A stretch of DNA of 64,000 nt, from the NCBI RefSeq assembly GCF_003606345.3, contig NZ_CP031844.2:558001-622000 (forward strand). The letters are read 5' to 3'. The notes under the pieces are model-generated. The model was not told the DNA's origin. It made no database searches and saw only the letters and a program-made list of their open reading frames with translations. Numbering within the stretch: the first letter of the stretch is position 1; every line of letters starts with the position of its first letter. The position numbers and the translations under genes were made by a program. Positions 1 to 64,000 of the stretch are shown one piece after another. The stretch is from Bartonella krasnovii (GTDB lineage Bacteria; Pseudomonadota; Alphaproteobacteria; Rhizobiales; Rhizobiaceae).

Positions 1-552
<552 letters not shown>

Positions 553-573
553 TTTTAGGAAAGGAAAGACAAT

Positions 574-630
574 ATGCTTTTATTGCAAAGAGCTAATGCT
601 ATGCAAACGCAAGAGGTTTTACCATTTTAA
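574..630 (+). CDS. Possible 18-codon small ORF in the former surE slot
   Basis: A short ORF begins with ATG 12 bases after a purine-rich AGGAAAGGAAAG stretch that looks like a good ribosome binding site. It encodes 18 residues (MLLLQRANAMQTQEVLPF) and stops at TAA. It lies between serS and the pcm-like gene, where relatives carry surE. The peptide does not resemble the SurE start (expected MRILLTNDDG-like), so it may be a relic of a start region or chance. No function is proposed. Confidence 0.2.
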   Translation: MLLLQRANAMQTQEVLPF

Positions 631-686
631 AAAAGTGGTTTGTAGGGGTAATAAAAATGCATCTCCATTAGAGAGTGAATGATACT

Positions 687-1346
687 ATGGAGCAAAAGGG
701 TATTTTGCAATTTCGTGAGGAGTTGGCTGCTCTTGTACTGAAAATGCGTAGCAAAGGCATTGATGACGTACGATTTTTTTCGGCATTAGAGAAAATTCCA
801 CGTCAACAATTTGTTTCTGCTCCGTGGTTTGATAGTGCTTATGATAATAAAGTTATTCCCATAGAGTGTGGGGAATATATGGAGCGTTTGGAAGAACAGC
901 TCTTAATGCTTTCAGCATTATCATTGAAAAAAAAGCATCGTGTCTTAGAAATTGGTACGGGCTCTGGCTTTTGTACGGCTCTTATGGCATGCTTAAGTGA
1001 TCGTGTTACAACGATTGATCGTTATAAAACGCTTGTTGATTTGGCACGCCAAAAATTTCAAACTTTGGGTATTGAAAATATTATTATACGGCAGATTGAT
1101 GGAAGCCATAATGTGGCAAGTTTGGGATCATTTGATCGCATTCTTATTTGGCCATCACGTTCTGATGAACCCAAGGAATTTTTAGAACTTTTAGCTGAAA
1201 ATGGAATTCTCATTCAGGCGATAGGGCCTGATGAAGGGGTACAAACGGTAACGCGCTATACAAAAATTGGTAGTCGATTTGAGTGTTTAGAGTTGTTTCA
1301 AGTGCGTTATCAACCTCTTATTAAAGGTATTGCAGAGAGACTTTAA
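687..1346 (+). CDS. pcm: Protein-L-isoaspartate O-methyltransferase-like protein
   Basis: The 219-residue cytoplasmic protein is of the PCMT family, which uses S-adenosylmethionine to methylate isoaspartyl residues in damaged proteins. It shows the Rossmann SAM-binding motif I, VLEIGTGSGF, at about residues 86-95, and the family phrase IPRQQFV upstream of it. The segment that in classical PCMT reads GQTISQP, which forms the substrate site, reads ECGEYMERLEEQ here. That substitution is, from memory, shared by the copy next to surE in other Rhizobiales, so isoaspartate repair activity is uncertain. I chose ATG at 687; a GTG at 675 in the same frame would add four residues, and the purine run at 669-675 fits the ATG better. 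Usual neighbours are serS and surE upstream; surE is absent. Confidence 0.82.
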   Translation: MEQKGILQFREELAALVLKMRSKGIDDVRFFSALEKIPRQQFVSAPWFDSAYDNKVIPIECGEYMERLEEQLLMLSALSLKKKHRVLEIGTGSGFCTALMACLSDRVTTIDRYKTLVDLARQKFQTLGIENIIIRQIDGSHNVASLGSFDRILIWPSRSDEPKEFLELLAENGILIQAIGPDEGVQTVTRYTKIGSRFECLELFQVRYQPLIKGIAERL

Positions 1347-1513
1347 TTTTTAAAATTTGAAAAACAGCACAAATTATTTCACTCTCTTTATTTTATTAAA
1401 TTCACTTTGATCTTAATTAAAGATATTTATGAATAAAACATTTCATTTTAACACTTCGGTAATTTAAAAAAGCTTTAATGGGGTGAATTGAGTATTGATG
1501 AGTGGGCAAAACG

Positions 1514-2695
1514 ATGTATCTAAAAGCTTTGGATAATATTTTTCAGTATAATTTTCAAAGAATAACTTTTTTGGCGGTGGTAACTATTGTTGCTGGTTGT
1601 AGTTCTGGCTCACAACGTTTTTCCAATATTTCTTCTCATCATAGGATAGCACCTCAATTAAATATAGCGAACTCTATGTCTACAGATCCGGGAATGCTAT
1701 CATACGGTGGGGAAATGATACAAAGCACCGAGTTGCCTCCTGTAGAGCCAAGTGATGATTCGTCGATAGATGACAATTCTCCCTATAATTTTTCACAGCA
1801 GGGTAGGGGAGTTTCTTCTGATGATCGTGTTATGGGGGCGCCTCCACGTAATATTGGAACACTTTCTCGTTCACAAATGAATAATTCTCCTCTTTTCCGG
1901 CAGAACTCTTATATTGTCCAGAGTGGGGATACATTACTCAGTATTGCACGACAAGTAGGCGTTAGTGTTGAGGCATTAAAATCAGCAAATGGTATAAACA
2001 GTAATTCCATTTATATCGGTCAGGTCCTTGTGCTGCCAAATGGGCGTACGTTAGCAACTTCAAGAGCGTCCAGTCATAACAATAGGGTAGCGTCAACAGC
2101 AGAATCTTCATTCCAACCTCAGGTGACGTCTTCTATAAAGAACAAGAAAGCTTCTCCTATATATAAAGCCCCTGTAAAAACGCCACCTTCTGCACAGGTG
2201 AACAGGTCAAGTCCTGAAAGAAGTTCTTCTAAAGAGATGGTGCAATTGAATCATGAATCTGATTTATCAAGTACCATTACGCGTACAGATAATATTAAGG
2301 CGCCGCAAGCTACGGGAATTTCTAAAATGCGTTGGCCAGTACGAGGGCGTTTATTAAGCCAGTTTGGTCAAAAAAAAGGAACAATAATGAATCGAGGAAT
2401 AGACATTGCTGTGCCTGAAGGATCATCGGTAAGAGCGGCGGAAAATGGTGTTGTTATTTACGCTGGAGATGGCTTAAAAGAGCTGGGTAATGTTGTTATG
2501 ATTCGACATGAAAATAATATTATCACTATTTATGGATGTAATAGTCAGCTTGTTGTGAACAAAGGCCAAAGGGTAAGACGCGGTGATGAGATTGCGAAGT
2601 CGGGTATTTCAGGAAATGTTAAAACGCCACGTGTTTATTTTGAGATGCGTAAGAATTCATTACCAGTTGATCCTCTTAAATATTTAGAAAACTAA
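1514..2695 (+). CDS. LysM and LytM (M23-like) domain lipoprotein, NlpD-like
   Basis: A 393-residue envelope lipoprotein. The N-terminal signal ends in a lipobox (IVAGC, Cys29). A LysM peptidoglycan-binding domain lies at about 133-176 (YIVQSGDTLLSIARQ...), a Ser/Pro-rich linker follows, and a LytM/M23 domain is at about 272-391. The zinc-peptidase residues look lost: the first metal His of the HxxxD motif is Asn293 (Asp297 is kept), the HxH segment reads IYGCNSQ, and the final His motif reads PRVYFEMR. Known non-catalytic LytM proteins such as NlpD and EnvC activate cell-wall amidases during division, so a regulatory rather than hydrolytic role is inferred. ATG at 1514 is chosen; GTG at 1502 in frame would add four residues. 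The gene sits between pcm and yajC as in related Rhizobiales. Confidence 0.88.
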   Translation: MYLKALDNIFQYNFQRITFLAVVTIVAGCSSGSQRFSNISSHHRIAPQLNIANSMSTDPGMLSYGGEMIQSTELPPVEPSDDSSIDDNSPYNFSQQGRGVSSDDRVMGAPPRNIGTLSRSQMNNSPLFRQNSYIVQSGDTLLSIARQVGVSVEALKSANGINSNSIYIGQVLVLPNGRTLATSRASSHNNRVASTAESSFQPQVTSSIKNKKASPIYKAPVKTPPSAQVNRSSPERSSSKEMVQLNHESDLSSTITRTDNIKAPQATGISKMRWPVRGRLLSQFGQKKGTIMNRGIDIAVPEGSSVRAAENGVVIYAGDGLKELGNVVMIRHENNIITIYGCNSQLVVNKGQRVRRGDEIAKSGISGNVKTPRVYFEMRKNSLPVDPLKYLEN

Positions 2696-3622
2696 TTGAT
2701 TGATGATGTTAAATTTTAATAAGCTTATAATTTATAGAAACTTCATAAAAACAATTTGTTTTATTAAATCAATAGGACTGATCAGAATGTTTTAAATTTT
2801 CTAAAGCTTTTACTTTGGGCGCTAATTCTACAATAATATGATCTTTCTGTTCAATTTTTTCTTGTAGATGATTTAAGACCCTGAGCAATGTTTGGAGAGT
2901 CGAATAATCAATCTGTTATGTTACTTCCTTTTTCAAAGCCAGTTACATTTGATGAAGTATTGACGTGTTTCATGAACTTTACTCATTACGCTCGATCATC
3001 GAAAGATATTAGCACATGTATAACGTAATAAGTCAGCAAAAAATTATGAGTTTAGAAGAGGAGTTTGTTGGGAGGGATTAGAGATTATCATCTTTGTCTT
3101 TATGAAGTATAAGACAAAGAGCATCATACGATTTGTTAATACCCAACATTCACAATACTCTTGCATTTGAGAGGGGTATGAGAGGAGATATTTTACTTCT
3201 TATCATAAAGAGTTTTTATCTTTATGTTCATTTTACAGGCGTGATAGTCAAGAAATTTTTTGATGAATTCAAAAGGTTTGAAATGAGAGCGTTTTACGGT
3301 ATTGAGCTCTATCATTCGACATTAAAAAATAATGAGTTATCTCTATAAATTAATGTTTTTTATTAGAAAAATTATTTTGTATCATTTATTGAGTAAGAGA
3401 TAACGCTTCTAGCGTAGGATATATAATAGAGAGAAATAAATCTGTTTTTTTAATTTTTTTCTTATTGTACTCTGTCTCTTAAGGATTTATTACATTTCCA
3501 TAAAGCTGAGATTCATTATACCATTATAGCTTTTTATAACAAATTCTTTAGATTTTTTTTCTAAATCGGGTTCTGTTTTAAGAGAATGGGAAATACCTGA
3601 AGTTTAACTATAGGAGATAAAA
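2696..3622. other. Gene-poor decayed spacer between the NlpD-like gene and yajC
   Basis: About 930 bases of AT-rich DNA with no intact gene. It contains the minus-strand antirepressor fragment listed separately at 2769-2915. A plus-strand stretch near 2912-3028 reads KPVTFDEVLTCF in one frame, which faintly recalls the start of Uma2-type nuclease domains but is too short to call. An ORF at 3133-3348 has no recognisable domain and poor context. The yajC promoter presumably lies near 3500-3600 but I could not pick convincing boxes. Confidence 0.6.
2769..2915 (-). pseudogene. Fragment of a phage antirepressor (KilAC-type C-terminal region)
   Basis: On the minus strand an uninterrupted frame of 48 codons between two stops reads QIDYSTLQTLLRVLNHLQ, then EKIEQKDHIIVELAPKVKAL, then ENLKHSDQSY. 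This matches what I know of the linker and start of the KilAC domain of phage antirepressors: a coiled coil with IEQKD, then ELAPKVxAL and a following SDxSY/SDGSF segment. There is no start codon or upstream DNA-binding domain in frame, and the expected remainder is missing after the stop. It is therefore a relic of a prophage gene. No other phage gene was recognised nearby. Confidence 0.6.
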
Positions 3623-4084
3623 ATGTTTATTACAAACGCTTATGCTCAAGTTGCAGGCGATGTTTCCGGTGGAATTTCATTTGTTAACGCTATCCCATTC
3701 ATTTTAATTTTTGCAATTATGTATTTTTTTATTATTCGTCCACAGCGCGCTCAAATGAAAAAACGGCAGGAAATGCTTAATGCAGTGCGTCGTGGTGATA
3801 CAGTTATAACGGGTGGTGGTATTATCGGCAAGGTTACGAAGGTTCATGACGAGAGTGGTGAATTAGAGGTTGAAATTGGTGATAATATGAATATTCGTGT
3901 TATTCGTTCAACATTAGCGGATGTACGTGTTAAAGGTGAGCCGATTGCAGAAAAAAAATCAAAACTTAATGCTAAAACGAAAACACCACAAAAGTCTAAG
4001 TCTAAAAAGACTGTGAAAGAAAATGTGAATATCTCTGAAGAGGAAAAAGCAATATCAAAAGAAAATAAGGAAAATGCATCTTAA
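3623..4084 (+). CDS. yajC: Sec translocon accessory protein YajC
   Basis: A 153-residue inner-membrane protein. One transmembrane segment is at about residues 20-38 (FVNAIPFILIFAIMYFFII), followed directly by the family hallmark RPQRAQMKKRQEML and a small cytoplasmic domain (GDTVITGGGIIGKV). YajC associates with SecDF and SecYEG in protein export. It is longer than typical YajC (about 110 residues) because of a Lys/Glu-rich tail from about residue 110, which is low-complexity. The start follows a good GGAG site (AGGAGATAAAAATG). In relatives secD/secF or a secDF fusion follows immediately, but here 444 bases without a gene separate yajC from the Mth938-domain gene. Confidence 0.95.
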   Translation: MFITNAYAQVAGDVSGGISFVNAIPFILIFAIMYFFIIRPQRAQMKKRQEMLNAVRRGDTVITGGGIIGKVTKVHDESGELEVEIGDNMNIRVIRSTLADVRVKGEPIAEKKSKLNAKTKTPQKSKSKKTVKENVNISEEEKAISKENKENAS

Positions 4085-4528
4085 AGTGTAAGTGCAATTT
4101 ACACCATTTTTGAAAGCATTTTTATAAAAAATGTTAAAATATAAAGGAGGAATGTTTTTTTATAGTCACGACAGAAAGTAATATCTTTGTTTTGAGTAGA
4201 CTATTAAAATGGTTGCTTTATTTATGGAATATTATGGAAAATCTTCCTGCCTTTTAAACAATGTCCTTATTTTTATAAAGAGAAGTTTTTCACTTTTATG
4301 TCAACTAAGCTAAGAAAAATTTTTTAACAGATAGATAGCATTTAATCGTGATTTATTGTTAACTTTTCAATATATTTTTGTGTAGCCCAAACAAGGTGTT
4401 ATAGTAAAAAGCTCTACCTCAATATTCTGATAGGCTACGGTTAACATATCATTGTTTTATATTCCCGTTGATTTTTATGGTAAGAAGTAAAAGACAAGTG
4501 AATTTTTAAAAATAAAAGGTGCTTATTC
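4085..4528. other. Gene-free spacer where secDF is expected
   Basis: The 444 bases are AT-rich with no ORF of credible coding character. There is an AGGAGG sequence at about 4145, only two or three bases before an ATG that opens nine codons, so it is unlikely to be used. I saw no SecD-like or SecF-like peptide in any frame. The leader of the following gene has AAAGGTG before its ATG. Confidence 0.55.
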
Positions 4529-4915
4529 ATGTCCGATGCAATTCAAATTCGTGAAGCACATTTTCCAAGTCGTGCGCCTATTGATGCTTATGGAAATGGT
4601 GGATTTCGTTTTGCTGATATGTCTCATAGAGGTTCTATTATTTGTATCCCATCAGGAATTTATGGCATTGATATGCTAGGGCCTGTTCCCACTCAACGGG
4701 ATCTATCTCGTATTTTAGAAGAAGCAAACGATATTGAGGTTTTATTAATAGGGACTGGAACAGAATTATTACGATTGCCTGAAGAGTTACAGGTCCTTTT
4801 ATGGGAAAAGCGTATTTCATCAGATACAATGAGTACAGGAGCAGCAGTGCGTACATTTAATGTTTTATTGGCTGAAGATCGCGCTGTTGCGGCATTATTA
4901 TTTGCGGTAGAATAA
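4529..4915 (+). CDS. Mth938-domain protein (NDUFAF3/Xcc1710-like)
   Basis: A 128-residue single-domain protein of the Mth938/DUF498 family. Visible family features are the N-terminal YGNGGFRF segment, the GSIICIPSGIYG turn, the central LLIGTGTEL motif, and a C-terminal stretch with STGAAVRTFNVLLAEDR, where the conserved Thr-Arg-Asn is typical. The mitochondrial homologue NDUFAF3 is an assembly factor of respiratory complex I. The bacterial members have no firmly proven role, although their conserved position next to Sec and squalene/phytoene-synthase-like genes is well known. AAAGGTGC lies before the ATG. The next recognisable gene downstream is the NDUFAF6-like gene, 787 bases away. Confidence 0.88.
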   Translation: MSDAIQIREAHFPSRAPIDAYGNGGFRFADMSHRGSIICIPSGIYGIDMLGPVPTQRDLSRILEEANDIEVLLIGTGTELLRLPEELQVLLWEKRISSDTMSTGAAVRTFNVLLAEDRAVAALLFAVE

Positions 4916-5702
4916 AGCATTGTTTAATAAAATAGATATCCTTATCTAGCATAAAAGACGTGTGTGATTATTTTGTTGTGTCTCAAAATACCATCGTTTA
5001 AGGCGGTAATATAAAAATAAAGTATTATACATAACTTAATATATTTAGAGCCTAGCGTATCACATAAGTGATAAGCCTCGGACATTTGAGGTTATTCATA
5101 AGAAGCATTTTTATTCCTTTTTAATTTTACCTACATACCCGCTTTACGTATAAGATGAAAGGAAATAGGCACAAAATGAGAGAATCATATGATATTAGGG
5201 GATCTGATTTAACAGATAAAACGATAAGTTATTATTATAAATTAATTCGTTACGAGAGGCAGGAAACCGTCAAAAGCAATTGGATTTTTGACAGATCAGT
5301 GAGAATAGGAATCTTTGTTCTTTTAAGTTGTGGGAAGAGTCCAAGCATTTGATGAAGTTTTGGGTGATCAGTGTGTTGTCATCTATTCAGTCAAAAAGTA
5401 TTTTTCTTTGTCTGTTCCTAAGTTTCATGACACATGTTACGGTTAATTTTATCTGTTTTTACGACAAATAAACGCTTAAATCCTATAAGATACATTTTTA
5501 TTAAAAAAATAGTTTATTTCATTTTGAATTTTTTTTGAAAAGAAAAGTCAGTAAAAAAGAAACTTTCATTCATCAGACATGAAGAGATACATTTAAAAAT
5601 CTTATTTTTACAAACTGTATTTTCTTATCTCTCATTTTTAAATATGAATAAAAAGAGAATATTAATTGAATGGCTAAAAAGGGGCGTTAATAGGTTCATA
5701 GA
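4916..5702. other. Gene-poor spacer
   Basis: The 787 bases are AT-rich with frequent stops. An ORF at 5155-5352 (65 codons) has no recognisable domain. The stretch 5030-5100, with GTATTATAC and later CTCGGACATTTGAGG followed by CATAA, weakly resembles part of the spacer near 39395-39465, so it may be another diverged copy of the repeat family described at 25153 and 39307. Nothing else was recognised. Confidence 0.5.
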
Positions 5703-6563
5703 ATGATAGGTTCTCTTCCTTATTGTCTTGATATTTTACGTACCATAGATCGTGATCGATATATATCGGTTTTATTTTCACCTAAAAAAAAGCGAAAAGC
5801 ATTGGCTGCTCTTTACGCATTTAATGCTGAGATTTCTCGTATTCGCGAAAGTGTTCATGATCCACTCATCGGCGAAATACGATTACGCTGGTGGTATGAT
5901 TCTATTGAGCATGAGGAAATGCAAACGAGCGCAAGTAATCCGATTTTAAGTGATTTATTAACAGCAATGACTCTTTTTAATTTACCTAAGACAGCTTTTT
6001 TACGGTATTGTGATGCACAAATTTTAGATCTTTACCACAACCCATTAGAAACGCTTCATGATCTTGAGCATTATTGTGGTGAAACAGCAAGTATAATTTT
6101 ACAACTTTCTTGTCAGATATTAGATCCTGATGCCGAACAAAATTTTACAGATACCTATAAACATGGGGGAATTGCTCAAGGATTAAGCGGTGTACTGCGC
6201 CTTTTATCTTTTATGCAATCACGCTATCACTACTATTTACCTACTGATATGCTGCAGGCTATAGGAATGAATAGGAAGGATTTGGATTCTCATCGTCTCA
6301 GTGATCAACAAAAGGGCCGTATTGTTGAAGCTATGGTAGCATTATCACGTGATCATTATACCAAGTTTTATGCATCTTTTCATACCTTACCTAGAGCTCT
6401 TAAGCCAGCCTTTCTTCCATTGGTCATTATACCGGATTCTCTCCAAAAGGCTTTACAGTTGGGAGCTGCAACTTTTCAAGAAAGTGCAACTTTGTCATTA
6501 ATACATCGCTATTGGCTGATAACAAGAGCAGCACTAAGCGGTCATTTTCCAAAGATATTGTAA
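5703..6563 (+). CDS. Squalene/phytoene synthase family protein (NDUFAF6-like)
   Basis: A 286-residue protein of the trans-isoprenyl diphosphate synthase (squalene/phytoene synthase) family. It has the N-terminal DRYISVLFSPKKKRKALAAL region, then YAFNAEISRIRE at about 38-49, where true synthases carry a DxxxD metal motif, and the conserved LRWWYDSI. A second helix motif is at GGIAQGLSGVLRLL. The Asp-rich motifs that bind Mg2+-diphosphate look degenerate, as in the mitochondrial complex I assembly factor NDUFAF6, so it is probably not an active terpenoid synthase. ATG at 5703 is the first in frame. It follows the NDUFAF3-like gene, a pairing kept in many alphaproteobacteria. Confidence 0.85.
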   Translation: MIGSLPYCLDILRTIDRDRYISVLFSPKKKRKALAALYAFNAEISRIRESVHDPLIGEIRLRWWYDSIEHEEMQTSASNPILSDLLTAMTLFNLPKTAFLRYCDAQILDLYHNPLETLHDLEHYCGETASIILQLSCQILDPDAEQNFTDTYKHGGIAQGLSGVLRLLSFMQSRYHYYLPTDMLQAIGMNRKDLDSHRLSDQQKGRIVEAMVALSRDHYTKFYASFHTLPRALKPAFLPLVIIPDSLQKALQLGAATFQESATLSLIHRYWLITRAALSGHFPKIL

Positions 6564-7707
6564 AAGAATATGATGAGATTAGAGTTAGATTGATTTTTTT
6601 CATGTTGAAGATAAAAAGAGACATTAAAATTCAAAACCATTTCTTTGTTATCGAAGACATTGATATAGTTCTTTCTATCAACGCAAAAGAATAAGCAATT
6701 TTAAGACCTTGAAAATGCAGTGTACTGGATGGCTGAGAGACAAGCTGGCATCATTGTTATATCGGTGTTCATCTCCCAATATTGCGATAACCTCTGGAGT
6801 TCTTCATAAAAGGTATGTCATTTCTTTAATGTTTATCCAAACGCTAATTCCGCTTATAACGTGTAAGTGAGAAATTTTGATTGATTCAACATGGAACAAG
6901 TTTGGAATAAAAGAAGTTTATAGTATTTAGGATTTTTATTTAATATAATAACACTATATTATCATTGTAAATCAATGTGTTATAAAATAAAGAAAGACAT
7001 AAGATAAAGCTAATACATTGATACATTTGATGAAGAATTTTGATATTGAGTACTCTAAATGTATTGCTCGTGTCTTATTTGCAAATGAAATATAATTTCT
7101 ATTTTATTATGAGGGAAATTGCTTTGGCAGCCTATTAAGGCTATAGAAGAGCGCTCATTTTTGAGAAATTAAAGTTATGAATCCATAATTGATGATTGCT
7201 ATAATATATAAAGATATCAATTTATCATGAGAGTTTATTTTTTCTATATTGAATGAGAGCGTTGAATAAATAAAGATTTTCTCGTTTTTAATTACGTTTA
7301 TAATGAATTTTAAAATAGTTTTTTCATATCATAAGTTGGGTGTGTCAACGAAAATCATTTAAGGAAGAAGCAATACGTACCTTATGAACTGAATGTTAAG
7401 AGTGGCGATATGACAAGCTTTAAATGTAATGACAAGAGGGATGATATTTATAGCGGAATTGGCAACACACCTTTACTCGTTTTTAGATGGATAATATTGC
7501 TTACCACGTTAAAAAAAAACAGACTTCGCATTATCCCTCATCTGTTTTCTTGCAAATCTATATACACACTGATTTGCGAGAGAGTTAATGATAATGCCGA
7601 TCTTAAGCGAGAATCAAACAAAAGACCGGCCTTATCTTTTCAACGATAGACGAAGTGCTAATGGAAATTCTATCAAATAAGTTTTTTAAAAATTATATAT
7701 ATCCTTT
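6564..7707. other. Long gene-free decayed region with a repeat copy
   Basis: The 1,144 bases contain no credible gene. A copy of the dispersed repeat is at 6832-6909 (listed separately). An ORF at 7410-7649 (79 codons) contains a chance-looking IGNTPLL string, as in cysteine synthase-like enzymes, but nothing after it fits that family. The rest is AT-rich with stops in all frames, consistent with decay of genes that once separated the NDUFAF6-like gene and ppiD. Confidence 0.55.
6832..6909 (-). repeat. Dispersed repeat family 1, copy A (diverged)
   Basis: About 78 bases match the reverse complement of the copy at 24902-24977. Shared blocks are TTTATCCA.ACG, then ATAACGTG.AAGTGAG, then TTTTGATTGATTCAA, then an ACAAGTTTGGAA-like end. 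This copy is more diverged than the 24902/25316 pair. It is not near any gene that explains it. Confidence 0.6.
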
Positions 7708-9597
7708 TTATTGGAGAGCGTTAAAGATCTGATTATAATTTTTGCTATTAATTTCCAAAGGATGTTCTTTATTGGCAATTTGTAACATTTCTAGCTTGAG
7801 ATCTTCTCTTATCATCATATCTATATTGGCCCGAACTTCGGATGGAAGAGTATGAGGCGTGATGTCTTTAGGCATCGTTACAGACTTTATTTGATAAACG
7901 ATACGGTTTGTTACAACCGGACCTTTTATGATGCCATAATGACCTTTGGGACCAGAAAATAATGTTTTAATTCCTTCAACACCAAGGATTTCAGAGGGAT
8001 CTTGACGCCGGAGAAGGGGCGTTGTTTGTTTTGTAACACCAAGTGTTTGAGCAAGGGCAACAAGACTTTTTCCTTCCATAAGCTGTTTGAGAGCACTTTG
8101 GGCTTTTTCATCAAGAAGGCGTTGGATCTCCTCATTTTTCCATTGAGAAAGAACATCTATCTTAGCTTCTTCTAATGTTTTATCGCGGGCAGGAATAATT
8201 TTATCGACCTTATACCAGAGATATCCACCATTTTGAAAAGAGAGAGGGTCAAGATCGACGCCTTCATTTGATTGATAGATGGCATTTAGTAAAGTATCTT
8301 TTTGAGGCAAATCCGTGAGGATTGTACCTTCAAGCGTTTTGCCTGTTTTATCAAGGGTAATTGTGCGCAGAGTTAACTTGTACTGGTCCGCAAGCTCTTT
8401 AAAAGAAGCGCCTTCAAAACGAGCATTTTCAATGGCCACATAATTGTTACGGATCTCATTAGCTGCACGATTTTTTGCAAGAGTTTGGCGAATATTTTCT
8501 TCTACACTTTCAAAAGGAAGTGCGCTTGCAGGTTCAATATGTGTGACGCGAACGAGAATAGGACCCTGTAAATCATTTATTACAGGACTGATTTGTCCTT
8601 GTGGAAGTTCAAAAATTTCCGATGCAAGATGATTAGGAAGTTCATTTTCTGCAAGAGGCCCTTTTTTTATGTCATTAAGAGTCTTTTTTTCAGCTTTTAC
8701 CAGTTCATCAAAACTCAATCCATCGGCTATTTTTTTTGCTGCCTTATCGGCTTCTTCGCGTGTGGGGAATCGCAGTTCTTCGAATATACGCTTTTCAGGC
8801 GTTACAAAATGTGACTCATTTTGGGTATAATAGGCTTTTGCTTCATCTATTGAGATATCATTGGGTTTTATGAAATCATTAAGTTGCATTGATAGTAAAG
8901 AGACAGTCCGGTATTCCGGAGTGCGAAATTCACTTTGATGGGTTTCAAACCATTTTTGTAGTGTTTCGTGATCAGGATCAGCAATCATTTGCTTTTCTTT
9001 GAGATCAATAACGAGATAATCAGCGCTCCGCATTTCTCCTTGATAAAGAGCAAGTGCTTTATAAAAGAGATTTGGTGCTTTTATATCAGAAAGCAAAGCT
9101 GCAATAAGTTGGTTACGCTTTTCTTGTTTGGTATAATAATTAAGAAAAGCACTTTCACTGATACGTAAATGCTGAAGATAGTTATAAAATAAATCTTTAT
9201 CAAATGTACCATTTACCTGGAACATCTTATCAGAACTAATCGTATGAGCGATTGTATCTTTCGAAAGATTTATTTTCATTTTACGGACTTGTTCATCAAG
9301 CAGTACATTTTGTTGCAATTGATTAAACACAAAAGCAGGAATTTGGTATTGCTGCATTTCATTTGGTGTAAACATTCGTCCAAGATGAGCTGCCTGTGCT
9401 AAACGTGCGCTTTGATCAGCAAGTGCAAGACGATAATCATCGATCGTTATGATGGACTTTCCAGAAGTAATAAGATCTCTTTCGCTTCTTGTGTGTAACT
9501 GTGGTATCCCCCATAAAAGAATGAAGCATAAGAGTAAAATAGCAAGGAAAACTCTGGAAATCCAAGAATTTGTAGCACTTCTTATGACGTCAAGCAT
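7708..9597 (-). CDS. ppiD: Periplasmic peptidyl-prolyl cis-trans isomerase (PpiD/SurA-like)
   Basis: A 629-residue membrane-anchored periplasmic chaperone. One transmembrane helix is at about residues 13-31 (WISRVFLAILLLCFILLWGIP) with a short cytoplasmic N-terminus. A SurA/PpiD N-terminal chaperone domain (about 35-230) and a parvulin-type rotamase region (about 260-360, with KIADGLSFDELVKAEK) follow, and the long C-terminal part is also chaperone-like. PpiD sits near the Sec translocon and helps newly exported proteins fold. The gene is divergent from tpiA across a 155-base shared upstream region, the standard arrangement in Rhizobiales. Its 3' side faces the long gene-free region. Confidence 0.92.
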   Translation of the reverse strand: MLDVIRSATNSWISRVFLAILLLCFILLWGIPQLHTRSERDLITSGKSIITIDDYRLALADQSARLAQAAHLGRMFTPNEMQQYQIPAFVFNQLQQNVLLDEQVRKMKINLSKDTIAHTISSDKMFQVNGTFDKDLFYNYLQHLRISESAFLNYYTKQEKRNQLIAALLSDIKAPNLFYKALALYQGEMRSADYLVIDLKEKQMIADPDHETLQKWFETHQSEFRTPEYRTVSLLSMQLNDFIKPNDISIDEAKAYYTQNESHFVTPEKRIFEELRFPTREEADKAAKKIADGLSFDELVKAEKKTLNDIKKGPLAENELPNHLASEIFELPQGQISPVINDLQGPILVRVTHIEPASALPFESVEENIRQTLAKNRAANEIRNNYVAIENARFEGASFKELADQYKLTLRTITLDKTGKTLEGTILTDLPQKDTLLNAIYQSNEGVDLDPLSFQNGGYLWYKVDKIIPARDKTLEEAKIDVLSQWKNEEIQRLLDEKAQSALKQLMEGKSLVALAQTLGVTKQTTPLLRRQDPSEILGVEGIKTLFSGPKGHYGIIKGPVVTNRIVYQIKSVTMPKDITPHTLPSEVRANIDMMIREDLKLEMLQIANKEHPLEINSKNYNQIFNALQ

Positions 9598-9674
9598 TGT
9601 TCAATCCCATTTTTAACAATAAATTATTACCAAAGTAGTAATTGAATTTGCAATAAAGAGACGAAAGATGCAAG

Positions 9675-9703
9675 CTTTTAAAGACTTGCTTTCGTTTTAT
9701 AAT
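9675..9703 (+). promoter_or_regulatory. Candidate promoter for tpiA
   Basis: A perfect TATAAT -10 box is at 9698-9703, about 50 bases before the tpiA ATG. The region 17 bases upstream (around 9675-9680) is only AT-rich and gives a poor -35. This is the shared ppiD/tpiA upstream region, so a divergent promoter is expected. Confidence 0.35.
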
Positions 9704-9752
9704 TTGATACTACAGATAAACAAAGTGTTATAAGAGCTCTTGAGGTAAAAAT

Positions 9753-10517
9753 ATGTCTCCAAATATTCGGCCTTTTCTTGCTGGAAATTGGAAAATGAAT
9801 GGAACGGGTGAAGCGCTTGGAGAGCTGCGTGCTATTGCTACAGGCATGAGCTCTGATCTCAGTCATCTATTTGAAGCGCTCATTTGTGTTCCAGCAACGC
9901 TTTTATCGCGTGCTTATGATACGCTGGATGGTGAAAATCTCCTTTTAGGAGGACAAGATTGTCACTTTGATGATCATGGTCCTTATACGGGGGATATTTC
10001 AGCTTTTATGCTTAAAGAATCCGGAGCAAGTCATGTTATTCTTGGACATTCGGAACGTCGTACAGTATATCAGGAAAATGATGCAATTGTCTGTGCTAAA
10101 GTGCAAGCAGCGTGGCGCGCAGGTCTTGTGGCGCTTGTGTGCATTGGTGAAACATTGGAGGAGCGTGATAATAATAAAGTGTTGGATGTTCTTTCGCAGC
10201 AGCTTGAAGGATCTTTACCAGATGATGCAACAGCAGAGAATGCCATTATCGCTTATGAACCTGTTTGGGCGATAGGTACTGGCAATACAGCAACTTCAGA
10301 AGATATTGCAAAAGTGCACCATTTCATTCGTAATAAGATGCGCTCTCGTTTTGGTGATGAAGGTAATAAGATACGTTTGCTTTATGGTGGATCTGTAAAG
10401 CCATCCAATGCCTTTGAGCTTTTAAGCATTCCTCATGTTAATGGAGCTTTGATCGGTGGAGCCAGTTTAAAAGCGATTGATTTTTTAACGATTTGTGATG
10501 TTTGTCGTAAATTATAG
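9753..10517 (+). CDS. tpiA: Triosephosphate isomerase
   Basis: A 254-residue TIM-barrel enzyme interconverting dihydroxyacetone phosphate and glyceraldehyde 3-phosphate in glycolysis and gluconeogenesis. The catalytic residues are all visible: Lys14 in GNWKMNG, electrophilic His99 in ILGHSERR, and the base Glu169 in AYEPVWAIGTG, followed by the flexible loop 6. The phosphate-binding LLYGGSVKPSN and NGALIGGASL segments are present near the C-terminus. Length is normal. GAGG lies eight bases before the ATG. It heads a run of co-directional genes through secG. Confidence 0.97.
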   Translation: MSPNIRPFLAGNWKMNGTGEALGELRAIATGMSSDLSHLFEALICVPATLLSRAYDTLDGENLLLGGQDCHFDDHGPYTGDISAFMLKESGASHVILGHSERRTVYQENDAIVCAKVQAAWRAGLVALVCIGETLEERDNNKVLDVLSQQLEGSLPDDATAENAIIAYEPVWAIGTGNTATSEDIAKVHHFIRNKMRSRFGDEGNKIRLLYGGSVKPSNAFELLSIPHVNGALIGGASLKAIDFLTICDVCRKL

Positions 10518-10600
10518 AAGAGAAATTTGAGTTCCCCCTTGGATTGTGTGTTATTTATGTGTAAAGAGCTTATAAAAGAGTTATTTAAAGAGCAGGGTTT

Positions 10601-11053
10601 ATGCAAACAGTACTTATTGTTATTCATTTATTGATTGTAATTACTTTGGTTGGTGTGATCTTAATCCAACCTTCAGAAGGCGGTGGGCTCGGTGTGAGTA
10701 ATAGCTCAGGGTTGATGAAAACCCGTGGATCTCGAAATCCTTTAACACGGTTGACAGCTATTTTAGCCTGTTGTTTTTTTGTTGTGTCTATTGGACTTAC
10801 TGTTGTGGGAAGTATATCAAATTCGAGTTCTGACATTTTAAAGCGTATACCGGTTAATTCAGAGCAGAGCTCTACCAATAAAGGCTCAGAATCAATTCCA
10901 TCATCAGATAGTAAGTCTTCCCCTTCTATTCTTGAACAGCTAGGAGGGACTTCGGATTCTCCGAAGGAACAAAAATCGCTTAAAAATCCTGAAGCGGAAA
11001 CCCCAGTTCCACCGGTTCTTGAAAATACAATTCCGGATAACAGTACAAAATAG
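10601..11053 (+). CDS. secG: Protein-export membrane protein SecG
   Basis: A 150-residue inner-membrane subunit of the SecYEG translocon. Two transmembrane helices are at about residues 2-22 and 52-71. Between them is the conserved cytoplasmic loop QPSEGGGLGVSNSSGLMKTRGSRNPLTR, quoted here only in its key parts: QPSEGGG and RNPLTR. A Ser/Pro/Glu-rich hydrophilic tail (about 72-150) is longer than in enterobacterial SecG, which is common in Rhizobiales. It lies 83 bases after tpiA and is followed by a clear terminator. Confidence 0.93.
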   Translation: MQTVLIVIHLLIVITLVGVILIQPSEGGGLGVSNSSGLMKTRGSRNPLTRLTAILACCFFVVSIGLTVVGSISNSSSDILKRIPVNSEQSSTNKGSESIPSSDSKSSPSILEQLGGTSDSPKEQKSLKNPEAETPVPPVLENTIPDNSTK

Positions 11054-11076
11054 TTTTTAAAGAAAATATAGATTTT

Positions 11077-11110
11077 AAAAAAGGTGTTTTTTTCACCTTT
11101 TTTATTTTTT
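11077..11110 (+). terminator. Rho-independent terminator after secG
   Basis: A 10-bp stem AAAAAAGGTG / CACCTTTTTT with a seven-T loop, followed directly by T-rich sequence (TTTATTTTTT). It lies 24 bases after the secG stop and ends the tpiA-secG unit before pyrG. Confidence 0.8.
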
Positions 11111-11191
11111 ATTTTATTTTAGAAGAAAAACTGTTTCTTTTTGCATTTTTTGCTGGAAAAATCATTATAAATTGCTTATCACCATAAGCCC

Positions 11192-12820
11192 ATGGCACGT
11201 TATGTTTTTATTACTGGTGGTGTGGTTTCTTCCCTTGGAAAAGGCATCGCAGCGGCGGCGTTGGCAGCGTTATTACAGGCTCGTGGCTATCGTGTGCGCC
11301 TTCGCAAACTTGATCCCTATTTAAATGTTGATCCGGGGACGATGTCGCCTTATCAACATGGTGAGGTATTTGTGACTGATGATGGTGCGGAAACGGATCT
11401 TGATCTTGGCCATTATGAGCGCTTTACGGGGCGTTCTGCAAATAGCCAAGATAATATTACAACAGGGCGTATTTATCGCAATATCATTGAACGAGAACGG
11501 CGTGGTGATTATTTGGGGGCAACAGTTCAAGTTATTCCTCATGTTACGGATGAAATTAAGCGATTTATTACGAGCGGAAATGAAGAATTTGATTTTGTTT
11601 TATGTGAAATAGGTGGAACAGTTGGTGATATTGAAGCCATGCCTTTTCTCGAAGCGATTCGTCAGCTTGGTAATGAACTTTCCCGACAAAATGTTGTTTA
11701 TGTCCACCTTACATTAATGCCTTATATTCCTTCAGCAGGTGAGTTAAAAACGAAACCAACACAACATTCTGTCAAAGAATTACAATCAATTGGTATTTCT
11801 CCTGATATTTTACTTGTACGAGCAGATCGGTCTATTCCGGAAACAGAGCGGTGCAAATTATCACTTTTTTGCAATGTTCGTGCCAAAGCGGTCATTCAGG
11901 CATTAGATATGCCAACAATTTATGATGTTCCCATGGCCTATCATAAAGAAGGTTTAGATTCTGAAGTTCTTTGTGCTTTTGGAATTGATTCGGCACCTCC
12001 TCCTCAGATGGATCAGTGGGAAGATATTACGCATCGCATTCACCACCCCGAAGGAGAAGTTACGATTGCTGTTGTTGGAAAATATACGGGGTTAAAGGAT
12101 GCTTATAAATCTCTTATCGAAGCGATTGCGCATGGTGGTTTAGCGAATAAAGTAAAAGTTAATATTGAGTGGATTGATTCGCAAGTTCTTGAAAAAGAAG
12201 ATTCCGTTTTAGCTTTACAAAAAGCGCATGGAATTTTGGTTCCTGGGGCTTTTGGGGCTCGAGGGGCAGAAGGAAAAATTCGAGCAATTCGATTCGCACG
12301 AGAGCGTAAAATTCCATTTTTAGGGATTTGTTTTGGAATGCAATTGGCCTGTATAGAAGCTGCACGCAATATTGCACAGATTGAGAATGCTTCATCGAGT
12401 GAGTTTTGCGAAACAGAAAATCCAATTGTAGGTTTAATGACAGAATGGCTCAGAGGCGATGTTCTTGAAAAACGGACAAGAAATGGTGATCTCGGTGGAT
12501 CCATGCGTCTTGGGGCTTTTACTGCTGAATTAAAAGAAGAAAGTCATATTGCCCAAATTTATGGAATGACAAAGATTGTTGAACGGCATCGTCATCGTTA
12601 TGAAGTTAATATTGATTATAAAGATAAGTTAGAGCAGTGCGGTTTGATTTTTTCTGGCATGTCTCCCGATGGTATTTTGCCGGAAACGATAGAATATGTA
12701 GATCATCCATGGTTCATCGGTGTTCAATATCATCCAGAATTAAAATCACGTCCTTTTGATCCACATCCGCTTTTTTCTTCTTTTATTGAGGCAGCTGTAG
12801 AACAAAGTCGATTGGTTTAA
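11192..12820 (+). CDS. pyrG: CTP synthase
   Basis: A 542-residue cytoplasmic enzyme that aminates UTP to CTP using ATP and glutamine. The N-terminal synthetase domain starts with the P-loop [11 protein letters not shown] (about 9-19) and includes [11 protein letters not shown] and the IGGTVGDIE segment. The C-terminal class I glutamine amidotransferase domain has the nucleophile Cys380 in GICFGMQ and the His-Glu pair in [10 protein letters not shown]. Length is normal. The ATG at 11192 gives the standard [10 protein letters not shown] start, but no clear Shine-Dalgarno precedes it. kdsA follows closely, in the usual alphaproteobacterial order secG-pyrG-kdsA-eno. Confidence 0.98.
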
Positions 12821-12856
12821 GGGATAAATTTGGTTACTTTGCTTTTGAGGGATAAA

Positions 12857-13693
12857 ATGACAAAACCAAATGCGCGTGTAAAAGTTGGAAATGTTATTTT
12901 TTCAAATGAAATGCCCCTTTCATTAATTGCAGGGCCGTGTCAGATGGAAAGTCGTGATCATGCTTTTGAAATAGCTGGTCGTATTAAAACAATTGCCGAT
13001 CAGCTTGGTATCGGGTTTGTTTATAAATCAAGTTACGATAAAGCCAACCGAACTTCTTTGAATGCAGCACGTGGCATTGGTCTTGAAAAAGCAATGGCTA
13101 TTTTTTCTGATTTAAAAAAAGAGTTTGATTGTCCCATATTGACTGATGTGCATACCGAAGAGCAATGTAGCATTGTTTCTTCTACGGTTGATATTTTACA
13201 AATACCTGCTTTTTTATGTCGTCAAACAGATCTTTTAGTCGCAGCCGCAAAAACAGGATGTGTTATTAATATCAAAAAGGGGCAGTTTTTAGCGCCGTGG
13301 GATATGGAGAATGTTTTAAAAAAGGTTGTTTACAGTGGTAATCCAAATGTTATGCTTTGTGAGCGCGGCACATCATTTGGCTATAATCGACTTATTTCGG
13401 ATATGCGTTCGTTGCCTATTTTACGTTCATTTGGAGCTCCTGTTATTTTTGATGCAACACATTCTGTTCAAGAACCTGGAGGGCAGGGGGCTTCATCTGG
13501 AGGACAGCGTCAATTTGTTGAAATATTAGCGCGTGCGGCTGTTTCTGTTGGGGTTGCCGGTATTTTTTTAGAAACACATCAAGATCCAGATCATGCCCCT
13601 TCTGATGGACCCAATATGGTTAAAATTGATAATTTACAAAGATTACTTGAGACTCTAATGGAATTTGATCATTTGTCAAAGAAGTTGAATTAA
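12857..13693 (+). CDS. kdsA: 3-deoxy-8-phosphooctulonate synthase (KDO8P synthase)
   Basis: A 278-residue aldolase-type enzyme condensing phosphoenolpyruvate with arabinose 5-phosphate to make KDO 8-phosphate for the lipopolysaccharide inner core. Family motifs include LIAGPCQMES near the start, KSSYDKANRTS, LTDVHTEEQ, CERGTSFGYN, FDATHSVQ and LETHQDPDHAPSDGPN. I chose ATG at 12857 because GAGGG stands five bases before it. A TTG at 12830 would add nine residues with no binding site. The gene follows pyrG by 36 bases and is probably co-transcribed with it. Confidence 0.96.
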   Translation: MTKPNARVKVGNVIFSNEMPLSLIAGPCQMESRDHAFEIAGRIKTIADQLGIGFVYKSSYDKANRTSLNAARGIGLEKAMAIFSDLKKEFDCPILTDVHTEEQCSIVSSTVDILQIPAFLCRQTDLLVAAAKTGCVINIKKGQFLAPWDMENVLKKVVYSGNPNVMLCERGTSFGYNRLISDMRSLPILRSFGAPVIFDATHSVQEPGGQGASSGGQRQFVEILARAAVSVGVAGIFLETHQDPDHAPSDGPNMVKIDNLQRLLETLMEFDHLSKKLN

Positions 13694-13760
13694 GAAGAAA
13701 TATTTCATGAATTAGGACATTAGAAATGAATCGCGACTTTTATTGGATAAGGAAACATAG

Positions 13761-15029
<1,269 letters not shown>

Positions 15030-15143
15030 TTGTTGTGAGCACAAAATATGAAAGTATAAGATCATTTAGATTATGAAGTTAAGATGTCTTATCAAAGACA
15101 TAGAGCAATCATTTTATAGTCATTTAAATTTATAGGGATTAAG

Positions 15144-15551
15144 ATGAGAGGTACAATTATTAGTCAAGATCAAGGAACATATCTCGTTTCGGGTGATGAT
15201 GGTAAGCGTTATCAGTTTGCGACTTGGGATTGGTTGGGAAAGAAACCCCCGAGGATTGGTGATACTGTTGACTTTGTCTGCGAAGGAGGTGTCGTTAGTT
15301 CTGTTTTTCCATTGTTGAGATCAGGTACAGAAAACTCAAAAATAATGTTTGCACTCCTTTGTTGGTGTGCAGGTATTTTTGGTGTCCATCGCTTTATGGT
15401 GGGGAGAGTTCGGACGGGTGCTTTAATGCTCGTTCTATCTTTATCGGTTGCTGGATTGGTGATCACTGGTATTTGGGCAATTGTTGATTTCATACTCATT
15501 CTTGCTGGAAAATTTACGGATAAAAATGGGAATCAGATTACAGATCTGTAA
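15144..15551 (+). CDS. TM2-domain membrane protein, tandem paralogue 1
   Basis: A 135-residue protein with two parts. Residues 1-57 form a small beta-rich domain (MRGTIISQDQGTYLVSGDDG, then KRYQFATWDW and GDTVDFVCEGG) that resembles the cold-shock/OB-like N-terminal module found on some TM2 and DUF805 proteins. Residues about 68-125 are a TM2 domain with the hallmark GIFGVHRFMVGRVRTG between two hydrophobic segments and a final IWAIVDFILIL. TM2 proteins are inner-membrane proteins of unknown function. It is the shortest of three tandem copies; the hydrophobic second helix lacks the insertion seen in copies 2 and 3. A GGGATTAAG sequence precedes the ATG. Eno lies upstream. Confidence 0.85.
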   Translation: MRGTIISQDQGTYLVSGDDGKRYQFATWDWLGKKPPRIGDTVDFVCEGGVVSSVFPLLRSGTENSKIMFALLCWCAGIFGVHRFMVGRVRTGALMLVLSLSVAGLVITGIWAIVDFILILAGKFTDKNGNQITDL

Positions 15552-15941
15552 ATTTTTATAATTTATAATAAGAAGTAGATGATTTAGTTTGCTTTTTATT
15601 TTGACCAATATATTAAGTTCATCATGCCAAATTATTGTACTCTATTTCTTTAGTGTGAGATTTTAAGAAAAATATGCACAGTCAAGTAAAAGTATTGAAA
15701 AAGACTGTGCTATTTTATATGAGTAAAAAAACGACGTAAATCAACTAAGGTATGTTTTGTATTGCTGCTTATAGCAGCTGAAAACATTAGACCATTGGGG
15801 GGGATCTAAGCTATTTTAATTTCACGTTTATCACGGCTGCTACAAATTTTATTTACGCCGTTAAGTTAATCAGCATATTATCAAATTAGAAATAATCTCT
15901 TTATGAATAACACATAGAGAGCAGCTTTATAGGTGTTAAAG
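15552..15941. other. Spacer between TM2 paralogues 1 and 2
   Basis: The 390-base spacer starts with AT-rich sequence that weakly matches the sequence after TM2 paralogue 3. It then carries the decayed ftsB start described at 15695-15905, and ends with a short leader (GAATAACACATAGAGAGCAG) similar to the leader of paralogue 1. Confidence 0.65.
15695..15905 (+). pseudogene. Decayed 5' fragment of ftsB, copy 1
   Basis: About 210 bases align with the upstream region and first half of the intact ftsB at 17400. Shared blocks include GACTGTGCTATTTTAT just before the start, TTTTGTATTGCTGCTTAT versus TTTTGTACTACCGCTTAT, TAAGCTATTT, then TTTATCACGG, and GTTAAGTTAATCAGCA versus GTGAAGTTAATCAGCA. The equivalent ATG is at 15719, but the frame stops after six codons (TAA) and there are small indels. 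It is a relic left by tandem duplication of the TM2 gene together with the ftsB start. Confidence 0.8.
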
Positions 15942-16394
15942 ATGAAAGGTATGATTATTGGTCAAGATCAAGGGATGTATCTTGTTTCGGGAGATGATGG
16001 CAAACGTTATCAATTTTCGTGTGAAGATTGGTTAGGAAAAAAAGCACCAAAGGTAGGAGACACTGTTGATTTTGTGTGTGAAGGAGAGAGCATTAAGTCT
16101 GTTCTCCCTTTTGGGGATCGAACAACAATAGAACAATCGCGATTAGCTTTAGCTCTTGTTTGTTGGTTTTTTGGATGGTTGGGCATTCACCGCTTTATGG
16201 CCGGTAAAATTGCAACAGGTATAGTAATGCTTGTCTTAAGTATACTAGGTATAATAATTGGATTTTTTACTCTGGGGATCGGATTTGTTTTTTTTATTGT
16301 TTTTATAACTATGCCTTGGTCATTTATTGATTTTATAGTTATTTTATCTGGGTATTTTAGGGATGTAAATGGCAATAAAATTACAAAGTGGTAG
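15942..16394 (+). CDS. TM2-domain membrane protein, tandem paralogue 2
   Basis: A 150-residue paralogue of the genes at 15144 and 16766. The N-terminal beta-rich module (MKGMIIGQDQGMYLVSGDDG, KRYQFSCEDWLGKK, VGDTVDFVCEGE) is well kept. The TM2 domain follows with GWLGIHRFMAGKIATG. Its second hydrophobic stretch is about 15 residues longer than in paralogue 1 (SILGIIIGFFTLGIGFVFFI), before WSFIDFIVILSGYF. I chose ATG at 15942 by alignment with paralogue 1; a GTG at 15933 would add three residues. AGGTG lies eight bases before the ATG. Function unknown; presumably an inner-membrane protein. Confidence 0.83.
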   Translation: MKGMIIGQDQGMYLVSGDDGKRYQFSCEDWLGKKAPKVGDTVDFVCEGESIKSVLPFGDRTTIEQSRLALALVCWFFGWLGIHRFMAGKIATGIVMLVLSILGIIIGFFTLGIGFVFFIVFITMPWSFIDFIVILSGYFRDVNGNKITKW

Positions 16395-16765
16395 CAATCA
16401 TATAAAATTATACACAAACAAACATTTTATTTATTCTTATTAAGGTATTAATTTAATAATGTGAATTATTTAAGTATGTGTATATAATGTTAAATATTAA
16501 ATAAAATTATAAATATTTAAATAAAACTATTGAAAAAGACTGTACTATTTCATATGAAAAAAAGTAAAAGTGCAAATCGAACAGCGTGCTTTGTATTGCC
16601 ACTTATAATTGGCGGGAATTTTAAGTTGTTGGGGGATTTTAAGCTTTTTAAATTGTCATATATCACGGTGAGTGCAGATTGTACTCATGCGGTGAGGTTT
16701 ATCTAACATATGATCATATTAGAAGAAAAACTTCTTTATGAATAACAATTTTATAGGTGGTGAAG
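16395..16765. other. Spacer between TM2 paralogues 2 and 3
   Basis: The 371-base spacer opens with about 130 bases of very AT-rich sequence. It then has the second decayed ftsB start (16529-16745) and ends with CTTTATGAATAAC and a TATAGGTGG binding site before paralogue 3, closely matching the end of the spacer before paralogue 2. Confidence 0.65.
16529..16745 (+). pseudogene. Decayed 5' fragment of ftsB, copy 2
   Basis: About 215 bases are homologous to the ftsB start at 17400 and to the copy at 15695. ATTGAAAAAGACTGT is shared exactly with copy 1. The ATG equivalent is at 16554 and the frame stays open for about 50 codons, but with many replacements; it then stops where ftsB has the coiled-coil start. 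Shared ftsB blocks are TTTGTATTGCCACTTAT, TTTTAAGCT, CATATATCACGGTGAGT and CATATTAGAAG. A residual peptide (MKKSKSANRTACFVLPLIIG) could be made but looks non-functional. Confidence 0.78.
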
Positions 16766-17218
16766 ATGAAAGGTAAGATTATTAGTCAGGATCAGGGAAC
16801 ATATTTCATTTCAGGAGCTGATGGTAAGCGCTATCAGTTTGCGAATTGGGATTGGTCAGGAAAAAAGCCGCCGAAGGTTGGTGATATGGTTGATTTTGTC
16901 TGTGAAGGGGATACCGTTAAATCTATTTTCCCTATCTCGACTGAAGGTCAGTCACAACAATCAAAAGTGACGTTAGCAGTCGTTTGCTTTTTTTTGGGTG
17001 GATTGGGGATTCATCGTTTTATGGTTGGTAAAATTGTAACAGGCATTATAATGCTTCTTATAACTATAATAAGTGTAATAAGTATAATAAGTGTAATATT
17101 TATGCCGGTAGGGCTTATAGGGATTTTTTTGATAATTACACCTTGGGTATTGATTGATTTTATAGTCATTTTAACAGGAAATTTTAAGGACAAAGATGGG
17201 CATAAAATCACAAGTTAG
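16766..17218 (+). CDS. TM2-domain membrane protein, tandem paralogue 3
   Basis: A 150-residue third paralogue. The N-terminal module (MKGKIISQDQGTYFISGADG, KRYQFANWDWSGKKPPKVGD) is closer to paralogue 1 than to 2 in parts. The TM2 domain has GGLGIHRFMVGKIVTG and an Ile-rich second hydrophobic stretch with short repeats in the DNA (ATAAGTGTAATA repeated), ending WVLIDFIVILTGNF. ATG at 16766 is chosen by alignment; in-frame GTGs at 16757 and 16760 are alternatives. It is the copy next to intact ftsB and so may occupy the ancestral position. Function unknown. Confidence 0.83.
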   Translation: MKGKIISQDQGTYFISGADGKRYQFANWDWSGKKPPKVGDMVDFVCEGDTVKSIFPISTEGQSQQSKVTLAVVCFFLGGLGIHRFMVGKIVTGIIMLLITIISVISIISVIFMPVGLIGIFLIITPWVLIDFIVILTGNFKDKDGHKITS

Positions 17219-17399
17219 TGAATATCCGATTTATAATATGGAAAGTGAGGTATTCAGCTTACTTTGATTATCAAGGGGGGGATAAATTGGTAATAACAAA
17301 TTTTTTGCGTGTGTAGATTGAGTAATGAGGTGTTAATCAAAATCGTGCATAGTTAGGCAGAATATGAAGAAACTTGTGCTGTAGAGACTGTGCTATTTT

Positions 17400-17711
17400 A
17401 TGTGGACAAAGCAGAAACGTCGATCAATCAAAGTGCGTTTTGTACTACCGCTTATGACGGTGGGTGTTTTAAGCTATTTCAGTTACCATATTTATCATGG
17501 TGAGTATGGGCTATATTCACGCAGTGAAGTTAATCAGCAGATTAGTGAATTAGAAAAGGAGCTTCATAAAATAGAAGCTGAGCGGGAGTTCATTGAAAAG
17601 CGTATTTCTCTTTTACGTAATGGACATATTGAAAAGGATATGTTGGATGAATATGTCCGAAAGAATTTAAATTTTTCTAAGCCAAATGAATTGACAGTCT
17701 TAATGCCTTAA
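17400..17711 (+). CDS. ftsB: Septum formation initiator family protein (FtsB/DivIC-like)
   Basis: A 103-residue bitopic inner-membrane protein of the divisome. A basic N-terminus (WTKQKRRSIKVR) is followed by one transmembrane helix (about 13-31). A periplasmic coiled coil begins after GEYGLYSRSEVNQQI and runs through ISELEKELHKIEAEREFIEKR, ending in the family phrases LLRNGHIEKDMLDEYVRKNLNF and NELTVLMP. FtsB bridges FtsL and FtsQ in division-site assembly. Position between eno and pdhA is standard in Rhizobiales. Two decayed copies of its first half lie upstream between the TM2 genes. Confidence 0.88.
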   Translation: MWTKQKRRSIKVRFVLPLMTVGVLSYFSYHIYHGEYGLYSRSEVNQQISELEKELHKIEAEREFIEKRISLLRNGHIEKDMLDEYVRKNLNFSKPNELTVLMP

Positions 17712-17846
17712 AATGATACCAAAGGTAAATGGAAAATCGCTTAATTTAAACGACAATCCGCAATGATATTGTTTAAGCTGATTGATAAGGCTTGTAACTT
17801 TTGTTCGTAAAGGTTATTCCTAAATAATCATAAAAGGGAGTTTAAT

Positions 17847-18887
17847 ATGGCAGAACGACTTAAAAAAAATTCTGCGTTGGTGGCGCGCACTGCATTATCA
17901 AGCACCACAAAGAAAGCATCAATAGCAGATTTTACAAAAGAGGAAGAAATTGATGCCTATCGTGAAATGCTTTTAATTCGCCGTTTTGAAGAAAAAGCAG
18001 GACAACTTTATGGTATGGGGCTTATTGGGGGATTTTGTCATCTTTATATTGGACAGGAAGCTGTTGTTATCGGAACATTAAAGGCAACAAAAGAAGGTGA
18101 TCAAGTTATTACGTCTTACCGTGACCATGGTCATATGTTAGCTGTTGGGATGAGCCCGCGGGGCGTCATGGCAGAATTAACGGGACGCCAAGGGGGATTT
18201 TCCAAAGGCAAAGGTGGCTCGATGCATATGTTCTCTAAAGAAAAGAATTTTTATGGGGGCCATGGTATTGTTGGTGCGCAGGTTCCCATAGGTTCAGGCT
18301 TGGCATTTTCGAATCAATATCTTGGTAAAGATAATGTGACATTGGTTTATTTTGGTGATGGCGCTGCAAATCAGGGGCAGGTTTACGAAAGTTTTAATAT
18401 GGCTTCACTTTGGAAGCTGCCCGTAGTTTATATTATTGAAAACAATCAGTATGCTATGGGAACATCCGTTTCACGTGCATCTGCAGAAACTGATTTTTCT
18501 CGCCGCGGTCTTTCTTTTGAAATTCCAGGCATTGTTGTTGACGGTATGGATGTTCGCTCCGTAAAAGGAGCTGCTGATGAAGCAATTTCTTGGGCTCGTT
18601 CAGGGAAAGGTCCGATCATTCTCGATATGCAGACCTATCGCTATCGTGGTCATTCCATGTCTGATCCAGCAAAATATCGCTCTAAAGAAGAAGTCCAAAA
18701 AATAAAAGAGGAACACGATCCGATTGATCAAGTAAAAAGTCGGATTCTTAAACAAAATTGGGCGAGCGAAGATGCTTTAAAATCGATTGAGAAAGAAGTC
18801 CGTGCAATTGTTGCTGACGCAGCAGATTTTGCACAAAGTGATCAAGAGCCAGATGCTTCTGAGCTCTATACTGATATTTTAGTTTGA
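17847..18887 (+). CDS. pdhA: Pyruvate dehydrogenase E1 component, alpha subunit
   Basis: A 346-residue subunit of the thiamine-dependent E1 of the pyruvate dehydrogenase complex, which decarboxylates pyruvate and passes the acetyl group to E2 lipoamide. The thiamine diphosphate motif is [17 protein letters not shown] through [10 protein letters not shown]. Phosphorylation-loop-like regions [16 protein letters not shown] and the N-terminal [21 protein letters not shown] are typical. A short Ala/Thr/Ser/Lys-rich N-terminal extension precedes the domain. AGGGAG lies before the ATG. It starts the pdhA-pdhB-pdhC cluster, with pdhB 16 bases downstream. Confidence 0.97.
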
Positions 18888-18903
18888 TGCGAGGGAAGCA
18901 AGT

Positions 18904-20268
18904 ATGTCTATTGATATTTTGATGCCGGCGCTTTCGCCAACGATGGAAGAAGGTAAACTGTCTAAATGGCTCAAGAAAGAAGGTGATAAGGTTAGCTCTG
19001 GCGATGTTATTGCTGAAATTGAAACGGATAAGGCGACAATGGAAGTAGAGGCTGTTGATGAAGGTACTCTTGGTAAAATTTTTGTGCCTGAAGGCTCTGA
19101 AGGCGTAAAGGTTAACAGTGTTATTGCAGTTTTGTTAGAAGAAGGTGAGCGTGCTGAAGATATTTCACACCCTACCAATACAGCGCAAAAACCTGAAGTG
19201 TCCTCTCCTTCTCTTCCTTCATCAGTTCCCCAGTCTCTTGCTTTTGCTCCACCTCCTGATTTTGATATTCCAGCGGGAACAGAAATGGTGACAATGACAG
19301 TTCGTGAAGCGCTTAATCAGGCTTTGGCTGAAGAAATGCGGCGTGATGAAAAGGTTTTTCTCATGGGGGAAGAAGTTGCGCAATATCAAGGAGCCTATAA
19401 GGTTAGTCAAGGTTTGTTGGAAGAATTCGGGGAACGGCGCGTTATTGATACCCCAATTACAGAACATGGTTTTGCTGGACTGGCTGTTGGTGCAGCATTT
19501 GGAGGGTTACGTCCTGTTGTCGAGTTTATGACATTTAATTTTGCTATGCAGGCAATGGATCAAATTATTAACTCAGCAGCAAAGACGCGTTATATGTCTG
19601 GTGGACAAATGACAGCTCCTATGGTTTTCCGTGGTCCCAATGGCGCGGCTGCTCGTGTTGGGGCTCAACATTCTCAATGCTATGCTGCTTGGTATGGTCA
19701 TATTCCAGGTTTGAAAGTTGTTATGCCTTATAGTGCTGCAGATGCAAAAGGTTTGCTAAAAGCGGCTATTCGTGATGATAATCCTGTTATTTTTCTTGAA
19801 AATGAAATTTTGTATGGGCATCAATTTGAGGTACCTCAACTCGATGATTTTATTTTGCCTATTGGTCGGGCACGACTTCATAAGTCTGGACAAGATGTGA
19901 CGATTGTTGCCTGTGGGATTGGTATGCATTATGCTGTTCAAGCATTACCAGAAATTGAAAAACTTGGTATTGATGTTGAGTTAATTGATTTACGAACCAT
20001 TCGTCCGATGGATCTTCCGACAATTCTTTCTTCCGTTAAAAAGACGGGCCGTTTGGTAACAATTGAAGAGGGTTTTCCTCAGTCATCTGTAGGAACTGAA
20101 ATAGCAACGCGTGTTATGCAACAGGCTTTTGATTATCTTGATGCGCCAATTGCGACGATTTCTGGCAAAGATGTTCCGATGCCTTATGCTGCTAATCTTG
20201 AGAAGTTGGCTTTGCCTGATACTGCTGAAATTATTGAGGCCGTTAAGGCTGTGACGTACAGAGCATAA
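18904..20268 (+). CDS. pdhB: Pyruvate dehydrogenase E1 component, beta subunit with N-terminal lipoyl domain
   Basis: A 454-residue protein made of a lipoyl domain (about 1-80, lipoylatable Lys43 in [11 protein letters not shown]), a Ser/Pro linker (about 95-125), and the E1-beta thiamine-binding domain (about 130-454; [50 protein letters not shown]). The lipoyl fusion on E1-beta is known in alphaproteobacteria. The lipoyl domain is almost identical to that of the adjacent pdhC, including long runs of DNA. E1 acts with PdhA, PdhC and Lpd to make acetyl-CoA. The start has a GAGGGAAG site. Confidence 0.97.
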
Positions 20269-20282
20269 CGGAGGAAAGCACA

Positions 20283-21626
20283 ATGCCTATTAAAATTACA
20301 ATGCCAGCGCTTTCCCCTACGATGGAAGAGGGAAATTTAACAAAATGGAATATTAAGGAGGGTGATAAGGTTTCCTCTGGGGATGTTATTGCTGAAATTG
20401 AGACGGATAAAGCGACGATGGAAGTCGAGGCCGTTGATGAGGGGACAGTTGCCAAAATTGTTGTTCCTGCCGGAACACAAGGCGTTAAAGTGAATTCTTT
20501 GATTGTTGTTTTAGCAGAAGAAGGTGAAGATTTAACTGAAGCTGCAAAAGTTGCAGAAAAGACTTCTTCTTCTATAAGACAAGAACCAAAGGGCGAAAAA
20601 CAGGTAGATTCTTTGAAGCAGATGGACTCAAAGGGGACAAAGATGTCTCATGAATCATCCGCTCAGAAATTAATACAGCAAAATAAAGAGGGAACTCGTC
20701 TTTTTGCCTCTCCCTTAGCGCGGCGATTAGCTTCTCAGGCAGGTCTTGACTTATCCCTTATTTCTGGAAGTGGTCCTCGTGGACGTATTATCAAGCGCGA
20801 TGTGGAAAAAGCTATGAGCGGTGATATCTCTCAAGCTTCTTATTCGTCATCAATCAGCAAGTTGGCTGCAGCAGGTATGTCTGATAAACAGATATTACAA
20901 CTCTTTAAAGAGGGTGAATATACATTCACAGCTCATAATAATATGCGTAAAACAATCGCTAAACGTTTGGTTGAATCAAAGCAGACAGTGCCGCATTTTT
21001 ATGTAACGGTAGATTGTGAACTCGATGCATTATTGGAACTACGCGCGCAATTGAATGCTGCTGCACCCATGGTTGAGACGCAAGATGGCGCAAATCCCGC
21101 TTATAAGCTATCTGTTAATGATATGGTTATTAAAGCTGTAGCATTTTCTTTGAAAGCCGTTCCTGATGCGAATGTTTCTTGGCTTGAAGGAGGCATACTT
21201 CATCATAAGCACTGTGATGTTGGGGTTGCTGTTTCTGTTCCAGATGGATTAATTACCCCCATTATTCGCCATGCAGAGGAAAAGTCTTTATCGGTTATTT
21301 CTAATGAGATGAAAGATTATGCAAAGCGTGCACGTGAGCGCAAATTAAAAATGGAAGAATATCAGGGGGGAACAACAGCTGTATCGAATATGGGAATGTA
21401 TGGCGTGAAAAGTTTTTCTGCTATTCTTAATCCGCCGCATGCGACGATTTTTGCGGTTGGTGCAGGTGAGCAACGTGCTGTTGTTAAAAATGGTGCATTA
21501 GGAATTGCGAGCATCATGTCTGTTACACTTTCCGTTGATCATCGTGCTGTTGATGGTGCACTGGCAGCAGAGCTTGCACGGACTTTTAAGAAGATGATTG
21601 AAAATCCATTAGCAATGCTCATTTGA
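20283..21626 (+). CDS. pdhC: Pyruvate dehydrogenase E2, dihydrolipoamide acetyltransferase
   Basis: A 447-residue core subunit transferring acetyl from lipoamide to CoA. Domain order is a single lipoyl domain (1-80, Lys43), a charged linker, a peripheral E1/E3-binding domain (about 139-175; FASPLARRLASQAGLDL and GSGPRGRIIKRDVE), and the catalytic domain. The catalytic motif near the end is HRAVDG, with His420 and Asp424. Length is normal for the one-lipoyl alphaproteobacterial E2. GGAGG lies before the ATG, 14 bases after pdhB, so translation is probably coupled. Confidence 0.97.
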   Translation: MPIKITMPALSPTMEEGNLTKWNIKEGDKVSSGDVIAEIETDKATMEVEAVDEGTVAKIVVPAGTQGVKVNSLIVVLAEEGEDLTEAAKVAEKTSSSIRQEPKGEKQVDSLKQMDSKGTKMSHESSAQKLIQQNKEGTRLFASPLARRLASQAGLDLSLISGSGPRGRIIKRDVEKAMSGDISQASYSSSISKLAAAGMSDKQILQLFKEGEYTFTAHNNMRKTIAKRLVESKQTVPHFYVTVDCELDALLELRAQLNAAAPMVETQDGANPAYKLSVNDMVIKAVAFSLKAVPDANVSWLEGGILHHKHCDVGVAVSVPDGLITPIIRHAEEKSLSVISNEMKDYAKRARERKLKMEEYQGGTTAVSNMGMYGVKSFSAILNPPHATIFAVGAGEQRAVVKNGALGIASIMSVTLSVDHRAVDGALAAELARTFKKMIENPLAMLI

Positions 21627-21736
21627 GCTATCTTAAGTGCTTTACGTAAACTGTTTGTGTGCGTGGTATATGAATATGGTAAAAGCGGATTTAAAGAGTG
21701 TATATCCGTTTTGTGTATATCCATGGAGGGATTACT

Positions 21737-23197
21737 GTGGCGAATCTTTATGATATAATTGTAATTGGATCGGGACCTGGCGGATATGTAACCGCAATTC
21801 GTGCGGCACAATGTGGCTTTAAGACTGCAATTGTTGAACGTGAACATCTCGGTGGGATTTGCTTAAATTGGGGATGTATTCCAACAAAGGCCCTTTTGCG
21901 TTCAGCAGAAATAAAACATTTTTCTGAAAATGCAAAAAATTATGGTTTAAAGATAAACGGTTCAATTGAAGCCAATATCAAAGATGTTGTAGCACGTTCG
22001 CGTGCGGTTTCTGCGCGTTTAAATGCGGGTGTTGGTTTTTTGATGAAAAAAAACAAAATTGATATCATTTGGGGTGAAGCAAAACTAACGAAGGCCGCAA
22101 AGGCAAGCCAGCTTGCGGAAATTGTGGTTTCTTCATCCTCCAAACCGGTTATACAACCGCAAAATCCAATCCCTAAAGGGACATTAGGGAAGGGGACTTA
22201 TCAAGCAAAACACGTCATTATTGCAACGGGTGCACGTCCTCGTATCCTTCCTGGTATTGAGCCAGATGGAAAGCTCATTTGGACTTATTTTGAAGCGATG
22301 ATTCCCCCTACCATGCCAAAATCACTTTTGGTCATGGGGTCTGGAGCAATTGGCATTGAGTTTGCTTCCTTTTATCATGATATGGGAGCAGAGGTTACTG
22401 TTGTTGAAATGATGCCTCATATTATGCCGGCTGAAGATATTGAAATCTCCACATTCGCGCGTAAACAATTAGAGAAAAAAGGTATTCGTATTCTAAGCCA
22501 AGCAAAAGTAATAAAGGTTGAAAAAGCTACCGATTCTCTTACTGCGTATATTGATGTAAAAGGTAAAACAGAAGCGATTACAGCGGATCGATTGATTTCC
22601 GCTGTTGGAGTTCAGGGTAATATTGAAAATCTTGGATTGGAAGCATTAGGTATAAAAACGGATCGTGGGTGCATTGTAACCGATGAATGGAGTTGGACAG
22701 GTATAGAGGGTATCTATGCTATCGGTGATGTCGCTGGTCCACCTATGTTGGCGCATAAAGCAGAAGAAGAAGGTGTGATATGCGTTGAACGTCTCGCAGG
22801 GTTGAAGAATGTTCATCCGCTTGATAAGAAAAAAATTCCAGGCTGTACATATTGCACACCGCAAGTTGCATCTGTTGGTCTTTCTGAGAAAGCCGCAAAA
22901 GAAGCAGGGTATGATATACGTATTGGTCGTTATTCTTTTTCCGCAAATGGCAAGGCGATTGCTTTGGGTGAAGATCAGGGGTTAGTAAAAACGATTTTTG
23001 ATAAAAAAACAGGACAGCTTCTTGGCGCCCATATGGTAGGAGCTGAGGTAACAGAACTGATACAGGGGTTTGTTATTGCCATGAATCTTGAAACAACAGA
23101 GGAAGAATTGATGCATACTGTATTTCCCCATCCGACCTTATCGGAAATGATGAAAGAAAGTGTATTGGATGCTTATGGTCAAGTTTTAAACGCTTGA
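21737..23197 (+). CDS. lpd: Dihydrolipoyl dehydrogenase (E3)
   Basis: A 486-residue FAD enzyme that reoxidises dihydrolipoamide with NAD+ in the pyruvate dehydrogenase complex. The N-terminal FAD Rossmann motif is VIGSGPGGYVTA (about 9-20), the redox disulfide is Cys42-Cys47 in CLNWGC, and the NAD motif is MGSGAIGIEFASF. The FAD site AIGDVAGPPMLAHKAEEEG and the C-terminal His-Glu segment FPHPTLSEMMKE are present. I chose the GTG at 21737 because GGAGGG stands six bases before it. An earlier in-frame ATG at 21698 would add 13 unlikely residues. It follows pdhC by 110 bases. Confidence 0.97.
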   Translation: MANLYDIIVIGSGPGGYVTAIRAAQCGFKTAIVEREHLGGICLNWGCIPTKALLRSAEIKHFSENAKNYGLKINGSIEANIKDVVARSRAVSARLNAGVGFLMKKNKIDIIWGEAKLTKAAKASQLAEIVVSSSSKPVIQPQNPIPKGTLGKGTYQAKHVIIATGARPRILPGIEPDGKLIWTYFEAMIPPTMPKSLLVMGSGAIGIEFASFYHDMGAEVTVVEMMPHIMPAEDIEISTFARKQLEKKGIRILSQAKVIKVEKATDSLTAYIDVKGKTEAITADRLISAVGVQGNIENLGLEALGIKTDRGCIVTDEWSWTGIEGIYAIGDVAGPPMLAHKAEEEGVICVERLAGLKNVHPLDKKKIPGCTYCTPQVASVGLSEKAAKEAGYDIRIGRYSFSANGKAIALGEDQGLVKTIFDKKTGQLLGAHMVGAEVTELIQGFVIAMNLETTEEELMHTVFPHPTLSEMMKESVLDAYGQVLNA

Positions 23198-23265
23198 TGA
23201 TTGGGTTTGTGTGAAAGATCTTAAATTTTTTATTTCTCGTTCGTATTTATAAGGCAAAGGCTTAA

Positions 23266-24228
23266 ATGGTTACGGTTGTTGATAGAGTTACGAATAGACG
23301 TTTACGTCATCCTGAAAAGGCTCATCGTCCGGATACAAGCGTTCAGAAAAAGCCAGATTGGATCCGTGTAAAAGCGCCGACATCACCAATTTATAAGGAA
23401 ACGCATGGTATTGTACGTACCCATAAATTAGTAACCGTATGTGAAGAAGCAGGTTGTCCAAATATTGGTGAATGTTGGAGCAGGCGGCATGCCAGCTTTA
23501 TGATTTTGGGTGAAATATGTACGCGGGCATGTGCGTTTTGCAACGTTGCAACAGGTATCCCACTTGCTGTGGATGAGGATGAGCCAGAACGTGTAGCAGA
23601 TGCTGTTGCGCGAATGGAATTAAAACATGTCGTTATTACATCGGTTGATCGTGATGATCTTGCGGATGGTGGTGCTGAGCATTTTGCGAAAGTTATTTAC
23701 GCTATTCGTCGAAAGACTCCAAAGACAACAATTGAAGTTCTCACACCTGACTTTCGTCATAAGGATGGGGCTTTAGAAGTTGTTGTTGCTGCTAAACCTG
23801 ATGTTTTTAATCATAATTTAGAAACGGTTCCTTCTAAATATTTAAAGGTTCGTCCAGGAGCACGTTATTTTCATTCGATTCGTCTCTTACAACGCGTGAA
23901 AGAACTTGATCCGACAATCTTTACAAAATCAGGAATTATGGTTGGACTCGGAGAAGAACGAAACGAAATTCTTCAATTGATGGATGATTTGCGCTCTGCA
24001 GATGTTGATTTTATGACAATTGGGCAATATTTGCAGCCTACACGAAAACATCATCCGGTTATACGTTTTGTGCCTCCTGAAGAATTTGAGTCTTTTGCCA
24101 AAATTGGTAAAGTGAAGGGTTTTTTACATATGGCTTCCAATCCTCTGACGCGCTCATCTCATCACGCAGGCGATGATTTTGCAATTTTGCAAAAGGCACG
24201 TGATGAGAAATTTGCTTTACAGAGATAA
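23266..24228 (+). CDS. lipA: Lipoyl synthase
   Basis: A 320-residue radical SAM enzyme inserting two sulfurs into protein-bound octanoyl groups to make lipoyl cofactors. Both 4Fe-4S clusters are visible: the auxiliary cluster cysteines Cys59, Cys64 and Cys70 in [12 protein letters not shown], and the radical SAM CxxxCxxC cysteines Cys85, Cys89 and Cys92 in CTRACAFC. The C-terminal Arg-Ser-Ser-Tyr-like region, RSSHHA here, also fits. It sits straight after pdhABC-lpd, whose E1-beta and E2 need lipoate, so pathway and product are clustered. Confidence 0.97.
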
Positions 24229-24230
24229 TT

Positions 24231-24692
24231 ATGCCAACTTTTACAACACATCGGCGGATTGCTCACAGTGCTCGTGAAATGTTTGAACTTGTGTCAGATA
24301 TTGAACGTTATCCTGAGTTTTTACCCATGTGTGAGGCTTTAATAATACGTTCTCGCAAAGAATGTGACGAAAAGACATTGCTTCTTGCAGATATGACTGT
24401 CGGCTATAAGGTTATTCGAGAAACGTTTACAACCCAAGTTTTTCTTCAGCCAAAGAAAAGTTTGATAGAGGTTAATTATATTGATGGTCCATTTAAATAT
24501 CTTGAAAATCGTTGGGTTTTTCATAATATTGAAAATACCAATGCATGTAATGTAGAGTTTTTTATTGATTATGAATTTAAAAGTAAAATACTCGGACGCG
24601 TGATGGGCTCCATGTTTGATATTGCATTTCGTAAATTTACCGATGCTTTTGAAAAGCGTGCCTATCAGATTTATGGTTCTGCGATAACATGA
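24231..24692 (+). CDS. Coq10/RatA-type START-domain protein (ubiquinone-binding family)
   Basis: A 153-residue protein of the polyketide-cyclase/START-like superfamily, Coq10 branch. Typical features are the N-terminal AREMFELVSDIERYPEFLPMC, the central VGYKVIRETFTTQV strands, and DGPFKYLENRWVF before an amphipathic C-terminal helix (FDIAFRKFTDAFEKRA). In mitochondria and alphaproteobacteria the family supports ubiquinone function; the enterobacterial name RatA refers to a toxin-like effect on ribosomes. Its start is two bases after the lipA stop, so the two are probably co-translated. Confidence 0.88.
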   Translation: MPTFTTHRRIAHSAREMFELVSDIERYPEFLPMCEALIIRSRKECDEKTLLLADMTVGYKVIRETFTTQVFLQPKKSLIEVNYIDGPFKYLENRWVFHNIENTNACNVEFFIDYEFKSKILGRVMGSMFDIAFRKFTDAFEKRAYQIYGSAIT

Positions 24693-24901
24693 TCTATTCC
24701 GTTATTTTTTGACAATACCCATTGCTGCTTATGAAGGTGTAAAGATGAAAATCGATGTCCATTTTTATGATTTTTTTCTTTTTTAGCGCTACATCTTTTA
24801 AACAGAGAATCACAATATTATTAGACAAGGTATTGATTTATAATGATAGTTTAGTGCTATTTATATTGAATTAAACTTCTTAATACTATAGGCTGCACTC
24901 A

Positions 24902-24977
24902 TTTCAAACCTGTTTTATATTGAAGCAATCAAAACCACTCACTTGCACGTTACAAAGAAGGAAGTCGTGTGGATAAA
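24902..24977 (+). repeat. Dispersed repeat family 1, copy B (left arm of inverted pair)
   Basis: The sequence from TTTCAAACCTG to GTGTGGATAAA is, over about 53 bases, the near-perfect reverse complement of 25329-25382. The core is TGAAGCAATCAAAACCACTC followed by ACTTGCACGTTACAA. Related copies are at 6832 and 46026. Confidence 0.78.
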
Positions 24978-25152
24978 AACTATTAAAGACAAAAACACTT
25001 ATGCCTTTTATGAATCGTTTCAAGTGCTAAGGACTGTTATAATATTGGAAGCTGGAAAAGTGTGTGATGGTGTCGGCTTGCGTTACATATTCATGGGCTT
25101 TGCTTTAAAAAAATATCTTTTAGCGCAAGCTATACCTATTTCATGACAGGGA

Positions 25153-25230
25153 TCATAAATAGTATAAAGCCTCTATAAAAATGTATAAAATCTATCATGC
25201 ACCGCAATTTATAGTTATGAAAAAGTAAGC
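25153..25230 (+). repeat. Dispersed repeat family 2, copy 1
   Basis: It shares ATAAATAGTATAAA, then AATGTATAAA, TCTA and an ACCG block, in the same order as 39307-39380. It lies inside the inverted-repeat segment. The gap between the first two blocks differs in length between copies. Confidence 0.55.
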
Positions 25231-25315
25231 TTGCACTGTTAATTGATTATCCCTTAGCTGTTGAACATCTCTTGGCACTTCAGGGAGGTATAAATATTTA
25301 TTTTTTTAATAATTT

Positions 25316-25382
25316 TTTATCTGCATGGTTGTAACGTGCAAGCGAGTGGTTTTGATTGATTCATCATAAAACAGGACTGGAG
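25316..25382 (-). repeat. Dispersed repeat family 1, copy C (right arm of inverted pair)
   Basis: The block from TTGTAACGTGCAAG through GAGTGGTTTTGATTG to ATAAAACAGG is the reverse complement of copy B with only a few mismatches. The outer part towards TTTATC is shorter than in copy B. Confidence 0.78.
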
Positions 25383-25505
25383 ATAATCTTATGATATTCA
25401 GGTCTTTCATTTCTAAGTTAGGAGACAATAAATTATTTTTTCAAGATGTTTATAATTATGGACTCTAATGTAAAAAAAAGAGGATTTTGAAATTGGTATG
25501 GGAAT

Positions 25506-25994
25506 TCAGAGAAGTTGCTCCAGAATCATTTGAAAAGCATTTTCAACAGTTGCATGGCGGATAGCCTTGCGATCAAGATGACCAAAGTGCATTTCTTTGT
25601 GTAAGGGGGAGTGATTTTTGTAAGCAACAGCAAGGTGCACAAGTCCTACAGGTTTGTTCAGAGTTGCACCTCCTGGACCTGCAATCCCTGTTACAGAAAC
25701 CGCAATATCAGCTTGTGAATGTTTTAATCCACCTTCTGCCATTGCAAGAGCCACTTCTTTTGAAACGGCACCATAGTTTTTTATAAGCTCAGAATCTACT
25801 CCAACAAGGCGTGTTTTGGATTCATTTGAATAAACAACAAATCCACAATCGAGAACATCGGATGATCCTGCAATATTTGTGAGGCTTGCAGCAATGAGCC
25901 CCCCTGTACAAGACTCTACAGTTGCTAAAAGTAAACCTTTTTGGCGACAGGTATTCAGAACTTCATGCGCTTGTTTTTCACAAAAATATGTCAT
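25506..25994 (-). CDS. CinA C-terminal-domain protein (nicotinamide-nucleotide amidohydrolase, PncC type)
   Basis: A 162-residue stand-alone CinA C-terminal domain. In the PncC family this deamidates nicotinamide mononucleotide to nicotinate mononucleotide in pyridine nucleotide salvage. Family signatures are [35 protein letters not shown] and the [10 protein letters not shown] motif. Length is normal for the single-domain form. The ATG overlaps the ispDF stop in an ATGA, so translation is probably coupled. It is the last gene of the minus-strand ispDF-cinA unit. Whether it is active on NMN is inferred from the family. Confidence 0.9.
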
Positions 25995-27181
25995 TTGGGA
26001 ATTTCTCCTGGATAAAGAATACTGGCTGTTGCCAAAGCCGCAATACCTTCACCACGACCAATAAATCCAAGCTTTTCATTCGTTGTTGCTTTAATAGAGA
26101 TTCGATCAGGTGAAATTGTGAGAATGCGCATAAGATTTTCCATCATTGTTTGGCGATAAGGACCAATTTTAGGTTCTTCAGCGATCAAGGTGATATCCAC
26201 ATTAGCAATACGACCACCCGCTTGTGTAACAATATCGAGAGCATGACGAAGAAAAGTTTCTGATGATACATTTTTCCATTGAGGATCAGAGGGAGGAAAA
26301 TGTGTACCGATATCTCCTGCACCTTGAGTTGCAAGAAGAGCATCTGTTAATGCATGAAGAGCAACATCTGCATCAGAATGTCCATTTAATTTTTTATGAA
26401 AAGGAATTTTTATACCACATAATATAAGACAATCCCCTTCTTCAAAAGAATGGACATCATAACCATTGCCAGTACGGATATCAGGAAACATTTGCATTTT
26501 TTTCTGGAGATATAAATGAGCGGTATCAAAATCCTTGTGCCATGTAATTTTTATATTATGAGGATCACCTAGAACAGTAAGCATAGGAATCCCAAACCAT
26601 TCGGCAATTGCACAATCATCAGTGAAGTCTTCTTTACAAACTTTTTTTGCTTGTTTATGGGCCGCTAAGATATGTTCAAAGGGAAAACATTGTGGTGTTT
26701 GTGCACTATAAAGATGGGTACGAGGAATTGTTTCTAAAACATGCTGATGATTGACGCGTTTAAGGGTATCAGAAATGGGGAGAACAGGAAGAACACCTTC
26801 TTGAGGCGTGATAGTGTTATGAATATTATCAAGAAGCTTCTTTTTGATAAAGGGACGTGCACCATCATGAATATGCACATATTGGGGATTGAATTTTTTA
26901 AGTGCCTGAAGTCCATGTAAGGTAGAGATTTGACGTGTATTGCCCCCTTCAACGATAATGAGGTGTTCTTTAAGTTCGGCGAGTGCTTGTTTACAGATTT
27001 GATGATCTTCTGGATGAATAACAAGAATAATTGTTGTGATAGCTGGATGCTGCAAAAAACAATGTACGGTATGATAAATAATCGGCTTTTGTCCTAGAAG
27101 CCGATATTGTTTTGGAATTTCATGGGGAGATCCTGCTCTTTCACCACGTCCAGCGGCTAATATGATTGCTGCAATAGAAAT
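25991..27181 (-). CDS. ispDF: Bifunctional IspD/IspF, probable ATT start
   Basis: A 396-residue fusion of 2-C-methyl-D-erythritol 4-phosphate cytidylyltransferase (IspD, about 1-225) and MECDP synthase (IspF, about 232-396), two steps of the MEP isoprenoid pathway. IspD has the nucleotide motif [14 protein letters not shown] at its start and [10 protein letters not shown]. IspF has the metal motif [13 protein letters not shown] and the [17 protein letters not shown] loop. No ATG, GTG or TTG lies before the IspD motif. An ATT at 27179-27181, six bases after AAGGAGA, gives [11 protein letters not shown]. The first in-frame TTG (27055) would delete the nucleotide-binding loop. The frame is open throughout. 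It overlaps cinA by four bases. Confidence 0.9.
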
Positions 27182-27187
27182 ACTGAA

Positions 27188-27194
27188 TCTCCTT
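27188..27194 (-). promoter_or_regulatory. Ribosome binding site deciding the ispDF start
   Basis: The minus strand reads AAGGAGA here, six bases before an ATT codon in frame with IspD. This is a near-consensus Shine-Dalgarno with ideal spacing and is the main reason to place the start at the ATT. Confidence 0.65.
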
Positions 27195-27213
27195 ATGTTA
27201 TAACTTTAGTTTA

Positions 27214-27645
27214 TTATTTATTAACTTTAAAATGATTTTGAAAGGATGGTCGTTGTAGATCAGCAAGGGATATCACGGATAACACCTCAAAAAAAGCATT
27301 TAATGCTTTGTGAAGTGCGGTATTCAAACCACAAAAATCAATCAATGGACAATTAGGTTCTGCATTATCAAAACATTCTGCGAGGGAAAAGTTATCTTCT
27401 GTTACTTTAAGAACATCAGCAACCGAAATCTCTTCTGCGGGTTTAGCTAACTTAACACCACCATTGCGTCCACGCACTGTTTGTATAAAACCTGCTTGAA
27501 CAAGCGGTTGAAGGATTTTAAATAAAAAAAGTTCTGAAACAGCGTATGTTTTAGCAATTTCTGGAACACGACTGAGTGATCCTTGATTATCTGCACAATA
27601 CATGAGCATTCGAAGAGCATAATTCGTTTGTTTTGTTAATCGCAT
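27214..27645 (-). CDS. rirA: Rrf2-family iron-responsive regulator RirA
   Basis: A 143-residue regulator. The Rrf2 winged helix is at the N-terminus (MRLTKQTNYALRMLMYCADN), with the recognition region SELFLFKILQPLVQAG and wing GRNGGVKLAKP. Three cysteines, Cys91, Cys99 and Cys105, have the spacing of the Fe-S cluster ligands of rhizobial RirA, which represses iron-uptake genes when iron is sufficient. Cys17 is extra. The start MRLTKQTNYA is the family standard. It is transcribed away from ntrY and towards ispDF, 33 bases upstream of the ispDF start. In other Rhizobiales dusB-ntrB-ntrC occupy this position. Confidence 0.9.
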   Translation of the reverse strand: MRLTKQTNYALRMLMYCADNQGSLSRVPEIAKTYAVSELFLFKILQPLVQAGFIQTVRGRNGGVKLAKPAEEISVADVLKVTEDNFSLAECFDNAEPNCPLIDFCGLNTALHKALNAFFEVLSVISLADLQRPSFQNHFKVNK

Positions 27646-27822
27646 CTTGTTTCCTTTGTAAAGTATAGTCGGGCGCAGTTTATTTTAAAGATATTTTGCA
27701 AAATTAAGAAGTTCTTCCTTATTGACTATATTTATTTGCCCTATTTTAAATGGAGTATTATTATTGTCAATTTTTGTCACAAAAGGTTATATGAGAAGAA
27801 TGAGATAAGGATCTGTAAGCTT

Positions 27823-30090
27823 ATGATGAATGCGACATCTGTGACGAATCCTCAAGATATCGATAAAAATACTCATAACGATGAGTTGTATCGTTTAAGT
27901 AAGGTATATATCTTTTTAGGAATTGCAATTATTGTATTGGCTTTATTTACAGCCTCTATTTCATTTATTATTCTCATTGGATTGACCCCTGTTGTTCCTA
28001 GTAGAACAGTAACCCTTATTCTTATAGGGATCAATAGTTTTTGGGTTTTAGGGCTTGTTGTCATCGTTTTTTATGAGATGATTCCCATTATTCGAGCTTG
28101 GCGTTCAAGGCGTGCAGGCTCGCGTCTTCATGTGCGCCTTATTTCATTGTTTGCACTTGTTGCGACTATGCCAGCTGTTGCTGTCGCTCTTGTATCAGGT
28201 CCAGCACTCAATTTAGGACTTGATCGATGGTTTGATACAACAACGCGGCAAATTGTAGGTTCTTCTATTGATTTAGCAAATGCTTATGCAGATGAAATGC
28301 TTCAAAATTTAAAAAATTTATCCTACGCGATGGCGTTTGCACTTGATAACAAAAAACTTTTAGAACGTAATCCAGCTGAATATCGGATGCAATTAACGCG
28401 TCATGCTCTAGGACGTAATTTGCGTGGTGCATTTTTGTTAAGTTCTAGTGGAACGATTTTTGTATCAAGTGCTCTTGGTGACGAGGATAAACTACCAATT
28501 CCTCCGTCCAATCTTATTGAACGCGCAACCAGTGCGAGGCCTTTTTCTTTTCAACCAGGTGTGCATGATTATTTTGGTATTATTTTAAAGTTTAACAATA
28601 TTCCAAACACATTTTTATATTTGGTGCGTGACGTTGATAAAGGCGTTTTATCAGCGTTGCGTTTGACAGAAGTTAATACAGATCGTTATCGTGACTTAAA
28701 TGAAAATCGCTTACTGACACAAATTGCATTTGGTATGCTTTATTTATGTCTTTTTTTTAGTTTATTCTTATCGGCTATTTGGGCGGCTATTGCTGTTGCT
28801 GATCGCTTAGTTCGTCCTATTCGTCTTCTCATTAGTGCTGCTGATGATGTTGCTTCTGGAAATATGGAAATTTTTGTGCCAGTGCGAGCAAAAGATGGGG
28901 ATATTGGGCAATTATCCAAAACTTTTAATTACATGGTTAGTGAATTGAAAAGTCGGCGCAATGAGTTGATTGCAGTACGTGATCAAATTGATGAGAGACG
29001 GCGTTTTTCTGAAGCTGTGTTATCGGGTGTAACAGCGGGAGTCGCTGGTATCGATGATAATGGTGATATTACAATTATCAATCGATCTATTGAAACGATG
29101 TTTGATATTCGCTTTGAACAGGTCGTTGGACAAAGTCTTTTATCTTTAAGTACTGAAATTTGGCAAGTTTTTCAGTTTGCGCGTTCATTGGGGCGTAAAA
29201 ATCATCGTGAGCAGGTCACTTTAAACGTTGCAGGAAAAGAGCGTGTTTGTAATGTTCAAGTTACAATGGAAGAGGATGATGGACAGGGGCAATCTTGGGT
29301 TTTAACAATTGATGATATTACAGATCTCGTTGCAGCGCAACGTACAGCGGCGTGGGCGGATATTGCGCGGCGTATTGCACACGAAATTAAAAATCCCCTC
29401 ACACCTATTCAGTTATCCGCTGAACGTATTCGCAAACGTTATAACAAAGTTATTACACAAGATAGAGAGGTTTTTGAGCGATGTATTGACACAATTATTC
29501 GCCAAGTTGGAGATATTGGGCGTATGGTTGATGAGTTTTCTTCTTTTGCACGCATGCCCAAACCACAAATGTATGTTTTAGATATACGTGAATTGTTGCG
29601 TGAAGCATGTTTCTTGATAGAAGTGACGCGACATGATATTCAATTTGAGCAAGACTTAGGAAGTCTACCCCTTATGGGTGCATTTGATAATCGTCTTATT
29701 GTCCAGGCTTTTTGTAACGTTATCAAAAATGCGAGCGAATCCATAGATTCGGTTATGCGAGAGGAAAATATCCACGGTCATATCCTTGTCCGTTCTTATC
29801 GTCAAGAAGAATGGGTGGTTGTGGATGTTGTTGATAACGGGAAAGGACTTCCTAAAGAGCAAAGACAAAAGTTATTAGAACCCTATATAACAACACGGGA
29901 GAAAGGAACAGGACTAGGCCTAGCCATTGTGCGCAAAGTTATTGAAGATCACGGAGGCTCTATGGAGCTTCATGATGCACCGGAGAGTTTTTATGAAGGT
30001 CGTGGTGCGATGATCCGTTTGATATTTCCCTCAGATGGGGGGAAGCAGGGTAGTATTATACAAGCCATAAATCATAAGATAGGGGAATAG
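27823..30090 (+). CDS. ntrY: Sensor histidine kinase NtrY
   Basis: A 755-residue inner-membrane two-component sensor. Three transmembrane helices lie in the first ~140 residues, a periplasmic region follows, and a fourth helix is at QIAFGMLYLCLFFSLFLS. After that come HAMP (DRLVRPIRLLISAADDVASG), a PAS domain (FSEAVLSGVTAGVAGIDDNG), the phospho-acceptor His in IARRIAHEIKNPLTPIQ, and the ATP-binding N box VIKNASESI with G boxes DNGKGLP and GTGLGLAIV. NtrYX in Rhizobiales responds to nitrogen or redox state. I chose ATG at 27823; the frame is open further upstream from 27736. The ntrX gene starts two bases after its stop. Confidence 0.95.
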   Translation: MMNATSVTNPQDIDKNTHNDELYRLSKVYIFLGIAIIVLALFTASISFIILIGLTPVVPSRTVTLILIGINSFWVLGLVVIVFYEMIPIIRAWRSRRAGSRLHVRLISLFALVATMPAVAVALVSGPALNLGLDRWFDTTTRQIVGSSIDLANAYADEMLQNLKNLSYAMAFALDNKKLLERNPAEYRMQLTRHALGRNLRGAFLLSSSGTIFVSSALGDEDKLPIPPSNLIERATSARPFSFQPGVHDYFGIILKFNNIPNTFLYLVRDVDKGVLSALRLTEVNTDRYRDLNENRLLTQIAFGMLYLCLFFSLFLSAIWAAIAVADRLVRPIRLLISAADDVASGNMEIFVPVRAKDGDIGQLSKTFNYMVSELKSRRNELIAVRDQIDERRRFSEAVLSGVTAGVAGIDDNGDITIINRSIETMFDIRFEQVVGQSLLSLSTEIWQVFQFARSLGRKNHREQVTLNVAGKERVCNVQVTMEEDDGQGQSWVLTIDDITDLVAAQRTAAWADIARRIAHEIKNPLTPIQLSAERIRKRYNKVITQDREVFERCIDTIIRQVGDIGRMVDEFSSFARMPKPQMYVLDIRELLREACFLIEVTRHDIQFEQDLGSLPLMGAFDNRLIVQAFCNVIKNASESIDSVMREENIHGHILVRSYRQEEWVVVDVVDNGKGLPKEQRQKLLEPYITTREKGTGLGLAIVRKVIEDHGGSMELHDAPESFYEGRGAMIRLIFPSDGGKQGSIIQAINHKIGE

Positions 30091-30091
30091 T

Positions 30092-31450
30092 ATGGTATCA
30101 GATATCTTGATTGTTGATGATGAAGCAGATATTCGTGAGCTTGTTGCTGGTATTTTAGATGATGAAGGTTATGAAACGCGTGTTGCTTGTAACTCTGATG
30201 AAGCATTAGCTCAAATTAGTGAGCGTATTCCAAAACTCATTTTTTTAGATATTTGGTTACAAGGGAGTCGCCTCGATGGTTTAGCACTACTTGATGAAAT
30301 TAAGACACAATATCCGGCTCTTCCGGTGGTCATGATCTCTGGTCATGGTAATATTGAGACCGCTGTTTCAGCTATAAAGCGCGGGGCTTATGATTTTATT
30401 GAAAAACCTTTTAAAGCTGATAGACTTGTATTGGTTGCAGAAAGAACACTGGAAAACTCAAATTTAAAACGTGAGCTTTCAGAATTACGAAAACGTTCAA
30501 GTGAGACATTGGAGCTGATCGGAAAATCGACAGTCATAAGAAATTTGCGTCACATCATAGAAAAAGTAGCACCAACCAATAGTCGCATCATGATAACAGG
30601 TCCTTCAGGAGCGGGAAAAGAGACTGTTGCACGAACTATTCATGCACTCTCAACACGTTCAAATGGGCCATTTGTTACAATAAATGCGGCAACGATTACG
30701 CCGGACAGAATGGAAATAGAGTTGTTTGGCAGCGAAATGGAGGGAAGAGAGCGCAAGATCGGTGCTTTAGAGGAAGCCCATGGTGGAATACTCTATCTTG
30801 ATGAAATTGCTGATATGCCGCGTGAAACTCAGGGTAAGATTTTGCGAGTATTAACGGGACAGACATTTGAGAGAGTTGGTGGTACAAAACGTGTTAAGGT
30901 GGATGTCCGTATCATTTCTTCAACAGCGCAAAATCTTGAAAACCTCATTTCCGATGGGCGTTTTAGAGAAGATCTTTTCCACCGCCTTTCGGTTGTTCCT
31001 ATTACTGTTCCACCATTATCAGCGCGTCGTGAAGATATTCCAGAACTTGTACATCATTTTGTAAAAACAATATCGCAACAGGTTGGAATTAAACCGCGTG
31101 AAATCAGTGATGATGTGATCGCTATTTTGCAAACGCATGCTTGGCCGGGTAATGTACGGCAGTTACGCAATAATATTGAGCGTCTTCTTATTCTTGTGCG
31201 GGATGGTGATGGTCCGATAACAGCGGACTTTCTTCCCAGTGAAGTGAGTGATCCTTTACCACGTCTTCAAATGGACTCGGATGAAAGTATCATGGATTTA
31301 CCATTGCGAGAAGCACGAGAATTGTTTGAAAAGAGATATTTAGTGGCACAGATTGGGCGTTTGGGTGGAAATATATCGCGTACTGCTGAATTTATAGGCA
31401 TGGAGCGTTCAGCTTTGCACCGTAAGCTTAAAGCGCTTGGAGTTTCTTGA
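30092..31450 (+). CDS. ntrX: Response regulator NtrX
   Basis: A 452-residue response regulator. The receiver domain has phospho-acceptor Asp53 (FLDIWLQGS) with DD at 9-10 and Lys in EKPF. A central AAA+ domain has Walker A GPSGAGKE (170-177) and Walker B GGILYLDEIADM. A Fis-type helix-turn-helix is at the C-terminus (about 427-452). The loop that in sigma-54 activators carries GAFTGA is replaced by a short SEMEGRERKIGALEE sequence, so contact with sigma-54 is unlikely; this is also, as far as I recall, common in Rhizobiales NtrX. It works with NtrY just upstream. Confidence 0.95.
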   Translation: MVSDILIVDDEADIRELVAGILDDEGYETRVACNSDEALAQISERIPKLIFLDIWLQGSRLDGLALLDEIKTQYPALPVVMISGHGNIETAVSAIKRGAYDFIEKPFKADRLVLVAERTLENSNLKRELSELRKRSSETLELIGKSTVIRNLRHIIEKVAPTNSRIMITGPSGAGKETVARTIHALSTRSNGPFVTINAATITPDRMEIELFGSEMEGRERKIGALEEAHGGILYLDEIADMPRETQGKILRVLTGQTFERVGGTKRVKVDVRIISSTAQNLENLISDGRFREDLFHRLSVVPITVPPLSARREDIPELVHHFVKTISQQVGIKPREISDDVIAILQTHAWPGNVRQLRNNIERLLILVRDGDGPITADFLPSEVSDPLPRLQMDSDESIMDLPLREARELFEKRYLVAQIGRLGGNISRTAEFIGMERSALHRKLKALGVS

Positions 31451-31454
31451 AGTT

Positions 31455-32831
31455 ATGCGTGTTATTATTTGCGGTGCAGGACAGGTTGGTTATGGGATAG
31501 CAGAGCGTCTTGCTGCTGAAAATCACGATGTTACTGTTATTGATATTGAAACCAAATTAATTGAAAAAATTCGCGATACATTGGATGTGAGAGGTTTTGT
31601 TGGTCATGGCTCTCGTCCTGAAGTTCTTTTGGCCGCAGATGCAGATAAAGCTGATATGTTGATTGCTGTCACTTTGTTTGATGAAGTAAATATGGTTGCT
31701 TGTCAGGTCGCTCATTCATTATTTGATGTTCCCACAAAAATTGCTCGTATTCGCTCACAATCTTATTTAGAACCCCGCTATAAGACGCTTTTTTCCAGAG
31801 AGAATATTCCCATTGATGTAGTTATTTCACCAGAAGTTGAAGTTGGAGAAATGGTTTTACGTCGTATTGCTCTGCCCGGTGCAATAGATGTTCTTTATTT
31901 TTGTAATGATGATATTGTTGCGCTCGCTTTGGAGTGTATGGAAGATTGTCCGGTCATTAATACACCTTTGCGTCAATTAACAGAGCTTTTTCCAGATCTT
32001 CACACGACGGTTACTGCTATTAAACGTGGCTCGGAGTTATTGATTGCACATTCAGAAACGCAATTGCGCGTTGGTGATATAACCTATCTTGTTGTTGCTC
32101 GTGAGCAGATGCGTCGTGCTGTTGGGCTTTTTGGTCATAAAGAACAAGATGCCCACCGCATGATTATTGCAGGAGGCGGACATATTGGCCTTTATGTTGC
32201 TCAAGCGATTGAAAAGCGTCTCCATAAATTAAAATTGAAGATTATAGAATCGCAGAGAGAAAGAGCCCTCACAATTGCTGATCAACTTGAAAAAACAACC
32301 GTTTTATATGGTAATGTGTTAGACCCAGTGATTCTTCAAGATGCGGGAATTGATCAGGCCGATTTAATGATTACATTGACCAATCAGGATCAGGTTAATC
32401 TTTTAAGTGCTATTATTGCTAAAAGATTGGGTTGCAAAGCCAATATGGTATTAATTAATAATGTTGCCTATCAAGAGTTTAGCCGCGCCGTTGGTGTGGA
32501 TGCCTATCTTAATCCCCATAGCGTTACAATATCGAAAATTTTGCAACAAATGCGTCGTGGTCGTATTCGCTCTGTTCATTCAGTTTTTAATGGTCGAGCA
32601 GAGATTATTGAAGCGGAAGTGATGCAAACATCTTCATTGGTTGGTAAGTCATTATCAGAGCTTAATTTATCAGATGGTTTGAGAATTGGAGCAATTTATC
32701 GTAATAAGACAATCATACAACTTTCAGCAGAGGCGCGTATTTTGTCTGGTGATCGAGTAGTGATTTTTGCCCTTGCTGATAGAGTGCGTGATGTTGAACA
32801 ACTTTTTCGCGTAAGTTTAGAATATTTTTGA
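31455..32831 (+). CDS. trkA: Trk system potassium uptake protein TrkA
   Basis: A 458-residue cytoplasmic NAD(H)-binding regulatory subunit of Trk-type potassium channels. It is a tandem duplication: two RCK units, each with a Rossmann RCK_N (MRVIICGAGQVGYGIAERL near the start and MIIAGGGHIGLYVAQAIE near residue 235) followed by an RCK_C ligand domain. Acidic residues close each first beta-alpha-beta unit (VTVIDIE and LKIIESQ). I chose ATG at 31455; a TTG at 31437 in frame overlaps ntrX. The gene begins five bases after ntrX ends. In relatives hfq and hflX follow; here a broken glycosyltransferase gene does. Confidence 0.95.
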   Translation: MRVIICGAGQVGYGIAERLAAENHDVTVIDIETKLIEKIRDTLDVRGFVGHGSRPEVLLAADADKADMLIAVTLFDEVNMVACQVAHSLFDVPTKIARIRSQSYLEPRYKTLFSRENIPIDVVISPEVEVGEMVLRRIALPGAIDVLYFCNDDIVALALECMEDCPVINTPLRQLTELFPDLHTTVTAIKRGSELLIAHSETQLRVGDITYLVVAREQMRRAVGLFGHKEQDAHRMIIAGGGHIGLYVAQAIEKRLHKLKLKIIESQRERALTIADQLEKTTVLYGNVLDPVILQDAGIDQADLMITLTNQDQVNLLSAIIAKRLGCKANMVLINNVAYQEFSRAVGVDAYLNPHSVTISKILQQMRRGRIRSVHSVFNGRAEIIEAEVMQTSSLVGKSLSELNLSDGLRIGAIYRNKTIIQLSAEARILSGDRVVIFALADRVRDVEQLFRVSLEYF

Positions 32832-32841
32832 TCTATTGCCT

Positions 32842-33640
32842 ATGGATATTTGCACTTTTGGGTATCGGGGACAATTGAGATTGATTGATAGGCTTTGTTT
32901 GTCTTCAATGGTAAAAATTGGGCAACGCGTTAAGCTTTTTAGTTATGATAAAAAAATAGAGAATCTTCCTGCTGGTGTTGAATTATGTGCAGCAGAATCA
33001 ATTCTACCACGCTCAGCAATTTACCGCCTTGATCCCAATTTTTCTGATGATAAACCAGGAAGTACAATAGTTCAGTTCTCGAATTTTTTTCATGTTATGT
33101 TGATGAAATATAAACAAGGCTTTTGGTTAAATACATATATTTATCTCGTTAAACAGTTTCATCCAGATGCAAATCAGGTTTGGTTGGCAAGAGAAAATCA
33201 CATAAGAGTAGGGGTTTTTGCCCTTTATTTTTCCCCCAATAACCCTATTATAAAAATATTTGAAGATTATTTGGAAGCCAGGAAATTATTCCTCATTGGC
33301 TTGGGTTTAAACGTTGTGTTTGGAGACCATTCTGATTAAAGAGAAAAAATGCCAATTTTACCTGGAAATTTTGGTGTTACGATGTTGGGAAATGATGGTA
33401 TTTCACGGTTAGAAAAGCAAAATATTTTTTTCACGAGGCAAAGGAAATTTTTTATTATTGGACAGAGCGAAAAACTGAGTACATCTTTGAATCAGCTTTT
33501 GGCGTAAAACCGCTTACAGCTTCACGCTTGATAGGATTTCATATTCACGAAAGGCTAAGACTACAAAAAGACCTAAGGAAGGAAGTTTTTATCACTGAGC
33601 AGTCTCTCGTATTCCTGAAGTTCATAGTTTGTTTAGGTAG
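32842..33640 (+). pseudogene. Degraded glycosyltransferase (sugar-binding DXD family)
   Basis: The first frame, from ATG 32842 to the TAA at 33337-33339, encodes 165 residues. They resemble small alphaproteobacterial glycosyltransferases: CTFGYRGQLRLIDRLCLSSM, GQRVKLFSY, PAGVELCAAESILPRSAIYR. The catalytic DXD region that should read like WVDTDVY is WLNTYIY. Homology resumes in frame after the stop (MPILPGNFGVTMLGNDG), then shifts frame near 33433 (HEAKEIFYYWTERKTEYIFE through SRLIGFHIHERLR), and shifts again near 33570 (RPKEGSFYH). One in-frame stop, two frameshifts and loss of the catalytic motif indicate a dead gene. The exact family is inferred. Confidence 0.6.
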
Positions 33641-33787
33641 AGTTATTATAGTTATTTTAATCATTGAGATTTTAATCTATCTTAAACGGCTCTTGATTGT
33701 CGCTTGCACAAGAGAGTAATGTTAGCCTATGGATAAAAATATTGAATGTGTAAAGAGCGATTGTTATATGACAAGGAAAATAAAAAT

Positions 33788-34420
33788 ATGAGTGATCCAA
33801 TGAAAACAGCATTAAGCCTTGTGCCTATGGTTATTGAACAAACCAATCGTGGTGAACGGGCCTATGATATTTTTTCCCGTCTTTTAAAGGAGCGGATTAT
33901 TTTTATTAATGGTCCTGTTGAAGATGGTATGGCGATGCTTGTTTGTGCACAATTACTTTTCTTGGAAGCTGAAAACCCCAAAAAAGAAATTAGCCTTTAT
34001 ATTAATTCTCCAGGGGGTGTTGTGACCTCTGGTATGGCTATTTATGATACTATGCAGTTTATTCGCCCTCCTGTTTCTACACTTTGCATGGGGCAGGCAG
34101 CATCGATGGGGTCATTATTGTTAACAGCTGGCGCAAAAGGTCATCGTTTTACATTGCCAAATGCGCGTATTATGGTGCATCAACCCTCTGGTGGTTTTCA
34201 AGGTCAGGCTTCAGATATTGAGCGACATGCACAAGATATTATAAAGATGAAACGGCGTTTAAATGAAATTTATGTTCAACATACAGGTCAAGATTATGAG
34301 GTTATTGAGAGAACGCTTGATCGCGATCATTTTATGACAGCAGAAGAAGCTAAAGCATTTGGTTTGGTTGATGATGTTATACAGTATCGTGCAGAAACTG
34401 AAAAAGAAGAAAAAGATTAA
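33788..34420 (+). CDS. clpP: ATP-dependent Clp protease proteolytic subunit
   Basis: A 210-residue serine protease forming the tetradecameric ClpP chamber that degrades unfolded and tagged proteins with ClpX or ClpA. The catalytic triad is visible: Ser106 in [11 protein letters not shown], His131 in [10 protein letters not shown] and Asp180 in LDRDHFM. Residues before [16 protein letters not shown] form the short N-terminal loop. I chose ATG at 33788, preceded by AAGGA; an in-frame GTG at 33746 would add 14 residues. clpX follows after 184 bases, then lon. Confidence 0.97.
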
Positions 34421-34604
34421 GAATTTTTATAGAAAAAACAGTTACTTTAAATAAAGAGTTTAATAGAAAATATCGCAAAAATTAAGAGAAACACCTAAAA
34501 ATATTAAGACATTTATGATTTTCTATATGTCTTTTAGTTTTCATGATGAAAAGCTTCCTTTGAAAAGGTGAAGTATTCATATATCGTGGTGAAAGGAAAG
34601 AAAA

Positions 34605-35879
34605 ATGAGCAAAATTAGCAATAGCGGGAACGAATCAAAAAATACTCTCTATTGCTCGTTCTGCGGCAAGAGTCAACATGAGGTGCGTAAGCTCATTGCG
34701 GGGCCTACTGTATTTATTTGTGATGAATGTGTAGAGCTTTGCATGGATATTATTCGGGAAGAAAACAAGTCTTCTGGGGTTAAGGTGCGTGATGGTGTTC
34801 CTACTCCACAGGAAATTATATCCGTTCTTGATGATTATGTTATTGGTCAGCAGTATGCAAAGCGTGTTCTTTCTGTTGCCGTTCATAATCATTATAAACG
34901 GTTGGCGCATCAGTCTAAAAGCAATGATATTGAATTGGCTAAATCAAATATTCTTCTTGTTGGTCCAACGGGCTGCGGTAAAACTTATCTCGCACAAACA
35001 TTAGCACGTATTATTGATGTCCCTTTTACGATGGCGGATGCGACCACTTTAACTGAAGCAGGTTATGTGGGAGAAGATGTTGAAAATATTATTTTAAAAC
35101 TTCTTCAAGCGGCGGATTATAACGTTGAACGTGCGCAGCGTGGTATTGTTTATATTGATGAGGTCGATAAGATTTCTCGTAAGGCTGACAATCCTTCTAT
35201 TACAAGAGATGTTTCTGGAGAAGGAGTTCAGCAAGCGTTATTAAAAATTATGGAAGGAACGATTGCTTCTGTTCCTCCACAAGGTGGACGTAAACATCCG
35301 CAACAAGAGTTCCTTCAGGTTGATACCACAAACATTTTATTTATTTGTGGAGGAGCTTTTGCAGGTTTAGAGCGGATTATTTCAGGACGTGGTGAAAAAA
35401 CTTCCATTGGTTTTTCTGCGGCTGTTAAGGCCCCTGATGAACGTTGTGTTGGTGAAATTTTTCGTGATTTAGAGCCTGAAGATCTTATAAAGTTTGGTTT
35501 AATACCAGAGTTTATAGGGCGTCTTCCTATAGTGGCTACCTTAGAGGATTTAGACGTTAACGCCCTCGTGCAAATTTTGTCACAACCTAAAAATGCATTG
35601 GTAAAGCAATATCAGCGTCTTTTTGAAATGGAAAATGTTGAGTTAGCATTTCATGAAGATGCTTTACGTGCTATTGCGAAGAAAGCAATTGAACGTAAAA
35701 CTGGTGCACGTGGTTTACGGTCCATTATGGAGAAGATTCTCCTTGAGACAATGTTTGAATTACCAGCTCTTGAAGGGGTTCAAAAAGTGGTTATTTCGAG
35801 CGATGTCGTTGATGGGAAAGCGAGTCCTCTTTATATTTACTCAGAACGTGCAGAAGATAAAGAAAATGTATCAGCATAA
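34605..35879 (+). CDS. clpX: ATP-dependent Clp protease ATP-binding subunit ClpX
   Basis: A 424-residue AAA+ unfoldase that recognises substrates and feeds them to ClpP. The N-terminal zinc-binding domain has four cysteines, Cys17, Cys20, Cys39 and Cys42. Walker A is GPTGCGKT (120-127), Walker [11 protein letters not shown], and the arginine finger and sensor region is [12 protein letters not shown]. The pore loop YVG (EAGYVGEDV) and the ClpP-binding IGF loop (TSIGFSA) are both present. GAAAGGAAAG lies before the ATG. Confidence 0.98.
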
Positions 35880-36061
35880 CATTGTGCGATATACAATATA
35901 AAAAATGTTAATGAACGGTATTTAATAAGCTTTTCTAATAATATCGTTATAATGCTTGATTTATGTGTTAGTAATTACCACTTCATGTATTGTGGAGAGC
36001 TGAGATTTTCTAAGGGTGGGCTTGGTGTTATAGATAGCTCATAGCTCCAGAAAGGAGAGTT

Positions 36062-38488
36062 ATGCAATATATTGATGAAAAGACAGGTGAGTTAAGAGAT
36101 GGGGTTTATGCTGTTTTACCTCTTCGTGATATTGTTGTCTTCCCCCATATGATTGTTCCACTTTTTGTGGGCCGCGAAAAATCAATTCGTGCTCTTGAAG
36201 AAACGATGGCGGTTGATAAGCAAATACTCTTGGTTACACAAAAAAATGCTTCTGATGATGATCCAAAATCAGAGGATATTTATCATATTGGTACATTTGC
36301 CAATATTCTCCAACTTTTAAAGCTTCCTGATGGAACAGTAAAGGTCTTGGTTGAAGGGACTGCACGTGCAAAAATTAGTCAATTTTCTTTAAGTGATGGT
36401 TACCATCAGGCTTTTGCAGCTGTTACAGAAGAACCTAGAGAGGGTGATGTCGAGATTGAAGCTCTTTCAAGGTCGGTGATTGCTTATTTTGAAAACTATG
36501 TAAAGCTTAACAAAAAAATCTCTCCTGAAGTTGTCAATGCAATAGGTCAGATTGATAATCCTTCTAAGCTTGCTGATACGATTGCCTCTCATTTGATGAT
36601 TAAACTTGCAGAAAAACAGGAAATATTAGAGCTCTTACCTGTACGAGCTCGTCTTGAGCGTGTTCTGTCTTTCATGGAAGGAGAAATTTCTGTTTTGCAG
36701 GTTGAAAAACGTATTCGTTCGCACGTGAAACGGCAAATGGAAAAAAACCAACGGGAATATTATCTCAATGAGCAAATGAAGGCTATTCAAAAAGAGTTAG
36801 GAGCAGGAGATGATAGCCGTGATGAGCTCTCTGAACTAGAAGACCGTATTAAGAGTACAAAACTTTCCAAGGAAGCGCAGGAAAAGGCTGGGGCTGAACT
36901 CAGAAAATTACGAAATATGTCTCCGATGTCCGCAGAAGCGACAGTTGTTCGTAACTATCTTGATTGGTTATTAGCAATGCCTTGGGGTAAAAAATCTAAG
37001 ATTAAAAACAATTTAGATTTTGCTGAAAAGATCATGAATAATGAACATTTTGGTCTTGAGAAAGTTAAGGAGAGAATTATTGAATATTTGGCTGTACAAA
37101 GTCGTGCGTCAAAGATAAAAGGTCCCATTATTTGTTTGTTAGGTCCTCCTGGTGTTGGGAAAACATCATTGGCGCGCTCTATTGCAAAGGCAACGGGGCG
37201 TGAATATGTTCGTATCTCATTGGGAGGTGTACGGGATGAAGCGGAAATTCGCGGGCATCGCCGCACCTATATTGGTTCGATGCCTGGAAAAATTATCCAG
37301 TCTATGAAAAAAGCAAAAAAATCTAACCCACTTTTCTTGCTTGATGAAATTGATAAAATGGGACAAGATTTTCGTGGAGATCCTTCCTCTGCTTTATTAG
37401 AAGTTCTTGATCCTGAGCAAAATGGTACATTCATTGATCACTATTTGGAAGTTGAATATGATCTTTCTGATGTTATGTTCATCACAACTGCCAATACGCT
37501 TAATATTCCAGGTCCACTAATGGATCGAATGGAAATTATTCGTATTGCAGGTTATACTGAATGTGAAAAAATGGAAATTATTAAGCAGCATCTTTTACCA
37601 AAGGCACTCAAAGACCACTGTTTGTCTAAAAGAGAACTCAGCATTTCTGATGGAGCACTAAGATCGATTATTCAGTTTTACACACGTGAAGCAGGTGTTC
37701 GTAATCTTGAGCGTGAACTCATGAAAATAGCCCGTAAATCTGTTACAAAAATTCTCAAAACGCATCAAAAGTCTGTAAAGGTTAGAGAAAGTAATCTCGA
37801 TGATTTCTTGGGTGTTAAACGCTATCATTACAATCAGATTGAAGGAGAAAATCGCATTGGTGTTGTAACAGGTCTTGCATGGACAGAAGTTGGTGGAGAG
37901 TTATTGACCATTGAAGGTGTGATGATGCCTGGCAAAGGCAAGATGACTGTAACTGGAAATTTGCGTGATATTATGAAAGAGTCTATTTCCGCGGCAGCAT
38001 CTTATGTGCGTTCTCGTGCTGTTGATTTTGGGATTGAACCTTCACTTTTTGAAAAGTGTGATATCCATGTTCATGTTCCAGAGGGAGCGACACCGAAAGA
38101 TGGACCATCTGCTGGGATTGCTATGGTGACAGCAATTGTTTCGGTCCTTACAGGGATAGCTGTGCATAAAGATATTGCAATGACTGGTGAAATTACTTTA
38201 CGTGGACGTGTTTTACCAATTGGTGGATTAAAAGAAAAACTCCTAGCTGCGCTTCGAGGAGGGATAAAAAAAGTACTTATTCCTGAAGAAAACGCAAAAG
38301 ATTTGGTTGATATTCCTGATGATGTCAAAAATAATATGGAAATTATTCCAGTAAATCATGTGAGTGAAGTTTTGAAACACGCTTTGGTTCGTTTTCCTGA
38401 CACTATTGAGTGGAAAGAACCTTCTACAGTGGCTGTCCCTATCCGGTCAGAGAACAGTGATAATGAAGGAATACAGATTGCACACTGA
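36062..38488 (+). CDS. lon: ATP-dependent protease Lon
   Basis: An 808-residue homohexameric protease degrading misfolded and regulatory proteins. The N-terminal substrate-binding domain (LPLRDIVVFPHMIVPLFVGR) is followed by a long coiled-coil region. An AAA+ module has Walker A GPPGVGKT (361-368), and a C-terminal protease domain has the Ser683-Lys726 dyad (PKDGPSAG and GGLKEKLLAA). AGAAAGGAGAG is an excellent ribosome binding site before the ATG. A CTTGAT sequence with a CCAC...CAT element about 17 bases on, near 35954, could be a heat-shock-type promoter, but I cannot confirm it. hupB follows, the standard clpP-clpX-lon-hupB order. Confidence 0.98.
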   Translation: MQYIDEKTGELRDGVYAVLPLRDIVVFPHMIVPLFVGREKSIRALEETMAVDKQILLVTQKNASDDDPKSEDIYHIGTFANILQLLKLPDGTVKVLVEGTARAKISQFSLSDGYHQAFAAVTEEPREGDVEIEALSRSVIAYFENYVKLNKKISPEVVNAIGQIDNPSKLADTIASHLMIKLAEKQEILELLPVRARLERVLSFMEGEISVLQVEKRIRSHVKRQMEKNQREYYLNEQMKAIQKELGAGDDSRDELSELEDRIKSTKLSKEAQEKAGAELRKLRNMSPMSAEATVVRNYLDWLLAMPWGKKSKIKNNLDFAEKIMNNEHFGLEKVKERIIEYLAVQSRASKIKGPIICLLGPPGVGKTSLARSIAKATGREYVRISLGGVRDEAEIRGHRRTYIGSMPGKIIQSMKKAKKSNPLFLLDEIDKMGQDFRGDPSSALLEVLDPEQNGTFIDHYLEVEYDLSDVMFITTANTLNIPGPLMDRMEIIRIAGYTECEKMEIIKQHLLPKALKDHCLSKRELSISDGALRSIIQFYTREAGVRNLERELMKIARKSVTKILKTHQKSVKVRESNLDDFLGVKRYHYNQIEGENRIGVVTGLAWTEVGGELLTIEGVMMPGKGKMTVTGNLRDIMKESISAAASYVRSRAVDFGIEPSLFEKCDIHVHVPEGATPKDGPSAGIAMVTAIVSVLTGIAVHKDIAMTGEITLRGRVLPIGGLKEKLLAALRGGIKKVLIPEENAKDLVDIPDDVKNNMEIIPVNHVSEVLKHALVRFPDTIEWKEPSTVAVPIRSENSDNEGIQIAH

Positions 38489-38719
38489 TTCACGCATCTT
38501 ACTTATATCGGCATTTTAAAAGGTGCAGAAGGCATTGTTGTGGTTATTATTCTATTTTTTGTTAAAAAAAGTGAAAAATTCCGTGAATAACTGTGATTAT
38601 TGCTAAAAAAACAATGTTTTGGATAAAAATAAGACTTCTGTTTGCTGTACTTTTCAATAAACTGACCAATAACATGATTAGGTCATGTTGTCAGCTAATA
38701 TAGGGAAAGGAAATATCTT

Positions 38720-38998
38720 ATGAATAAAAGTGAACTGGTTAGTTCCGTTGCTGAAAAAGCAGGTGTTTCGAAAGCGCAAGCTGGTGCTGTTGTTGACGCT
38801 TTTATGGCTTCTATAACAGAAGCTTTAGCTTCAGGAGGCGATGTGCGTCTTCCAGGTTTTGGTTCTTTTGAAGTTTCTCATCGTGCTGCGACAAAGGGGC
38901 GTAATCCTTCAACTGGTGCTGAAATCGATATCCCAGCACGTTCTGTACCTAAATTTTCTGCAGGAAAAAGCCTTAAAGAAGCAGTTAATAAAAAATAA
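38720..38998 (+). CDS. hupB: DNA-binding protein HU
   Basis: A 92-residue nucleoid protein that binds and bends DNA as a dimer. The sequence has the HU start MNKSELVSSVAEKAGVSKAQA, the body signature GDVRLPGFGSFEVSHRAATKGRNP with the DNA-contacting arm (TKGRNPSTGAEIDIPA, Pro at the tip), and the final PKFSAGKSLKEAVN. Length is normal. AGGGAAAGGAAA precedes the ATG. It is followed by a strong terminator, closing the clpP-clpX-lon-hupB cluster. Confidence 0.97.
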   Translation: MNKSELVSSVAEKAGVSKAQAGAVVDAFMASITEALASGGDVRLPGFGSFEVSHRAATKGRNPSTGAEIDIPARSVPKFSAGKSLKEAVNKK

Positions 38999-39011
38999 TT
39001 TAAACAACATT

Positions 39012-39046
39012 AAAAAAACCCGATTTATTTATAAGCGGGTTTTTTT
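39012..39046 (+). terminator. Rho-independent terminator after hupB
   Basis: Stem AAAAAACCCG / CGGGTTTTTT with a 13-base AT-rich loop (ATTTATTTATAAG) and a run of seven T. It lies just after the hupB stop. Confidence 0.85.
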
Positions 39047-39968
39047 ACAGATATTTCTTAGACAGAGATATTGTATACGTTTTTCATATAAAAATTTTGA
39101 GTCTTTGTACCTTTTTTCTCATTTCATGAATGATTAATGTTTTTGAAAATGATTGTAAAAGTTGCATAGAATATATAGGCTTGAAGTTTATATTTTTAAC
39201 CTTTTCAATTAATATGCCATTTTAATAATGGGATATTAATAACTTGTAAAATATGAGTTAACTTTTATTACGTGGAAGGGCTAAAGAGTTTCTTCAGAAA
39301 CAACACCTATAAATAGTATAAAACAAAAAAAATCTGTTAAATGTATAAAGTCTACTATAAGCTACCGTTTTTTGCTTAATAGGGGGCTCGTTGACGGTAT
39401 TATACTACTTTTTATTTCTATAATGTGTGGTCAGCTCTCGGCATTTAAGGCCAGTGCATAAAGGATAGTTTTCTTAACTTACAATATCAGTCTCGCGCCA
39501 GTATGAGCTAGCACTTGACGGGCTAAGCAGATAGTTTTTATCTCTTGCTATAAGAGAGTCTGAAATAAAAAAATTACAATATTTAAGTTGCTCATTTAAA
39601 ATAGAAAGAGATAAATTATAATTATAAATAAAAGTACTGTAAGTTTAATTTATAAATAGATATTGTCATTTAAATAATGTAAGCGAGTATTTTTTCTTTA
39701 TTACACAAAAGTTAAAATGATAGTTTTTCATAAACATTAAGAACAAAGTCAAAAAAGAAAAAATATTAATAATGAAAGTAAAGTACTATTTTTTTATTAT
39801 TGTAATATATTTATATAATTATTTATATCTTTTACATTATTAAATAAATGCTGAAATATAAACAGAAATCTATCGATTGAGACAGTATTTTTATAAGGCT
39901 TTAGAATGTATTTTTTCACGAGCGTCATAGAAATTTGTTTAGTAGATGAAAATCGAATCATGTTTTTT
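39047..39968. other. Long gene-free spacer between hupB and trmFO
   Basis: The 922 bases are strongly AT-rich with no ORF of coding character. They include repeat family 2 copy 2 at 39307-39380 and a more GC-balanced patch at about 39425-39540 (CAGCTCTCGGCATTTAAGGC and AGTCTCGCGCCAGTATGAGC) that may be a gene relic. I could not identify a product in any frame. Confidence 0.55.
39307..39380 (+). repeat. Dispersed repeat family 2, copy 2
   Basis: It shares ATAAATAGTATAAA, AATGTATAAA, TCTA and an ACCG block with 25153-25230 in the same order. The spacing between the first two blocks differs by several bases. Confidence 0.55.
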
Positions 39969-41381
39969 TTATAAACAGGAGCTCTTTGATTCTTTATCCG
40001 CTAACCACTGAATACAATCATTGAGAGCTCTCGCTGTTATAACTTGTTTTTTTGCTAATTTTTTTTCTTTACTTGGCAAGCGTTTTCCTGAATGTTTAAG
40101 AGAATCAATAGGGGGAAAGAGGCCAAAATTGATATTCATTGGCTGAAAAGACTGTCTTTCTGCTTCTTTATCTATAATGTGTCCCCCCGTAATATGATTC
40201 AAAAGAGCTCCAAAAGCCGTGGTTTGTGGGGGGAGGCAAGGACGATTATGATGATATTCGGCAGCAGCAAAACGTCCAGCAAGAAGCCCTATAGCAGCTG
40301 ATTCTACATAGCCTTCACATCCGGTAATTTGCCCTGCAAAGCGTAGTTGTTTTTTTTGTTTTAAACGAAGGGTTTGATCAAGAATGATTGGAGAATTGAG
40401 ATAGGTATTACGGTGAAGACCACCAAGGCGTGCAAATTCCGCTTTTTCAAGACCGGGAATCATTCTGAAAATGCGAACTTGTTCTCCATATTTTAGTTTC
40501 GTTTGAAAGCCAACCATATTGTAAAGCGTTCCGAGTTTATTATCTTGGCGTAATTGAACGACAGCATAGGGTTTAACGGTAGGATTATGGGCATTTGTTA
40601 AGCCCATAGGTTTCATAGGACCGTGTCTTAAAGTTTCAAGTCCGCGCTCAGCCATAATTTCGATGGGAAGGCATCCATCAAAATAGGGTGTTTTTTCAAA
40701 ATCACGAAACTCTGTTTTCTCTGCATTTTTTAGTGTTTCAACGAATGTTTCATATTGTTCTTTGTTGAGGGGACAATTAAGATAATCCTTTCCTGTTCCC
40801 TCAGGACCAATTTTATCGTAACGAGACTGATACCAACAAATATTCATATCAATACTATCGGTATGGATAATAGGTGCAATAGCATCATAAAAAGAAAGGG
40901 CTTTTATACCGGTTATTGCTTTTAACTCTTGAGCAAGTGCAGGTGAGGTAAGGGGCCCCGTTGCAATAACAACGTGTTTCCAATCCATAGGAATCTTTTG
41001 AATTTCTTCGCGTTTGATCGTTATAAGCGAATGGTTTTCAAGTGCTGATGTCACGGTTTTTGAAAATCCATCACGATCAACAGCAAGAGCACTCCCCGCA
41101 GGGACTTTATTGGCATCAGCTGCTTTCATAATCAGAGATTTTGCTAATCGCATTTCAGCGTGTAAAAGCCCTACGGCATTTGTTGATGAATCATCAGAAC
41201 GAAAGGAGTTTGAACAAACCAGTTCTGCCAATTTATCAGTTTTATGGGCATCTGATTTTTTTTGGGGACGCATTTCATGCAAAACAACAGGAATTCCTGA
41301 TTGAGCGATTTGCCAGCTTGCTTCACACCCCGCAAGACCGCCACCGATAATATGAATTGGAGTATCAAATGTCTTTAACAT
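39969..41381 (-). CDS. trmFO: Folate-dependent tRNA (uracil-5-)-methyltransferase TrmFO
   Basis: A 470-residue flavoprotein that makes ribothymidine at position 54 of the tRNA T-loop, using methylenetetrahydrofolate and FAD/NADH. The N-terminal FAD motif is [14 protein letters not shown] (about 9-22). Typical family segments are [52 protein letters not shown] and the C-terminal [24 protein letters not shown]. Length is normal. It is transcribed alone on the minus strand, head to head with the tRNA-Leu gene. Confidence 0.96.
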
Positions 41382-41549
41382 AGTCGACTTATTAGCGTAA
41401 GTCGCCGTGTATGAAAAGCATAGATTTTGTTTTGTTCTTTGTAAGAAAGACGTGTATTGAGTTTTTTTTAATATATTTATTTGCTTTTTTTCTATAATTA
41501 ATGGTATAGAAACGCCGCTTGTATAAGGTTATTAGCTTGCTAAGTTTAA

Positions 41550-41632
41550 GCGGATGTGGCGAAATTGGTAGACGCACCAGATTTAGGTTCTGGCGGGAGA
41601 CCGTGGGGGTTCGAGTCCCTCCATCCGCACCA
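41550..41632 (+). tRNA. tRNA-Leu (anticodon UAG)
   Basis: An 83-base tRNA including encoded CCA. The acceptor stem GCGGATG pairs with CATCCGC. The D-loop contains GGTAGACGC, the anticodon loop is ATTTAGGT with anticodon TAG, and there is a long class II variable arm (GGCGGGAGACCGT) and T-loop GTTCGAGTCC. It reads CUA and related Leu codons. Confidence 0.96.
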
Positions 41633-41766
41633 AAGCAATCCCCTAAGTGCTACGGGTTTTTACGTGTCTGGGATTCCGCTTCATGGTAATGTAACTCTTG
41701 AAGTGTTAGAATGTAATGATGATTAGAGAGGGGTTATCCCTTTCCTTAGAAAAATGAAGGTGTTTA

Positions 41767-43212
41767 ATGCAGGTTACCGAGACGCTTAATGAAGGACTGA
41801 AGCGCGAAATTAAGATCGTGGTTCCAGCGAAAGATTTAGAAAAAAAGTTGAATGAACGATTGGATGATACCAAGGGTAAGATCAAGCTTAATGGTTTTCG
41901 TCCCGGTAAAGTGCCAGGTGGGCATTTGCGAAAAATGTATGGTAAATCTTTTATGGCAGAGATTCTCAATGAGATACTCGCTGATGCACCACGTTCTGTT
42001 TTAGAAGACCGCAATGAACGTCCAGCGATGCAGCCAAAAATTGATATAGATGAAGATGAAAAAACTCTAGACGGGAAAGCCGATTTTACTTTTAGTTTAA
42101 AGTATGAAGTTTTACCAAAAATTGAAATTAAACCCTTTGAACATATTGAAGTTATTCGTGAAATTGCAGCTATTCCTGAAAAGGATATTGATGAGCAAGT
42201 CAATCGCGTCCTTTCTTCTACACGGAATTATTCCCTAAAAGAGGGATCTTCCGAAGAAGGTGATCGTATTACCATAGATTATCTAGGTAAGCTTGAGGGG
42301 GTTCCATTTGAAGGTGGGGCAGATAATGATGCACAACTGATTCTTGGATCAAAACAATTTATTCCTGGTTTTGAAGAGCAATTGGTTGGTGTAAAAGCTG
42401 GGGATTCAAAAACAATTTCTGTAAAATTCCCAGAGAATTACAGTGCAGCGCATTTAGCAGGACGAGAAGCAGAGTTTGACATCACTATCAAAGCTGTCTT
42501 TAGACCAGATGAATTAAAAATTGATGATGAGGCGGCGAAAAAAGTCGGCTTAGAATCTCTAAATCGCTTGCGTGAGGTTGTTCGTGGACAGATTGAAAGT
42601 CAATATGGTTCAATGACACGTCAAAAAATTAAGCGTCAAATTCTTGATGCTTTAGATGCTGATTATAATTTTGAGATTCCTGAAGGACTTTTAGAAATTG
42701 AATTCAATAATATATGGGCTCAGGTTAATGATGATTTGAAAAAGGCTGGGCGTACTTTTGAGGACGAAGGTATTACAGAAGAAAAGGCACGGGAGGAATA
42801 TCGTGTCCTTGCACAACGTCGCGTTCGTCTTGGTTTAGTACTTTCTGAAATTGGAATGAAGGTCGGTGTTAAAGTTAGTGAAGATGAGCTAAAAGCAGCT
42901 GTTTTTGAGCAAGTTCGTCAATATCCTGGTCAAGAAAAAGAGATTATGGACTTTTTCCGTAAGACACCAGAAGCTGTTGAAAATCTGCGTGCTCCGATTT
43001 TTGAAGAAAAAGTTATTGATCATTTGTTAGCACAGATAAAAGTTACAGATAAAGAAGTGACGATCGAAGAATTAATGAAAGAATATGACGAATTGGATCT
43101 TCCTGAAGAAAAGCCGGCAAAGAAAAAATCTGCTGCGAAAGAAAAATCTGCTGCGAAAGAGAAGTCTACAGAGAAAACGTCAGCTAAGAAAAGGGCTTCT
43201 AAAAAAGCTTAA
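41767..43212 (+). CDS. tig: Trigger factor
   Basis: A 481-residue ribosome-associated chaperone and prolyl isomerase. The N-terminal ribosome-binding domain carries the signature [17 protein letters not shown], matching the usual G-F-R-x-G-x-x-P loop that docks at L23. An FKBP-type domain (about 160-240; [20 protein letters not shown]) and a helical C-terminal chaperone domain follow. The last ~35 residues are a Lys/Ala/Glu/Ser tail, partly from an 18-base tandem repeat encoding KSAAKE twice. Start ATG follows AAAATGAAGGTGTTTA, a fair site. Confidence 0.96.
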
Positions 43213-43337
43213 TATTTCCGCAAACAAAACAAGCCCGATGGGATCTGGTTGTTGTGATATTATATTTTAAGCTTGTACTGTAAATGGTTTAAAATAAACT
43301 ATGAGATATATTTTAAAATATTGGTAGTGGATTGGCA

Positions 43338-44837
43338 ATGAGCATCATTGATACGCGTGCACCTAATTCTAAACGTTTTATTTCTGGCGTTACAGGTGAT
43401 TGGGAAGTCGTCATTGGCATGGAGGTTCATGCGCAAATCATATCAAATTCAAAACTTTTTTCAGGTGCATCAACCAAATTTGGTGCAGAGCCAAACAACC
43501 ATGTGTCACTTATTGATGCGGCTATGCCAGGGATGTTGCCTGTTCTTAATCAAGAATGTGTTCGTCAAGCAGTTCGAACAGGTTTGGGATTAAAAGCGCG
43601 TATTAATTTAAAATCTGTTTTTGATCGTAAGAATTATTTTTATCCAGATTTACCGCAAGGATATCAGATTTCTCAGTTTCGCTATCCCATTGTAGGAGAG
43701 GGGAAGATTATTATATCTGTTGGTCCAGATTCAAATGGTCAATTTGAGGATATTGAAATAGGAATTGAAAGATTACATCTTGAACAGGATGCTGGAAAAT
43801 CAATGCATGATCAACATCCAACGATGTCTTTTGTAGATCTTAATCGCTCTGGTGTTGCGCTTATGGAGATAGTTTCCAAACCTGATATGCGCTCATCAGA
43901 TGAAGCCAAAGCTTATATGACAAAATTGCGTACGATTGTTCGTTATTTAGGAACCTGCGATGGCAATATGGATGAAGGTTCTATGCGTGCAGATGTTAAT
44001 GTATCCGTTCGTCGTCCTGGTGAAGCTTTTGGAACGCGTTGTGAAATCAAAAATGTTAACTCTATACGTTTTATTGGTCAAGCAATTGAGTATGAAGCGC
44101 GTCGTCAGATTGCAATTTTAGAAGATGGAGGCATCATAGAGCAAGAAACTCGGCTTTTTGATGCCACTAAAGGAGAAACTCGTTCTATGCGCTCAAAGGA
44201 AGAAGCGCATGACTATCGTTATTTTCCTGATCCTGATCTTTTACCATTAGAATTTGATCAAGCATTTGTGGATGCTTTGGCTGCGGATTTACCAGAATTG
44301 CCTGACGCTATAAAAGCGCGTTTTATTAAAGAAATGGGACTGACAGTGTATGATGCTTCCATTCTTGTGACAGAAAAAGCTATTGCTGATTATTTTGAAG
44401 AAGTCGCTCGTGGGCGTGATGGAAAAATAGTTGCCAATTGGGTAATTAATGATCTTTTAGGGGCTTTAAATAAAAATAATCGTGAAATTGAGGAGTCTCC
44501 AGTATCGCCAAATCAATTGGGAAGCATTATTGATCTTATAAAAGAAGGTGTTATTTCTGGAAAAATTGCCAAAGATCTTTTTGAGATTGTTTGGAATGAG
44601 GGGGGAGATCCACGCCAAATTGTAGAAGAGCGCAATATGAAGCAAGTAACAGATACAAAGGCTATTGAAAGAGCTGTTGATGAGATCGTTGCTAATAATT
44701 CTGATAAAGTTGCGCAAGCAAAACAAAAACCTGCTTTAGCAGGTTGGTTTGTTGGACAGGTAATGAAAGTAACAGGTGGTAAGGCAAATCCTCAAACTGT
44801 TAATGAATTAGTTAAGATGAAACTTGGCATAGATTAA
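43338..44837 (+). CDS. gatB: Aspartyl/glutamyl-tRNA amidotransferase subunit B
   Basis: A 499-residue kinase and tRNA-binding subunit of GatCAB, which converts Glu-tRNA-Gln (and Asp-tRNA-Asn) to Gln-tRNA-Gln. Motifs include [13 protein letters not shown] at the start of the cradle domain, the signature [36 protein letters not shown], and [13 protein letters not shown]. The helical and YqeY tail domains end with [18 protein letters not shown] chose ATG at 43338; a TTG at 43332 would add two residues. gatA and gatC are not next to it. The enzyme implies indirect tRNA-Gln charging in this organism. Confidence 0.97.
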
Positions 44838-45018
44838 ATTTTATGGGGTAGAGAAGAATTTATAAATATGATATCTTCTCGAAATTAAGGGATGAAAAAT
44901 TATCCTATCAATTGGAGTTATGTCTGAATTTACCAGAAAATTTTTCGGTAATTTAAAGCATTAACAAGTTTATTCCAGCGATTGATTTCATGAGAATACT
45001 GAAGAAATGGAATAGAAA

Positions 45019-45417
45019 ATGGCTCGTTTTTTTAAGCAAATCTTTACCTGGTGGAATGGTAATACCGTGGGTACGCATTTTTTCACATGGCGTAAAGGTA
45101 AGCAGATAGGGAAAGACCAATTTGGCAATATATATTATGAAGGAGGACTTCATAAGGATGGTTACCCACACCGTTGGGTTATTTATAAAGACTATTCTGA
45201 ACCTTCTACTATTCCACCAGGTTGGCATGGTTGGATTCATCATCGCTGTGAGTGTCCTCCGACACAGGAGGATTATCATCCCTATGAATGGGAAAAGCCG
45301 CACGTTGCAAATATGACAGGAACAAGTGAGGCCTATCGACCAAAGGGAGCTATTCCTTACAATGATGAGAGTCCTTGTGTATGTGAAGATTATGATGCGT
45401 GGTCACCTAAAAAATAA
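45019..45417 (+). CDS. NDUFA12 family protein (complex I 17.2 kDa subunit homologue)
   Basis: A 132-residue homologue of mitochondrial NDUFA12/B17.2, an accessory subunit of NADH:ubiquinone oxidoreductase found in alphaproteobacterial complex I. Family features are FFTWRKGKQIGKDQFGNIYYE, HRWVIYK, STIPPGWHGWIHH and a Pro-rich C-terminus with PPTQEDYHPYEWEKPHVANMTGT. It is soluble and binds the matrix/cytoplasmic arm. It is followed after 84 bases by the DUF2155 gene, the standard pairing in Rhizobiales. Confidence 0.93.
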   Translation: MARFFKQIFTWWNGNTVGTHFFTWRKGKQIGKDQFGNIYYEGGLHKDGYPHRWVIYKDYSEPSTIPPGWHGWIHHRCECPPTQEDYHPYEWEKPHVANMTGTSEAYRPKGAIPYNDESPCVCEDYDAWSPKK

Positions 45418-45501
45418 AATGTTTTAGTGAGCGCGTGTATTTTTATCTTTTTGGCTCTACGTTATAACAAGAGTTGTTTTTAGGGTGCGGTTGGTTTTGA
45501 T

Positions 45502-45930
45502 ATGATGAGGTTTTCTTTATTGTTAGGGTTGAGGCATTTTATATATATTTTTTTAATGGGAATTTTAGTGCTTTTATCCTTAAATAGTGGGGGGCGGGCT
45601 GAGCGTATTAGCAATGGAATTGCTGTATTTGCAGGTCTTGATAAAATCACAGGTCGGACGACGCGTTTTGAAGTTTCTCTTGGTGAAGTTTATCTGTATG
45701 GTGCATTACAGGTAATACCTCGTGCTTGTTATACGAGCTCTAAAGATGAACCAACGCGTACAACAGGTTTTGTTGAAGTCAATGAAATAACATTGGATAA
45801 AAAAATACGGCGTATTTTCACAGGCTGGATGTTTGCAGATAGTCCTGGTTTGAACGCTGTTGAGCATCCTATTTATGATGTGTGGTTAAAAGATTGTAAG
45901 CAGAGTTCTCAAAATCTGCCTCCTCAGTAA
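45502..45930 (+). CDS. DUF2155-domain exported protein
   Basis: A 142-residue protein with a hydrophobic signal-like N-terminus (about 10-30; FIYIFLMGILVLLSL). The DUF2155 domain follows: NGIAVFAGLDKITGRTTRF, then GALQVIPRACYTS, TTGFVEVNEI and IFTGWMFADSPGLNAVEHPIYDVWLKDC. Two cysteines of the domain are kept. It is probably periplasmic; the family function is unknown. It follows the NDUFA12-like gene; aat, which follows it in several relatives, is not present. Confidence 0.88.
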   Translation: MMRFSLLLGLRHFIYIFLMGILVLLSLNSGGRAERISNGIAVFAGLDKITGRTTRFEVSLGEVYLYGALQVIPRACYTSSKDEPTRTTGFVEVNEITLDKKIRRIFTGWMFADSPGLNAVEHPIYDVWLKDCKQSSQNLPPQ

Positions 45931-46493
45931 TAATGTGTTATCTATTTGTAGTAAATTGACCTATAAGAACTATTTATCATTTTAAAATTTGAATGAGAGG
46001 TTCAAATTTTTATGATTTTCTCATTGCAAGCTTTCTTATATTGAAGCGATTAAAACGATTGCCTTATTCGTTATAAGTGGCGGGCGTGTGGATAAGACTA
46101 TTTAAAAAGGAATAAAGTTTTAATTGAAGTATAGTGTGATTAAAAAAATGCAAAAATTGATATATCTCTGACAAAAGCAATATATGTATTTAATATTTTT
46201 ACGATAAAGTGCCTCATAAGAGAGCTTGTTTATTCATAAGCCCTTACATATAGCATGATAAACTACACATTTGCAATAAGCAGGATATCACTCATTTTAT
46301 AAATTATATTTTTTAAAATATCCATGCTTTTCAAAATCTTTTGTATAAAAGACGGGTGGTTTTTATGGTGAGCTGTTGAAAATTTAAAAAGGAAGCTTGA
46401 AGAAGTGTTAAAAAATTCCGTATCATTGGGAATGGTATCTTTATTTTTTATAAAGAATAACCAGTTTTTCTGAAAAAGAAGAGATTTTATCCG
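45931..46493. other. Gene-free spacer with repeat copy D
   Basis: The 563 bases have no credible gene. A family 1 repeat lies at 46026-46097. The rest is AT-rich. The leucyl/phenylalanyl-tRNA transferase gene that often follows DUF2155 in relatives is missing and no relic was recognised. Confidence 0.5.
46026..46097 (+). repeat. Dispersed repeat family 1, copy D
   Basis: It shares CTTATATTGAAGCGATTAAAAC, quoted in parts as TTATATTGAAGCGATTAAAA, then CGTTATAAG and CGTGTGGATAA with copy B at 24902-24977, in the same order and orientation. The middle is diverged. Confidence 0.6.
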
Positions 46494-47225
46494 ATGAAAG
46501 TTTCTTATCATCCATATAAGAATGTTTCCCGATTGCCGAGACAACCTAAAGAACCTTTATTGAATGTTCCCTTTATTATTGTTGTCTTGATCGTATTTTG
46601 TTTGTGTCTTTATTGCATCCCTCAGTATTTTTTTTCCCATCAGCTTTATATTGAAAGTCTTGAATTTTTTTCATTTACACCAGCATTGTTTAAGACGGAT
46701 CCTATCGCATTTTTTTATACTGTGGTGAGTTATTCATTTATGCATGGTAGTTTTAAACATGTTGCTCTTAATATGATTTGGCTTTTGGTTTTTGGTTCTC
46801 CTTTAGTAAGGCATTTTGGTGTTTTTCGTTTTTTGATTTTTTGGGTACTAATGGCAGTTATATCCGTTTTGACGTATTTTATATTTCATCAAGAAAGTAT
46901 CATATCACTTGTTGGAGCATCAGGTGCTGTATCTGGAATGATGGGGGCTATTGCACGTTATGGTTTTCCCAACGGTTATTTAGGTATTAATGTGCAAAAC
47001 GAAAAACCTTTGGGGAGTTTATTGTCCATCAAAAAAGCCCTTTGTTCCAAGAGCGTACTTATTTATATAAGTGTGTGGTTGGCGGCTGATTTTATCATAG
47101 GTATTTCTTCCGTTTTGTTTGAAGAAAATGGTATCTCAATAGCATGGGAAGCCCATATTGGCGGGTTTCTTACGGGTTTTTTATTGGTTGGCTTTTTTGA
47201 TATTTCAAAAAAAATTAAAAGCTAA
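46494..47225 (+). CDS. Rhomboid-family intramembrane serine protease
   Basis: A 243-residue multi-pass membrane protein with about six transmembrane helices. The catalytic dyad is visible: nucleophile Ser143 in VGASGAVSG and His221 in EAHIGGF. The conserved HGSFKHVALNMIWLLVFG segment (about 84-101) has the His-Asn typical of the oxyanion region. Rhomboids cleave transmembrane substrates within the lipid bilayer; the substrate here is unknown. The stop overlaps the rlmB-like stop by three bases in a tail-to-tail arrangement. Confidence 0.9.
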   Translation: MKVSYHPYKNVSRLPRQPKEPLLNVPFIIVVLIVFCLCLYCIPQYFFSHQLYIESLEFFSFTPALFKTDPIAFFYTVVSYSFMHGSFKHVALNMIWLLVFGSPLVRHFGVFRFLIFWVLMAVISVLTYFIFHQESIISLVGASGAVSGMMGAIARYGFPNGYLGINVQNEKPLGSLLSIKKALCSKSVLIYISVWLAADFIIGISSVLFEENGISIAWEAHIGGFLTGFLLVGFFDISKKIKS

Positions 47226-48052
47226 AATCTAAGATATTTATGTGTTATATAAAGTGCTATTGTTGCTGCATTTGAAACATTTAATGATTTAATATTTCCA
47301 GGCATATCAAGGCGAGCTAAAGCGCAAACTGTTTCACGCGTTTTTTTTCGTAAGCCTTTCCCTTCTGCACCTAAAACAAGAGCAATTTTATTCCCTGTTA
47401 ATGTTGTTTCTAGAGGTTGATTCCCTTCTGAATCGAGGCCAAAGCTTGTAAATCCTGTTTGATGAAGTTCTTGAAGAGCCTCTGCGAGGTTTCTTACGGT
47501 GATATAATGAATCATTTCCAAAGCCCCTGATGCTGCTTTCGCAAGAACACCGCTTTCTTGGGGAGAATGACGGCAAGTGGTAATAAGTGCTTTAGCTTTA
47601 AATGCAACGGCAGAGCGCATAATAGCGCCAACATTATGTGGATCAGTAATTTGATCCATGACAATGACCAGATCAGTATTGGTTAGTTCCGATAGTTGGC
47701 ATGGTTTGAGAGGAGAAGTTTCTAAAACAATCCCCTGATGAACAGCCTCACTTCCAACGAGCGAATCAAGATATTTGGGGGTACATAATGTAACAGGACA
47801 AGGATAATCTGATTCGGATATATTTAATCGCTTTAAGGCATTTTGTGTAACGTAAAGATATTTAAAAATTCTTTTTGGGTTTTTTAAAGCAGCCTGAACT
47901 GAATGAATGCCATAAAGATAGATTATTCCTTGCTGTAAAGAAGCGGTTTCCTTCTTCATATGAGTGGAAGGTCGAGAAGGAAAGCCTTGTGTATCGCGAT
48001 ATCGACGACGTAAACGAGCATAATGAGAATTTTGTGATGTTTTTTCTTTCAT
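47222..48052 (-). CDS. rlmB: SpoU/TrmH-family RNA 2'-O-methyltransferase (RlmB-like)
   Basis: A 276-residue SPOUT methyltransferase. After a basic N-terminal stretch comes a substrate-binding domain (IYLYGIHSVQAALKNPKR), then the trefoil-knot catalytic domain. Motif 1 is VIVMDQITDPHNVGAIMRSA with the conserved Asn and Arg, motif 2 is ALVLGAEGKGL, and motif 3 is LDMPGNIKSLNVSNAATIA. In E. coli RlmB methylates G2251 of 23S rRNA; the exact target here is inferred from overall similarity. It converges with the rhomboid gene. Confidence 0.9.
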   Translation of the reverse strand: MKEKTSQNSHYARLRRRYRDTQGFPSRPSTHMKKETASLQQGIIYLYGIHSVQAALKNPKRIFKYLYVTQNALKRLNISESDYPCPVTLCTPKYLDSLVGSEAVHQGIVLETSPLKPCQLSELTNTDLVIVMDQITDPHNVGAIMRSAVAFKAKALITTCRHSPQESGVLAKAASGALEMIHYITVRNLAEALQELHQTGFTSFGLDSEGNQPLETTLTGNKIALVLGAEGKGLRKKTRETVCALARLDMPGNIKSLNVSNAATIALYITHKYLRF

Positions 48053-48148
48053 AACTTCTTTATAGCGTTTTAATAAGAAAAATAGCTAGAAAAAATCTAT
48101 GATTTAAGGTTATGAGCAGGAAATTTGTACAGAATTGTATTTATTCTG

Positions 48149-48177
48149 TTGACAGATACAATCGTAATCGTCATAAC
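48149..48177 (+). promoter_or_regulatory. Sigma-70 promoter for tRNA-Tyr/tRNA-Gly/tuf
   Basis: Perfect TTGACA -35 (48149-48154), 17-base spacer, and CATAAC -10 (48172-48177), 80 bases before tRNA-Tyr. It is the best promoter match I saw in the window and is well placed to drive the tRNA-Tyr, tRNA-Gly and tuf unit. Confidence 0.65.
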
Positions 48178-48257
48178 CACTTCGCAATCAGATTGAATTG
48201 AATGGGTGTTCAAGATGATTGTCGTGATGCCTCATCGCGCGACTTTGCCGGTGTAAT

Positions 48258-48341
48258 GGAGGGGTGCCCGAGTGGTTAAAGGGGGCGGACTGTAAATCCG
48301 TTGCGTATGCTACGTTGGTTCGAATCCAACCCCCTCCACCA
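48258..48341 (+). tRNA. tRNA-Tyr (anticodon GUA)
   Basis: An 84-base class II tRNA with encoded CCA. Acceptor stem GGAGGGG pairs with CCCCTCC. The anticodon loop is ACTGTAAAT with anticodon GTA, there is a long variable arm, and the T-loop is GGTTCGAATCC. It is the first gene of the tRNA-Tyr, tRNA-Gly, tuf, tRNA-Trp order common in alphaproteobacteria. Confidence 0.96.
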
Positions 48342-48372
48342 TTCATCGAAGGAGAGTTAGTACGTGGGTCAA

Positions 48373-48446
48373 GCGGGTATAGCTCAATGGTAGAGCAGCA
48401 GCCTTCCAAGCTGAATACGCGGGTTCGATTCCCGCTACCCGCTCCA
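48373..48446 (+). tRNA. tRNA-Gly (anticodon UCC)
   Basis: A 74-base tRNA with encoded CCA. Acceptor stem GCGGGTA pairs with TACCCGC. The D arm is AGCTCAATGGTAGAGC, the anticodon loop CTTCCAA with TCC, and the T arm GGGTTCGATTCCC. It lies 31 bases after tRNA-Tyr. Confidence 0.96.
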
Positions 48447-48625
48447 GATGGTTGTTGATGATTAGGCAAGTAGGTGTAATGGAGGATATTCCATTATTAA
48501 AGTGGGCGGGGTTTTCCGCCTAAGAGTTGTGGTGATTGGGCTGGTATATGGTCCAGTTGAATTCAGTTCTGCAGGCCTGTTTCTAGGTGCTAACAAAGAC
48601 AGAGAATAAAAAGAGATTAATAGCG

Positions 48626-49801
48626 ATGGCGAAGAGCAAATTTGAACGTACAAAACCGCATGTTAATATTGGTACGATTGGTCACGTTGATCATGGGAAG
48701 ACTTCGTTGACAGCAGCGATTACGAAATTTTTTGGTGAGTTTAAAGCATATGATCAAATTGATGCAGCACCAGAAGAGCGTGCCCGTGGTATTACCATTT
48801 CTACGGCACACGTTGAGTATGAAACGGAGAATCGTCACTATGCCCACGTTGATTGTCCTGGACACGCAGATTACGTGAAAAATATGATCACAGGGGCAGC
48901 GCAGATGGATGGTGCTATTCTGGTTGTTTCTGCGGCTGATGGTCCCATGCCTCAGACCCGTGAGCACATTTTGCTTGCTCGTCAGGTTGGTGTTCCAGCA
49001 ATTGTTGTTTTTCTTAATAAAGTTGATCAGGTTGATGATGCAGAGCTTTTGGAGCTTGTAGAGCTTGAGGTTCGCGAGCTTTTATCGAAATATGATTTTC
49101 CAGGAGATGAAATCCCGATTGTAAAAGGTTCTGCGTTAGCAGCCCTTGAGGATAAGGATAAAAGCATAGGTGAAGATGCTGTTCGTCTTTTAATGAGTGA
49201 GGTTGATAATTATATTCCAACCCCTGAGCGTCCTGTTGATCAGCCATTTTTGATGCCGATAGAAGATGTATTTTCGATTTCGGGACGTGGAACGGTTGTT
49301 ACGGGTCGTGTTGAGCGTGGTATTATTAAAGTTGGCGAGGAAATTGAGATTATTGGTATTCGTCCAACATCTAAGACGACGGTCACGGGTGTTGAAATGT
49401 TCCGCAAGCTTTTAGATCAAGGACAAGCGGGTGATAATATTGGTGCATTGCTTCGTGGTGTTGATCGTGAAGGAATTGAGCGTGGACAGGTTTTGGCGAA
49501 GCCTGGTTCTGTTACTCCCCATACGAGATTTAAAGCAGAGGCTTACATTTTAACGAAAGATGAAGGAGGTCGTCATACGCCTTTTTTCACGAATTATCGT
49601 CCTCAGTTTTATTTTCGTACCACAGATGTTACGGGTATTGTGACGCTTCCAGAAGGAACGGAAATGGTTATGCCAGGGGATAATGTTGCGATGGATGTGT
49701 CGCTGATTGTCCCGATAGCAATGGAAGAGAAGCTTCGTTTTGCTATTCGTGAAGGTGGTCGTACTGTTGGTGCCGGTATCGTTTCTAAAATCATTGAGTA
49801 A
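48626..49801 (+). CDS. tuf: Elongation factor Tu
   Basis: A 391-residue GTPase delivering aminoacyl-tRNA to the ribosomal A site. G-motifs are GHVDHGKT (19-26), the DxxG DCPGH, and NKVD; the switch I region is [10 protein letters not shown]. Domains 2 and 3 carry [14 protein letters not shown] and [15 protein letters not shown] at 48626 gives the standard [16 protein letters not shown]; an upstream TTG (48587) in frame is not needed. The leader has a GGCGG/CCGCC hairpin near 48505. tRNA-Trp follows. Confidence 0.99.
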
Positions 49802-49848
49802 ATAATGGTTATTGAAAGGTTACTAAAGGTGTTTTAGTTTTGAGAGTT

Positions 49849-49924
<76 letters not shown>

Positions 49925-49953
49925 AAGGGGAATAGAATTTTAGATGTTAGGGG

Positions 49954-49985
49954 AGCGAATCTTACTGTCTTTTTCGCTTTTTTTT
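49954..49985 (+). terminator. Probable Rho-independent terminator after tRNA-Trp
   Basis: AGCGAA (49954-49959) pairs with TTCGCT (49973-49978) across a 13-base loop, followed by seven T. It separates tuf/tRNA-Trp from the secE-nusG unit, which would then need its own promoter around 50040-50160. The stem is short, so efficiency is uncertain. Confidence 0.55.
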
Positions 49986-50164
49986 ATCTGGGGCTTGTTT
50001 TTTTGTGAGTGAAACGCTATTGAATAAGAAGTAGAAAAATTGCATCAGTCTGGAAGTTGGCTTTTGCGTTTCTTTATATTTATTTTGTTGCATAAAACAC
50101 AATAGAACTAAATAAAACATAATAGAACTAAAAGTGAGTATAATAGGGCTAGAGAGAGTATAGT

Positions 50165-50383
50165 GTGACGAAGGTATCTAAAACAAATCCAATTACCTTT
50201 TTGAAGCAGGTTTATGCAGAAACAGTCAAAGTAAAGTGGCCTACGCGTCGTGAGACAGTTATCTCTACTGTTATGGTTTTGTTGGTAACGGCATTAGCTT
50301 CAGCTTTCTTTTTTATTGTGGATCAGATTATGCATTTTGGTGTTTGGCGGGTTATTGATCTTCTGAAATATCTTTTTAGTTGA
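50165..50383 (+). CDS. secE: Preprotein translocase subunit SecE
   Basis: A 72-residue, single-span form of the SecYEG clamp subunit. The cytoplasmic amphipathic helix has the family motif FLKQVYAETVKVKWPTRRE, and one transmembrane helix follows at about 36-58 (VISTVMVLLVTALASAFFFIV). The start is GTG at 50165 after a GAGAGAG run; no ATG is available. nusG begins 14 bases after the stop, the universal secE-nusG pair. Confidence 0.95.
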   Translation: MTKVSKTNPITFLKQVYAETVKVKWPTRRETVISTVMVLLVTALASAFFFIVDQIMHFGVWRVIDLLKYLFS

Positions 50384-50397
50384 GAATGTGAGGAAGT

Positions 50398-50934
50398 GTG
50401 ACTGTGGCTGCTCGTTGGTATATTGTTCAGGCATATTCAAATTTTGAAAAGAAAGTAGCGGAAGCTATTGATAAGGAGGCAAAGCAAAAAGGACTCGACC
50501 ATCTATTTGAGAAGATTTTTGTTCCAACGGAGCGTGTTGTAGAAGTTCGTCGTGGACGCAAAGTTGATACTGAACGGAAATTTTTTCCTGGTTATGTTCT
50601 TGTTCGTGCTGAATTAACAGATGAGGTTTATCATCTTATTAAGAATACGCCTAAAGTGACAGGTTTTTTAGGATCAGATGCACGTCCTGTTCCCATTTCT
50701 GATCGAGAGGTTGAGCAAATTCTTAAGCAAGTTCAGGAAGGGGTTGAATCTCCAAAGTCTTCTGTGTTGTTTGAGGTTGGAGAGCAAGTTCGCGTTGCTG
50801 ATGGTCCTTTTGTTTCGTTTAATGGAATTGTTCAAGAGGTTGAAGAAGAGCGCTCTCGTCTTAAGGTTGAGGTGCTCATTTTTGGGCGTCCTACGCCTGT
50901 TGATTTGGAATTTGGTCAGGTTGAAAAACTCTGA
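50398..50934 (+). CDS. nusG: Transcription termination/antitermination protein NusG
   Basis: A 178-residue RNA-polymerase-binding factor. The NGN domain begins RWYIVQAYSNFEKKVAEAI and includes the FVPTERVVEVRRGRK and KFFPGYVLVRAEL segments. The KOW domain at the C-terminus has VADGPFVSFNGIVQEVEEE. It increases elongation and couples Rho or ribosomes to polymerase. Starts are GTG at 50398 (GAGGA just upstream) or GTG at 50404. Length is normal. Confidence 0.97.
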   Translation: MTVAARWYIVQAYSNFEKKVAEAIDKEAKQKGLDHLFEKIFVPTERVVEVRRGRKVDTERKFFPGYVLVRAELTDEVYHLIKNTPKVTGFLGSDARPVPISDREVEQILKQVQEGVESPKSSVLFEVGEQVRVADGPFVSFNGIVQEVEEERSRLKVEVLIFGRPTPVDLEFGQVEKL

Positions 50935-50965
50935 TTAAACTTAGAGTAGTTTTGATTACTTTAAG

Positions 50966-51078
50966 GAAGGAGTGGGAGGTGATTTATGGCTTTTGTCGGC
51001 TTAATGATCCGAACCACATGACTGCAGCGGGTAGCAAGCAAGATAAATTGTTAGTATCCCGGTGAAATTAAAGGCAGA
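50966..51078 (+). promoter_or_regulatory. Candidate structured rplK leader
   Basis: The 149-base nusG-rplK spacer has a conserved-looking leader. GTGG at 50972-50975 can pair with CCAC at 51014-51017, and CGGG near 51029 with CCCG near 51058, enclosing AGCAA/TTGTT. A ribosomal-protein L1-type feedback leader is plausible, since L1 represses the L11 operon in E. coli, but the E. coli structure was not matched here. Confidence 0.35.
50986..51021 (+). CDS. Possible 11-codon upstream ORF in the rplK leader
   Basis: ATG at 50986 follows GGGAGGTG by four bases, an unusually strong binding site for so short a frame (MAFVGLMIRTT, then TGA). It lies inside the putative leader structure. The strong GGAGG may instead be a structural part of the leader RNA. 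Translation is unproven. Confidence 0.25.
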   Translation: MAFVGLMIRTT

Positions 51079-51083
51079 TTATT

Positions 51084-51512
51084 ATGGCAAAAAAAAGTAT
51101 AGGTCAACTCAAGTTGCAGGTTCCTGCAGGGGCTGCTACTCCATCTCCACCGATTGGTCCAGCTCTTGGGCAACGTGGTATTAATATCATGGAATTTTGT
51201 AAGGCGTTTAATGCGGCGACGCAAGAAATGGAAAAGGGCGCACCAATTCCAGTTGTTATTACGTATTACCAAGATAAGTCTTTCACGTTTTCTCTCAAGA
51301 CACCTCCTGTGTCGTTCTTTTTAAAGAAGGAAGCACAACTAAAATCTGGTTCAAAAGAGCCTGGTAAAGTGTCTGTAGGGAGCATCTCTCGCGATAAAAT
51401 TCGTTTGATTGCGGAATCAAAGATGAAAGATCTTAATGCGAATGACATTGAGGCAGCAATGCGTATGGTTGAAGGTTCTGCACGCTCAATGGGCTTAGAA
51501 GTGGTGGGCTAA
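51084..51512 (+). CDS. rplK: 50S ribosomal protein L11
   Basis: A 142-residue protein of the GTPase-associated centre, binding 23S rRNA together with L10/L12. Typical segments are [36 protein letters not shown], quoted in parts ([17 protein letters not shown]), and the C-terminal RNA-binding domain ([39 protein letters not shown]). rplA follows four bases later, so the two are co-translated. Confidence 0.98.
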
Positions 51513-51516
51513 TATT

Positions 51517-52221
51517 ATGGCAAAAGTAGCAAAGAGAATAAAAAATATCCGAAAAGATATTGATTTTAATGAACTTTACGCTTTAAAAGATGCTGTTTCA
51601 ATGGTTAAGGAGCGTGCCGTAGCTAAGTTTGATGAAACAATTGAAATTTCAATGAATTTGGGTGTTGATCCCCGTCATGCTGATCAGATGGTTCGAGGTG
51701 TTGCTCATTTGCCGAATGGCACGGGACGAAATATTCGTGTTGCCGTTTTTGCTCGTGGAGATAAGGCCGAGGAGGCTAAGGCAGCTGGAGCTGATATTGT
51801 GGGTTCAGAGGATTTGTTTGAAAACATTAATGGGGGGGTGATTAACTTTGATCGTTGTATTGCAACACCAGATATGATGCCTCTCGTTGGTCGTCTTGGT
51901 AAGATTCTTGGTCCGCGGAGTTTGATGCCAAATCCAAAAGTTGGGACTGTAACACTTGATGTTGCCGGTGCTGTCAAAGCTTCTAAAGGTGGTGCTGTCG
52001 AGTTTCGCGTTGAAAAAGCTGGTATTGTGCATGCTGGTATTGGAAAAGCTTCTTTTGACGTTGAAAAAATTGTAGAAAATATTAAAGCCTTTGCAAATGC
52101 AGTTATTAAAGCCAAACCGCAAGGTGCAAAAGGTGAGTATATTAAGCGCGTTGCTGTTTCTTCAACAATGGGGGTTGGTGTTAAAGTTGATCCAGCAACG
52201 GTTCGTTCAGAGTCAGTATAG
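51517..52221 (+). CDS. rplA: 50S ribosomal protein L1
   Basis: A 234-residue protein of the L1 stalk that moves deacylated tRNA out of the E site; in E. coli it also represses its own rplK-rplA mRNA. Signatures include [21 protein letters not shown], quoted by [12 protein letters not shown], then [33 protein letters not shown] and the C-terminal [20 protein letters not shown]. Length is normal. Confidence 0.98.
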
Positions 52222-52579
52222 CTTATTGATAATTTTTTTGAGGTAAGTGACGATCAAAATTATATTTTAAATGTCGGTTTTGTCCGGCATTTAGCCATCT
52301 AAGCTTTATAGAGCTTAGGTTATACCGGAAGAAATTCCGGAATATCCTGTCCGAGATTGTAGGTGATGTTTTAAGCATCTTAATCGAAAAAAAAGCCTGT
52401 ATGAGACTGGGGTAAAAAACTGAGAGTTAAAAGACTTAAAGGGTTTGAGCCAAGGTTGCCTTTGAACGCTGTGCGTGAAAAAGGGGACAGGATCCTCATC
52501 GGTAACATGAAGTATTTTATGTTATCAAAGGTAACCAACAGATTTATTTAAAAATAAATCTGTTAAATGGAGAGAGACA
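52222..52579 (+). promoter_or_regulatory. rplJL leader region (probable L10 leader)
   Basis: The 358-base gap between rplA and rplJ holds no gene. It begins with a 9-bp hairpin (AAATGTCGG/CCGGCATTT, 52269-52292) without a T tract. A longer region (52320-52540) has GGAAG/TTCC-type repeats and conserved-looking GGGACAGGATCCTCATC. In most bacteria this gap carries the L10-L12 feedback leader and often a promoter, so that role is inferred from position. Confidence 0.45.
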
Positions 52580-53098
52580 GTGAATAGAGCGGAAAAACGC
52601 GAATTTGTTACATGGCTTAACGAGGCTTTTCAAAAGTCTGGTTCTGTTGTTGTTGCACATTATTCCGGTCTGACAGTTTCACAGATGAACGATTTACGTT
52701 CGAAAATGGGTGAAGCTGGAGGTGCCGTTAAAGTCGCCAAAAACCGTCTTGCTAAAATCGCTCTTCAGGGCACGGAATCTGAATCGATAATGGGTTTGTT
52801 TTCAGGACAAACACTTATTGCTTATTCAGAAGATCCGATCACAGCACCGAAGGTTGCTGTTGATTTTGCAAAAAGCAATGACAAATTTGTCATCCTTGGC
52901 GGTTCAATGGGGGCAACAAGTTTAACTGTAGATGCTGTGAAGTCATTGGCTTCATTGCCTTCATTAAACGAATTGCGGGCAAAACTTGTAGGTATGATTT
53001 CTACTCCTGCAACCCGTATTGCACAGGTTGTTAATGCACCTGGTGGACAGGTTGCACGTGTCATTAGCGCATATGCTCAGGAGGATAAGGCGGCTTAA
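52580..53098 (+). CDS. rplJ: 50S ribosomal protein L10
   Basis: A 172-residue protein that anchors L7/L12 dimers to the ribosomal stalk. The N-terminal rRNA-binding domain is recognisable ([53 protein letters not shown]), and a C-terminal helix ([17 protein letters not shown]) binds L12. Start is GTG at 52580, preceded by GGAGAGAG. rplL follows after 99 bases. Confidence 0.97.
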
Positions 53099-53197
53099 GG
53101 CTGTTTATTCACGTTGATGGAAGAGCTTTAATGCTTTTCTGTTTTTTTGAATAAGTTTTAATAATGGTTCAAATCTTTTAATTAAAGGAATTTAAAA

Positions 53198-53569
53198 ATG
53201 GCTGATCTAGCGAAGATCGTAGAAGACCTTTCTAATCTAACTCTTTTAGAAGCTGCTGAGCTTTCTAAGTTACTTGAAGAAAAGTGGGGCGTTTCGGCTG
53301 CTGCTCCTGTAGCTGTCGCAGCTGTTGCTGGTGCTGCTGCTCCAGCTGCTGAAGAAAAAACAGAATTTGATGTTATTCTTGTTGAAGGTGGCGCGCAAAA
53401 AATTAATGTTATTAAGGAAGTTCGTGCTCTTACTGGACTTGGTCTTAAAGAAGCGAAAGATCTGGTTGAAGGAGCTCCTAAGCCTATTAAAGAAGGTGCT
53501 TCTAAAGAAGAAGCAGAGAAAATTAAATCTCAACTTGAAGCTGCTGGTGCTAAAGTTGAACTTAAATAA
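53198..53569 (+). CDS. rplL: 50S ribosomal protein L7/L12
   Basis: A 123-residue stalk protein that recruits translation GTPases. The N-terminal dimerisation helices ([21 protein letters not shown]) are followed by an Ala/Val-rich hinge ([19 protein letters not shown]) and the C-terminal factor-binding domain ([40 protein letters not shown]). AAAGGAATTT lies before the ATG. A strong terminator follows. Confidence 0.98.
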
Positions 53570-53579
53570 AATTAATTTT

Positions 53580-53612
53580 ATCGGCGAACATAAATGTTCG
53601 CCGATTTTCTTT
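53580..53612 (+). terminator. Rho-independent terminator after rplL
   Basis: A perfect 10-bp stem TCGGCGAACA / TGTTCGCCGA with loop TAAA, followed by TTTTCTTTC. It probably attenuates read-through from rplJL into rpoBC. Confidence 0.8.
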
Positions 53613-53856
53613 CTCTAAAAAGAGGAAAAGTAATGAGTAAAAAAACCTTTTGCCAAAGGTTTAATCGCAATAGTGGGTATAGGGTTTGGCTACTCATCCC
53701 TTATCATAGAGTCAAGTCAATGGAAGGCTTGTTTTGGTAGGGGAAGTTAATGATGCTCATTATTGGGTATCAAGTGAACTGGTCTGCATATGCAGGTTAA
53801 TGATATAAGGCTTTCAAGGTTGGTCTACCTTGAAGAGTAAGAATCAAGGAGCGACG

Positions 53857-56800
53857 ATGGCTCAGACTCACGCAATGATGTCTCAATTCAATGGTCGTAA
53901 GCGGGTACGCAAATTTTTCGGTAAGATTCCTGAAGTGGCAGAGATGCCGAATCTTATTGAGGTTCAAAAAGCGTCATATGATCAGTTTCTCATGATTGAG
54001 GAACCGAAAGGTGGACGACCAGATGAAGGTTTGCAAGCTGTTTTTAAATCGGTATTTCCTATTTCCGATTTTTCCGGTACAGCTATGCTTGAGTTTGTTG
54101 GTTATGAATTTGATTTACCAAAATTTGATGTGGAAGAATGTCGTCAACGTGATTTAACTTATGCAGCTCCATTAAAGGTGATATTGCGTTTGATTGTTTT
54201 TGATGTTGATGAGGATACTGGCTCCAAAGATATCAAAGACATTAAAGAGCAGGGCGTTTATATGGGCGATATGCCTTTAATGACCGCCAATGGTACCTTT
54301 ATTGTTAATGGTACGGAGCGTGTTATTGTTTCTCAGATGCACCGTTCTCCTGGTGTCTTTTTTGATCATGATAAGGGCAAGTCCCATTCATCGGGAAAAC
54401 TTCTTTTTGCTGCTCGTGTTATTCCATATCGTGGTTCTTGGCTGGATATTGAATTTGATGCTAAGGACATCATCTATGCGCGTATTGATCGGCGGCGCAA
54501 AATACCTGTTACCAGTCTGTTAATGGCATTAGGTATGGATGCCTCAGACATTTTATCGACATTTTATGATAAAGTGACTTATGAGCGTGATGGAGAAGGG
54601 TGGCGTGTTCCTTATTCTGTTGATCGCTTTAAAGGAATGAAGCTCATTTCTGACCTTATAGATGCAGATAGTGGTGAAGTTGTTGCGGAAGCTGGGAAAA
54701 AACTAACAGTTCGTACTGCGAAGTCTTTAGCAGAAAAAGGCCTCAAGTCGGTTAAAGTTAGTGAAGATGATTTATTAGGGTGTTATCTCGCTGAAGATAT
54801 CGTCAATTACGAGACAGGTGAGATTTACCTTGAAGCTGGTGATGAAATTGACGAAAAAGTATTAAAGATTTTGCTTGATGTTAGTGCTGATCAAATCAAT
54901 ATTCTTGATATTGATCATATGAATATTGGCGCCTATATCCGCAATACTTTAAAAGTGGATAAAAATGAAAGTCGACAGGATGCATTATTTGATATTTACC
55001 GAGTGATGCGTCCAGGTGAGCCCCCAACAATTGATACAGCGGAAGCAATGTTTCATTCATTGTTTTTTGATCCAGAGCGTTATGATCTTTCAGCTGTTGG
55101 ACGTGTTAAGATGAATTTGCGTATGGATCTTGATTGTCCAGATACCGTTCGCGTTTTACGTCAAGAGGATATTCTTGCTGTTGTTAAGATGTTGGTTGAA
55201 TTGCGTGATGGTCGTGGTGAAATTGATGATATTGATAATCTCGGTAATCGTCGTGTTCGTTCCGTTGGGGAGTTGATGGAGAATCAATATCGCATTGGTT
55301 TGCTGCGCATGGAGCGTGCGATAAAAGAACGTATGTCATCAGTTGAAATTGATACAGTTATGCCGCAGGATTTAATCAATGCAAAACCTGCTGCTGCAGC
55401 TGTTCGCGAGTTTTTTGGGTCTTCACAGTTGTCGCAATTTATGGATCAAACCAATCCTTTGTCAGAAATCACCCATAAGCGTCGCCTTTCTGCTCTTGGT
55501 CCAGGGGGATTGACTCGTGAGCGTGCGGGGTTTGAAGTTCGTGACGTCCATCCTACGCATTATGGTCGTATTTGTCCGATTGAAACACCAGAAGGCCCTA
55601 ATATCGGTCTTATTAACTCCTTAGCAACATTTGCACGGGTTAACAAGTATGGCTTTATTGAAAGCCCATATCGTAAAATTATTGATGGTAAAGTCACCAA
55701 AGAAGTTATTTATCTTTCAGCGATGGAAGAAGCAAAGCATTATGTTGCTCAAGCGAACTCTTCATTAGATAGTGAAGGCCGTTTTATAGAAGAGTTTGTT
55801 GTTTGCCGTCATGCTGGTGAAGTTTTAATGGCGCCGCGCGATCATGTTGATTTAATGGATGTTTCACCAAAACAGTTGGTTTCTGTGGCAGCCGCACTAA
55901 TTCCGTTTTTGGAAAATGATGATGCGAATCGTGCGCTTATGGGATCGAACATGCAACGTCAGGCAGTTCCTCTTGTGCGCGCTGAAGCGCCATTTGTTGG
56001 GACGGGGATGGAGTCCGTTGTTGCCCGCGATTCAGGAGCTGCGGTGAGCGCAAAACGGAGTGGTATTGTTGATCAAGTCGATGCGACCCGTATTGTTATT
56101 CGTGCAACAGAAGATTTAGATCCTTCAAAATCAGGCGTTGATATTTATCGTTTACAAAAATTTCAGCGTTCTAATCAGTCCACTTGTATTAATCAGCGGC
56201 CTCTTGTACATGTTGGTGATCGGGTAGAAAAGGGTGATATCATTGCAGATGGGCCATCTACAGATCTTGGTGATTTAGCTCTTGGTCGGAATGTTCTTGT
56301 CGCCTTTATGCCTTGGAATGGATATAACTACGAAGATTCCATTTTGTTGTCTGAGCGCATTGTTGCAGATGATGTGTTTACTTCAATTCATATTGAGGAG
56401 TTTGAAGTTGCTGCACGTGATACAAAACTTGGTCCAGAGGAAATTACCCGCGATATTCCAAATGTTGCAGAAGAAGCATTAAGGAATCTTGACGAAGCTG
56501 GCATTATTTATATTGGTGCTGAAGTTCAACCAGGTGATATTTTGGTTGGCAAGATTACACCAAAGGGTGAAAGTCCCATGACGCCGGAAGAAAAGCTTCT
56601 GCGTGCAATTTTTGGTGAAAAGGCATCAGATGTTCGCGACACTTCTATGCGTATGCCTCCTGGAACGTTTGGTACTGTTGTTGAGGTTCGCGTTTTTAAT
56701 CGCCATGGAGTGGAAAAAGATGAGCGTGCTATGGCAATTGAACGTGAAGAAATTGAGCGTTTAGCAAAAGATCGTGATGATGAACAGTCGATTCTTGATC

Positions 56801-58008
56801 GCAATGTTTATGCGCGTCTTACTGATATGTTAACAGGTAAAGTCGCTGTAGAAGGTCCGAAAGGCTTTTCGGAGAGCAAAAAGCTTGATAGTACGGTAAT
56901 GGGGCATTATCCACGTTCGCAGTGGTGGCAATTTGCTGTTGAGGATGAAAAGCTTCAAAATGAAATTGAAGCTTTGCGCAAGCAATATGATGAATCAAAA
57001 GAAGCATTACAACGTCGCTTTATGGATAAAGTTGAAAAGGTCCAAAGAGGTGATGAAATGCCTCCTGGTGTCATGAAAATGGTAAAGGTTTTTGTGGCTG
57101 TGAAGCGCAAAATCCAACCGGGTGATAAGATGGCGGGACGTCACGGAAATAAGGGGGTTGTCTCACGTATTCTGCCCGTAGAAGATATGCCATTTCTTGA
57201 AGATGGGACGCATGCAGATATTGTTTTAAATCCACTTGGTGTGCCGAGTCGTATGAATGTTGGTCAAATTCTTGAGACGCACCTTGGTTGGGCATGTGCC
57301 GGGATGGGTAAAAAGATTGGTGATTTGTTAGAATTATATCAAGAGACTGGTGATATACTTCCTTTACGTCAACGTATTGAAAGTCTTATGCCTGATGATA
57401 ATCATAACGAACCTGTGCGTCAGTATGATAACGAAAGTCTTTACAAGTTGGCACTTCAGATGAAGAAAGGGGTTTCAATTGCAACGCCTGTTTTTGATGG
57501 AGCCCATGAGTCTGATATCAATATGATGCTGGAAGATGCTGGTCTAGATAGTTCAGGGCAGGTTACGCTTTATGATGGTCGTACGGGAGAGCCCTTTGAT
57601 CGGCCAGTAACGGTAGGGTATATTTACATGTTGAAATTGCACCATCTTGTTGATGATAAGATTCATGCACGTTCTATTGGTCCCTACTCACTTGTTACGC
57701 AGCAGCCATTGGGAGGTAAGGCACAGTTTGGTGGTCAACGTTTTGGTGAAATGGAGGTTTGGGCTCTTGAAGCTTATGGTGCAGCATATACTTTGCAGGA
57801 GATGTTGACAGTAAAATCGGATGATGTCGCTGGTCGGACGAAAGTCTATGAAGCGATTGTACGTGGTGATGATACATTTGAAGCTGGGATACCTGAGAGC
57901 TTTAATGTGTTGGTTAAAGAAATGCGTTCACTCGCTCTTAATGTAGAGCTTGATGATGCGCGTGAACTTATTGCACAGCGTGTTTTATCTGATACGCCAG
58001 AACAATAA
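53857..58008 (+). CDS. rpoB: DNA-directed RNA polymerase subunit beta
   Basis: A 1383-residue catalytic subunit of RNA polymerase. The rifampicin-binding cluster is wild-type in appearance: [20 protein letters not shown] followed by [10 protein letters not shown]. Other core motifs are [46 protein letters not shown], and the C-terminal [19 protein letters not shown] chose ATG at 53857 with AAGGA before it ([20 protein letters not shown]); a start nine codons upstream, TTG 53830, lacks a binding site. rpoC follows. Confidence 0.99.
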
Positions 58009-58179
58009 TCCAAGAAGCGCACGAGAAAAAGGTTGCGCTCTGATTACTTTAAGAAGGCTCAATAAGCTTATTTAGAGTCATACAGATCATTTTTAAAAGT
58101 AAATGTATTTTTAAGAGGATCTGTTATAAAATGAATGAGATATTAAAACAGGTTCTAAGAATCTTTGAAGGAGAACGGC

Positions 58180-61100
58180 ATGAACCACGAGGTCATGAAT
58201 CTTTTCAATCCTCAAGCGCCAGCGCAAACATTTGACTCTATTCGTATTTCGATTGCGAGTCCTGAGAAAATTTTGTCTTGGTCGTATGGTGAGATTAAGA
58301 AGCCTGAGACTATTAATTATCGGACTTTTAAACCAGAGCGTGATGGTCTTTTTTGTGCACGTATATTTGGCCCGATTAAAGATTATGAATGTTTATGCGG
58401 TAAATACAAACGCATGAAATATAAGGGGATTATTTGTGAAAAATGTGGTGTGGAAGTTACTCTTTCGCGTGTACGTCGTGAACGTATGGGGCACATTGAG
58501 CTTGCAGCACCTGTTGCGCATATATGGTTTCTTAAATCGTTACCAGGCCGTATTTCTACACTTTTAGATTTGACTTTAAAAGATATTGAGCGTGTTCTTT
58601 ATTTTGAAAATTATATTGTAACCGAACCAGGGTTGACCTCTCTTAAACTCCATCAGCTGCTTTCTGAAGAAGAATATATGCTTGCGATTGATGAGTTTGG
58701 AGAAGATCAGTTTACAGCGATGATTGGCGCTGAAGCTATTTACGAGCTTTTAGCGAGTATGGAACTCGATAAGATCGCTAATGATTTGCGCCTTGAGTTG
58801 TCTGAGACAACTTCGGAATTAAAGCAAAAAAAGTTGATTAAGCGGCTTAAGATCGTTGAAAATTTTCTTGAATCTGGGAATAAACCAGAGTGGATGATTA
58901 TGAAAACAATTCCAGTCATTCCACCGGATTTACGTCCATTGGTTCCACTTGATGGTGGACGTTTTGCGACGTCAGATCTCAATGATCTTTATCGGCGCGT
59001 TATCAATCGTAATAACCGTTTGAAACGGCTGATTGAATTGCGTGCTCCTGGGATTATTGTACGTAATGAAAAACGTATGGTGCAAGAAGCTGTTGATGCA
59101 TTGTTTGATAATGGACGACGTGGGCGTGTGATTACGGGGGCCAATAAACGTCCATTAAAATCTCTTTCAGATATGTTAAAGGGTAAGCAAGGCCGTTTCC
59201 GTCAAAACCTGCTTGGAAAGCGTGTTGATTACTCGGGCCGTTCTGTTATTGTGACAGGTCCTGAATTAAAATTACATCAATGCGGTTTGCCTAAAAAAAT
59301 GGCCCTTGAATTATTTAAGCCCTTTATTTATGCGCGGCTTGATGCAAAAGGATATTCTTCGACTGTAAAACAAGCAAAAAAGCTTGTTGAAAAAGAGCAT
59401 CCAGAAGTTTGGGATATCTTAGATGAGGTTATTCGTGAACATCCTGTTTTACTCAATCGTGCGCCAACATTGCACCGTTTAGGAATTCAGGCTTTTGAAC
59501 CTGTCTTGATTGAAGGAAAAGCTATCCAGCTTCATCCATTGGTATGTACTGCTTTTAATGCCGATTTTGATGGTGATCAAATGGCGGTTCACGTTCCTCT
59601 TTCTCTTGAAGCACAGCTTGAAGCTCGTGTTTTGATGATGTCAACCAATAACATTCTTCATCCAGCTAATGGTGCCCCGATTATTGTTCCCTCACAGGAT
59701 ATGGTTCTTGGTCTTTACTATCTTTCGATTGTTTCTGAAAAAGAACCCGGTGAGGGAATGGCTTTTTCTGATATAGGTGAGCTTCATTATGCCCTGGAAA
59801 ATAAGGTTGTAACGCTTCATACGAAGATTAAAGGCCGTGTTAAAAATATTGGCAAGGATGGAAAAGAAGTTGCTAAACTTTATGATACGACACCTGGTCG
59901 TTTAATTATCGGTGAGCTTTTGCCCAAAAATCCTAATATCTCATTTGATATTGTCAATCAAGAAATGACAAAAAAGAATATTTCTAAAATGATTGATCAT
60001 GTTTATCGCCACTGTGGACAAAAAGAGACGGTTATTTTTTGTGACCGTATTATGCAGCTTGGTTTTTCTTATGCTTGTCGTGCAGGAATTTCATTCGGGA
60101 AGGATGATATGGTCATTCCTGATAGCAAGTCACGTTTGGTTGCGGAAACAGAAGCTTTGGCGAAGGAATACGAACAGCAATATAATGATGGTTTGATTAC
60201 ACAAGGTGAAAAATACAATAAGGTTGTAGATGCTTGGGGTAAATGTACAGACCGTGTTGCGGATGAAATGATGAAACGAATTCAAGCCGTTGATTTTGAT
60301 CCTAAAACCGGTCGTCAACGGCCCATGAATTCAATCTATATGATGTCGCATTCTGGGGCTCGTGGTTCAGCTAACCAGATGAGACAATTGGCTGGTATGC
60401 GTGGATTAATGGCAAAACCATCGGGTGAAATTATTGAAACACCTATTATTTCAAATTTTAAGGAAGGTCTAACTGTTAACGAATACTTTAACTCTACACA
60501 TGGTGCGCGTAAAGGCCTCGCTGATACTGCGTTAAAAACGGCAAACTCTGGTTATCTCACACGGCGTCTTGTTGATGTTGCACAGGATGCTATTATTTCA
60601 GCCGTTGATTGTGGTACAGCAAAAGGGCTTACGATGCAGCCAATTGTTGATGCAGGACAAATTGTTGCCTCTCTTGGGCAAAGAATTCTTGGTCGTACAG
60701 CCCTTGTTGATATTTTACATCCTGTCTCTGGGGAGGTTATTCTTGAAGGTGGAGCGATGATTGAGGAGGCTGACGTTGCTAAGATTGAAGAAGCTGGAAT
60801 TCAATCTGTTCAAATTCGTTCTGCTTTAACATGTGAAACACGTCTTGGTGTTTGTGCAAAATGCTATGGTCGTGATTTGGCGCGTGGAACACCGGTTAAT
60901 CAGGGAGAAGCCGTTGGTGTTATTGCTGCTCAGTCAATTGGTGAGCCGGGAACGCAGCTTACGATGCGTACTTTCCACTTAGGAGGAACTGCACAGGTTG
61001 TTGATTCATCGTATTTAGAGGCATCTTATGAAGGTACGGTGGAGATTCGTAATCGCAATGTGGTTCGTAACTCTGAAGGTCATTTGGTTGTTATGGGGCG

Positions 61101-62391
61101 TAATATGGCTATCCTTATCAAGGATGAGTTAGGAAAAGAACGTGTTGTGCATCGTGTTAGCTATGGTGCGCATATTTTTGTTGATGATGGTGATATGGTT
61201 AAACGTGGACAGCGTATAGCAGAATGGGATCCTTATACACGTCCAGTTTTAACGGAAGTTGAAGGTTATGTAGGTTTTGAAGATATGGTTGATGGTTTAT
61301 CAGTCACTGAAACAGCTGATGAATCTACAGGAATTACGAAACGTTTGGTGATTGATTGGCGTGCTAATCCACGTGGTGCGGAGCTCAAGCCAGCCATTAT
61401 TATTCACGCCGATAAAGAAGGTAAGTCCATTGCTAAATTATATAAGGGAGGTGAAGCCCGTTATATGATGTCAGTAGAAACTATTCTTTCTGTTGAGCTT
61501 GGTGCTCATGTTAAAGCTGGTGATGTTATTGCTCGTTTGCCAATGGAAAGTGCCAAGACGAAAGATATTACAGGGGGGCTACCACGGGTGGCAGAGCTTT
61601 TTGAAGCGCGTCGTCCAAAGGATCATGCGATTATTGCTGAAGTCAGTGGTACAATTCGTTTTGGTCGTGGTTATAAGAATAAACGTCGTATTATCATTGA
61701 ACCCAATGATGAAACTCTTGAGCCAGTAGAATATTTGATCCCAAAAGGTAAGTTATTTCACTTCCAAGAAGGTGATCAAATTGAGAAGGGTGATTATATC
61801 CTTGATGGTAATCCAGCCCCTCATGATATTTTAGCGATTAAGGGTGTTGAAGCTTTGGCATCTTACCTTGTTAATGAGATTCAGGAGGTTTATCGTTTGC
61901 AGGGGGTTCTTATCAATGACAAGCATATTGAAGTGATTGTTCGTCAAATGTTGCAAAAGGTTGAAATTACTGAATCTGGAGATTCTGGTTATATTCCAGG
62001 CGATAATGTTGATCGTATTGAACTTGATGAAATCAATGATAATTTGATTGCAGAAGGAAAGAAGCCTGCATCTGGTAATCCCATTCTTCTTGGAATTACA
62101 AAAGCTTCTCTTCAAACGCCTTCTTTCATTTCGGCGGCATCATTTCAGGAAACAACGCGCGTTCTTACTGAAGCGGCGGTTTCTGGCAAAATTGATACTT
62201 TGCAAGGGCTTAAAGAGAACGTTATTGTCGGTCGTCTTATTCCTGCTGGTACAGGTGGCACGATTTCTCAAATCCGTCGTATTGCTGCAGTTCGTGATGA
62301 TTTGATTGTAGATGAGCAGCGTAAGTCTAGTAATAACGAAGTGGCCAAGGCTATGTTGACAAACATGACAGCCGAAACTGTTGCTGAATAA
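58180..62391 (+). CDS. rpoC: DNA-directed RNA polymerase subunit beta-prime
   Basis: A 1403-residue subunit of RNA polymerase. The N-terminal zinc ribbon contains [20 protein letters not shown], and the catalytic Mg2+ site NADFDGDQM is at about 460-468. The bridge helix and trigger loop lie around [19 protein letters not shown] and [17 protein letters not shown], and a second zinc site has CGTAKG and the CAKCYGRDL cysteines. The start ATG at 58180 follows GAAGGAGAA, an excellent site. Confidence 0.99.
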
Positions 62392-62832
62392 TTTAAAGAA
62401 AAGTCACATAATATAAAAACGTCTGAATAGGAAGTTCAGACGTTTTTTTATCTCGAAATGTAGAAGCTATATATTCTCCTGAAAATATAATCATAGAAAA
62501 TTAAATGATGCTTATCTTTTTTTATTGCTTCATTTTAAAGTTTTCTTATTTTTGAAGGCAGTATAGAAAATTCTTTTTAAGACATATGAAACCTAAAAGG
62601 CATATTTCAAAAAAAGAGAGAATTGTCTACAAGTAAAATCACGACTGACTTCGAATTTTAAAAATTTTTTTAATTGATATTTTCTGCAAGGATTTAAAAG
62701 ATCTTATGATGAGAATTCATGTCTTTATATTTTAGGGAGTGGGAAAGTGGAGGATAGGATACTTACTAAAGTTTTATAAAAAAACAAGCGTATTTCTTAT
62801 AACAATGTCGTCTATGAAGATAGAATGATAAA
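62392..62832. other. Spacer after rpoC
   Basis: A terminator is at the start (62416-62449). The remainder up to the decayed MerR-family gene is AT-rich and I recognise nothing in it. Confidence 0.5.
62416..62449 (+). terminator. Rho-independent terminator after rpoC
   Basis: A 12-bp stem AAAACGTCTGAA / TTCAGACGTTTT with a seven-base loop and a T run. It lies 25 bases after the rpoC stop and closes the rpoBC transcript. Confidence 0.85.
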
Positions 62833-63217
62833 ATGTACGAATATTATTCAATTAGGGAATTGACGCGTGGGTTTTCAATAACAGATCATATTTTTCTTTA
62901 TTATAAAGAAGAAGGGCTTCTTATTCCTTTTCGGCGTGAAAATATGCGGCTTTATATACAAACGGACCGTATAAATTAAAACAAATACTACGTAAAAGAG
63001 TTAAATTTTCATTGTTTGAAATATCTGAGATGTTGGCTATGGTTGGAGAAATCCCTCTGATGATGAGAAAAAGCTTAAGAAGTTAATTGCAGAAATTCAT
63101 AAAAAGGGCGAGCGGATTTAAAAGACGTTGCATGATATTGATGATCTTCTATAAGGTTTAGAACGAATTGAGGAGATCTCTTTTGAGAGGCTTAACAGAG
63201 TTGGGATTAATCGTTGA
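62833..63217 (+). pseudogene. Decayed MerR-family transcriptional regulator
   Basis: The first frame from ATG 62833 reads MYEYYSIRELTRGFSITDHI, then FLYYKEEGLLIPFRRENMRL and YIQTDRIN, then stops: a MerR-type winged helix-turn-helix. Homology continues in a second frame (YKLKQILRKRVKFSLFEISE, MLAMVG) and a third (SDDEKKLKKLIAEIHKKGER), with further in-frame stops (GERI stop KTLHDIDDLL stop GLERIEE). The order matches a full-length MerR-family protein with DNA-binding, dimerisation-helix and tail regions. At least two frameshifts and two stops mark it as dead. The regulated target is unknown. Confidence 0.75.
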
Positions 63218-63429
63218 TTATGAAATTTATTTCATCTATTTTTAGACAATTTTCTTTCTATTAAAAGAGATAAGTTGTGCTACCCTAATAGGTGGATGGT
63301 CTTTAACATTGCGTGAAATGTGTAAGTCATTTGAAGAAATAGAGCGTGCGCATACAGCAGAAAATATGTTTTTGTAGTATACTGTCCTTGATAAGCAAAA
63401 GATATTTTTTATTAAAGAAAGTAAAGATA

Positions 63430-64000
63430 ATGGCAATTTCTCCCATGAGTATTTTTCAATCTATTTTATCGCGAAAGTCAATTCGCGCTTTTACTGACCA
63501 GCCTGTTAGTTTGGAAACAATCAAGGAAATCTTAAAACTTGCAGCACGTGCACCATCTGGAACAAATATTCAGCCATGGCAAGTGATTGTGCTTACGGGA
63601 AGTATATTACAGAAAGTAGGGAAAGAGCTTTCACAGCTTGTGCTTTCAGGTGTAAAAGGAGAGCGTGAATATCATTATTATCCACGTCAATGGCGTGAAC
63701 CTTATCTTTCAAGGCGTCGAAAAGTTGGTTTGGATCTTTATCAGAGTCTTGGAATTCAAAAAGGCGATGAAGAAAAAATGCTTCATCAAAAGGCGCGGAA
63801 TTATTTATTTTTCGATGCGCCTGTAGGGATTTTGTTTACAATGGATCACGACATGGAAATAGGGAGTTGGCTTGACTTGGGTATGTTTATGCAGACTATT
63901 ATGCTAGCAGCACGTGGGTTTGGATTAGACACTTGCCCTCAAGCAGCTTTTGCTGATTATCATAAACAGATTCGTACACTTTTATCGATCCCTTCTGATC
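63430..64000 (+). CDS. Nitroreductase-family protein, N-terminal part (runs off window)
   Basis: The frame from ATG 63430 is open to the window end (190 codons). The protein is of the nitroreductase superfamily, FMN-dependent NAD(P)H oxidoreductases. Features are the N-terminal SILSRKSIRAFTDQPVSLET, with the Arg that contacts FMN phosphate, ARAPSGTNIQPWQVIVL, and the later SWLDLGMFMQTIMLAARGFGLDT segment that packs at the dimer interface. It is in the group with PnbA-like enzymes, but the substrate cannot be told. The upstream gene is the broken MerR regulator. No strong ribosome binding site precedes the ATG (AAAGATA only). Confidence 0.88.
   Translation, partial: MAISPMSIFQSILSRKSIRAFTDQPVSLETIKEILKLAARAPSGTNIQPWQVIVLTGSILQKVGKELSQLVLSGVKGEREYHYYPRQWREPYLSRRRKVGLDLYQSLGIQKGDEEKMLHQKARNYLFFDAPVGILFTMDHDMEIGSWLDLGMFMQTIMLAARGFGLDTCPQAAFADYHKQIRTLLSIPSD

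Follow-up and report, generated by a model that had tools for sequence, protein, structure and literature searches.

Tandem amplification of a TM2-domain gene with truncated ftsB debris in Bartonella, and apparent interspecies replacement of the middle copy in Bartonella krasnovii

Background

Tandem duplications that carry along a truncated neighboring gene are a familiar kind of event, in which a breakpoint within a flanking gene leaves truncated pieces of it between full copies of the duplicated one. Cold-shock and OB-fold domains are also known to be joined to small membrane domains. Two structures of cold-shock/OB-fold domains (PDB 2k5n and 2kcm) served here as a comparison for a predicted N-terminal module, and some domains of this kind are N-terminal in larger proteins. 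TM2 domain proteins (PF05154) appear in public records as TM2 domain-containing protein, NINE protein or YozV. Finally, the exchange of alleles between species has been described in Bartonella: the cited sections of PMC3391547 concern homologous alleles shared or moved between species, and those of PMC3610622 tie recombination to a gene transfer agent.

We examined a stretch of 64,000 nucleotides from B. krasnovii (hereafter the window; its genome is G000). The locus resembles the cases in those two sources in that homologous alleles are common to or moved between species; however, the cases presented in the sections cited are secretion-system and host-interaction genes, unlike a TM2 array, and the term TM2 is absent from the cited text of PMC3610622. 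A limited literature search found no paper on Bartonella "TM2 domain" genes.

Results and discussion

Three TM2 genes sit on the forward strand between eno and ftsB, as the first-pass annotation had described, and all three frames are open. The upstream gene (13761-15029, an ORF of 422 aa used as the left landmark for locus comparison) we take to be enolase, the name given to it in the first-pass annotation. Copy 1 (15144-15551, 135 aa) is eno-proximal and occupies the ancestral position, copy 2 (15942-16394, 150 aa) lies in the middle, and copy 3 (16766-17218, 150 aa) is ftsB-proximal. Their ATG codons are at 15144, 15942 and 16766, with the ORF list beginning copies 2 and 3 at a GTG 9 nt further upstream. 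All three pass the cut-off of the Pfam TM2 family (PF05154), scoring 49.3, 38.5 and 42.4 bits, respectively, against 27.9. The intact ftsB gene (17400-17711, forward strand) belongs to the DivIC family (PF04977, 61.5 bits vs. a cut-off of 28.9), but does not reach the NCBIfam FtsB equivalog cut-off (22 vs. 101). The only TM2 matches in the window's own genome, three in number, are all at this locus. This rules out a TM2 source elsewhere in the genome and disposes of the possibility, raised by the first-pass annotation against its own reading, that the copies are equally diverged from an outlying TM2 paralogue.

The TM2 copies of the window differ from named TM2 proteins by an N-terminal module of approximately 58 residues, for which no Pfam or NCBIfam model scored above its cut-off. 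Structural modeling predicts an OB domain, cold-shock-like in character, on a TM2 hairpin, with a pLDDT of about 63-78 for the modeled membrane helices. At the threshold used, two hydrophobic spans are called in copy 1, a single long one in copy 2, and two that overlap in copy 3. Searches for defense systems, of Rfam and of PDB sequences returned nothing. The protein was matched in just 7 of 150 genomes of the order, its own included, and the best of the six other matches (L125:1501-3027) is a 508-aa protein with the same module (motif MKG...DGRRYGF...DW...VDF) on a different hydrophobic region. The module is therefore common to different membrane proteins, and the match supplied no outgroup locus.

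Both spacers between the TM2 genes resemble ftsB. In spacer 1, positions 15702-15892 align with 17385-17556 of the ftsB stretch (best local score 63, compared to maxima of 36 in 500 dinucleotide shuffles and 39 among 242 other pieces of the window). In spacer 2, positions 16537-16724 align with 17385-17555 (score 48; maxima of 37 in 500 dinucleotide shuffles and 41 among other window pieces). The two spacers align with each other at a score of 142, and spacer 2 is the more decayed. The matching blocks quoted in the first-pass annotation are present: GACTGTGCTATTTTAT is identical in spacer 1 and ftsB, and the GTTAAGTTAATCAGCA block has one mismatch to ftsB. Relic 1 (15702-15925, forward strand) covers ftsB from its start region to about codon 60-65, its extent to approximately 15925 being judged by eye in a multi-species alignment, and relic 2 occupies 16537-16749 on the same strand. 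Both are out of frame, as was claimed: the alignments to ftsB contain frame-shifting gaps, and Pfam recognizes nothing in the one longer frame of a relic (16530-16706, 58 aa), such that the relics no longer encode FtsB. An independent protein search of Bartonella found 18 secondary partial FtsB matches in 18 genomes.

The TM2 query matched in 67 of 71 Bartonella genomes and ftsB in all 71. With eno and ftsB as landmarks, the loci comprised the following classes of TM2 blocks and open copies: 0/0 (n=4), 1/0 (n=2), 1/1 (n=26), 2/1 (n=17), 2/2 (n=6), 3/1 (n=2), 3/2 (n=3) and 3/3 (n=11). A block was called broken if it had no open frame over 95% of its matched length, a class to which sequencing errors could contribute. 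G030, one of the 2/2 loci, has an N-filled, gappy assembly and was dropped from trees and copy counts but kept in the relic count; G006 was omitted from distal-copy counts as a separate amplification (see below). Of 70 genomes, 64 have an open copy 1, 2 a broken one and 4 none. The 52 distal copies divide into 29 open and 23 broken; two-block loci contribute 5 open copies out of 22, and three-block loci 24 out of 30. By comparison with shuffles that preserve base composition only, an ftsB relic showed up in 37 of the 39 loci with several blocks (G030 included) vs. none of 32 loci with one block or none. No relic was detected in G006 or G034, and those in G022 and G033 are weak. Thus, the survey of copy number across the genus, together with the alignments, supports the claim that the duplicated unit was a TM2 gene plus a truncated ftsB.

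Several loci stand apart. G002, G007 and G008 have no TM2 match and an eno-ftsB gap of 337-398 bases, and G041 and G042 each have a single, broken TM2 copy. Three close genomes, G058, G059 and G060, have 3.0-3.7 kb between eno and ftsB and therefore carry other DNA at this place; G059 is also without a TM2 match.

As judged by eye, copy 1 sequences broadly track the flank tree and the distal copies form one clade. In a smaller tree, 15 distal rows fall on one side of a branch (support 99/98) and those from the window's clade group together (100/99). The 25 relic rows of the ftsB type come from 18 of the 39 multi-block genomes, the rest being missing from the alignment or having had a broken distal copy omitted. 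These rows have in common a junction a short distance before the TM2 start, along with approximately 190 nt of ftsB (by eye), the mark of a tandem duplication with a truncated neighbor. An insertion is also common to 23 of the 25, whole or partial, and is missing in G023 and G033 (by eye). The common junction, the length of ftsB and the distal clade fit one ancestral duplication followed by a second in the window's clade.

G006 has a different history. It has three TM2 blocks, but both spacers match the 3' end of its own eno rather than ftsB (scores of 44 and 39, compared to maxima of 32 and 30 in 200 shuffles preserving base composition only). Copies 1 and 2 of G006 are sisters in the tree (support 100/99), and forcing copy 2 into the distal clade was rejected (p 0.0016). 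A single origin of all multi-copy loci therefore fails for G006. The spacers and this placement show that the TM2 gene underwent amplification on at least two occasions and from opposite sides, with debris of ftsB in one lineage and of eno in the other, which sets this case apart from the usual tandem duplication with a truncated neighbor.

Comparison of the genomes shows a tandem duplication in an ancestor of one large Bartonella branch. The duplicated stretch began a little before the TM2 start codon and ended within ftsB at about codon 60-65. The first product had the order TM2, truncated ftsB, TM2, intact ftsB, and a second duplication in the window's clade yielded three TM2 copies. Copy 1 stayed conserved, whereas extra copies were often lost; in the window's clade most of them were retained, with purifying selection weaker on them, and they have passed between species by homologous recombination. 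The first junction may have formed by short-homology illegitimate recombination, as a TTTAT-like stretch lies near the joint (by eye), and the repeated TM2 and relic sequences may then have supplied homology for later copy-number change and exchange. The products would be inner-membrane proteins, each with the predicted cold-shock-like OB domain on its TM2 hairpin, and extra copies may raise the dose and diversify the membrane part, with less change in the OB domain.

Selection on TM2 dosage or diversification had been suggested from the retention of three frames. Codon models were fitted to 12 genomes from the three-copy group, reduced to 11 for copy 3 and to 9 when the replaced class described below was left out of copy 2, and to 5 other genomes. 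Only open copies were used, and recombination can distort the resulting values. Omega was 0.10 for eno, 0.13 for ftsB and 0.19 for copy 1. It was 0.30 for copy 2 (0.27, interval 0.18-0.38, without the replaced class), 0.72 over 11 genomes or 0.53 (0.34-0.76) for the whole of copy 3, and 0.38 for the distal copy of the five other genomes. The N module of copies 2 and 3 gave 0.20-0.27. Within copy 3, the module gave 0.27 (0.14-0.51) and the membrane half 0.77 (0.46-1.19), the weakest constraint seen and one compatible with neutrality, in agreement with the earlier observation that the N-terminal module is conserved and the membrane part has changed more. Omega exceeded 1 in no estimate for a whole copy or half copy. 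As judged by these models, the extra copies are constrained but loosely.

Neutral copy turnover, in which tandem copies come and go by chance and the open extra ones are merely not dead yet and confer no benefit of dose or diversity, is a real possibility, although not the reading we would favor. That 23 of 52 distal copies are broken speaks for it, as do the interval spanning 1 for the membrane half of copy 3 and the fact that even copy 1 is not open in 6 of 70 genomes, 4 of them without it and 2 with a broken version. However, the whole open copies 2 and 3 have omega intervals below 1, their N modules are more constrained still, 24 of the 30 distal copies in three-block loci are open (though only 5 of 22 in two-block loci), and the same gene was amplified independently in a second lineage. 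Selection on the TM2 copies is therefore borne out to the extent that open copies are under purifying selection; the idea that all TM2 frames are kept open does not hold as a general rule, given the number of broken distal copies, and the membrane half of copy 3 is compatible with neutrality.

Relic 2 does not behave as one would expect of a pseudogene in free decay. Across the same 10 genomes (of 11 with both relics aligned; G065 was omitted as a transfer recipient), relic 1 has diverged by 0.191 (0.160-0.232) and relic 2, counted as far as the TM2 start, by 0.062 (0.042-0.085), threefold more slowly. The rest of spacer 2 has diverged by 0.147. In these genomes dS is 0.245 for eno and, for copy 3, 0.326 over codons 1-30, 0.263 over codons 1-58 and 0.180 over codons 59-150; dS of copy 2 was not used as a neutral yardstick because it mixes two allele classes. 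Could the relics have been retained as promoters or leaders of the downstream TM2 copies, captured from ftsB? We consider this rather unlikely. In its favor, the rate of relic 2 is close to that of ftsB codons 1-65 at all sites (0.054) and far below the dS of eno or of the start of copy 3, and its consensus fold exceeds column shuffles somewhat in stability (z -2.4, vs. -0.7 for relic 1). However, relic 1 has diverged by 0.191, and the low dS of the 3' half of copy 3 means that recent shared ancestry may explain part of the slowness of relic 2. Promoter-like sites show no excess (16 vs. 14.5 in shuffles), and Rfam gave no match. Recombination within relic 2 could also homogenize it, and because G025 looks mosaic inside the relic (by eye), homogenization stays a rival to constraint. 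Terminator-like sites number 3 vs. 1.1 in shuffles.

A 7-bp hairpin in relic 2 (16669-16687) is preserved in 9 of 11 genomes and shows a single compensatory change, from G-C to A-U (by eye), and intact ftsB appears to contain a similar palindrome (by eye). A bolder proposal, that relic 2 is a conserved non-coding leader or regulatory RNA of copy 3 within an array of TM2 cassettes exchanged between species, varying a membrane protein with a cold-shock-like domain, strikes us as distinctly unlikely.

The middle copy has its own history. By its flanks, the nearest relative of the window is G049 (median window identity 96.8% vs. 92.4% for G066). Compared in 100-nt segments, the sequence matches G049 at 94-100% from eno to copy 1 and over most of spacer 1, but at 64-86% over the middle copy, where it matches G066 at 90-99%; over spacer 2 and into the 5' part of copy 3 it is again 96-100% identical to G049. 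Informative sites side with G049 up to a point between 15844 and 15856, within relic 1, then with G066, and revert to G049 between 16506 and 16527, just before relic 2, delimiting a segment of about 15850-16510 that carries copy 2. The dS of the middle copy is 0.065 to G066 (eno 0.262) and 0.632 to G049 (eno 0.080). An AU test rejects grouping the middle copies of G000 and G049 (p 8e-62), a pair picked after inspection of the tree. On these sequence comparisons, the middle copy is a recent interspecies replacement by the allele class common to G066 and G067, which is a new observation.

Alternatively, the middle copy could be an old paralogue, retained by chance from an ancestor with more copies through differing losses and without transfer. 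The dS between allele classes (0.52-0.74 in the pairs printed) does exceed that of eno between these species, except for G065 (0.62-0.64). However, this account is very unlikely, as the middle copy's dS to G066 is a quarter of that of eno and the breakpoints are sharp, with G049-like sequence around them.

Close to the 3' end of copy 3, two runs of 10 and 6 sites within 17069-17195 favor G054 over G049. In G065, copy 1 and eno belong to another group, whereas its copies 2 and 3 are those of the window's clade (AU p 5.5e-4 for the placement of copy 3), with ftsB less discriminating; this relative outside the clade seems, by its sequence, to have gained TM2 copies by transfer. Among 379 segments of 250 nt over positions 1-48751, with 126 further segments lacking G049 cover, 9 resemble G066 more than G049 by a margin above 5 points, and 5 of these are at the middle copy, although a recombination hot spot at the TM2 array is only suggested. 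Two of the other four lie within a gene that we presume to be lon-like, and two at the end of one that we presume to be trmFO-like. In the former, positions 36876-37250 are 93-95% identical to G066 vs. 86% to G049, a second possible import. In the latter, 39751-40125, with the adjoining spacer, is 61-70% identical to G049 and 85-88% to G066.

That the spacers resemble ftsB by chance is practically untenable, even though the region is AT-rich and spacer 2 strongly decayed, as it is refuted by scores above every shuffle and window control, by protein-level relics in 18 genomes and by the way relic presence follows TM2 copy number across the genus.

Conclusions

We regard an ancestral duplication of TM2 with part of ftsB, followed by a second duplication, by losses and by interspecies replacement of the middle copy, as very probably the best explanation of the locus. 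Tandem duplication with debris, decay and recombination are ordinary events; it is the replaced middle copy and the slowly evolving relic 2, both missed by the first-pass annotation, that lift this case above the routine. Together, the genomes provide a multi-species record of how an array starts, gains debris from its neighbor and then degenerates in most lineages while surviving in one, along with transfer from species to species. The locus also makes testable whether a fragment of an ftsB pseudogene may gain a regulatory role, and it puts a spotlight on a membrane protein with a predicted cold-shock-like domain that was amplified independently in two Bartonella lineages.
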